Source: an uncultured Pseudomonadota bacterium
GTDB taxonomy: Bacteria; Pseudomonadota; Gammaproteobacteria; Steroidobacterales; Steroidobacteraceae
NCBI GenBank assembly: GCA_903908265.1
Contig: CAIVRI010000171.1
Location: 1-35,717, forward strand
Direction: 5' to 3'
DNA length: 35,717 nucleotides
Of this stretch, positions 1 to 35,717 are shown piece after piece (within the stretch, counting starts at the first letter, position 1; every line of letters starts with the position of its first letter). The position numbers and the translations under genes were made by a program. The notes beneath the pieces are model-generated. The model did not search any database. It saw nothing but the letters and a program-made list of their open reading frames with translations, and was not told where the DNA came from.

Positions 1-720
1 GCACTGGGCTTGACCAATGCAACGCTCGTCGATGGCTTGCATGACCGCGTCGGTGATACGGGGGTGGCACACCCGCTGTTGATGCTGGCCGGGGCCTTGG
101 AAATTGCAGCGCCGGGTGAACTCATTCTGGTCATTGGCTTTGGCCAGGGCATCGATGCGCTGTTGCTGCGCGTGCGTGAGCGCGCTACCGCGCATCGGGC
201 CGGTCGTGGCCTTGCCGGTGCGCTGGCGGCCGGTCTCACCGATCAGGCCTATGTGCGCTTTTTGTCGCACGGCGGCGCATTGACGCTGGATTGGGGGATG
301 CGGGCCGAGCGCGATGCGCGCACCGCGCATTCGGTGCACTATCGTAAACGCGCCGCTCTGAATGGGTTTACCGGTGGTCGTTGCACTGCCTGCGGTACGG
401 TTCAGTTCCCACCGGCGCCGGCTTGCGTCAACCCGGACTGTCGCGCGTTTGCGCCGCAGACCCCGGTACGTCTGACGGATGTGCCGGCAACGGTGAAAAC
501 GTATACCGAAGACTGGTTGGCGTTTACGCCCGCGCCGCCCTTGGTGTATGGCAACGTCGCCTTCGAGGGCGGCGGCAATGCCTTCATGGAATTTGCCGAC
601 GTCGATCCGGGTGAGGTCGCGGTAGGGGCTGCATTGGTGTTCGTGTTCCGGATCAAGGATGTCGATCATGCGCGCGGCTTCCATCGTTACTTCTGGAAAG
701 CCACGTTGAGGAGAACCTGA
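1..720 (+). CDS. HMG-CoA synthase-like / DUF35 zinc-ribbon fusion protein (5' partial)
   Basis: The reading frame is open from the first base, so the true start lies upstream; a TTG at 10 is only an internal candidate. The first ~95 visible residues resemble the C-terminal part of a thiolase-fold condensing enzyme of the HMG-CoA synthase/KAS III type, including a GFGQG-like glycine-rich stretch. The remainder is a DUF35-type module: a zinc ribbon with two CxxC-like pairs (CTAC and CVNPDC) followed by an OB-fold. DUF35 proteins are known to work with SCP-X-type thiolases or aldolases in acyl-CoA chain cleavage or condensation, as in BbsA/BbsB and ChsH2/Ltp2. The stop is followed after 2 nt by the thiolase start, so the two products are probably translationally coupled and form one complex. 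The substrate cannot be read from the sequence. Confidence 0.8.
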   Translation, partial: ALGLTNATLVDGLHDRVGDTGVAHPLLMLAGALEIAAPGELILVIGFGQGIDALLLRVRERATAHRAGRGLAGALAAGLTDQAYVRFLSHGGALTLDWGMRAERDARTAHSVHYRKRAALNGFTGGRCTACGTVQFPPAPACVNPDCRAFAPQTPVRLTDVPATVKTYTEDWLAFTPAPPLVYGNVAFEGGGNAFMEFADVDPGEVAVGAALVFVFRIKDVDHARGFHRYFWKATLRRT

Positions 721-722
721 TC

Positions 723-1925
723 ATGGCCAGCGGGATCCGCGACAAGGTGGCGATCGTTGGCATGGGCTGCTCGCGTTTTGGTGAGCGCTGGGATATGGGT
801 CCGGACGACCTCATGGTCGAGGCCTTTACCGAAGCGGTGGCGGATGCTGGCATCGAGCGTGATCGCATCGAAGCGGCTTGGCTCGGTGTGTTCTACCAAG
901 AACAGAGCACTTCGAAGTCGGGTCTGCCCTTGTCGATGGCGCTGCGGTTGCCCAACGTGCCGGTGACGCGGGTGGAGAATTTGTGCGCCACGGGCACTGA
1001 AGCGCTGCGCGGCGCGGTCTATGCGGTCGCCTCCGGCGCGGTGGATATCGCCTTGGCGATGGGCGTAGAAAAATTGAAAGACACCGGCTTTGGCGGCTTG
1101 CCAGAGCGCGCCAAGGGGACCTTCGAGGACCAGTGGCAGCCGGGCTTCACGCCACCAGGGGCTTTTGCGCAACTGGGGGCTGCCTATGCGGCGCGCCATG
1201 GCCTATCGATCGATGCGTTACGTCGCGCGATGGCGCACGTGTCTATGAAGAGTCACGCCAACGCCGTCGATAATCCCAAGGCCCACCTGCGCGCGCCGAT
1301 CACGATCGAACAGGTACTGCATGCGCCGATGGTGGCTTTCCCGTTGGGTGTTTACGATTGTTGCGGCGTCAGCGATGGCGCGGCCTGCGCGATTGTGACG
1401 ACGCCGGAGATCGCCGCCACACTCGGCAAGCGCGATCATGTCACCGTCAAGGCCTTGCAGTTGGCCCCGTCAAACGGCGCCGAAATGGGGCACGCCAGTT
1501 GGGATGGCAGCTATACGCCGACGACGCGACTCGCCGCGAGCCGCGCCTACCGTGAAGCCGGGCTCACCGATCCGGCAACCCAGCTGGGGCTGATCGAAGT
1601 GCATGACTGCTTCTCTGTGACCGAACTGGTGGTCATGGAAGATCTAGGTCTCTCCGCGCCCGGGCGCGCGCCGGCGGACATTCTCAACGGTCGCTACGAT
1701 CGGGACGGCGCGATTCCCTGTCAGACCGATGGGGGTCTGAAGTGCTTCGGCCATCCAGTGGGCGCCTCGGGTCTGCGTATGGCCTATGAGATTTACACGC
1801 AGTTGCTGGGTCGCGCCGGTGCGCGACAGGTCGGTGCGCCATCCTGGGGCCTGAGTCACAATCTGGGTGGCATCCCGAACCGCAACGTGGCCAGCGTCGC
1901 CATTTTCGGCTTGAACCAATTTTAA
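723..1925 (+). CDS. SCP-X-type thiolase / acetyl-CoA acetyltransferase family protein
   Basis: This 400-residue protein has the length and layout of SCP-X/lipid-transfer-type thiolases. The nucleophile region reads NLCATGTEA, with the cysteine near residue 88, followed by an EVHDCFSVTE segment and a C-terminal GHPVGASG motif carrying the catalytic histidine. Enzymes of this family perform thiolytic or retro-aldol cleavage of beta-oxo or beta-hydroxy acyl-CoA, and many need a DUF35 partner, which is supplied by the gene just upstream. ATG 723 follows a GAGGAG-type ribosome site (aggagaacc). It is probably the carbon-carbon cleavage step of the surrounding catabolic cluster. Physiological direction and substrate are inferred only from family and context. 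Confidence 0.9.
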   Translation: MASGIRDKVAIVGMGCSRFGERWDMGPDDLMVEAFTEAVADAGIERDRIEAAWLGVFYQEQSTSKSGLPLSMALRLPNVPVTRVENLCATGTEALRGAVYAVASGAVDIALAMGVEKLKDTGFGGLPERAKGTFEDQWQPGFTPPGAFAQLGAAYAARHGLSIDALRRAMAHVSMKSHANAVDNPKAHLRAPITIEQVLHAPMVAFPLGVYDCCGVSDGAACAIVTTPEIAATLGKRDHVTVKALQLAPSNGAEMGHASWDGSYTPTTRLAASRAYREAGLTDPATQLGLIEVHDCFSVTELVVMEDLGLSAPGRAPADILNGRYDRDGAIPCQTDGGLKCFGHPVGASGLRMAYEIYTQLLGRAGARQVGAPSWGLSHNLGGIPNRNVASVAIFGLNQF

Positions 1926-1954
1926 AATTTAAATTCGAACCTTGAGTAAGCCTA

Positions 1955-2845
1955 ATGAGTGTTGAGAAATTGCACGTCGTGACGGAAGCCGGGGACCCGC
2001 AGTGGGGCTATACCCTAGAAGAGCTCGCCACGGCGCCGATGGTCTTTCGCGAGGATTTGTATGCTGGCAAGACCGTGCTTGTGACCGGGGGTGGCAGTGG
2101 CTTCGGTCGGGCCATGACCTTCCTGTTTGCGCGCTTGGGCGCGCACGTCGTCATCGCCGGGCGCAAGGCCGAGAAGCTGGAAGAGACACGCGCAGGCGTT
2201 GAACGTCTGTTGGGTCGTGCGGTCGTGACGACGCGCGCGATGACGATTCGCGACCCAGACGCCTGCCAAGCCCTGATCGCAGAGACTTTTGCGCAGCACG
2301 GGGGCCTTGATTTGTTGGTCAACAATGCCGGCGGTCAGTACCCGCAGGCCGCGATCGACTTCAGCCCAAAGGGTTGGCATGCGGTGATTGAGACGAACCT
2401 GACTGGCACGTTCTACATGATGCAAGCGGCAGCGCGCGCGTGGCGTGATGCGGGTGCGCCGGGCAGTATTGTGAATATTGTGGCGAATGTCTGGCGGGGC
2501 ATGCCGCAGGTGGCGCACACCTGCGCGGCCCGTGCGGGGGTGATTTATCTGGCCAAGACGCTCGCCACGGAGTGGGCGCCGCTGAAGATCCGCGTCAACT
2601 GTGTGTCCCCCGGTTCCATTCGCTCGGAAGGATTGAACGTCTACGATCCAGCGGCAGCCGCAGCCTTTGTGGATACCAATCCCATGCGTACGCTCGGCGA
2701 TGTCTATGACATCGGCCAGGCGGTTGCCTATCTCGGTGCGCCATCCGGAAAATTTGTGACCGGTGAAGTGCTTGTCGTGGATGGTGGTAACAGTCAATGG
2801 GGCGATGTATGGCCCGGCGGCAAGCCCGCCTACTTCGACGTGTAA
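1955..2845 (+). CDS. SDR family oxidoreductase with PECR-like (non-YxxxK) active site
   Basis: This 296-residue Rossmann-fold dehydrogenase/reductase has a ~40-residue N-terminal extension. The cofactor motif is TGGGSGFGRA (typical TGxxxGxG), followed by NNAGG and a C-terminal VTGEVLVVDGG. At the position of the catalytic YxxxK of classical SDRs the sequence reads AHTCAARAG, so both Tyr and Lys are absent. The same kind of substitution (HSGAARAG) is known in peroxisomal trans-2-enoyl-CoA reductase (PECR) and related dienoyl-CoA reductase-like enzymes. That suggests reduction of an enoyl-CoA rather than alcohol oxidation. The gene sits 29 nt after the thiolase and shares its strand. The exact substrate is unknown. 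Confidence 0.88.
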   Translation: MSVEKLHVVTEAGDPQWGYTLEELATAPMVFREDLYAGKTVLVTGGGSGFGRAMTFLFARLGAHVVIAGRKAEKLEETRAGVERLLGRAVVTTRAMTIRDPDACQALIAETFAQHGGLDLLVNNAGGQYPQAAIDFSPKGWHAVIETNLTGTFYMMQAAARAWRDAGAPGSIVNIVANVWRGMPQVAHTCAARAGVIYLAKTLATEWAPLKIRVNCVSPGSIRSEGLNVYDPAAAAAFVDTNPMRTLGDVYDIGQAVAYLGAPSGKFVTGEVLVVDGGNSQWGDVWPGGKPAYFDV

Positions 2846-2893
2846 AGAACCCCGCGTAATCCAAACCCACTCGATCGCCCATCGGAGGACCCC

Positions 2894-3472
2894 ATGCCAG
2901 ATACCCTGATGACCCGCATTCCCCGTAGTGACTTGCCACAGCCGTTCCATCGGGCCTGGGACACGCTGCAGTCCTTGACCGGTGATGCGACTTTCGTCGA
3001 AGTGTTTGCGCAAGCGCCCGAGATGCTCGATTTTGTGATGTACAAGTTCTATGGACCAATTTTTTTCGGCGGCAATGTGGATCAACGTTATAAGCAATTG
3101 GTCCGGCTGCGTCTGTCGACCCGGCATGGCTGCCTGACTTGCAACAAGCAGAATGTACCAGGGGCACTGGCGGCCGGTATCACCGAAGCGCAGGTGGCCG
3201 CGCTGATGGATTACGAGGACGGACCCTTCACCGAGGCAGAGAAAGCTGTGCTTGCCTACGCCGATGAAGTGGCCCTGACCAATATTGAAGGACGCATGAC
3301 GCCCGCGTTGTATGCGCGTCTAAGGGCCCACTTCAGTGACGCCGATCTGTGTGAACTGGGCACGGTGATGGCGGTCATCTCGGGGATGGCCAAACTTTCG
3401 TTCGTGCTCGATCTGGTGGAGCGCGAAGATTATTGCCCGTTCACGCCGGCGGCGACCGCTACTGGTACTTGA
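2894..3472 (+). CDS. Carboxymuconolactone decarboxylase / AhpD-like family protein
   Basis: This 192-residue alpha-helical protein carries the AhpD-type segment GCLTCNKQN, with a CxxC redox pair, in an all-helical CMD context. It starts at ATG 2894 behind the strong ribosome site cggagga. Family members are either gamma-carboxymuconolactone decarboxylases, which lack the CxxC pair, or AhpD-like peroxidase/disulphide reductase proteins, which have it. The visible cysteines favour the redox role, for instance protecting against oxygenase side products, over a ring-lactone decarboxylase role. It lies between the SDR and the Rieske oxygenase genes in a co-directional cluster. A specific reaction cannot be assigned. 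Confidence 0.85.
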   Translation: MPDTLMTRIPRSDLPQPFHRAWDTLQSLTGDATFVEVFAQAPEMLDFVMYKFYGPIFFGGNVDQRYKQLVRLRLSTRHGCLTCNKQNVPGALAAGITEAQVAALMDYEDGPFTEAEKAVLAYADEVALTNIEGRMTPALYARLRAHFSDADLCELGTVMAVISGMAKLSFVLDLVEREDYCPFTPAATATGT

Positions 3473-3503
3473 TGTAATTCGTCACTTTCCATAGGAAGCA
3501 CGC

Positions 3504-4862
3504 ATGTACGCCTACGATAAGCCCTTTGTTGTGAATCCCGAGGCCGGCCACGATTCGCTCGAGGCGAAGCGACCGCTTATGGATAACGGGCTGGATAGTC
3601 CGCATCCGGAACGCTACTACTCGCCGGAGTTCATGAAGCTCGAATGGCGCAAGCTTTGGCCGACCGTGTGGCTGCTGGCCGGCGTGACCTCTGATATTAA
3701 GGAAGAGGGTGACTACACGGTGTTTGACGTGGGGCACGAGTCCGTCGTGCTGGTGCGTCAGAAAGCGGGTGATATCCGAGCCTTCCACAACGTCTGCCCG
3801 CATCGTGGCAACAAGATCGCACTCAATGACTCTGGCAGCGTTGCGCGGTTTACCTGCGCGTTCCATGCTTGGCAGTTTTGTTTGGATGGCAAGCTCGAAT
3901 GCATCACCGACGAGGAGAGTTTTCATCCGGCGCTGATCGCGCATCGGCCGGGTCTTTCTGAAGTGCGGTGTGATTCGATTGGTGGTCTGATCTTCATCAA
4001 TCTCGACGGCAATGCACCGCCGCTGAAGGAATGGATCGGACTGCCGACCGGTTACCTTGAGAATTATCAAGTCGACCAGATGAATGTCGTGCGGCATGTG
4101 CGCACCGAATGGCACGGTAACTGGAAGGTAGGCGTGGATGCCTTCTACGAAACCTATCATCTGCCGCACATCCACCCGCAGACCCAGGGCGTGATGGAGG
4201 ATTACTCGCAGTATGATCTGTACCCGAATGGCTTCTCGCGCATGATCGTGCCGATTTGCACCAAGTCGCATCGGATCGAGGATCAGGACACCGTATCGCC
4301 AGACCTGATGTACATGATGCAGGAAGCGGGCATGGATCCTGCAGCCTATCAGGGCAGCGCGAAAGGTGTGCGCGTTGCTGTACAGCAGGCCAAGCGTGCC
4401 CGCGCCGAGCGCTTAGGGCTCGCGCATTACGCGAAGTTTCAGGATGGCCAGTTGACCGATAGTTGGGCGACCGGGTTGTTCCCGAACGTACAGATCGGCA
4501 TGCACCCGGAGGGCGTGTTCATCATGCGCTTCCTGCCGCACCCGACGGAGCCGGAGCGCTTCTACTACGACAACATCACCATGTTCCGGCACGTGGATGA
4601 CAAGGACTACTTCGTGCCGGGTTGGATGGGCTTGCCCAAGGACACGGACATCACCGGTGCGACGCGACCGGCTATTGAAAGTTATGACATCACGCAACGT
4701 GCGGATTTGGGCCCGGTCCTGAATCAGGACGTCGAGCTGGTGTCGGCGGTGCAGCGCGCCTCCAAGTCGAGTGGCTTCAAGGGCCCGCTATGGAGCGAGC
4801 AAGAGGTGCGCGTGCGCCACTTTCATCGCGAACTAGATCGTGTACTCGGGATTAAAAAATAG
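3504..4862 (+). CDS. Rieske aromatic ring-hydroxylating oxygenase, alpha subunit
   Basis: The 452-residue product has both hallmarks of ring-hydroxylating oxygenase large subunits. The Rieske [2Fe-2S] ligands follow C-x-H-x17-C-x2-H at about C98, H100, C118 and H121. The mononuclear iron site is in DAFYETYHLPHIH, with H219 and H224 as likely ligands and D212 as the electron-bridging acid. Such enzymes add one or two oxygen atoms to an aromatic or alicyclic substrate using NAD(P)H electrons delivered by a reductase or ferredoxin. No reductase, ferredoxin or classical beta subunit is adjacent; only a SnoaL/NTF2-fold protein at 8243 could play a beta-like role. Start ATG 3504 follows taggaag. 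It is probably the oxygen-activating step of the cluster. Confidence 0.92.
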   Translation: MYAYDKPFVVNPEAGHDSLEAKRPLMDNGLDSPHPERYYSPEFMKLEWRKLWPTVWLLAGVTSDIKEEGDYTVFDVGHESVVLVRQKAGDIRAFHNVCPHRGNKIALNDSGSVARFTCAFHAWQFCLDGKLECITDEESFHPALIAHRPGLSEVRCDSIGGLIFINLDGNAPPLKEWIGLPTGYLENYQVDQMNVVRHVRTEWHGNWKVGVDAFYETYHLPHIHPQTQGVMEDYSQYDLYPNGFSRMIVPICTKSHRIEDQDTVSPDLMYMMQEAGMDPAAYQGSAKGVRVAVQQAKRARAERLGLAHYAKFQDGQLTDSWATGLFPNVQIGMHPEGVFIMRFLPHPTEPERFYYDNITMFRHVDDKDYFVPGWMGLPKDTDITGATRPAIESYDITQRADLGPVLNQDVELVSAVQRASKSSGFKGPLWSEQEVRVRHFHRELDRVLGIKK

Positions 4863-4904
4863 ACCGATGGTCGCGCCAACGGCGTGACATCGAGGGGGGC
4901 GATG

Positions 4905-6770
4905 ATGAGGTTGACGGTACTAAAGCTATTGGTCGTGGCGATGCTGGGCGGCTCTACGGCACAGGCCGCCGCGCCGGCAGATCCGCGGATGCCTGTGACA
5001 GCAGGCCCTGGCGAAACGGTGTTCAAGGCCGCGTGTGCGCAATGTCATCTGGGTCAGGTGCCCAAGGCGCCGACGCAGGTATTCCTTGGCATGATGGAGC
5101 CAGAGGCGATTTACGCGGCGCTGACGACTGGCGTCATGCAAAGTCAGGCTGCGGCGTTGTCTGCGCAGGACAAACAGGCGGTTGCCGGATATTTGGGTGA
5201 CGCCAATCTGAGCAGTACGGGGCCAGCGCCCGCGGCGCCGAGTTGCAGCGGGGCTGCCGCGAATTTTGATTTGTCGCAACCGCCGGATGTGCGTAACTGG
5301 GGCGCGGATTTGGGTAACTCGCACTTTGTGCCGGCAGCAGCTGCAGGGCTTGCTGTGGCGGATGTGCCGAAGTTGAAATTGAAGTGGGCGTTCGCGTTCC
5401 CGGGCGCAATTCGGGCGCGCTCGCAGCCCTCCTTTGCGGGCGGTTCACTGTTTGTTGGTAGCCAGAACGGGACCGTGTACGCGTTGGACGCGGCGTCCGG
5501 CTGTGTACGCTGGACGTTCAAGGCCGGTGCCGAAGTGCGCACCGCCATTGCGGTGAGTACCTGGAAGGCGGGTGATCGGGCCGCCAAACCGCAGGTGTTC
5601 TTTGGCGATCTGGTGGGGCGCGCGTACTCGCTGGATGCACGTACCGGTCAACTCTTGTGGTCGCAGAAGCTGGAGGATCACCCCAGCACGACCCTCACGG
5701 GTGCGCCGACCTTCTATGGCGGACGGGTATATTTTCCGGTGTCCTCGTTGGAAGAGGCCATGGCGGATCCGAAGTACCCGTGCTGTACTTTCCGCGGATC
5801 GCTGGTTGCGCTGGCCGCAACGACCGGTCGGGTGATTTGGAAAACCTACACCATCGCTGAGAAGCCCCGTGCAGTGGGTCAGACGACCGTGGGCACGCCG
5901 ATCTTCGGCCCTTCCGGCGCGGCGATCTGGAACTCACCGACCATTGATCCGAAACGCCAACTGGTTTACGTCGGCACAGGCGACAACTACTCCGCCCATG
6001 CCACTACCCGGTCCGATGCGATCCTCGCTTTCGATCTGGCGACGGGCAAGATGCGTTGGTCGCTGCAGGGTTTCACGGACGATGTCTGGAATGTGGGCTG
6101 CATGCTGAAAAATGCGAACTGCCCGGAGCATGCAGGTCCGGACTTCGACATCGGTGCCGGTACGATGCTGGTGAAGACCAGTGCAGGCAAGGAGCGACTG
6201 TACGCGGGGCTCAAGAGCGGTGAGGTGCTGGCTGTCGATCCGCAGACGCATGACCGCGTGCTGTGGAGGCGTCGGTTAGGTCGCGGTAGTACGCAGGGCG
6301 GTATTCAGTTCGGGATGGCGTACGACGGCCTGCATGTCTACGCGCCCATCGCGGACCTCGGTCCAGTTGTGGATCCCAATTATCCCGGTGAGCCGCACCC
6401 GGGTATTTATGCGGTCGATCCGATGAACGGCGATTTGGTCTGGTCCCACCCGGCGCCGGATCGTTGCCACGGCGATAAGTTCTGCGATCCAGGCATCATC
6501 GCGGCCATTACCGCAATCCCTGGTGCCGTATTTGCCGGGCATATGGATGGCTCACTACGCGCCTATGCATCGCAGACCGGTGCGGCCCTGTGGGAGTACG
6601 ACACGCGCGCCGACGTCACTACGCTTTCGGGCGTCGTTGCGCACGGCGGCACGATCGGCGGCGCCGGCCCGGTGGTGTATGGCGGGAAGCTGTACGCCGT
6701 GTCCGGTTATGGGGCGTACTTTCATCTGCCGGGCAACGTGTTGTTGGCGTTCTCGGTGGACGGACGCTGA
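4905..6770 (+). CDS. Quinohaemoprotein (N-terminal cytochrome c + PQQ beta-propeller), polyvinyl-alcohol-dehydrogenase-like
   Basis: ATG 4905 is preferred over GTG 4884 or ATG 4902 because gagggggg lies at a better distance and a clean signal peptide follows (hydrophobic LKLLVVAMLGG, cleavage near AQA). The mature 621-residue protein begins with a class I cytochrome c domain, with haem motif CAQCH near residues 44-48 and a GVMQ segment offering an axial Met. A PQQ-type beta-propeller of repeated WxxDxxTG blades follows. A vicinal Cys-Cys pair near residues 293-294 (YPCCTFRG) is characteristic of PQQ alcohol dehydrogenases. The N-terminal rather than C-terminal cytochrome domain is the arrangement known for polyvinyl alcohol dehydrogenase. 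It probably oxidises a (secondary) alcohol in the periplasm and feeds electrons to the respiratory chain. No PQQ biosynthesis genes are in the window. Confidence 0.85.
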   Translation: MRLTVLKLLVVAMLGGSTAQAAAPADPRMPVTAGPGETVFKAACAQCHLGQVPKAPTQVFLGMMEPEAIYAALTTGVMQSQAAALSAQDKQAVAGYLGDANLSSTGPAPAAPSCSGAAANFDLSQPPDVRNWGADLGNSHFVPAAAAGLAVADVPKLKLKWAFAFPGAIRARSQPSFAGGSLFVGSQNGTVYALDAASGCVRWTFKAGAEVRTAIAVSTWKAGDRAAKPQVFFGDLVGRAYSLDARTGQLLWSQKLEDHPSTTLTGAPTFYGGRVYFPVSSLEEAMADPKYPCCTFRGSLVALAATTGRVIWKTYTIAEKPRAVGQTTVGTPIFGPSGAAIWNSPTIDPKRQLVYVGTGDNYSAHATTRSDAILAFDLATGKMRWSLQGFTDDVWNVGCMLKNANCPEHAGPDFDIGAGTMLVKTSAGKERLYAGLKSGEVLAVDPQTHDRVLWRRRLGRGSTQGGIQFGMAYDGLHVYAPIADLGPVVDPNYPGEPHPGIYAVDPMNGDLVWSHPAPDRCHGDKFCDPGIIAAITAIPGAVFAGHMDGSLRAYASQTGAALWEYDTRADVTTLSGVVAHGGTIGGAGPVVYGGKLYAVSGYGAYFHLPGNVLLAFSVDGR

Positions 6771-6774
6771 ACGC

Positions 6775-7308
6775 ATGGATCGCACGGCCCTAAGCCTGCC
6801 GCTTCGGGCCGTGCAGATTGCCTACTATGTCCCGGATCCGGTACTTGCCGCAGCAGAGTGCGCGCGGCGTTACGGTTGGGGGCCCTTCTATTTGCTCGAG
6901 CATGTGCCCCTCTCCAGCTGCCTTTACCGGGGTCGTGAGGCACCGTTTGATCACAGTTCGGCCTACGGTCAGGCCGGCGATCTAATGGTGGAGTTAATCA
7001 CGCAGCATGACGACGCGCCGTCGGTTGTGCGGGAGGCCTACGCGCGGGAGGCCTCTGGCCTGCATCACGTCGCGCACTTTGTGCCTGATCTTTCTGCTGC
7101 GTTGGCGCACTGCGTGCGCGAAGGCGGCGTCGTGGTGATGGATGCGTGTACTGCCGATGGCGTACGCTTTGTGATGGTGCAGATGCCCATGTTGGGTCAC
7201 TACTTGGAACTGTACGAGCCGTCGCCTGCATTGCGCCGCTTCTACGGTTACATCCGAAAAAAATCAATCGACTGGGATGGCGCTGCGCCATTACGGCGTT
7301 TCAGTTAA
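6775..7308 (+). CDS. VOC (glyoxalase/dioxygenase-fold) family protein
   Basis: This 177-residue protein starts at ATG 6775, four bases after the stop of the quinohaemoprotein gene. It shows the vicinal-oxygen-chelate pattern of two beta-alpha-beta-beta-beta units. One runs from AVQIAYYVPDP, and a second begins at LHHVAHFVPDL with a metal-ligand-type His, ending in LGHYLELYEP with a Glu. Family members include extradiol dioxygenases, glyoxalase I, methylmalonyl-CoA epimerases and isomerases. The short length and cluster context favour a lyase, isomerase or epimerase role on a pathway intermediate, but the reaction is not determinable here. Confidence 0.82.
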   Translation: MDRTALSLPLRAVQIAYYVPDPVLAAAECARRYGWGPFYLLEHVPLSSCLYRGREAPFDHSSAYGQAGDLMVELITQHDDAPSVVREAYAREASGLHHVAHFVPDLSAALAHCVREGGVVVMDACTADGVRFVMVQMPMLGHYLELYEPSPALRRFYGYIRKKSIDWDGAAPLRRFS

Positions 7309-7319
7309 GGGAGAACGCG

Positions 7320-8117
7320 ATGGGCAGACTGAACGGTAAGGTGGCGGTGGTGCTGGGCGCCGCGTCGCCCGGCAATATGGGGCAGGCCATGGCCCGCCGC
7401 TTCGCCGCTGAAGGCGCCCGTGTGCTGGTGGCCGGGCGTCATTCGTCTGAGCTGAACAAGTTGGCTGCAGAAATCGGTGGCACAGCGGCGTTGTGTGATA
7501 TCACCGCAAAAGCGCAAGTGGAAGCCTTGGCGAATTTGGCAGTAGCCACCTATGGCCGCATCGACATTGCGGTCAACTGTGCGGGCTGGGGTCTTATCGC
7601 CAAACTTCTCGACACCACGGAAGAAGAGTTAGATCGCATTACGGCCTTACAGTTCAAAGGCCCCTATTTTTTCTTCCAAGCCTTTGTCGGGCGCATGGCC
7701 CAGTCTGGTGGTGGATCCGTGATCACCATGACCTCGGCCTCGACCAAGGCCTTGCTGTGGCATCACGCCGCCTATATCGGGACGAAATCCGGCACCGATG
7801 CGGTGATGCGCTGCTTTGCCAATGAATTTGGTGTGAAGGGAGTGCGCGTCAATGCCATCGCGGCAGGCTTCACCGAAACGCCGATGACCGAAGCGGTGGC
7901 GCGGATGCCTGGGCTGGCCGACGCGTTCGTGAAAGAGTATCCGATGGGTCGGCTCGGAACGGTGGATGACGTGGCCAATGCGGCACTGTGGTTGGCTTCG
8001 GACGAGTGCTTTGTGACCGGGGAGGTCCTGCAAGTGAATGGTGGCCTGACGCTGCGCCGCAATCCATCCACGCGTGAGATCAATGCCAGTATGGCGGCGG
8101 CGCGTGCAGCGACTTGA
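7320..8117 (+). CDS. Classical SDR family oxidoreductase
   Basis: ATG 7320 is chosen because gggagaacgcg precedes it and the SDR fold begins immediately (GRLNGKVAVVLGAAS). The 265-residue product has a glycine-rich nucleotide site GAASPGNMGQA, an NCAG variant of NNAG, and an intact catalytic YIGTK (YxxxK) preceded by SAS. It ends with the usual VTGEVLQVNGG. It is therefore a catalytically complete alcohol/ketone dehydrogenase, unlike the SDR at 1955. It follows the VOC gene by 11 nt in the same transcription unit and probably interconverts a hydroxyl and an oxo group of a cluster intermediate. Confidence 0.9.
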   Translation: MGRLNGKVAVVLGAASPGNMGQAMARRFAAEGARVLVAGRHSSELNKLAAEIGGTAALCDITAKAQVEALANLAVATYGRIDIAVNCAGWGLIAKLLDTTEEELDRITALQFKGPYFFFQAFVGRMAQSGGGSVITMTSASTKALLWHHAAYIGTKSGTDAVMRCFANEFGVKGVRVNAIAAGFTETPMTEAVARMPGLADAFVKEYPMGRLGTVDDVANAALWLASDECFVTGEVLQVNGGLTLRRNPSTREINASMAAARAAT

Positions 8118-8166
8118 ATCGGTTGGGTCGCGTGACGCACAGTGGTCGGTGCACAGAGTGAGGAGG

Positions 8167-8188
8167 GGCGTGACGCGGCCGTCACGCC
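8167..8188 (+). other. Perfect intergenic hairpin between the SDR and SnoaL-like genes
   Basis: The arms GGCGTGACG and CGTCACGCC pair perfectly around a CGGC loop. There is no T-run after it, so it is not an intrinsic terminator. It may stabilise or process the mRNA between two cluster genes or be a protein-binding palindrome. The structure is seen directly; the role is a guess. Confidence 0.45.
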
Positions 8189-8242
8189 GGGGCAATCGAT
8201 TAACACGCGTGGCCGTGGGTCACGCATTCTGAGGAGCAGAAC

Positions 8243-8653
8243 ATGGCAGATAAACAAGCGGTGACGGAGATTTTGGGAAAATTAGGTTGGGCCTATGACG
8301 AGAACCATCTCGACTATTTCGAGGAAGTGTTTGCCGAGAACGGCCGCTTCTCCATGAGCATTGCCGGTCAAGGACAGGTCGGGGACTTCAACGGACTGGC
8401 CACGATCATGGGACTCTACCGTGGCGCCAAGGAAGCGCAGGGCAATCAACAGCGTCGGCACGTGGTGAGCAATCTGTTCTTCACCGCGGAGACCGATACG
8501 GCTGTGACCGCCAATTCGTATTTGACGTTGTTCGTCAATGAGGGCGGCGTGATGAAGCTGACCTCCACTGGGTTATACACGGACCGGTTCGAGAAGATCG
8601 CAGGCGTCTGGCGCCTGGTGCACCGCGATCTCAAGCTAGACGCGCCTTACTAA
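8243..8653 (+). CDS. SnoaL/NTF2-like family protein
   Basis: This 136-residue protein shows the cone-shaped NTF2-fold pattern: an N-terminal helix pair (WAYDENHLDYFEEVF), then RRHVVSNLFF, and a C-terminal strand WRLVHRDLKLD typical of SnoaL-like polyketide cyclase or dehydratase families. ATG 8243 follows gaggagcagaac. The same fold is used by ring-hydroxylating oxygenase beta subunits, so it could act as a small partner of the Rieske protein at 3504, or as an independent isomerase or dehydratase. It closes the co-directional catabolic cluster, separated from the upstream SDR by 125 nt containing a strong hairpin. Confidence 0.82.
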   Translation: MADKQAVTEILGKLGWAYDENHLDYFEEVFAENGRFSMSIAGQGQVGDFNGLATIMGLYRGAKEAQGNQQRRHVVSNLFFTAETDTAVTANSYLTLFVNEGGVMKLTSTGLYTDRFEKIAGVWRLVHRDLKLDAPY

Positions 8654-9231
8654 ACAGGTGGCAGACGGGGCGTTGGGGTGGTCGATCAAGCCCCTGCGCC
8701 TTTTGATTCCGGCAGATCACGTTGCCGGCATCCGTGCGGTCCGCTGCGTCTGTAAGTCCGCGTGGAGCGGCGTTGGGTTGGGCCTGCGCGATAATCCTGC
8801 AGCGTGCGGTCATCCGAGGATAGGGATGTGGACATGCACCGATCTTGTGTAAATGTAATAACGACGATGCAGTTAATTGTTTAAAAAATCATGTGCGTTT
8901 AAGTGAACATAGATCGTCGACTGCAGATCGCAGGACGCGTACCGAACGCCTTGGTCTGATGCGGGCTAGGCGCCCGTCATGCACCATTGTGTAGACGGTT
9001 TTTTTAGTTATCCGGCGGACCGCAGCTACCTCGCTTACCGTGCGCCGCGATCCTGTGGGGTCCGTGGCGAGGCGCTAGGTACTGTGGATTCCGTGGTGGT
9101 GCCCGCATGTGCCTGTTGCGGCCCCGACCGCCGGCTGACAATGCGAATTGCTGGGGCCCTGAAGGTGGGATTGGCAAGCGCCCTTGTCTGGCCGTAAGAT
9201 GTGGATCAATCAGCTCGCGGGGGAAGACGGC
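8654..9231 (+). other. Intergenic region upstream of ihfB, no convincing gene
   Basis: Small open frames here have no recognisable domain, no good ribosome site and no consistent codon pattern. An A/T-rich patch at about 8845-8915 stands out from the high-GC surroundings and may hold promoter elements or an IHF-type bendable site for ihfB, but no clear -35/-10 pair could be defined. The rpsA gene that precedes ihfB in many gammaproteobacteria is not present. Confidence 0.5.
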
Positions 9232-9537
9232 GTGACTAAGTCTGAACTGATTGAGATCATTACTTTCAAGCAAAAGAACCTGCCTGCTAAAGACGTGGAA
9301 CTGGCCGTCAAGCAGATGCTCGAGATCATGGGCGATGCATTGGCGACCGGCGAGCGGATCGAGATTCGTGGCTTTGGCAGCTTTGCGCTGCACTTTCGTC
9401 CTGCCCGGCAAGGCCGCAATCCAAAGACCGGCGAAGCGGTGTCCTTGCAGGGCAAGCACGTGCCCCATTTCAAGCCAGGCAAAGAGCTGCGCGAGCGCGT
9501 CAATGACGGCCAGCATCTGCCGATCCGCGGTGAGTAA
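9232..9537 (+). CDS. ihfB: Integration host factor subunit beta
   Basis: The product begins TKSELIEII, as IHF-beta proteins do, and ends after 101 residues. The DNA-bending arm contains the conserved [10 protein letters not shown] segment, with the proline that intercalates into the minor groove, and the body has IRGFGSF. GTG 9232 is chosen over upstream in-frame starts because it gives the canonical N-terminus and is preceded by ggggaaga at normal spacing. With IhfA, encoded elsewhere, it forms the heterodimer that bends DNA for replication, recombination and transcription control. The usual neighbours rpsA and lapA are missing; lapB lies about 2.2 kb downstream beyond two reverse-strand genes. 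Confidence 0.95.
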
Positions 9538-9561
9538 ACGGGTAGACCACAACGACTATTG

Positions 9562-9592
9562 AATAAAGGGCCCGGTGGGCCCTTTATTTTTT
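9562..9592 (+). terminator. Rho-independent terminator after ihfB
   Basis: A perfect 12-bp stem (AATAAAGGGCCC / GGGCCCTTTATT) with loop GGT is followed directly by a T-run. It lies 24 nt after the ihfB stop. Because the stem is A-rich on its left, it may also work on the reverse strand and end the M50/DUF2167 transcript, whose last gene stops at 9646. Confidence 0.93.
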
Positions 9593-9645
9593 CTATCGGG
9601 GGTTGCGCCGTCTGACCCGTCGCGGTCCGTGACGGCCTCTTCGCG

Positions 9646-10341
9646 TCAGTGCAGTCCGAGTTCAAGACCTAGGGTGTGCACCATGGAGGCTAAGAAGACC
9701 ACGAGCCCGATGTAGGCGAGACCGTATTCGACGCGTTTCTCCAGCGCGATGCGGTAGTACGGCGCGTTGCTGGCAATTTGACCGCGCACAACGGCCAATA
9801 CATGGGGCAGGGCCAGGACACCGATCAGAATGAGGATCGGGCTGGGCTGATAGATAAACGCGCCGATCAGGATGGGTACGCCCACTAGCCAGAGTTTCGG
9901 GCTCACCGCCGCCGTGATGCGCCCGCCGTCAAAAGGGGTCAGTGGAATCAAGTTGAATAGATTCAAGAAGAACCCGGTGTAAGCGAGTGTGAGCGCCATG
10001 GCATCGCCGCTATAGCGGCCATAGTAGTAGCAGGCTAACGCCCCGAGCGAGCCGGTCACAGGGCCGGCAAGCCCGACGTAGGCTTCGGTCTCCACGTCAT
10101 GCGGCAAGTCCTTGAGTTGGATCCAGGCGCCAACAAAGGGAATGAACGTCGGTAGTCCGACGTTGAGCCCGCGCTGGCGCGCGGCCAGGTAGTGGCCGGC
10201 CTCGTGCACGGTCAGTAGCAAGACAAAGCCGATGCCAAAGGGCCAACCGAAGGCATAGCCGTACACACCGACCATCAGCAACATAGAGCCGACGGATAGC
10301 AAAATCTTGCCAAATTTGAGGGCGCTGAAAATCCAAAACAT
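9646..10341 (-). CDS. Site-2 protease family (M50-like) intramembrane metalloprotease
   Basis: This 231-residue multi-pass membrane protein has the zinc motif HEAGH within VHEAGHYLAARQRG and the second metal-ligand motif NLIPLTPFDGGR, which corresponds to the NxxPxxxxDG signature of site-2 proteases. Four to six hydrophobic segments surround these motifs. No PDZ domain is present, so it resembles the short M50B type rather than RseP. Its start lies 3 nt past the stop of the DUF2167 gene on the same strand, implying co-expression. The substrate is unknown; cleavage of a membrane-bound regulator or quality control at the inner membrane is plausible. Confidence 0.9.
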   Translation of the reverse strand: MFWIFSALKFGKILLSVGSMLLMVGVYGYAFGWPFGIGFVLLLTVHEAGHYLAARQRGLNVGLPTFIPFVGAWIQLKDLPHDVETEAYVGLAGPVTGSLGALACYYYGRYSGDAMALTLAYTGFFLNLFNLIPLTPFDGGRITAAVSPKLWLVGVPILIGAFIYQPSPILILIGVLALPHVLAVVRGQIASNAPYYRIALEKRVEYGLAYIGLVVFLASMVHTLGLELGLH

Positions 10342-10344
10342 GGG

Positions 10345-11349
10345 TCAGGCTCCGGGCTTGCCGCTGGGGTCGGAAGGGGGGCTCACAGCGGAATGCTCCG
10401 GCGCTGCCGGCGCGCGCGTTGCAACCGTGCCGATCGTGAGCGGTGTTTGCGCCGCTGGCGTCTTACCGAAGAGACGGCCGAACAACGCTTTGATGCGCTT
10501 CCAATAGATGCCGACCGCGATGACGCCGATTTTTGCGAACTTGATTAAGAATCCGGTGAGTAAGGCGAGCAGGCCTAACTTTTTGGCGGCAACGCCGGCG
10601 ATCAGGGCCGCGAGGCCGAAGGTGGCCACTTTGTCCGTAGACGCATTGAATTGACCATAGCGGTGCCCTTCGTTGAAATCAATGCGCGCAAGCAGTGCGC
10701 GCGCAATGGGTTTCTTGGCTTCAATGCCGGCCTCATCCGCTACGAAATCGAGCGCAATGTAGCCACCCCGACCGAGCACATAGGTGTTGTAGTTGGCGCT
10801 GGCGCCGACATCGGGTGTGCGTAGCTTGCGTACCACTTCGGCCGACCAGACCAGGCGGTGCATGGCGGCGTCGTACTGCGGGGCTTCGATCCACCGCGTG
10901 ACCTCGATGGCGGGTTGGCCCATTTTGGTGCGTTCGGCGTTACCCGCCGCGGTGCCTTCTTGTAGACCCTTTAAGAGTGCATCCGCCTTCCAATGTTGGG
11001 CATCGTCCTCGGCCACGTGACCGGAGTCGTCGTACTGTAGCCAGCCGCGCCATTCCCCCTGTCCTTCGTCTAAGGGCACGACCCAGCCGAGAAAGTGGTC
11101 CCCCGGGGGATTGCCGTACAGGCGTGAGATTTCGGCAGCTTCTTTTTTGGGAATAAAGCCCATCTGCGCGGGCAGGTGCAGGGTCGCCACCGCCGCGAGC
11201 GCAATATCGGCAGGTCCTTTGACGAGCGCTTGTTCGGCCGCCGCCACCGCGGCCTTGCGTTGCAGGTCGAGGTCGTCGGCGCGCGCAAGCCCAAGGCCTG
11301 AGAGCAGTAGCAGGAGGCTTAAAAAAGCCGGCCCACGTCGTAGTGGCAT
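10345..11349 (-). CDS. DUF2167 domain-containing membrane-anchored protein
   Basis: The 334-residue protein has a signal peptide (LLLLLSGLGLARA) and a large extracytoplasmic domain. This contains the DUF2167 hallmarks GDHFLGWVVP, a WLQYDDSGHVAEDDA segment, WKADALLKGLQEGT and a later WSAEVVRK. Two hydrophobic stretches near the C-terminus (AALIAGVAAKKLGLLALL and FAKIGVIAVGIYW) would anchor it in the membrane. ATG 11349 has aaagga in front. The family has no established function. The tight linkage to the M50 protease suggests that the two act together, with this protein as a possible substrate or partner. Confidence 0.87.
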   Translation of the reverse strand: MPLRRGPAFLSLLLLLSGLGLARADDLDLQRKAAVAAAEQALVKGPADIALAAVATLHLPAQMGFIPKKEAAEISRLYGNPPGDHFLGWVVPLDEGQGEWRGWLQYDDSGHVAEDDAQHWKADALLKGLQEGTAAGNAERTKMGQPAIEVTRWIEAPQYDAAMHRLVWSAEVVRKLRTPDVGASANYNTYVLGRGGYIALDFVADEAGIEAKKPIARALLARIDFNEGHRYGQFNASTDKVATFGLAALIAGVAAKKLGLLALLTGFLIKFAKIGVIAVGIYWKRIKALFGRLFGKTPAAQTPLTIGTVATRAPAAPEHSAVSPPSDPSGKPGA

Positions 11350-11722
11350 GCGTGTGGTCCTTTATGGGCCGCAGAGGGGCGCGCGCAAACGCGTCGAGCA
11401 GGGGATCAGCCGCCGGCTTCGATCCGAATTATCAGGCGGCCGGCTGCATCCGTCGAGCGCAGTGCGGGCTCGAGGTATGCTTGCGGCGCCACGGCGCACG
11501 GGCGTATGGCACGCACTGCGTGTTTTTATATACATACCCCATACATGGCCACGCTGGACGGTTTGGCAGGACGAAGGCGGCCGCGACCGGCCCTCGCGGG
11601 TAGAGCGCGCGTGTGGCGTCGGCTTCAGGGGCGGGGCATGGTAGATTGCGCACCTGTCTGAACCCCGAGCGCAGGAATCCGATGACCGCGACGAACCGTC
11701 ACAGCCGTAGGGGCGACTGCCG
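11350..11722. other. Divergent intergenic region between the DUF2167 gene and lapB
   Basis: No gene is recognisable, in particular no LapA-like two-helix membrane protein. An unusually A/T-rich spot at 11521-11533 contains TATAAA read on the reverse strand and is the best place for a promoter of the DUF2167/M50 pair, but no matching -35 is clear. A 13-codon frame starting at 11682 overlaps the lapB start and is probably meaningless. Confidence 0.45.
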
Positions 11723-12889
11723 ATGAAGTGGGGCGAAGCGGCCCTGATTCTCTCGGGAGCGCTGGTCGGCTGGTACGCCACACGACGCGCACGGATAGAC
11801 TTGGGTGCGCCGCAGAAGGGGCCCTCGAGCGACTACCTGACGGGCCTGAACTTTTTGGTCAATGAGCAACCCGACCGAGCGGTGGAAGCTTTTTTGCGCG
11901 CGGTTGCCCTCGAGCCGGACACCATCGAGACCCAGTTTGCCTTAGGCGCGCTGTTTCGGCGGCGTGGTGAGGTCGATCGCGCGATCCGGATGCACCAAAA
12001 TCTCGTCGAGCGAGTGGATTTGCTGCCCGCATTCCGGGAACAGGCCACTTATGCGCTCGCGCAGGACTATCTCAAGGCGGGCTTGTACGACCGGGCTGAG
12101 AAGTTGCTCGTCGGCTTGGCCGAAGGCGGACCCTACCGCTTGCCGGCGTTGAAAGATCTGGTGCTGATCTATGAGTTAGAGCGTGACTGGGCCAAGGCGA
12201 TCGAGATGCATGAGATCTTGGCGCGCAGCGGCAAGCCCGATCAAGCGATCGCTTTGGCGCACTACCGCTGTGAGTTGGCGGAGCTGGCCCGTCGCGCGCA
12301 GGATTTTGCCGCGGCCAAGGCGCAAGTGAAACTCGCCAGCGCCGGCCCACGACAGTTCCCGCGCTCGGTGCTTGTCCGCGCCGATATCGCATTGGACGAA
12401 GCCGATGCGACGTTGGCGCTGTCGCTATTGCGACGCGTGCCCGTCGAAAGTCCGCAGCTGGCTTGCGAGGTGCTGCCGCGGCTGGTGCGTGCGCTCCAAC
12501 TGCAAGGCCAGGAAGAGCGTCTGCCGGCGGTTCTCGCCGAGTTTGCCGGCGAGGGTTCCGAGGTCGCGGATGCCATCGCCCATGCGGCGATTTTGACCGG
12601 TAACGCCGAATCACCGGCGCTGCTGCACGTGCTGCGTGGGTATTACGCGCGTGACCCGTCGGTTGCCGAGTTGGTGCAGGCTCTGTCAGCGGATCGGACG
12701 CCGGATGATGCCGCTGTGCGGGCGCTGGCGCGCGCGTTGCGGCGGCAGGCGTTGCAGGTTGCGCGCTATCGCTGTGGCGACTGCGGCTTCTCGGCGAGTA
12801 CATTTTTCTGGCAGTGCCCGGGTTGTAAGAGCTGGGACACGATGAAGCCATTAGGCCCCGGTGAGCAGGGCGGGTCGCTGCGCAGCTAA
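11723..12889 (+). CDS. lapB: LPS assembly protein LapB (YciM): TPR protein with rubredoxin-like metal site
   Basis: The 388-residue product starts with a membrane anchor (ALILSGALVGWYA) and the segment DYLTGLNFLVNEQPDRAVEAF typical of LapB. A series of TPR helices follows. The C-terminus has a rubredoxin-type knuckle pair, CGDCGF...CPGCKSW, which binds iron in the E. coli protein. LapB couples LPS synthesis to transport by delivering LpxC to FtsH for degradation. Normally lapA lies directly upstream; here it is absent and two unrelated reverse-strand genes separate lapB from ihfB. ATG 11723 follows aggggc. Domain order and length match the family. Confidence 0.94.
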   Translation: MKWGEAALILSGALVGWYATRRARIDLGAPQKGPSSDYLTGLNFLVNEQPDRAVEAFLRAVALEPDTIETQFALGALFRRRGEVDRAIRMHQNLVERVDLLPAFREQATYALAQDYLKAGLYDRAEKLLVGLAEGGPYRLPALKDLVLIYELERDWAKAIEMHEILARSGKPDQAIALAHYRCELAELARRAQDFAAAKAQVKLASAGPRQFPRSVLVRADIALDEADATLALSLLRRVPVESPQLACEVLPRLVRALQLQGQEERLPAVLAEFAGEGSEVADAIAHAAILTGNAESPALLHVLRGYYARDPSVAELVQALSADRTPDDAAVRALARALRRQALQVARYRCGDCGFSASTFFWQCPGCKSWDTMKPLGPGEQGGSLRS

Positions 12890-13051
12890 GGCGCCGGTAT
12901 ACGCAGGCCTTCCGTCCATCGCCGCCTCTGGTAAGACCTTTCTACGCCCCCGTTTTTTGCTACATAAATGCGCAGTTCGGCGTGGTTTGTGCGGATAGCC
13001 CCCGGTATTGCGCGGCGCATGCTTAAGCCTGCGGCGGCGTAGGAGAGGCTC

Positions 13052-13360
13052 ATGCCAAACGACACAGTGGCGAATCTGCTGGACGAGGTCAAAGCCTTGG
13101 TCAGTACTGCGGAAGAGTTGTTGCAGGCGACAACGGCGGATGCGTCGCAGCACGTGGTGGGTGCGCGCGAACGCGCCACGCGCACCATTGAGGTGGCGAA
13201 GTCACAGATTGCCGACTGGGAAGCGGCTGCGGTGCAAAAGACCAAAGCAGCTGCCCAAGGGGCGGACCGTTACGTCCACGAACACCCGTGGACGGCTATT
13301 GGTCTGGGTACAGCGATCGGTGTGGTGCTCGGTTTGCTCATCCGGCGCAACGAGCCATGA
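13052..13360 (+). CDS. DUF883 (YqjD/ElaB-like) membrane-anchored protein
   Basis: This 102-residue protein has an amphipathic, Ala-rich helical N-terminal region (LLDEVKALVSTAEELLQ) and a single C-terminal membrane helix with a glycine-rich pattern (AIGLGTAIGVVLGLLIRR), the layout of the DUF883 family. E. coli YqjD and ElaB are inner-membrane, ribosome-associated stationary-phase proteins. ATG 13052 follows aggagag. The stop overlaps the next start (ATGA), and the three-gene order matches yqjD-yqjE-yqjK, so the genes are co-translated. Confidence 0.88.
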   Translation: MPNDTVANLLDEVKALVSTAEELLQATTADASQHVVGARERATRTIEVAKSQIADWEAAAVQKTKAAAQGADRYVHEHPWTAIGLGTAIGVVLGLLIRRNEP

Positions 13361-13740
13361 ACCCACTTGCTAGCGGATACCAGAGTCGGCTGCGGCATAT
13401 CGCTGAGATTTCTTTGTCGATTGCCCGCACGCGCTTGGATTTGGTAGCGGTAGAGACGGAGGTGTTCGTGCGCGGTATCGTGCACGAACTGCTGCTGGGG
13501 ATCCTCGCGGTGCTGCTGGCTTTCTTGTCGTTGGCCTTTGTCGGGCTCTGGGCCGTCGTCGCAGTCACCGAGCCCCATCGACCGTGGGCGATCGGTGCGG
13601 TCATTCTCCTGTATGCCTTGGGCGCGTTGGCCAGTGTGGTCGGTATTCGTCGGCAGCGTCGCCAACGGGGCCGTTGGTTGCATTGCACCAGTGAAGAACT
13701 ACGGGCAGATCTGGCGTCGTTAGGAGGCGAGGGACCATGA
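13357..13740 (+). CDS. YqjE-like (DUF1469, phage-holin-fold) membrane protein
   Basis: The 127-residue product has an N-terminal amphipathic helix and two membrane helices (LLGILAVLLAFLSLAFVGLWAVV and WAIGAVILLYALGALASVVG), followed by a charged cytoplasmic tail. This is the layout of YqjE/DUF1469 proteins. The start ATG overlaps the previous gene's stop and its own stop overlaps the next start, so it is the middle of a coupled trio. Upstream in-frame codons are rejected because they lie inside the previous gene. The molecular role of the family is not established. Confidence 0.85.
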   Translation: MNPLASGYQSRLRHIAEISLSIARTRLDLVAVETEVFVRGIVHELLLGILAVLLAFLSLAFVGLWAVVAVTEPHRPWAIGAVILLYALGALASVVGIRRQRRQRGRWLHCTSEELRADLASLGGEGP

Positions 13741-13937
13741 GAATGGCGCACAGTCGTAAGCGCCAGGTGGCGTTGGTCGCCGAAAGTCGGCGCTTACGCC
13801 GGGAATGGGCCGACGAAGTGTCGATCTGGAATCACCAAATCAACAGCATAAGGCACTTGGTTGCGCAGGCGTTGCGGGTGCGGGGCCTTGGCGCGCTGCT
13901 GCGTCGGCTAGGGCGGCTGGGGTGGCGCAAAGGCTAG
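13737..13937 (+). CDS. Small basic YqjK-like protein
   Basis: This 66-residue, Arg-rich protein (SRKRQVALVAESRRLRREW near the start) occupies the place of yqjK in the yqjD-E-K gene order. Its ATG overlaps the stop of the YqjE-like gene and a good site, aggaggcgaggg, precedes it. A second Met at 13743 is an alternative start. It has no membrane helix and no catalytic motif. Assignment rests on position, size and composition rather than on strong motif identity. Confidence 0.68.
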   Translation: MRMAHSRKRQVALVAESRRLRREWADEVSIWNHQINSIRHLVAQALRVRGLGALLRRLGRLGWRKG

Positions 13938-14050
13938 GCGGCCGGGGTGTGGGCTGCGCAGTTCGCGGCCCGCGATGACCACGCGGTTCTGCGCCGCGCG
14001 CGCGGCATACGGCTGCGCTATCATGCCGCTTTATCTCCGGTGGAGCCGCC

Positions 14051-14947
14051 ATGTCCGCACGCAAGCCCGTTCGTTTCGCCGTCTTTCCCGTCGCGGGTCG
14101 TGGCACGCGCTTTCTGCCGGCGACCAAGGCCAGCCCGAAGGAGATGCTACCGATCGTCGACAAGCCGCTGATCCAATACGCGGCGGAAGAGGCGTTACAG
14201 GCCGGTGCGACCCAACTGGTCTTCGTTACCGGTAGTGCTAAGCGTGCGATTGAGGATCATTTCGATTCCGCCCCCGAGTTGGAAGCGGCACTGGCAGCGC
14301 AGGGCAAGACCGAACTGCTGGATGCGTTGCGTGGCATTGTGCCGGCAAACGCGACCTGTATTTACATCCGCCAGTCGGCACCGCTAGGCCTCGGTCATGC
14401 CGTCCTTTGCGCCCGATCGGTGGTCGGTGACGAGCCGTTTTTCGTGCATCTGGCGGATGATTTAATCGATGCCGAGGTGCCTTGCTTGCGGCAGATGGCC
14501 AATATCTACGATGAGCTGGGTGGCAGTGTGCTCGGCGTGCAAACGGTGGATGCCAAGGAGACCGACAAGTACGGCATTGTGGCCTCCGAGCCGATGACTG
14601 ATCGCCTCTCCAAGATCACTTCGATGGTTGAGAAGCCCAAGCCGGAAAATGCGCCGTCCAATCTGGCGGTCGTCGGTCGCTATCTGCTGACGCCCCGCAT
14701 CTTCGATAAGCTCCAGCACATCGGTCGTGGTGCCGGTGGGGAAATCCAGTTGACGGATGGTATTGCTGCGCTGCTCGCGGATGAGGCGGTCTACGCTTAT
14801 GCTTTTGAGGGCAAACGCTATGATTGCGGTAGCAAGCTCGGTTACCTTGAGGCAACGGTTGAGTACGGCCTCAAGCACCCGCAGTTGGGCGAGCCATTCG
14901 GGCAGTTGTTGGCTCGTTTGATAGTGGATCGCTTGCGCGATCGTTAA
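14051..14947 (+). CDS. galU: UTP-glucose-1-phosphate uridylyltransferase
   Basis: The 298-residue protein matches bacterial GalU in length and motifs. The nucleotide-binding signature [17 protein letters not shown] is followed by [11 protein letters not shown], then a FVHLADDLI metal/UTP site and the [12 protein letters not shown] substrate loop. It makes UDP-glucose from UTP and glucose-1-phosphate for LPS, capsule and trehalose or galactose metabolism. ATG 14051 follows ccggtggagccgcc. A TATCAT-like -10 is visible near 14021 but without a convincing -35. It stands alone between the yqj-like trio and the bufferin operon. Confidence 0.96.
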
Positions 14948-14963
14948 CGGGAAGGCGCCGCTG

Positions 14964-15014
14964 GCCGGTGTACGCCGGTGTGGATGCGCCGTTGTTGTCC
15001 GGACTATGATCCGG
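14964..15014 (+). promoter_or_regulatory. Candidate promoter/operator region of the bufferin operon
   Basis: Two direct copies of GCCGGTGT lie exactly 10 bp apart at 14964 and 14974, one helical turn. They are followed by an inverted repeat CCGGA-CTATGA-TCCGG at 14999-15014 that overlaps a TATGAT -10-like hexamer (15005-15010). The -35 match is poor, which would fit an activated or alternative-sigma promoter. Bufferin operons are known to be metal-stress induced in other bacteria. The repeats are seen; their role is inferred. Confidence 0.4.
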
Positions 15015-15038
15015 TTCGTTTTTCATTAGGAGATACGC

Positions 15039-15296
15039 ATGCAAAAGACCACGCGGACTGTGATTGCTCTTTCAAGCCTGCTGGCTGCCGGCATCGCATT
15101 GGCCCCGGTAGTGCAGGCTGCAGAGGCGCCGACCGAGAAGTGCTACGGCGTGGCCAAGGCCGGCAAGAATGACTGTGCAGGGGCCGGCCATGCCTGCGCC
15201 GGGCAGTCGTCGACGGCGTCGGGCAAAGAATGGCTCAAGGTGCCTGTGGGTACTTGTGAGCGTCTGGTCGGCGGTAGCCTGACCGCCGCAAAGTAA
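15039..15296 (+). CDS. bufA1: Bufferin-type RiPP precursor (DUF2282, BufA1-like)
   Basis: This 85-residue exported precursor has a signal peptide ending near VQA-A (residue 28) and a short mature part with exactly four cysteines at positions 35, 46, 53 and 73. They lie in the contexts KCYGVAKAGKNDC, HACAGQS and VGTCERL. This is the DUF2282 signature. In characterised bufferins the cysteines are modified by a multinuclear non-haem iron oxidase (BufB with BufC) to thiooxazole-type groups, and the periplasmic product chelates copper. ATG 15039 follows taggag. The next gene encodes the oxidase, so the operon assignment is strong. The modification state and metal of this homologue are inferred. 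Confidence 0.9.
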   Translation: MQKTTRTVIALSSLLAAGIALAPVVQAAEAPTEKCYGVAKAGKNDCAGAGHACAGQSSTASGKEWLKVPVGTCERLVGGSLTAAK

Positions 15297-15299
15297 GAT

Positions 15300-15322
15300 C
15301 TTGCGCGGATCTGCCGCGCAAG
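15300..15322 (+). other. Intercistronic hairpin between bufferin precursor and oxidase genes
   Basis: A perfect 9-bp GC-rich stem (CTTGCGCGG / CCGCGCAAG) with a 5-nt ATCTG loop begins 4 nt after the precursor stop. No U-run follows (the next bases are GATGGGG), so it is more likely a 3'-end stabiliser or partial attenuator that keeps precursor mRNA above enzyme mRNA. It also covers the TTG at 15301, one candidate start of the oxidase. Confidence 0.6.
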
Positions 15323-16173
15323 GATGGGGAGCGCAAGCCCTGCCGGTGCAGACCGGTATCGGCTTGCGCGCGTTGCACCACGAGTCTTTACTCGAGTCTA
15401 GGGCGGCCGTGGGCTGGCTCGAAGCGCATAGCGAAAATTACTTCGCCGAGGGCGGCTCGCAACCGGCCGCGTTGGAGCGCTTGCGCGCCCACTACCCCAT
15501 CGCTTTGCACGGGGTGGGACTGTCGTTGGGGTCAGTCGACCCGCTCTCATTACATCATTTGACGCAACTCGCCCGCGTCGTCGAGCGCTTCGAGCCGGTC
15601 TTGGTATCGGAGCACCTCGCCTTCGGTGCGGTGGCGGGTGTGCATTACAACGATCTGTTGCCGCTGCCCTATACGCGCGAGTGCGTCGATCATTTGGTGG
15701 CTCGGATCGGTCAGGTGCAGGATCGCTTGCAGCGACCGATACTGGTGGAAAATGCGTCGTGTTATCTACGGTATCGCGCCGATGAGATGACCGAGGTGGA
15801 GTTCATCACGGCGGTAGCCAGGCGCGCGGGTTGTGGCGTGTTGCTCGACGTGAACAATATTTATGTGAATGCCCGCAATCACGGTTTGGATGCGCAAGCC
15901 TATATTGCATCGATGCCGGTCGGCTTGGTCGGTGAGATTCATCTGGCCGGGCACAGTGTCAATGTGCACGAGGGACACGAAATCCTCATCGATACGCATA
16001 TCGGCGCGCCGTGTCCTGCGGTTCTGGCGTTGTATGTGCAGGCAGTGCAGCGCTTTGCGGGTGCGCCGACCTTGTTTGAGTGGGATACGGACGTGCCCCT
16101 CCTGGAGACTCTGGTCGCCGAAGCGCACCGCATTGACCGTGTGCGCGAGACACTCGATGTCCACGCTCGCTGA
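15301..16173 (+). CDS. bufB: Multinuclear non-haem iron-dependent oxidase (DUF692/MNIO), BufB-like
   Basis: This TIM-barrel protein of up to 290 residues has the DUF692 motif series: GIGLR, WLEAHSENYF, LHGVGLSLGS, VSEHLAF, VENASCYL, LLDVNNIYVNARNHG, EIHLAGHS and FEWDTDVP. The His, Asp and Glu residues are the expected iron ligands. Enzymes of this type (MbnB, BufB) oxidise cysteines of a RiPP precursor. The start is uncertain: TTG 15301 lies inside a perfect hairpin, while CTG 15340 and GTG 15346 lie after a ggatggggag ribosome-like site. The conserved fold begins at about 15355, so any of these would give a functional protein. The 3' end overlaps the next gene by 17 nt. Confidence 0.92.
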   Translation: MRGSAAQGWGAQALPVQTGIGLRALHHESLLESRAAVGWLEAHSENYFAEGGSQPAALERLRAHYPIALHGVGLSLGSVDPLSLHHLTQLARVVERFEPVLVSEHLAFGAVAGVHYNDLLPLPYTRECVDHLVARIGQVQDRLQRPILVENASCYLRYRADEMTEVEFITAVARRAGCGVLLDVNNIYVNARNHGLDAQAYIASMPVGLVGEIHLAGHSVNVHEGHEILIDTHIGAPCPAVLALYVQAVQRFAGAPTLFEWDTDVPLLETLVAEAHRIDRVRETLDVHAR

Positions 16174-16924
16174 ACTGCAGGACTCCTTTGCGCGCGCCTT
16201 AAGTGGCGATACGGCTGGTGCCGAGTCCTGGGTGTGCAGTGGGGGCGTAGCGGCGGTCAAACGACTGGCGATCTATCAGCACAACGTGGATGCGCTGCTG
16301 GCGAATTATTTGCGTGCGGCATTTCCTGCGGTCGCGCGTCTGGGCGGGGAGGACTATTTTGTCGGGCTGGCACACGCCTACCGGGTGGCGCACCCCTCGC
16401 GCAGTGGCGACCTGCAGAGGGTTGGCGCTGCATTTCCCGCCTTCCTCGCAGGACAGTTGCAGGACAGCCCCTATGCTTTTATGGCAGATGTAGCCCGCTT
16501 GGAGTGGGCCTACCAGGAGGCGTTGGTTGCCGCCGACGCACGCGTGTTCGATGTTGCGGCCTTTAGTGCCGTGGCTGCCGATCAACACGATGCGCTGGTC
16601 TTTGCGCTCGCGCCCTCGGTTCGGTGTGTGCAATCGGCCTATCCGACGCAAGCCATCTGGATGGCGAATCGGGTGGCGGGACGGGACACCGGTGCGACGC
16701 TCGACGACGGGGGGGAGTGTCTGCTCCTACATCGCGTCGGTGACGAGGTGCACGTGCGCCGGCTCGATCCCGGCGCAGCGGCGTTTGTGGGCGCGTTGGT
16801 CGCTGCGGCGAGCTTGGCGGACTGTATCGTCGCATTAGAGGCGGTAGACGCAGCGGCTGATCCGACCGCGTTGTTATTGCGCCTTATTCAGTGGGGCGTC
16901 ATCGACGGATTGGTAGGCGTGTGA
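16157..16924 (+). CDS. bufC: DUF2063 partner protein (BufC-like) of the bufferin oxidase
   Basis: ATG 16157 lies inside the 3' end of the oxidase gene (17-nt overlap), giving a 255-residue product that starts STLAELQDSFARAL. The N-terminal part has the DUF2063 pattern: VAAVKRLAIYQHNV, LRAAFPAVARLGGEDYF, a HPSRSGDLQ segment, then FLAGQL and DVARLEWAYQEAL. Although named as putative DNA-binding in family databases, DUF2063 proteins encoded beside DUF692 enzymes are the MbnC/BufC-type partners that bind the precursor leader and present it to the oxidase. No DoxX-like fourth gene (bufD) follows; the next gene is convergent. Confidence 0.9.
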   Translation: MSTLAELQDSFARALSGDTAGAESWVCSGGVAAVKRLAIYQHNVDALLANYLRAAFPAVARLGGEDYFVGLAHAYRVAHPSRSGDLQRVGAAFPAFLAGQLQDSPYAFMADVARLEWAYQEALVAADARVFDVAAFSAVAADQHDALVFALAPSVRCVQSAYPTQAIWMANRVAGRDTGATLDDGGECLLLHRVGDEVHVRRLDPGAAAFVGALVAAASLADCIVALEAVDAAADPTALLLRLIQWGVIDGLVGV

Positions 16925-17084
16925 TCGTCCGGCGCGCTGCGCGGTGTGGCGGCTCCTGCTAGAGGCGATACATCGGGCGCGTCGGCTTCGGGGAACCTGC
17001 TTGTGGATGCTGGGGGACGCGCCTTTAGCGAGGCCTTTGCAAACGGGGCGGTAGCCGCTTATCCGGACTACCGTCTGCAGTTGC

Positions 17085-19706
17085 TCAAGGATGCGTGTGG
17101 ATCCACGCATCCAGTATCGGTAGCAGTCGCGCGCGCTGCTCGAGCCGGATCTCGATTCCGAGTGCGGCCCGATCGGCATCGCGATGTTCGCGACCTTTGA
17201 GTTCAGTGGCAGCGAAGGCACGGATCTGTGCCGGCATGGTGGGGTCTACCGAGCGGGTCGGCAGGCTAGGGATATAGCGACTCCACGCAGGTCCATCGAC
17301 GAGAGTCCGCACTGCCGCCAGATGCGAGAGCGCAAAAGCCATCGTCTGATTCGGGTAGTGGGCAGCGACTTGGCGAATGATCTGCGGTGCGGTGGTCTTT
17401 GGTGGTTCATCGGACAGGGCGATGTCGAGCGCTTGCTGTGCGAGTGCCTTGTTGTGTACCGCACCGAGCACGGTGTACAGGTGGGCGCGCATGGCGGGAT
17501 CTTGTTCCACTCGGGCAGCCTGGTGCAGAGATTCAAACAGGGCGGCGTCGGCGCCGAGTGCCACCATGTAGTCGAGCAGGCGATGCAATTCCGTTGGCAC
17601 CAGCGTCGGATCCGTGGCCGCGCCTTGATAACGGCGGCGCGCTTCGGTCAGCGTGGCCGGGTCGTCGATATGGGCCAAGAGGGCGAGTACATCCTGACGT
17701 AGGCCTGCCTGCTGCATCGTTTCCTGCGGTTGTGGTGTCCAACCGATGCGGGCAGCCAGCGGGGCCACGAGCGCGTGTTCCCGGGCCCGGAAGGCGCCGA
17801 TGCCTGCGTCGCTTTCATCGTAGAGTTGATCTAACTGCTGCAGCGCCGAGATCATGCCGCGCCACAAAGGGGCTGGGGCCTCCACCGGGGTCGCGGCCAC
17901 CAGGCGCATCACGTCGGTTACGGGCGCTTGGCCGGTGAGTGCTAGCGCCAGACGGTCGAAGGTGAGGGCGAGGCGGTCGTTGACCGACAGGGCGTCACTG
18001 TGTGCCAACAGCGCCGTGAAACTCGCGGCATCGTAATCGACGCGGTAATAGCCATCGGCACCGACATTGATCAGCGCGGGGCCACAGCCGGGCAACGTGG
18101 CCGTGGCAGTCGGGCCGTGCAAGAGCAGACGCTGGGTGGGGCCACCTACCGTGGCGTAGGTCAGTGGGATTGGCCAGTGCCCTTTCTTTCGGCTATTAGG
18201 GCCCGAGCGATACTCATCCGCCGTGAAGTGCAGCGTGGTGGTGTTCTGCGTGCAGGTGGTTGCAACGTGCACCAGCGGTATGCCTGGCGCGTTCACGAAA
18301 GCGCGTGCGATGTCACTGATCGGGTGACTGGACACGGCATCGACCGCGGTCCAAAGGTCGTCGGAGGTGGTGTTGCCGTAGGCATGGGCGGCGATGTAGC
18401 GGCGCACGCCGGCCTGCCAGGTGTCGGCGCCGACGTACGTCTCGAGCATGCGTAGAACCGCATTGCCTTTCTGATAGGTGATGGAGTCAAAAGCCTCGTC
18501 GACGTCGCGTGCCGAGTGCAGGTGCTGCACGATGGGGTGCGTGGTGGATACGGCATCGACCGCCATGGCCGCCTCGCGCCCGTGTATTGCATTGGTAGCG
18601 GTCTCCCACTCCGGGTGCAGGCGTTCGGTGGCGCGGCCTTCCATCCACGAGGCAAACCCCTCGTTCAGCCATAGATCATCCCACCAGCGCATGGTGACGA
18701 GGTCACCAAACCATTGGTGTGCAATCTCGTGCGCGTCTACTTCGAAGATCCGCTCACGGTCACCTTGAGTGGCGAGTTTGGGATCCACCAACAGGGCGTG
18801 CTCGAAGGTAAAGATTGCGCCCCAGTTTTCCATGGCGCCGAAAAACTGGCTCTGGCCGGGTGCGGCGATGTTGTCGAGCTTGGGCAAGGGGAATGGCTTG
18901 TCGAACCAGCGCTCATAATCGATCAGTACCTCACGCGTGGCGTCGAGGGCAAACTGGGCCTCCGCGATTGCGCCGCGGCGTGTCACGACGCCGGCTTCCA
19001 AGCGTCCGGCGCTGACCGCACTGCTCGCCCGTTCAAAGTCGCCCACGCCGAGGAACAAGAGGTAGCTCGACATCGGCGGAGTCGCAGGGAAGTGCCAGCG
19101 CACGAGGCCATCGGCTTGTTCGTGCGTGCTGGCGACCGGTAGGTTGGAGACCGCGATCCGACCTTTGGGGACGAGCACATCGAGGGTGAAGGGGGCGCGG
19201 AAGGCCGGTTCGTCAAAGCACGGTAGGAAGCGGCGTGCGTCGTGGCTTTCAAATTGGGTGTACAGCGCTCGCTCACTGCTACCGCCGGCACTGGTGTAGT
19301 CCAGCGCAAAGAAGCCGGCGGCTTGCGTGCCGATCGGTCCGGTGTAATCGATGTCCAGTTGGTGCGGGCCTTTGCTGAGTGCGCGTGTCGCGGTGAAAGT
19401 GACGGACTCGTGCTCGGCATCCACGGTAGTGGTCAGACTTGCGGCGGCACCGATGCCCTCCAGGTGGGCCGACTGAAACGCAAGGCCATTGGCTTGCAGG
19501 GTGATCGAGCGGGTCGACTGCAGTACGTCGAGGTCGATGCGTACGTGGCCGCGAAAGCGCAACGCTGCCGGGTCCGGCGTGATGTCGAGGGTATAGGCGC
19601 TGGGGCGTATCGTGTGCGGCAATTCCGACGGCACCGGCATCGGCGCCGCCGTAGCCGCGACGCTCACGGCGGCGGCCAACACAGCCCAATTCTTGGAGAA
19701 ATGCAT
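17085..19706 (-). CDS. Exported M1 family zinc aminopeptidase
   Basis: The 873-residue protein has a signal peptide (VLAAAVSVAATAAP) and the complete M1 signature: the substrate-binding GAMEN motif near residue 289, and the zinc site HEIAHQWFGDLVT near residue 326 with the downstream glutamate in LWLNEGFASW. Its length and the ERAP1-like C-terminal helical domain fit the broad aminopeptidase N/puromycin-sensitive group. The signal peptide places it in the periplasm or outside the cell, where it would trim N-terminal residues from peptides for nutrition. ATG 19706 follows a gaggt site. It is transcribed toward the bufferin operon with a 160-bp convergent spacer that has no clear terminator. 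Confidence 0.93.
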   Translation of the reverse strand: MHFSKNWAVLAAAVSVAATAAPMPVPSELPHTIRPSAYTLDITPDPAALRFRGHVRIDLDVLQSTRSITLQANGLAFQSAHLEGIGAAASLTTTVDAEHESVTFTATRALSKGPHQLDIDYTGPIGTQAAGFFALDYTSAGGSSERALYTQFESHDARRFLPCFDEPAFRAPFTLDVLVPKGRIAVSNLPVASTHEQADGLVRWHFPATPPMSSYLLFLGVGDFERASSAVSAGRLEAGVVTRRGAIAEAQFALDATREVLIDYERWFDKPFPLPKLDNIAAPGQSQFFGAMENWGAIFTFEHALLVDPKLATQGDRERIFEVDAHEIAHQWFGDLVTMRWWDDLWLNEGFASWMEGRATERLHPEWETATNAIHGREAAMAVDAVSTTHPIVQHLHSARDVDEAFDSITYQKGNAVLRMLETYVGADTWQAGVRRYIAAHAYGNTTSDDLWTAVDAVSSHPISDIARAFVNAPGIPLVHVATTCTQNTTTLHFTADEYRSGPNSRKKGHWPIPLTYATVGGPTQRLLLHGPTATATLPGCGPALINVGADGYYRVDYDAASFTALLAHSDALSVNDRLALTFDRLALALTGQAPVTDVMRLVAATPVEAPAPLWRGMISALQQLDQLYDESDAGIGAFRAREHALVAPLAARIGWTPQPQETMQQAGLRQDVLALLAHIDDPATLTEARRRYQGAATDPTLVPTELHRLLDYMVALGADAALFESLHQAARVEQDPAMRAHLYTVLGAVHNKALAQQALDIALSDEPPKTTAPQIIRQVAAHYPNQTMAFALSHLAAVRTLVDGPAWSRYIPSLPTRSVDPTMPAQIRAFAATELKGREHRDADRAALGIEIRLEQRARLLPILDAWIHTHP

Positions 19707-19790
19707 GCGGGGGTACCTCGGTCAGGATGGCGCAAAGAACGTGAGGATAGCGCGCCAAACGCAACGCGGGGGGGGCGAGGGAGGGTAAAA

Positions 19791-19878
19791 ACAGGGGCGT
19801 CGCGTCGGTAGACCCAGCAGGCGGTCCTCGGAAACAGGGGGGGGAGAGTTCCAAGCCGACATCCTGCGACGCCCCTGT
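19791..19878. repeat. 88-bp element bounded by 13-bp perfect inverted repeats
   Basis: ACAGGGGCGTCGC at 19791-19803 is the exact reverse complement of GCGACGCCCCTGT at 19866-19878. Adjacent bases GTCGG (19804-19808) and CCGAC (19856-19860) extend the pairing across a 5-nt bulge. It could be a small non-autonomous repeat element, or the stem of a structured leader RNA of the M1 peptidase gene that starts 85 bp away. No target duplication is obvious. Confidence 0.55.
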
Positions 19879-19920
19879 AGCCATATTGAATCGCACTGGC
19901 GCGAAAAATACAACTTTCGT

Positions 19921-19948
19921 ACAGTACCTATGCCCATCCTAGGGTCAA
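19921..19948 (-). promoter_or_regulatory. Candidate promoter for the M1 aminopeptidase gene
   Basis: On the reverse strand TTGACC is followed after 16 bp by TACTGT, inside the A/T-rich part of the spacer. The -35 is five of six to consensus and the -10 is weak. The resulting leader would be over 200 nt and would contain the inverted-repeat element at 19791-19878. Confidence 0.3.
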
Positions 19949-20059
19949 AAAAGCAGTATTTTTACTTAAAAAGGATCGGAAAACCGCTACAAGCCGAAAC
20001 CTGTACAGCAAATGTTTAGTTTTGTGCGCATCGCAGTTTGCGACATTGCCGGCGTGCAC

Positions 20060-21181
20060 TCAGTCCAAGGTGCGGCGGTAGGTCTTGAGGCCTAGCGCCA
20101 GGACGACGGCCGTGAAGGCCAAAATAGGCCAGACGTGTGGCCACAGCGAGTCCATGCCAAGACCTTTTAAGAGGATCCCGCGCACCAGGACCAGGAAGTG
20201 GGTGAGCGGCAGGATATTCCCGATCCACTGCGCCCAGACGGGCATCCCACGAAAGGGAAACATGAAGCCCGATAGCAAGATCGAGGGCAGGAAGTAGAAG
20301 ATGGTCATTTGCATCGCCTGCAGTTGGTTGCGGGCGACGGAACTAAAGGTCATGCCGAGCGTCAGCGTCGCCGCAATGAATAGCAAGACGACCCCATAGA
20401 GCAGCGTCAGGCTACCCACCATCGGGACGGCGAATACAAAGTACGCGGCGATGAGGATCAGCGTGACCTGCAGTAGACCAATACCGATGTAGGGGGTGAT
20501 CTTGCCGATCATGACTTCGAGTGGTGTGGCCGGCGTGGAGAGCAAGTTCTCGAAGGTGCCGCGTTCGCGTTCGCGCGTCATGGCCAGACCCGTCATGAGC
20601 GCCATGGTGAGTGTGAGGATCACGCCCAGCAAACCCGGCACGATATTGTAGGCCGAGACGACTTCGGGATTGAAGCGCCGCAGGACACGCAGGTCGATCG
20701 GTGCTGCGCTCGCATTCGGTGTTGCGCGTGGCAAGTCGCGTAGAATTTCTGCGCTGGACAGGCCCCCTAAAACCGACAATGCACTACCGACCGCCATGGG
20801 GTCGGTGGCGTCGGCTTCGATCAGCACCGTGGGTCGGCGGCCGCGCACGAGGTCGCGATGAAAGTCGGTGGGAAAGGTGACTACGAATTGCACCTCGCCG
20901 CCGTTCAGCAAACGCTCCGCTTCGCGTGCGCTCACCGTGCCCTCGACATCGAAGTAGCTGGAGGCACGCATTGCCTCGACAAATGCCCGGGCGGCCGGTC
21001 CCGGGTCAGCCATTACGACGACGGTGGGTAAGTGTTTGGGTTCTGAATTGATGGCAAAGCCAAACAACAACAGTTCGGCCAGGGGAATGCCAAGGATCAT
21101 GCCGAAGGTGAGTCGGTCTCGACGCAGTTGAATCAATTCTTTGTTGGCAATACCAAGGAAGCGGCTAAATGAGAAGGTCAT
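20060..21181 (-). CDS. ABC-2 type transporter permease
   Basis: This 373-residue permease has the ABC-2 layout of YbhS/YbhR/YhhJ: one N-terminal membrane helix (TFGMILGIPLAELLLFGFAI), a large periplasmic domain of about 150 residues, and five C-terminal helices. The latter include the conserved segment GLAMTRERERGTFENLLSTP before helix 3. The start ATG overlaps the upstream ATPase stop (ATGA), so the two are coupled. Only one permease gene is present, so it probably works as a homodimer with the ATPase at 21178 and the membrane-fusion lipoprotein at 22104. It would form a drug or lipid-type efflux pump requiring an outer-membrane channel encoded elsewhere. Confidence 0.92.
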   Translation of the reverse strand: MTFSFSRFLGIANKELIQLRRDRLTFGMILGIPLAELLLFGFAINSEPKHLPTVVVMADPGPAARAFVEAMRASSYFDVEGTVSAREAERLLNGGEVQFVVTFPTDFHRDLVRGRRPTVLIEADATDPMAVGSALSVLGGLSSAEILRDLPRATPNASAAPIDLRVLRRFNPEVVSAYNIVPGLLGVILTLTMALMTGLAMTRERERGTFENLLSTPATPLEVMIGKITPYIGIGLLQVTLILIAAYFVFAVPMVGSLTLLYGVVLLFIAATLTLGMTFSSVARNQLQAMQMTIFYFLPSILLSGFMFPFRGMPVWAQWIGNILPLTHFLVLVRGILLKGLGMDSLWPHVWPILAFTAVVLALGLKTYRRTLD

Positions 21182-22104
21182 GCGCCGTCTCGCTGCGCTG
21201 TGTGCTGCATCAGATGGATGAACGCGTCCTCCAGCGAGGCATCGACTGGATGCGCCAGCAGTCCGCAGCGCGCTGCGGTGGCGGGTAATTGCGCGGCGAG
21301 TAGTGCGGCATCACGGCCGGTCACGTGTAGCGTAGTGCCAAAGTTTGCCAGACCGGTGACCCCTGGGGTTTGTGCGAAGGCGGCTCGGCTCGACGCGTCA
21401 GCCCCCGGGATGATCCACGTGGTGATGCCGGCGGCAGCGATGATCTCGTTCGCACTGCCGTGCGCGATCAGTTCGCCATAGGCCAGATAGGCTAAGCGGT
21501 GACAGCGCTCTGCCTCGTCCATGTAGTGCGTGGAGACGAGCACGGTGACGCCGGCCGCTGAGAGATGGTGCAGTTCCTCCCAAAACTCCCGACGTGCCGC
21601 CGGATCAACCCCGGCGGTGGGCTCATCTAGCAGCAGTAACTGCGGGCGATGCAGCAGGCAACTGGCCAACGCGAGGCGCTGCTTCCAACCACCGGAGAGG
21701 GATCCGGCTAATTGATCAGCACGATCACGCAGGCCGTAGGTGACGAGCGTGTCATTCACGGCGGCCCACCGGTTTTCCACCGCGTACATGCGGCCGATGA
21801 AGTCTAGATTCTCGCGTACGGAGAGGTCCTCCCACAACGAGAAACGCTGGGTCATATAACCGACCTTGCGCTTGATCGCGCGGGCTTCCCACACGAGGTC
21901 ATGTCCAAGGCAGGTCCCGCCACCGGCGTCGGGTGTCAATAATCCACACAGCATGCGGATGAAGGTGGTTTTGCCGCTGCCGTTGGGACCGAGGAAGCCA
22001 TAGATTTCCCCTGTCTGTACGGTCAGGTCGACTGCATTAACGACCGTTTTACCGGCGAAGCGTTTGGTGAGTCCGCGGACCGCAATGGCGGACGTGCCGT
22101 CCAT
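21178..22104 (-). CDS. ABC transporter ATP-binding protein
   Basis: ATG 22104 is chosen because it gives the canonical ABC N-terminus (IAVRGLTKRFAGKTVVNAVDL) and overlaps the upstream gene's TGA; a longer upstream frame is low-complexity. The 308-residue product has Walker A GPNGSGKTT, a Q-loop region YMTQRFSLW, signature LSGGWKQRL, Walker B LLLLDEPTAGVDP and the H-loop VSTHYMDEAERC. It energises the permease encoded directly after it. E. coli YbhF has two such domains fused; here there is one, consistent with two copies per transporter. Confidence 0.94.
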   Translation of the reverse strand: MDGTSAIAVRGLTKRFAGKTVVNAVDLTVQTGEIYGFLGPNGSGKTTFIRMLCGLLTPDAGGGTCLGHDLVWEARAIKRKVGYMTQRFSLWEDLSVRENLDFIGRMYAVENRWAAVNDTLVTYGLRDRADQLAGSLSGGWKQRLALASCLLHRPQLLLLDEPTAGVDPAARREFWEELHHLSAAGVTVLVSTHYMDEAERCHRLAYLAYGELIAHGSANEIIAAAGITTWIIPGADASSRAAFAQTPGVTGLANFGTTLHVTGRDAALLAAQLPATAARCGLLAHPVDASLEDAFIHLMQHTAQRDGA

Positions 22105-23063
22105 CACGGCGCTATCGTGACATCGAGCGGTAGACCCGGTCGTAACTGTAGGGCATCGCGCGCGACGGGCGCGGCCTCTACCCGAAAAACGAGACGGGCG
22201 CGCGTTTCGCGACTGTAGATGACCGGCGGGGTGTATTCGGCCTGCGCAGCAATGAAATCGATGCTGCCCCGGATGGGGGTCGTGCACGCATCGCAGTGCA
22301 CGATGATGGCGGTGCCTAGGCTTAACAGAGCGAGTTCTGTTTCCGGCACATAGAAGCGGATGCGGCGGCGGTCATCTGGCAGCAGACTGGCCACCGGCGC
22401 GCCACTGGGCACCCACTCCCCCGCGTGGTAATAGGTGTCCGTGATCTCGCCGGTGGCCGGCACCACCACGTGTTTGCGGGCGACTGCCCAGTGCTTTTGG
22501 GCGGCATCCGCGCGTGCGGCGTCGAGATCGGAGCGCGCACCGGTCACTTCAGCAAGGCGGCCGAGGGTATCTTGTGCAGTGGCGAGCGTCGCTCGTGCCG
22601 CGCTGACATTGGCCTGCGCCGCGTCATGCCGACTGCGTGCTTCGTCCAGTGCTTGGACTGCGATTAGGTGCCGTTCAGCAAGTGCGGCACTGCGCGCGTA
22701 CTCGGCGCGCGCCAACTCGGCGTTGGCGCTGGCCGCCTGCAGTGCCGCGTCCAGTGCCGCAATCTCGGTGCGTCGGTGCGGTTGGGCCAGGTTTTGTACG
22801 TGCGCTTGGGCAGTGGCAACCCGAGCGTCGGCGCCGGCCGCGGCCTGCAGGTCGGGATCGGTGGCCAGTGTGAAGGCCAGCGTGCCGGCTGTGACACGCA
22901 TGCCGCGCGGCGCATCCAGGGTGGCGAGGTAGCCGGCTGTGGGCGCGGCAAGTGCAAGGTACTCCCCCTCGGCATAGCCCTGCCACGACAGGGCCTGGGG
23001 TCGGCTGCAGCCAACGGCCAGACAACTGATCGGGAGTAGTAGAAACCAACGCATACGGTTCAT
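22104..23063 (-). CDS. HlyD-family periplasmic adaptor (membrane fusion) lipoprotein
   Basis: The 319-residue protein starts with a lipoprotein-type signal (FLLLPISCLAVGC, lipidation likely at the GC cysteine). It continues with a lipoyl/barrel-sandwich half, a long Ala-rich coiled-coil hairpin (about residues 80-170, LDAALQAASANAELARAEYARSAA type) and a second lipoyl half with beta-barrel (VVPATGEITDTYYHAGEWV). This is the layout of YbhG/HlyD adaptors that link an inner-membrane ABC pump to a TolC-like channel. It is the first gene of the three-gene operon, with a 1-nt overlap to the ATPase gene. No regulator gene is adjacent. Confidence 0.9.
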   Translation of the reverse strand: MNRMRWFLLLPISCLAVGCSRPQALSWQGYAEGEYLALAAPTAGYLATLDAPRGMRVTAGTLAFTLATDPDLQAAAGADARVATAQAHVQNLAQPHRRTEIAALDAALQAASANAELARAEYARSAALAERHLIAVQALDEARSRHDAAQANVSAARATLATAQDTLGRLAEVTGARSDLDAARADAAQKHWAVARKHVVVPATGEITDTYYHAGEWVPSGAPVASLLPDDRRRIRFYVPETELALLSLGTAIIVHCDACTTPIRGSIDFIAAQAEYTPPVIYSRETRARLVFRVEAAPVARDALQLRPGLPLDVTIAP

Positions 23064-23141
23064 CCGGCCACCTCGGGGGCGAGCGTAGCAAGTTCTCAGT
23101 CGGGATCTATCCGTATTGGCCGTGCAGCTTTGGGGAGGAAG

Positions 23142-23954
23142 TCAGCGGCACTGGGCTACCAGACTGTCCCCTTCGCGCCGCAACTGCCGAAAACCAGCGG
23201 CCGTCAACCGTTTGCTGATTTCGTTTGACACATCCCGGGCGCTGGTGAGTAGGTTCGGTGTCCCGACGTAATGAAAGAGATGGCCGCGCGGTGCGAGTAA
23301 GCGCGCGAACGTTCGGTACAACTCGGCCGAGTACAGCTCCCCGGCGATACCGAACCGCGGTGGGTCATGCAAGATTGCGCCGAAGGAGCGGTCGGGAAGC
23401 TGGGGCAAGTGGTCTAAGACGCTGCCGGCGATGAGTGCAAGGCGTGGATCCGCCGGTGGTGACCAGGGATTTATCGTGCGCAACCAGCGTACCTCGTCGC
23501 TCTTTTCGAACGAGCGGATCTGTCGGGCGCCTTGCTCCAGCGCCGCGATCGCGAAGTAGCCTAAACCGCCGCAGGTATCGAGCACGTCGACGCCGGCGAC
23601 CTTCGCGAGCTTAACCTTGGTGCGCGCATCTTCGAGTGGCGAGACCTGCTTTGACACCAACATTTTGATGCCATCGATCTCGAAGGTTGGCGGTCCCCAT
23701 GCGGTCGGTACCAGTTTGTACAGGGCCGTGCCGTAGCGCGATACGGGTTCCCAGCCACCCTCGACCTGTTGATAGATGGTGCGATCGCGCACCCGCTCCG
23801 GGAAGTGAATGTCCTGCGCACCCAATTGAAAGCCTTCATTGGTCGGTGAAACGGTGGTCAGGGTACGACCGAGGTCCAATGAGACCCGGACTTCGGTCCG
23901 TTCTTTCCAGTTCGCGCGACGAATGAAATCAACCACCTCGCGCGTTAGTAGCAT
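23142..23954 (-). CDS. Class I SAM-dependent methyltransferase of archaeal (COG2521-like) type
   Basis: ATG 23954 (MLLTREVVDFIRR) is preferred; a longer frame upstream is proline-rich and implausible. The 270-residue protein has a ~110-residue N-terminal domain, then SAM motif I VLDTCGGLGYFAIAAL near residue 125, an acidic EKSDEVRWLRTINPW region, and the motif ILHDPPRFGIAGELYS near residue 197 followed by LFHYVG. The DPPR motif and the AGELYS...LFHYVG context are those of the predicted archaeal methyltransferase group COG2521, which is rarely seen in proteobacteria. The substrate is unknown; the DPP[RY]-type motif hints at amino-group methylation of a nucleic acid or small amine. It is divergent from the coupling ATPase at 24226. 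Confidence 0.82.
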   Translation of the reverse strand: MLLTREVVDFIRRANWKERTEVRVSLDLGRTLTTVSPTNEGFQLGAQDIHFPERVRDRTIYQQVEGGWEPVSRYGTALYKLVPTAWGPPTFEIDGIKMLVSKQVSPLEDARTKVKLAKVAGVDVLDTCGGLGYFAIAALEQGARQIRSFEKSDEVRWLRTINPWSPPADPRLALIAGSVLDHLPQLPDRSFGAILHDPPRFGIAGELYSAELYRTFARLLAPRGHLFHYVGTPNLLTSARDVSNEISKRLTAAGFRQLRREGDSLVAQCR

Positions 23955-24225
23955 GTCGCCGCCACAGGGTCGACGCGGTGGGCCAGGGGGAGGGCAGGCG
24001 GGCGGTGCATCACGGAAATCCGATAGGCTGACGGTGTGCAGTGTACCCGTCCGGCGCGTGTCGTGGACGGCGCGGGGCGGGTGTGGGCAGGACACGGCAG
24101 GCCACTGAAGAGCGCACGTGTGGGCGCTAATGGCTGCATTTGTGCATCAACACGGCAATTAGTCGGTGTACGTCGTGGCGGTGCGCTCAGCGAGCATGGG
24201 TGGCTATCGTATTGGGAGCGCTCGT

Positions 24226-25809
24226 ATGTCTGCCTTGATGCAATTGCTGCTGCTCTACGCATTGGTGACGGCCGTACATGGTATGGGCCTGCGTGCGGCA
24301 GGGGCCCCGCGCGCGTGTCTGCTGGCGTTGCCGTGGCGGGGCGTGCTGCTCAGCGCCCTTGCCGCGTTGGGCATTGCGCTTGCCGAGGCGGTGCTAAAGG
24401 TCTTGGGGCTTTCTGGGGGAGCGTCCTTCGTTTGTGCGCTGGCCGCTGCGCTGGCGGGGGTTTATGCCGCCGGATTAGCGGCGGTGGCGGAGTCGGGCGG
24501 TTCTGTACTGCGCCGGGGAGCGCAGGTGGCCGACACAGCGGACCGCGCTGCCGTGTCGGTGCTGCAGGGGATTGCGCGGTTATGGCGGGTGACGCGTGGG
24601 GAGGCTGCGCGCGTCGCCCCCCCGGAGGTGCCGGGTCTATCCATCGGCGGCATCGCCATTCCAGAAGCCGATGAGCCCAAGCATTTTAAATTCATCGGTA
24701 CCACCGGTACGGGCAAGAGCACGGCGATTCAGGCCTTGTTGGAGAAAGCGTTGGCGCGCGGCGATCGAGCCGTCATTGCCGACCCCGATGGCGGGTACTT
24801 GGCGCGGACCTACGAGCCGCGGCGCGGCGATCTCATTCTGAATCCGTTCGATGCGCGCAGTGGGGTCTGGCAGCCGTTTCAGGAACTGTACGCGCCACAC
24901 GACGCGCGTGAATTGGCGCGCGCCTTGATCGGTTCAGCCAGCGGGGAGGCGGCGGCGTGGCATGGTTATGCGGAGACCTTTTTGGCCGCATTGCTCGAGC
25001 GCCTCAAACTCTTGCCGCAGCCGACGGTAGACGAACTGTATCGCGCGCTCGCCACGGCCCCATTGACCGAGTTGCGGTTGATCTTGCAGGGCACCTCGGC
25101 GGCACCTCTGGTGGAGTCCGGCAACGAGCGTATGTTTGGCTCGGTGCGTTCGATTGCGATGAGTCGTCTGGCGGCCTTGCCGGTCATTCAGCGGCAAAGC
25201 GGCGTGCATTGCTCGGTGCGTCAGTGGGTGCGGGAGGGCTCTGGCGTGCTGTACCTGCCCTACAAGGCCGATCAGATCGCCACCTTGCGTCACTTGGTGT
25301 CGGCGTGGATGCGCCTCGCCATTTTTGAAACGATGGCGCTTGGTGAAGGGGATCGTCGGCTGTGGTTCGTGGTCGATGAACTCGATGCGCTCGGCGCGAT
25401 TGACGGCCTCAAGGATGCGCTGGCGCGCTTGCGTAAGTTTGGCGGCCGTTGCGTGCTGGGTTTTCAGTCGATTGCGCAGGTCAGTGGGACTTATGGCGAG
25501 GCGGATGCACGCACGATCGTGGAGAACTGCGCAACGACACTGATTCTGCGCACCTCCGCCTCAGAGGGGGGCGGGACCGCGCGGTTTGCCTCGCAACTGA
25601 TCGGGCAGCGTGAGGTGGAGCGCGTGCAGGAGACGCGCAGTCAGGGCGAGCGGGACGGGAGTGAGCGCGTCTCCCATGCCCGGCAGGTGGCGCTGGAGTT
25701 GGCGCTGTTGCCGGCTGAGATCGAGGCGTTGCCGGATCTGGAGGGTTACCTTAAGTTGGCCTCGAATCCGGTGTGGCGCCGGATTCGTCTGGCGCCACGG
25801 CCTCACTGA
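24226..25809 (+). CDS. VirD4/TraD-like DNA-translocation (type IV coupling) ATPase, stand-alone
   Basis: ATG 24226 follows gggag at a 7-nt spacing. The 527-residue protein begins with hydrophobic membrane segments in the first ~95 residues, followed by a RecA/FtsK-like motor. Walker A is GTTGTGKST near residues 158-166, then VIADPDGGYL, and Walker B LWFVVDELDAL is near residue 379, with LRKFGGRCVLGFQSIAQ after it. This order matches TraD/TrwB-type coupling proteins. No relaxase, mating-pair or other conjugation gene is in the window and the neighbours are chromosomal, so it is either a remnant of an integrated element or a domesticated DNA/protein pump. Codon use looks like that of its neighbours. 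Confidence 0.85.
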   Translation: MSALMQLLLLYALVTAVHGMGLRAAGAPRACLLALPWRGVLLSALAALGIALAEAVLKVLGLSGGASFVCALAAALAGVYAAGLAAVAESGGSVLRRGAQVADTADRAAVSVLQGIARLWRVTRGEAARVAPPEVPGLSIGGIAIPEADEPKHFKFIGTTGTGKSTAIQALLEKALARGDRAVIADPDGGYLARTYEPRRGDLILNPFDARSGVWQPFQELYAPHDARELARALIGSASGEAAAWHGYAETFLAALLERLKLLPQPTVDELYRALATAPLTELRLILQGTSAAPLVESGNERMFGSVRSIAMSRLAALPVIQRQSGVHCSVRQWVREGSGVLYLPYKADQIATLRHLVSAWMRLAIFETMALGEGDRRLWFVVDELDALGAIDGLKDALARLRKFGGRCVLGFQSIAQVSGTYGEADARTIVENCATTLILRTSASEGGGTARFASQLIGQREVERVQETRSQGERDGSERVSHARQVALELALLPAEIEALPDLEGYLKLASNPVWRRIRLAPRPH

Positions 25810-25821
25810 GCGGGGCCGTGC

Positions 25822-26097
25822 CTAGCGTAGAGCGAGCGCGCAGTTGCGCGTGATTGCATTAAGCAGCTGCGTGCTATCGGCCCCTGCATCGTTGTATTGG
25901 ACCGCGTCCCTTACGGCGAGGATTTTTTGGTGCGCATCGCCGAGCGCTGGACGGCAGCGCACTTGCGCCAATGCATGGTGGACCCACGCGGCGACGGATC
26001 GTTGCGCGGCTTGCGCCGCGAGCGCGATTGCACGGTATTGCTCATCCTCCAGTAGCACGTGTAATCGGGTGTCCTAAGCGGTGTCTATTTGACCCAT
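25822..26097 (-). pseudogene. Ribbon-helix-helix antitoxin-like gene with in-frame stop near its 5' end
   Basis: From GTG 26058 a 78-residue product can be read: LLEDEQYRAIALAAQ, SVAAWVHHALAQVR and a C-terminal ADSTQLLNAITRN. This matches RHH antitoxins of the VapB kind, whose C-terminus usually reads like ADIEQMLAEIERG. The missing N-terminal beta strand (DTRLHV) is encoded in frame upstream and could be reached from ATG 26097, but a TAG at 26076-26074 interrupts it. No PIN/VapC or other toxin gene follows on either side. It is most likely a decayed orphan antitoxin; a functional short form from GTG 26058 cannot be excluded. Confidence 0.5.
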
Positions 26098-26283
26098 CTA
26101 GAGCAGTCCAGTTCGGGCGCTCGTAGTGCCTAGGGCCCATGCGGATCGCGACAGGAGCGGCGCACAGCGATTCCCGGACGGGTCCGTGACGACGACCGTC
26201 GCACCTGCCGTAGGGGCCGTGACACCTTGGTAAGACGGTGCGGAGGCGCGGGCCTGGGCCTTATTCCCGACCGCGACGCGGCG

Positions 26284-27393
26284 TCAGCGCTGGTATCGCT
26301 TAGGCACGAACGGCAGGGGTACGGTCTGTACGGCCGGGCGGCGATCCCGTACAACGGCCTGCACGGGCTGGGCGCCGGTCTGTACATACGCCATCAGGAT
26401 GGGCTGGCCTAGCGACGGGGAGACCGTGCCGCTGGTGACTTGTCCGACCGCAGCGCCTGTCGCATCGAGCAAGGTCGACGGCGCGCGAATCGGCACCGTC
26501 TCGGGGGAGACGAGCCCCACCCGTCGACGCGTCGGGCCATCGGCCAGTTGCGCCAGCACCAGGGCCGCGCCCGGGAAGCCGCCGGCCAATGCGCCGCCCC
26601 CCCGTCGTGACGCGGGAATCGCGAACGCCAGACCCGCTTCTACCGGTGAGGTGCTTGCCGTGATGTCGTGACCATGCAGTGGCAGGCCGGCCTCCAGGCG
26701 CAGCGTATCGCGAGCGCCAAGGCCGATGGGCGCGACGCGCGGGTCGGACAGGAGTCGGCGCACGATCCGCTCGGCTGCATCTAGCGGCAGTGAGATTTCG
26801 TAGCCGTCCTCACCGGTATAGCCCGAGCGGGTTGTGAAACACAATGCGCCTTCGAGTCGTAATTGCGCCGCGTGCATGAACCGTAACAACGCGGCGGTGG
26901 GGTCGAGCGCTGCTAACACCGTCTCTGCTGCGGGGCCCTGCAGGGCGATGAGTGCTGCATCGATCCAGTCAAAAGAAAGCGCCGGACACAACTGCTCTAA
27001 GCGCGCGCGATCCGCGTCGCGGTTGCCTGCATTCACGACGATACGGACTTCGCTCCCACAGTTGACCAGCATCAGGTCATCCTCGATCCCGCCCGCGTCA
27101 TTGAGTAAGTACGAGTATTTTTGCAATTGCAGCGGCCAGCCGTTGAAGTCAATCGGTAGCGCGGCCTGTAGCGCCCGCTGCAGCGACGCGCTCGTGCCAT
27201 CGTGTGCGCGGACCCGCAACTGCCCCATGTGCGAGACGTCGAAGAGGCCTGCTTGCGCGCGGGTGTGCAGATGTTCGGCCTTGAGCCCCGCCGGATACTG
27301 GATAGGCATCTCGTAGCCGGCAAAGGGGCCGAACTTGGCACCCAGTTCGCGGTGCAGGCTCGCCAGCGGAATGGCTTTGACGCTGGGTTCCAT
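26284..27393 (-). CDS. gcvT: Glycine cleavage system T protein (aminomethyltransferase)
   Basis: The 369-residue protein has the GcvT fold markers: an N-terminal LGAKFGPFAGYEMPIQYP, then LFDVSHMGQLRV, a YTGEDGYEISLP segment that binds tetrahydrofolate, and LGARDTLRLEAGLPLHGHD. It transfers the methylene unit from the aminomethyl-lipoyl H protein to THF, releasing ammonia. The gene is third in the operon gcvH-gcvP-gcvT, 49 nt downstream of gcvP. The order differs from the T-H-P order of E. coli. Expression should be under the glycine riboswitch upstream of gcvH. Confidence 0.96.
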   Translation of the reverse strand: MEPSVKAIPLASLHRELGAKFGPFAGYEMPIQYPAGLKAEHLHTRAQAGLFDVSHMGQLRVRAHDGTSASLQRALQAALPIDFNGWPLQLQKYSYLLNDAGGIEDDLMLVNCGSEVRIVVNAGNRDADRARLEQLCPALSFDWIDAALIALQGPAAETVLAALDPTAALLRFMHAAQLRLEGALCFTTRSGYTGEDGYEISLPLDAAERIVRRLLSDPRVAPIGLGARDTLRLEAGLPLHGHDITASTSPVEAGLAFAIPASRRGGGALAGGFPGAALVLAQLADGPTRRRVGLVSPETVPIRAPSTLLDATGAAVGQVTSGTVSPSLGQPILMAYVQTGAQPVQAVVRDRRPAVQTVPLPFVPKRYQR

Positions 27394-27442
27394 CAGATGC
27401 TCCTCGGTAAACGGTGGGTCGTGCGCGCTGGGGCTGCGGGCC

Positions 27443-30349
27443 TCATGCGTAATCGGCCATTGGCGGACAGCTACAGACTAGCTGTCGATCACCGGCGGCA
27501 TTGTCGATGCGTTTGACGTGCGGCCAGAACTTAGCCTCCCGCAGCCACGGTAGCGGATAGACCGCTTGCTCGCGGGTGTATGGATGGGTCCAGTCCGATG
27601 CCAGTTCCCACGCGGTATGCGGTGCGTTTTTGAGCGGATTGTCGAGCGGGTCGAAGACGCCTGATTTCACCTTTGTGACTTCGCCGGCGATAGCGATCAT
27701 GGCGTCGCAGAAACGATCGATCTCGGCCTTCGACTCACTCTCCGTGGGCTCCACCATCAGCGTGTCGGCCACCGGGAACGACAACGTCGGCGCATGAAAG
27801 CCATAGTCCATCAACCGTTTGGCGATGTCTTCCGCGGTGATCCCGCACTCCGCCTTGAGGTGGCGCACGTCCAGAATGCACTCGTGCGCGACGCGACCAT
27901 TCGCGCCGCTGTACAGCACCGGATAGTGCGCTTGCAGCCGGGCGGCAATATAGTTGGCATTCAGGATCGCAGTGACGGTGGCCATGCGCACGCCACTGGC
28001 CCCCATCAGGCGCAGGTACATCCACGAAATCGTTGCGATCAGGGCGCTGCCGTTTGGCGCTGCACTGACGCTGTTGCCCTGCTCGGCAGACTGATACGGA
28101 TCGCTGGCGAGGAAGGGCGCTAAATGCGCTGCGACAGCGATCGGACCCATGCCAGGACCGCCACCACCGTGGGGGATGCAGAAGGTCTTGTGCAGATTCA
28201 GGTGGCAGACGTCGGCGCCAATATCGCCTGGGCGCGTGAGTCCCGCCTGCGCATTGAGATTGGCCCCATCCATGTAAATCTGACCGCCGGCGGCATGCAC
28301 TTGGGCGCAAATCGCGCTGATGGAGGCTTCGAATACGCCGTGGGTGGAGGGGTAGGTCACCATCAAGGCCGCAATGTGGTCCTGGTGCGCCGTGAGGCGC
28401 GCACGCAAGTCCACTAAATCAATATTGCCTTGCGCATCGCAGGCGATGACGACAATTTTGAGGCCCATCATCTGCGCAGTCGCCGGGTTGGTGCCGTGCG
28501 CGGACGCTGGAATCAGACAGATATCGCGATGCCCCTGGCCGCGTGCAGCTTGCCATTGGCGAATGGCGAGCAGGCCGGCGTATTCGCCTTGTGCGCCCGA
28601 GTTGGGTTGGAAGGACACCGCGGCAAAGCCAGTAATTTCCGCGAGCCACTGCCCGAGCTGCTGCAACATCGCCGTATAGCCTTGCCGTTGTTCTGCCGGT
28701 GCAAAGGGATGAATCGCGGCGAACTGCGGCCAACTGAGCGGCGCCAATTCGGCCGCTGCGTTCAGTTTCATGGTGCAGGAGCCGAGCGGAATCATCGAAT
28801 GTACCAGCGAGATGTCCCGGTTCTCGAGGCGCTTGAGGTAGCGCATGAATTCGGTCTCGCTGTGAAAGCGATGAAAGACGGGATGGGTCAGCACGGCACT
28901 TTCGCGTCGCAGCGCGGGCGGGATGGCGTTGTCCTCGGGCGGCTGTGTGGCGGACGTCGGGTTGCCGCCCGCCGTCGCGGTCAGCGCCGGGCGTTTGCCG
29001 GTGAGTGCGTAGGCGAGATCTTGCACATCCTGCAACTGCACGGTTTCGTCCAAGGCAATGCCGACTAATCCATCGGCAAAGATACGCAGATTGATCCGCA
29101 GGGCGGTGGCGCGTCGCGCGATTTGCACCCCATCCAGACCGTTGGCGAGTGGGTCGATCAAGACCGTGTCAAAGAACGCCGCGTGCACCGGGGTGAGGCC
29201 GGTAACCTGCAGTAGCAGGCGGGCCAGCACATGGACGCGTTCGGCAATGCGACGCAAGCCCTCGGGGCCATGGTAGATCGCGTAGAACGCGGCCATGTTG
29301 GCCAGCAAGGCCTGCGCGGTGCAGATATTGCTGGTGGCCTTGTCGCGGCGGATGTGTTGCTCGCGGGTCTGCAAGGCCATCCGGTAGGCCGTGTTGCCGG
29401 CGGCGTCTTTGGCGACGCCGATGATCCGACCGGGCATCATCCGCACCAATTCCTGACGTACGGCCATGAAGGCTGCATGCGGCCCCCCATTACCCAAGGG
29501 CACGCCGAAACGCTGCGCCGAACCAATGGCGATATCGGCGCCCATGGCGCCGGCCGAGCGCACTAGCAGTGCGGCCAGTGGATCCACGCCGATGGAGAGT
29601 TTGCCGCCAGCGGCATGCAGCGCATCGGCGAGTGGGCCCGTGTCGCGTAGGCGACCGAAGGTATCTGGGCACTGCACATGCGCGCCGAATACGGCGCTGA
29701 CGTCAAACGTATCCGCGTCGGCGACGACGACGTCGATGCCCATCCAGTGGGCGCGGGTACGGATCACCGCGATGACCTGTGGATGGACTGCCGCATCGAC
29801 CAAGAAGCGGTGGCTGGCATGGCGGGAGGCGCGGCGCAGTACGCCCATTGCTTCCGCTGCAGCGGTTGCTTCATCGAGCAACGAGGCGTTGGCCACTGGC
29901 AGACCCGTCAGGTCGATCACCATCTGCTGGAAGTTCATCAGCGACTCGAGGCGTCCTTGCGAGACCTCAGCCTGATAGGGCGTGTAGGCGGTATACCAAC
30001 CCGGGTTTTCGAGCAGATTGCGCCGGATCGGTTCGGGCGTGAGGGTGCCGTGATAACCCGCGCCGATATAGCTGCGCCAGACCTGATTGTGCTCGGCCAG
30101 TGCGGCGAGTTCGGCTAAGGCAGCCGCCTCGGTGGTCGGTGCGAGCAATGCCAGGGGGTCTTTGCGCAGAATAGCGGCCGGGACGGTATCGGCAATCAAC
30201 GCTGCCGCGTCTGCGTAACCGAGGGTCGCCAGCATTTGCTGCTGCTGTGCGGCCTGTGGCCCGATATGGCGAGAGTGGAATTCATCGGCACCGCGTAGGG
30301 CGTCGAGCCGATTGATCAGTGTGGTCTGGTCGCTGTGGTTTGGGATCAT
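27443..30349 (-). CDS. gcvP: Glycine dehydrogenase (decarboxylating), glycine cleavage P protein
   Basis: ATG 30349 is chosen because gaggga lies 6 nt before it. The 968-residue product is the fused one-chain P protein. The N-terminal half begins FHSRHIGP and includes SNICTAQALLANM. The C-terminal half carries the PLP lysine in LHKTFCIPHGGGGPG near residue 720 and a PTESE motif near the end. It decarboxylates glycine and loads the aminomethyl group on GcvH. It follows gcvH by 10 nt. Length and motifs are normal for the proteobacterial family. Confidence 0.97.
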   Translation of the reverse strand: MIPNHSDQTTLINRLDALRGADEFHSRHIGPQAAQQQQMLATLGYADAAALIADTVPAAILRKDPLALLAPTTEAAALAELAALAEHNQVWRSYIGAGYHGTLTPEPIRRNLLENPGWYTAYTPYQAEVSQGRLESLMNFQQMVIDLTGLPVANASLLDEATAAAEAMGVLRRASRHASHRFLVDAAVHPQVIAVIRTRAHWMGIDVVVADADTFDVSAVFGAHVQCPDTFGRLRDTGPLADALHAAGGKLSIGVDPLAALLVRSAGAMGADIAIGSAQRFGVPLGNGGPHAAFMAVRQELVRMMPGRIIGVAKDAAGNTAYRMALQTREQHIRRDKATSNICTAQALLANMAAFYAIYHGPEGLRRIAERVHVLARLLLQVTGLTPVHAAFFDTVLIDPLANGLDGVQIARRATALRINLRIFADGLVGIALDETVQLQDVQDLAYALTGKRPALTATAGGNPTSATQPPEDNAIPPALRRESAVLTHPVFHRFHSETEFMRYLKRLENRDISLVHSMIPLGSCTMKLNAAAELAPLSWPQFAAIHPFAPAEQRQGYTAMLQQLGQWLAEITGFAAVSFQPNSGAQGEYAGLLAIRQWQAARGQGHRDICLIPASAHGTNPATAQMMGLKIVVIACDAQGNIDLVDLRARLTAHQDHIAALMVTYPSTHGVFEASISAICAQVHAAGGQIYMDGANLNAQAGLTRPGDIGADVCHLNLHKTFCIPHGGGGPGMGPIAVAAHLAPFLASDPYQSAEQGNSVSAAPNGSALIATISWMYLRLMGASGVRMATVTAILNANYIAARLQAHYPVLYSGANGRVAHECILDVRHLKAECGITAEDIAKRLMDYGFHAPTLSFPVADTLMVEPTESESKAEIDRFCDAMIAIAGEVTKVKSGVFDPLDNPLKNAPHTAWELASDWTHPYTREQAVYPLPWLREAKFWPHVKRIDNAAGDRQLVCSCPPMADYA

Positions 30350-30359
30350 TTTGAATCCC

Positions 30360-30743
30360 TCAGGCGCCAGGCCCATTGTCGTAGTCGGTCCCGCTCAGTA
30401 GCGTCGCCAGGGCGCTAGGGTCGGTCGGTCGCAGGCGCATCAGCCAACCGGTCGCATAGGGTTCGCTGTTCAGCAGTTGGGGTTCGTTCGCCAGTGCTTG
30501 ATTGATTTCGAGCACGTCGCCCTCGAGTGGCGCATAGACATCAGAGGCAGCTTTAGTGGACTCGACGACCGCGAAGACCTCGCCGGCGACCAAGTGCCGA
30601 CCGATCGCCGGCAGTTCGACATAGACCAACTCGCCGAGGGCTTCCTGTGCGTGATCGCTGATGCCAATGGTGAAAGTGCCGTCGCCGTTATCGCGGACCC
30701 ACTCGTGGCTGTGGGTGAATTTTAGATCGGTAGGGCTAGTCAA
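30360..30743 (-). CDS. gcvH: Glycine cleavage system H protein (lipoyl carrier)
   Basis: TTG 30743 is preferred over TTG 30761: it gives the usual N-terminus (TSPTDLKFTHSHEWVR) and has gggag six bases upstream. The 127-residue protein has the lipoylation motif VVESTKAASDVYAP, with the lysine at about residue 64, and the conserved SEPYATGWLMRL near the end. It shuttles the aminomethyl intermediate between GcvP and GcvT. The rare TTG start may tune translation below the riboswitch. It is the first gene of the gcvHPT operon. Confidence 0.95.
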   Translation of the reverse strand: MTSPTDLKFTHSHEWVRDNGDGTFTIGISDHAQEALGELVYVELPAIGRHLVAGEVFAVVESTKAASDVYAPLEGDVLEINQALANEPQLLNSEPYATGWLMRLRPTDPSALATLLSGTDYDNGPGA

Positions 30744-30837
30744 GATGAACTCCCAAGGCAAACAGAGGGGGCGTGCAGCAGGGCTGCGCGCACATCACAT
30801 TGAACGAGTTGGGCATCACACCCACCCCGTCCGCTGC

Positions 30838-31027
30838 GCCCTCTCTGTCCGTTTGCCTGAGAGATTAACCTTCGGCGAGACCCTCGCTGCGAGGCGATGG
30901 TCTACTCTCCAGAGAGCCTGTACCGATGCGGTCCTTTTGCCTGAGAGTTTCTGGGCGATACACCTTCGGCGCCGGCGCCTCTCGGGATGCAAGCATCGCG
31001 GTGGAGGCGTCGATCTCTCCCGCATCG
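30838..31027 (-). promoter_or_regulatory. Tandem glycine riboswitch
   Basis: Read on the reverse strand, two successive aptamers are visible. The first has gcgggagagatc, a CCGAAGG core, and AAACTCTCAGGCAAAAGGAC. The second has ctctctggagag, GCCGAAGG and ATCTCTCAGGCAAACGGAC. These are the conserved cores of the cooperative two-aptamer gcvT-type glycine riboswitch. It lies about 95 nt before the gcvH start and should switch on gcvHPT when glycine is abundant. No strong terminator stem with a U-run lies between aptamer 2 and gcvH, so control at ribosome access is more likely. Confidence 0.95.
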
Positions 31028-31045
31028 GCGGTAAGACTGAGACTG

Positions 31046-31074
31046 ATAGTCGGCTCTGGTATCGGTCCTGTCAA
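31046..31074 (-). promoter_or_regulatory. Promoter of the gcvHPT operon
   Basis: On the reverse strand a perfect TTGACA (31069-31074) is followed after 17 bp by GACTAT (31046-31051). Transcription would start near 31038, about ten bases before the first riboswitch aptamer, which fits the known layout of such leaders. The -10 is only a moderate match. Confidence 0.55.
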
Positions 31075-31140
31075 TGCGGCGTGCCTTTAGACCGCCGCAA
31101 TCATTTGCGTTATCAAGCCAGGCGCGGCGGTTAAGTGCCG

Positions 31141-32850
31141 CTAAGGTGTGCCAGAAATCAGGCCCTCGGTCACTAGGGTCGGGGCATGGCGGTGATGCGT
31201 GGCCTGCTCATAGGCATAAGCCCAACCGAGCAGGTCGCCGTCATGCCAGCGGCGGGCTGAGAACTCCAAGCCGAAGGGCAGGCCGTTCGCGTACGGAACG
31301 CCGACTACCACGACGGCCGGTACGCCGATCATGTTGACCCAGCCGGTGGCGGAGTGTGGGCCTTCGGAGAGGCGACCGTCTTGTGGTAGCGACTCATCCA
31401 TTGGCGGCATCTGAATCGCCGGATAGACCAGGCCATCCAAGTGCAGACGATCCAAGGCCTCGTTATACAGTTTTAAAGTGTGGGCGCGCGGTAGGCGCAC
31501 ATTGGCGTCAAAGGCCGGATCGCTTGCGATCTGCGCTTGGGTGAGGTGGATCGCGTCGAAATCGCGATTGGCGCTTTCTTCACCCGTGACGGCTTCGAAG
31601 CCGCGCTGACCGGTGACCTGCTCGTACGCAGCGACTGAGTGATAGGCCGTCGGACCATAGGCAGCGAGGAAGCGATCCGTGCCTTCCCGTACGTACGGGT
31701 AGGTGGCGATACGACTTGCGGTGCGTGCAAAGGATGCATCGAGTGCGTCGACGGAAACGATTGTCGCGCCTTGCGCGCGCAACTCGTTCAGCGACTGCTC
31801 AAACACACGGCGCGTGGCCGTTTGCAAGGGGAGTGCGGCGGCCACTTGCCGCGCTACGGCGGTGGCTTCTGGAATGTGCGCGGGTACGCCGTGGAAGGGG
31901 ATCCCGATGCCTTGCAGAACGAAGGCCGGTACGCCAAAGCGCTTGCCACGCAACGCGTTGGGATCGAGGTAGCGCGTGTAGGGACCGGGCTGGGCTTGGC
32001 TTGCCGAACCCAGTGTGACGGGATCTTCGGCATCCTCGCCGGCCATCACGCTGAGCGCTATGGCGGCATCTTCGACCGAGCGGGCGATGGGTCCGGTGTT
32101 ATCGAGCAGCCAATCGAGCGGCGCAATGCCGGCGATGCTGACTAGCCCGCGCGTGGGGAACACACCGATCAGTGCACTGGTGGCGGCGGGCATCCGGATC
32201 GAGTTGCCCGTATCGGTGCCATTGCCGAGCAGGGCGAGGTTGCCGCTCACGGACGTTACGGTGCCGCCAGAGGAGCCGCCCGGTGAGTAGCGTGGGTCAT
32301 AGGCGTTGCCGGTGCGGCCGAAGGCGCTGGAACGGTTGGTATCGGAGTTAGCAAGGTCCGGCATATTGGTATGGCCGAGCAGTATGGCGCCCGCTGCTTT
32401 GAGCCGCCGCACGATCGGAGCGTCTTGCGGGGCGATTAGCGCATGCGCCGGCAAGGTGTACCCAGACCAACCCGCGCTGGTGACGGTACCGGCGATCGAC
32501 GTGTTCGCTTTGATCACCATCGGCACGCCCCATAAGGCGCCTGTCGGTGTCTGGCCTTGCGCGAGCGCCGCATCGACCGCGGCCGCGGCGGCGAGGGCGT
32601 CTTGATCAAAAACGGTTTCGATCGCGCGATAGATGCCGTTGTAGCGATGGATCCGATCCAGATACCAGTGGACGACCTCGGTCGCGCTGTAGCGGTGTTC
32701 GCGGTAATACCGATGCAAGGTGGCGATCGATACCTCCGGGAGATCGCGGGCCGGGTCTTTGGCCGATACCGCGACGGAAGCGGGGCCGCTGGGGCTGGCC
32801 ATAGCAGCCACGGTCAGCAGGGTCATGAAGGCGAGTGGTAGTCGGCGCAT
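31141..32850 (-). CDS. Exported amidase (amidase signature family)
   Basis: The 569-residue protein has a signal peptide (LAFMTLLTVAAMASP) and the amidase-signature Ser-cisSer-Lys triad. The lysine is in VPMVIKANTS, the cis-serine in YSPGGSSGGT and the nucleophile in GTDTGNSIRMPA. The length, above the ~470 of GatA, and the export signal indicate a periplasmic or secreted amidase or peptide amidase and not the tRNA amidotransferase. The substrate cannot be predicted. The gene ends about 65 bp before the gcv promoter and both are on the same strand, but it is not part of the gcv leader. ATG 32850 is followed at once by the signal peptide. Confidence 0.92.
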   Translation of the reverse strand: MRRLPLAFMTLLTVAAMASPSGPASVAVSAKDPARDLPEVSIATLHRYYREHRYSATEVVHWYLDRIHRYNGIYRAIETVFDQDALAAAAAVDAALAQGQTPTGALWGVPMVIKANTSIAGTVTSAGWSGYTLPAHALIAPQDAPIVRRLKAAGAILLGHTNMPDLANSDTNRSSAFGRTGNAYDPRYSPGGSSGGTVTSVSGNLALLGNGTDTGNSIRMPAATSALIGVFPTRGLVSIAGIAPLDWLLDNTGPIARSVEDAAIALSVMAGEDAEDPVTLGSASQAQPGPYTRYLDPNALRGKRFGVPAFVLQGIGIPFHGVPAHIPEATAVARQVAAALPLQTATRRVFEQSLNELRAQGATIVSVDALDASFARTASRIATYPYVREGTDRFLAAYGPTAYHSVAAYEQVTGQRGFEAVTGEESANRDFDAIHLTQAQIASDPAFDANVRLPRAHTLKLYNEALDRLHLDGLVYPAIQMPPMDESLPQDGRLSEGPHSATGWVNMIGVPAVVVVGVPYANGLPFGLEFSARRWHDGDLLGWAYAYEQATHHRHAPTLVTEGLISGTP

Positions 32851-33670
32851 ACGGTAGCTCAGCAGGAAGTGCCCGCGGATAGTACCCGGCGGCGCGGGAA
32901 ATAGCAGAGACGTGACCGGGACATATGAGCGTCTGGCGGATAGCTTTTGGCGATGCGCACCACCCGTCGCCTGCCGGATACCCTATTCGCGCGCGCCAAG
33001 CACCGTGCGAGTGCGCCGCGAATCCCGCTGACTGCCCGGATTGCGCGGGGTCTGGAATGCGTGTTGTTGCCGCCTTCTGCCCTTGCGCCGTTGCCCGAAG
33101 CGCTTGCCGAAGAGCGTCTCTCGTGCCGTTGGCTGACCTCAACGTAGGCGTAGAAACTCTCCGTGTGCAGGGTCTGCGGCAGCACGCGGTGCGCGCGTGG
33201 CGGATGTTGCAGCCGGCGAGCAACGCCCTTTCGCCGCGGCCTCGACGATTTCCTGCTCCTGCATTCGGATCGTCACGCATCAACAGCTGTTTAAAGAGCC
33301 GGCGCTGATCGAATCCGCTGTCCATTGTTGCGATGCGTTACAGCGACATCCACTTGCCCGATCGATCGAAGCGGGAACGCGGCATCAGACAATTGTTCGT
33401 CCACGATGGGTTGACACCCCGACGCATCGAAAACCAGTTCCTGACGCGTGCAAAGCTACACTGGCGATCGAGCATGGCGGTACCTTCCGCACTCCGGAGC
33501 GCCAATACGCTCGTTTTGCAGGGTGGCGCTCGGCTAGTCTCCTGAAGGATTGCGGACCGGGTGGTTATTGCGTCATGGAGCCGTGTGCGCAGTACACCGT
33601 ACCGGTTCAACATCCGCAGTGTGCGCGTCGTCGGCCGTTAGGGTCCTTGTCTCCATAAGTTGCGCGCAAT
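32851..33670. other. Gene-poor region of 820 bp with no recognisable gene
   Basis: Several open frames of 60-150 codons overlap here on both strands, but none has a known motif, a good ribosome site and a consistent codon pattern at once. The least bad candidate is a 64-codon + strand frame from ATG 32953 to 33147 (MRTTRRLPDTLFARAKHR start), which has fairly high third-position GC but no ribosome site. From about 33240 the base composition drops below that of the neighbours, suggesting decayed or acquired DNA. The promoter of the amidase must lie near its left end. Confidence 0.5.
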
Positions 33671-34234
33671 CTAACGCGTAATGTCTATTTTCCTTGTCGG
33701 CAGAAAGCGCGTGGCGGCCATGCCGAGGGCGATGGCGAGCGCGTGCACAGGCCACGCCACGAACACGCCGTCGGGGAGGCTGGAGGGCCGATGTGCCTGC
33801 GGCCACGCATCCCGTAAGAGCGTAGCCAACAGCAGCAGTCCCAGTAATGCAATGCATGGCCGGCGGGACGGCGCCTGCTGCGCAGTGCGCAGAGCTACCG
33901 TCACACCGAGCAGTGTGGCCAGTGCCGAGGCGCCGCGATATTCCTGCATGAAGGGCAGTAACCAAAGTGCGCCCAAGGACAGCAGTACACCGCCGAGGAG
34001 TATCAAGACCGTTGTCGGGCCGCAGCCGAAGGCGCGCTCGGCCAGTGCCGTGCACAGCACGAGTACTGCGCTATCGATCAGCGCGTGCACAGTGGAGTAG
34101 TGCACGAAATGCGCGGTGAGCAGTTGCCACGGCGCGGACAGAATCTCGGTGCGCAGCAGCGCGAGCGCCGCGCTCGCGCCGGGTACAGCCCAAAGTACTG
34201 CGCATAACAGTGCAACCGTCGCTGTCAGTCGCAT
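33671..34234 (-). CDS. rrtA: Rhombosortase (rhomboid-family intramembrane serine protease)
   Basis: ATG 34234 lies 5 nt after the stop of the upstream lipoprotein gene. The 187-residue protein has about six membrane helices and the rhombosortase segments PWQLLTAHFVHYSTVHALID and EYRGASALATLLG, with the serine of GAS as likely nucleophile and a C-terminal VHALAIALG supplying the histidine. It is the length of rhombosortases, shorter than housekeeping GlpG. Canonical members read HxxxN and GxSG; here the Asn is Asp and the Gly after the serine is Ala. Rhombosortases cut GlyGly-CTERM tails before surface attachment, and the adjacent product carries such a tail. Confidence 0.85.
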   Translation of the reverse strand: MRLTATVALLCAVLWAVPGASAALALLRTEILSAPWQLLTAHFVHYSTVHALIDSAVLVLCTALAERAFGCGPTTVLILLGGVLLSLGALWLLPFMQEYRGASALATLLGVTVALRTAQQAPSRRPCIALLGLLLLATLLRDAWPQAHRPSSLPDGVFVAWPVHALAIALGMAATRFLPTRKIDITR

Positions 34235-34239
34235 GCCGG

Positions 34240-35064
34240 TCAGCGTGCGCGCGTGCGTTTCGTCACGGCCACGAGTCCGAGCGCTAGCAGCAGTTCCCAC
34301 AGGTCGAAGGCGCCACCCCCGCGTCCCGCCTGCGGCTCGATCTGGTAGTGCGCATCCGTGCGCACGCGCTCGCGAAAGGTGTCGAGTTCGGTGTGCAAGC
34401 GGGGCAGCAGGTCAGCGACGGCCTGATCGAAGCCGGCGCGACGGCCGTTCCGGGCTTCCTCACCGAACCCCACCAGTGTGGCCGATCCCTTGACCTGGCT
34501 GGTGCCGGGTGCGCGGAATAACAGTTGGTGACTGTGCACGTCGAAGACGGCGCAGTCGACCATGGTGTGCACATCGTATCGGTTGCCCTTGATCACGTAG
34601 GCGCCGACGATGCTCCAATACAGCAGCGACAGTCGACTGGTATCGTTGAACTGCACTTGGTCATACGAGACCAGAGCCATCAAATCGACGTTGAACAAAC
34701 GCGCCGCTTGTTCGAGGTTCTCGAAGCCACCCTTTTCCCGTAGGTATTGGGAGGGAACAATTTGGATGCTATCGATGTAGGCATAACCGGTGAAGGACGC
34801 TTTGACGCGTTCCAGCAGTTGCGTGCGGTCGTTTTCTGACAGCGCCGCGGTGCCAGCATTGACCGGTACGAAGGCAATGCCCACACGTACCGGCGGATGT
34901 AGTGTGGTTAACCCCGGCCGCAGACTGGGCGATTCCTTCGAGTTGGGGTAGAGGTAGTCGACCACACTGCCATTTTGTTTAACGCCGGTGTGGTCGTCGA
35001 GCACAGTGGCGCAGCCGCCTAGCAGCAGGGACAAAGCGAATCCGAGCAAGATGAAGATGCGCAT
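34240..35064 (-). CDS. Rhombotail/rhombotarget lipoprotein with GlyGly-CTERM sorting tail
   Basis: ATG 35064 is chosen because a lipoprotein signal follows at once (FALSLLLGGC, lipidated Cys about residue 18); a longer upstream frame is rejected. The 274-residue protein has a soluble domain (IAFVPVNAGTAALSENDRTQLLERV, LMALVSYDQVQF) and ends with GRGGGAFDLWELLLALGLVA and a basic KRTRAR. That glycine stretch, hydrophobic helix and basic end form a GlyGly-CTERM signal for rhombosortase. Being lipidated at the N-terminus and sorted at the C-terminus, it would be tethered at both ends before cleavage. The protease gene follows 5 nt later, as known for rhombotarget lipoproteins. Confidence 0.87.
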   Translation of the reverse strand: MRIFILLGFALSLLLGGCATVLDDHTGVKQNGSVVDYLYPNSKESPSLRPGLTTLHPPVRVGIAFVPVNAGTAALSENDRTQLLERVKASFTGYAYIDSIQIVPSQYLREKGGFENLEQAARLFNVDLMALVSYDQVQFNDTSRLSLLYWSIVGAYVIKGNRYDVHTMVDCAVFDVHSHQLLFRAPGTSQVKGSATLVGFGEEARNGRRAGFDQAVADLLPRLHTELDTFRERVRTDAHYQIEPQAGRGGGAFDLWELLLALGLVAVTKRTRAR

Positions 35065-35143
35065 GCGGCCTCCGCCAGAATAATGCTCGATGTAGTCTAG
35101 TTTGCGGGCCGGTCCCCACCCATCTCGGTTTTCCGACGCAGCG

Positions 35144-35717
35144 TCAGTGTGGCGTGGGGATTTCGATCGTGGCCAGATGTGTCGGATCATCCCGCAGTCG
35201 CAGGTACAGACGGCCGTCGCGCGGTCTCGGTACCAGTACGGTATCACCGGGGAATCCCGCTTCGAGGCGCAGTGCATCGGTGCCCTCGGGGGAGCTAGCG
35301 ACCGACTCCAGTAGATAGAGTTTTTTGCCTGGCAACACACATGGCAGAGTGGGTTCGGGTGGGCAAATGGGCGCATGGAGTGCGGGGAGGCGCACGAGTT
35401 GGCCGAGCAGTTGCCAGTCCGAGAGGTCCTCGCCGCTACCAATGCGATAGCGCAGCGGACCGAATGCGGAGGGGCCGAAGACCTTGGAGAGGTCGACAGT
35501 GGCCACGAGCGTGCGCGCATCGATCAGCGCAAGCCCGCCGTTCTTGAGATCCAGATGTGTCTGCGCATCGGCGGCAGGGGCCTGTGCCTCGAGGTGTACG
35601 CTAGGCAAAAAGCGTGCGGGTAGATCGGCTTGGACCGAGAACGTGACGGTGGCCTGTGCGGGCAGATCGGCGCTATTGCCGAGGTGGATAGGTAAGGTGT
35701 CGGTGTCCGTGTCTACA
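35144..35717 (-). CDS. Hypothetical protein, 3' part only
   Basis: The reverse-strand frame is open from the window edge to a TGA at 35144, giving at least 190 residues of a larger protein whose start is outside. The visible part is rich in beta-strand-like alternations (TLVATVDLSKVFG, LYLRLRDDPTHLATIEIP) with two cysteines in CPPEPTLPC that could form a disulphide, suggesting an exported beta-sandwich or beta-propeller-like protein. No family is recognised. It ends 80 bp before the start of the rhombotail lipoprotein gene on the same strand, so it may be in one operon with the rhombosortase pair. Confidence 0.65.
   Translation of the reverse strand, partial: VDTDTDTLPIHLGNSADLPAQATVTFSVQADLPARFLPSVHLEAQAPAADAQTHLDLKNGGLALIDARTLVATVDLSKVFGPSAFGPLRYRIGSGEDLSDWQLLGQLVRLPALHAPICPPEPTLPCVLPGKKLYLLESVASSPEGTDALRLEAGFPGDTVLVPRPRDGRLYLRLRDDPTHLATIEIPTPH

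Follow-up and report, generated by a model that had tools for sequence, protein, structure and literature searches.

A compact, probable Buf1-type bufferin operon without DoxX in a gammaproteobacterial MAG

Three closely packed plus-strand genes (15039-16924) raise the question of whether they encode a bufferin pathway, and whether the absence of the usual DoxX-like fourth gene, bufD, makes that pathway unusual. They lie in the stretch of 35,717 nt analysed here (the window), which is part of a 3.4 Mb genome that is 97.59% complete. An earlier note had read them as the core of a bufferin operon, consisting of a DUF2282 precursor, a DUF692 enzyme and a DUF2063 partner, and had proposed family searches as the check. 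These searches matched all three proteins. The Pfam E-values of 4e-20 for bufA, 4e-99 for bufB and 9e-19 for bufC exclude chance matches. The gene coordinates also bore out the setting between galU and an M1 peptidase gene. The span that the note had given, 14964-16924, ends correctly, but its start falls within the galU-bufA gap, as the genes begin only at 15039. The putative TTG start of bufB lies 4 nt past the bufA stop, and bufC overlaps bufB by 17 nt (Table 1). The genome holds one MNIO and one DUF2282 precursor, and the two adjoin. Elsewhere in the window, successive genes at 3504-8114 encode the alpha subunit of a Rieske ring-hydroxylating oxygenase, a protein that resembles PQQ dehydrogenases and has a cytochrome c domain, and a short-chain dehydrogenase, which suggests a catabolic cluster, and an isolated type IV coupling-protein gene (TrwB/TraD-like; PF10412, 342 bits) is found at 24166-25809.

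Table 1. Coordinates of the operon, its flanking genes and the precursor features in the window
Feature	Position	Strand	Basis or remark
galU	14051-14947		Upstream of bufA; TIGR01099, 366 bits (cut-off 326.8)
galU-bufA gap, 91 nt	14948..15038	+	Holds the bufA ribosome-binding region and a terminator-like hairpin
bufA, Buf1 bufferin precursor, 85 aa	15039..15296	+	PF10048 (DUF2282)
Predicted Sec signal peptide, residues 1-27	15039..15119	+	Read by eye; V-Q-A precedes the probable cleavage site
Codon of Cys35, which would pair with Cys73 in a disulphide	15141..15143	+	Role by analogy with Buf1 (PMC12452194)
Codon of Cys46, a predicted site of thiooxazole formation	15174..15176	+	Role by analogy with Buf1 (PMC12452194)
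Codon of Cys53, a predicted site of thiooxazole formation	15195..15197	+	Role by analogy with Buf1 (PMC12452194)
Codon of Cys73, which would pair with Cys35 in a disulphide	15255..15257	+	Role by analogy with Buf1 (PMC12452194)
bufB, MNIO (DUF692) bufferin maturase, at most 290 aa	15301..16173	+	PF05114, NF050167, 3BWW
bufC, DUF2063 plus RRE-like partner (PME-type 1), 255 aa	16157..16924	+	PF09836, structure model, Foldseek
M1 peptidase gene	17085-19706	minus	PF01433; convergent, 160 nt past bufC

The precursor BufA matched DUF2282 with 71.9 bits against a cut-off of 22.4, and its cysteines stand at residues 35, 46, 53 and 73, just as the note had placed them. All four were invariant in 132 of 132 distinct aligned rows, although this invariance is not independent of the family definition, because the rows were picked by profile match. 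Read by eye, the N-terminus starts with Lys/Arg, continues with a hydrophobic stretch and ends in V-Q-A. Buf1 bufferins are defined by DUF2282 and four cysteines, of which the central two are modified and the outer two form a disulphide (PMC12452194). Among the NCBIfam models, there was no BufA1 match for BufA, and the BufA2 model NF050166 scored 32.4 bits, below its cut-off of 60. BufA is also unlike a Buf2 precursor in having four cysteines rather than the six-cysteine (Cys-Lys) arrangement, and its enzyme has Thr and not Asp at position 263. A sequence search of the PDB with BufA gave no match. Since the structure model of BufA was poor (pLDDT 67.7), it lends no structural support to the Cys35-Cys73 disulphide expected by analogy. 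At the position equivalent to residue 60 of the window protein (15216-15218), 115 of the 132 distinct rows have Asp. The window and its two closest relatives have Ala or Ser there, as well as a one-residue gap nearby, and further rows lack the Asp too.

BufB scored 331.6 bits with PF05114 (cut-off 25) and passed the NCBIfam bufferin-maturase model NF050167 (350 bits, cut-off 310), with 144.8 bits against 3BWW. It remained far under the NCBIfam cut-offs for MbnB (47.8 versus 325 bits), ChrH (45 versus 600) and ApyH (85.9 versus 400). Judged from the alignment with 3BWW, the putative iron-ligand and catalytic-base positions are kept. Residues 70, 105, 150, 183, 185, 214, 231, 233 and 260 were identical in 112 of 113 Buf1 rows, the remaining row having a gap, and in all 12 Buf2 rows, and D262 was kept in 111 of the 113 and in 12 of 12. 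N185, D231 and H233 would be the equivalents of N175, D242 and H244 in HvfB, whose replacement abolished activity (PMC13419390). By the same reasoning, D262 probably corresponds to D249 of FonB, and T263 to F250 of FonB and D251 of BufB2. At the F250 site, Buf2-type enzymes are described as having Asp, while the site is not conserved in DUF2282-type enzymes (PMC13097082). The Thr263 of the window enzyme therefore fits Buf1, since this position is T, S or A in most Buf1 rows (39, 33 and 21 of 113, respectively) versus D in 11 and G in one of the 12 Buf2 rows, matching the published contrast. On the BufB tree, the window enzyme grouped with those of its two closest relatives (support 100), among Buf1 enzymes. 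The putative start codon is TTG, and TTG, GTG and TTG occur across the three closest operons.

The third protein, BufC, matched PF09836 with 68 bits (cut-off 27.2), scored 44.8 bits with the NCBIfam HvfC model, below the cut-off of 142, and gave no match in a phmmer search against PDB sequences. Its structure was modelled with a pLDDT of 95.2 from 54 sequences and has two domains. Foldseek at E <= 0.001 returned three matches, 8hci_A and 8hi7_A (both TglI of TglHI) and 3dee (NGO1945), with query TM-scores of 0.61, 0.60 and 0.53, respectively. Domain placement in BufC differs from that in the matched structures, as the rmsd of 5-8 angstrom indicates. TglI and NGO1945 have been named as typical partner structures (PMC12452194), and the length of BufC agrees with the 250-260 aa or so of DUF2063-RRE partners (PME-type 1).

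The gene order, the four-cysteine precursor with its predicted signal peptide, the MNIO and the DUF2063 protein fit Buf1 as described in PMC12452194, which upholds the interpretation of the locus as a bufferin RiPP operon. It is highly probable that the locus is a three-gene Buf1-type operon for a copper-binding periplasmic peptide with two thiooxazoles. By homology with Caulobacter Buf1, fontiphorin and HvfA (PMC12452194, PMC13097082, PMC13419390), the signal peptide of BufA and the BufC protein would serve recognition of the precursor by BufBC. Acting as a complex with BufC, the iron enzyme BufB would then oxidise Cys46 and Cys53 to 5-thiooxazoles, with the loss of about 4 H per cysteine. 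BufA would be exported by Sec and trimmed near residue 27/28, the Cys35-Cys73 disulphide would form, and the product of ~5.7 kDa would bind excess copper in the periplasm, presumably to the benefit of the cell under copper stress. The calculated monoisotopic mass of the peptide from residue 28 onwards is 5690.77 Da without modification and would be 5680.69 Da with two thiooxazoles and one disulphide. DoxX would not be needed for this core activity. The earlier suggestion that the product is undescribed holds insofar as this homologue has never been purified, but there is no sign that the product is of another kind.

A close known counterpart is the Buf1 operon of Caulobacter vibrioides, CC3254-CC3257 (bufA1B1C1D1), in which DUF2282, DUF692 and DUF2063 genes follow each other in the same order as in the window (PMC3511200, PMC12452194). 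It differs in having a downstream DoxX gene and a neighbouring sigma-F/NrsF pair, whereas the window lacks DoxX and its genome has no NrsF match. Precursor-DUF692-DUF2063 units without DoxX, as in the window, have been described from other lineages, namely CC2907-CC2905 of Caulobacter (PMC3511200), with CC2907 annotated as DUF2282 in 2012 (PMC3511200), and Legionella H3 (lpg2253-2255; PMC5413113). A further minimal set of precursor, MNIO and PME1 is fonABC of Fontimonas thermophila (captophorins), which installs 5-thiooxazoles in E. coli (PMC13097082); its precursor is of the EGKCG repeat type, while that of the window is of the DUF2282 type.

Does the missing DoxX gene set the operon apart? 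A profile made from the DoxX proteins of related operons had no hit in the window, so the note was right that bufD is absent. The weight that it placed on this absence, however, did not hold. DoxX was tallied by profile at Buf1 places with adequate flanks, counting same-strand genes from -3.2 to +2.5 kb relative to the bufB stop. From 139 bufB places, 92 had enough flank and 71 of these followed a Buf1 precursor; 47 places with short flanks and the duplicates L115/L116 were left out. Fourteen of the 71, the window included, were without DoxX, in a sample that was not random but consisted of 80 loci picked by similarity to the window BufB together with DUF2282-hit loci and genus relatives. At least two of the 14 (L027, L032) have a more distant DoxX beside a second cluster. 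When DoxX presence and absence were placed on the BufB tree, at least 13 changes were counted over 90 rows. Because places without DoxX are this frequent and operons of three genes have already been published (PMC3511200, PMC5413113, PMC13097082), the description of the operon as lacking bufD is correct but not distinctive. Furthermore, since fonABC suffices for thiooxazoles in E. coli, as reported in PMC13097082, a missing DoxX should be no obstacle. The operon is a fresh, intact, DoxX-less example of a known system and not a new system.

The genome itself carries two DoxX genes elsewhere (C104 and C160), both on very long branches of the DoxX tree. Relocation of bufD to either place is unsupported, because C104 matched only 3 of 62 buf-linked DoxX proteins, weakly (29-33% identity), and C160 matched none at E 1e-3. 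Remnants of DoxX, DUF1611 and enolase genes were sought in the two short gaps by comparing translated pieces with the proteins of relatives, and beyond the galU and bufA ends only short matches of low significance were obtained, which do not warrant calling any of them a remnant.

DUF2282 was found in 82 of 200 genomes drawn from the family and in 3 of the 15 genomes of the genus, these being the window genome, G057 (locus L004) and G128 (locus L003). The G057 and G128 proteins are both 86% identical to BufA of the window, 79% and 74% to BufB, and 58% and 61% to BufC, respectively. Both operons have DoxX directly upstream of bufA, unlike the window. In G057, as in the window, galU and M1 flank the operon, but galU is separated from bufA by genes for a TonB receptor, MgtC/DUF4010 and DoxX, and bufC from M1 by DUF1611 and enolase-like genes. 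In G128, about 17 kb separate the M1 gene and the operon. G057 and G128 are closest to each other for galU, BufA and BufC, whereas window and G057 are closest for BufB. Since these identities disagree and the BufB tree leaves the trio unbranched, loss of DoxX in the window and its gain in the relatives are not separable.

The rest of the genus presents another picture. A single MNIO is encoded in 14 of the 15 genomes, with none in G023. Among the 11 MNIO loci outside Buf1 (L177-L187), a six-cysteine Buf2 precursor precedes the enzyme in eight (8 of 15 genomes overall), and no precursor was recognised beside it in the other three (L178, L183, L184); 5 of the 11 loci have an upstream DoxX. CC2907 of Caulobacter, mentioned above, is presumably the Buf2 precursor of later papers. 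On the BufB tree, the other MNIOs of the genus, including the three without a recognised precursor, form a separate Buf2 group (support 100). This separation of Buf1 and Buf2 enzymes indicates that enzyme and precursor changed together within the genus.

We also considered how the operon might be controlled. The galU-bufA gap must hold the promoter, unless there is read-through from galU. A hairpin with a T-run (hairpin 14999-15014; 14999-15018 with the T-run included) lies in this gap, and because it resembles a galU terminator, little room is left downstream for a bufA promoter. No sigma-70 match was found near the operon. The sigma-F pattern matched 16 times in the window, against 22.4 matches expected by chance, and not once in the galU-bufA gap. 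These searches, along with that for NrsF in the genome, thus identified no metal-responsive promoter or regulator. Between bufA and bufB, a 9-bp inverted repeat (15296-15325) spans the proposed TTG start, and only its 6-bp core is common to the two closest relatives. The folding z-scores of this hairpin in the three operons (-0.41, -0.48 and -3.64) are not exceptional in two of the three, and given these values a regulatory role is not claimed.

The promoter searches bear on the idea that the operon is decaying after DoxX loss and is poorly expressed or non-functional, as they recognised neither a sigma-70 nor a sigma-F-type promoter upstream, and DoxX is present upstream in both Buf1 relatives of the genus while missing here. 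Yet all three genes have unbroken reading frames, the active-site residues are conserved, BufA is as similar to both relatives as stated above, and DoxX is often absent from intact Buf1 loci, all of which makes decay barely credible. Only slightly less improbable, in our view, is a DUF692 protein that acts on some other substrate, instead of BufA or besides it, or that introduces a different modification, such as an oxazolone-thioamide. Some genomes do have several precursors per MNIO (PMC12452194), and 5TO and OxT have been confused in print (PMC13097082). Against this, the sole DUF2282 place of the genome is directly upstream of bufB, and the enzyme passes the bufferin-maturase cut-off while falling far under those for MbnB, ChrH and ApyH.

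A real bufferin cassette could also be directed not at copper but at another metal or at general stress, with gold, cadmium, chromate, mercury and oxidants as candidates. Responses to chromate and cadmium are described for homologues under sigma-F control (PMC3511200), and responses to gold and copper for gig homologues (PMC5413113). In addition, the clade of the window lacks the Asp that is frequent between Cys53 and Cys73. On the other hand, the Buf1 product that has been studied chelates copper and aids growth in copper excess (PMC12452194), and both the cysteines and the enzyme specificity site of the window are Buf1-like. We consider such a target unlikely, and copper remains the favoured ligand of the predicted peptide. 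The altered loop also invites a more specific proposal, namely that the window and its two same-genus relatives make up a small clade of divergent Buf1 bufferins, with a Cys53-Cys73 loop one residue shorter and without the usual Asp, in a genus that is mostly Buf2, and that the window version works without DoxX. Taken as a whole, this is a long shot. If it were true, and if the loop change shifted the metal or the amount bound, the clade would represent a subtype of bufferins adapted to a different metal or redox state. The genus would then be a natural experiment in which enzyme and precursor were swapped together.

As a Buf1 operon, the locus is one more compact member of a very large class, from a gammaproteobacterial MAG of freshwater type. 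It confirms that a conserved cassette can do without DoxX and leaves the picture of the class unchanged. Within the genus, the single MNIO is paired with either a four-cysteine Buf1 or a six-cysteine Buf2 precursor, and the residue at the specificity site shifts along with the precursor (T/S/A versus D). Such close Buf1/Buf2 pairs are modestly useful for probing which features of its substrate BufB recognises.
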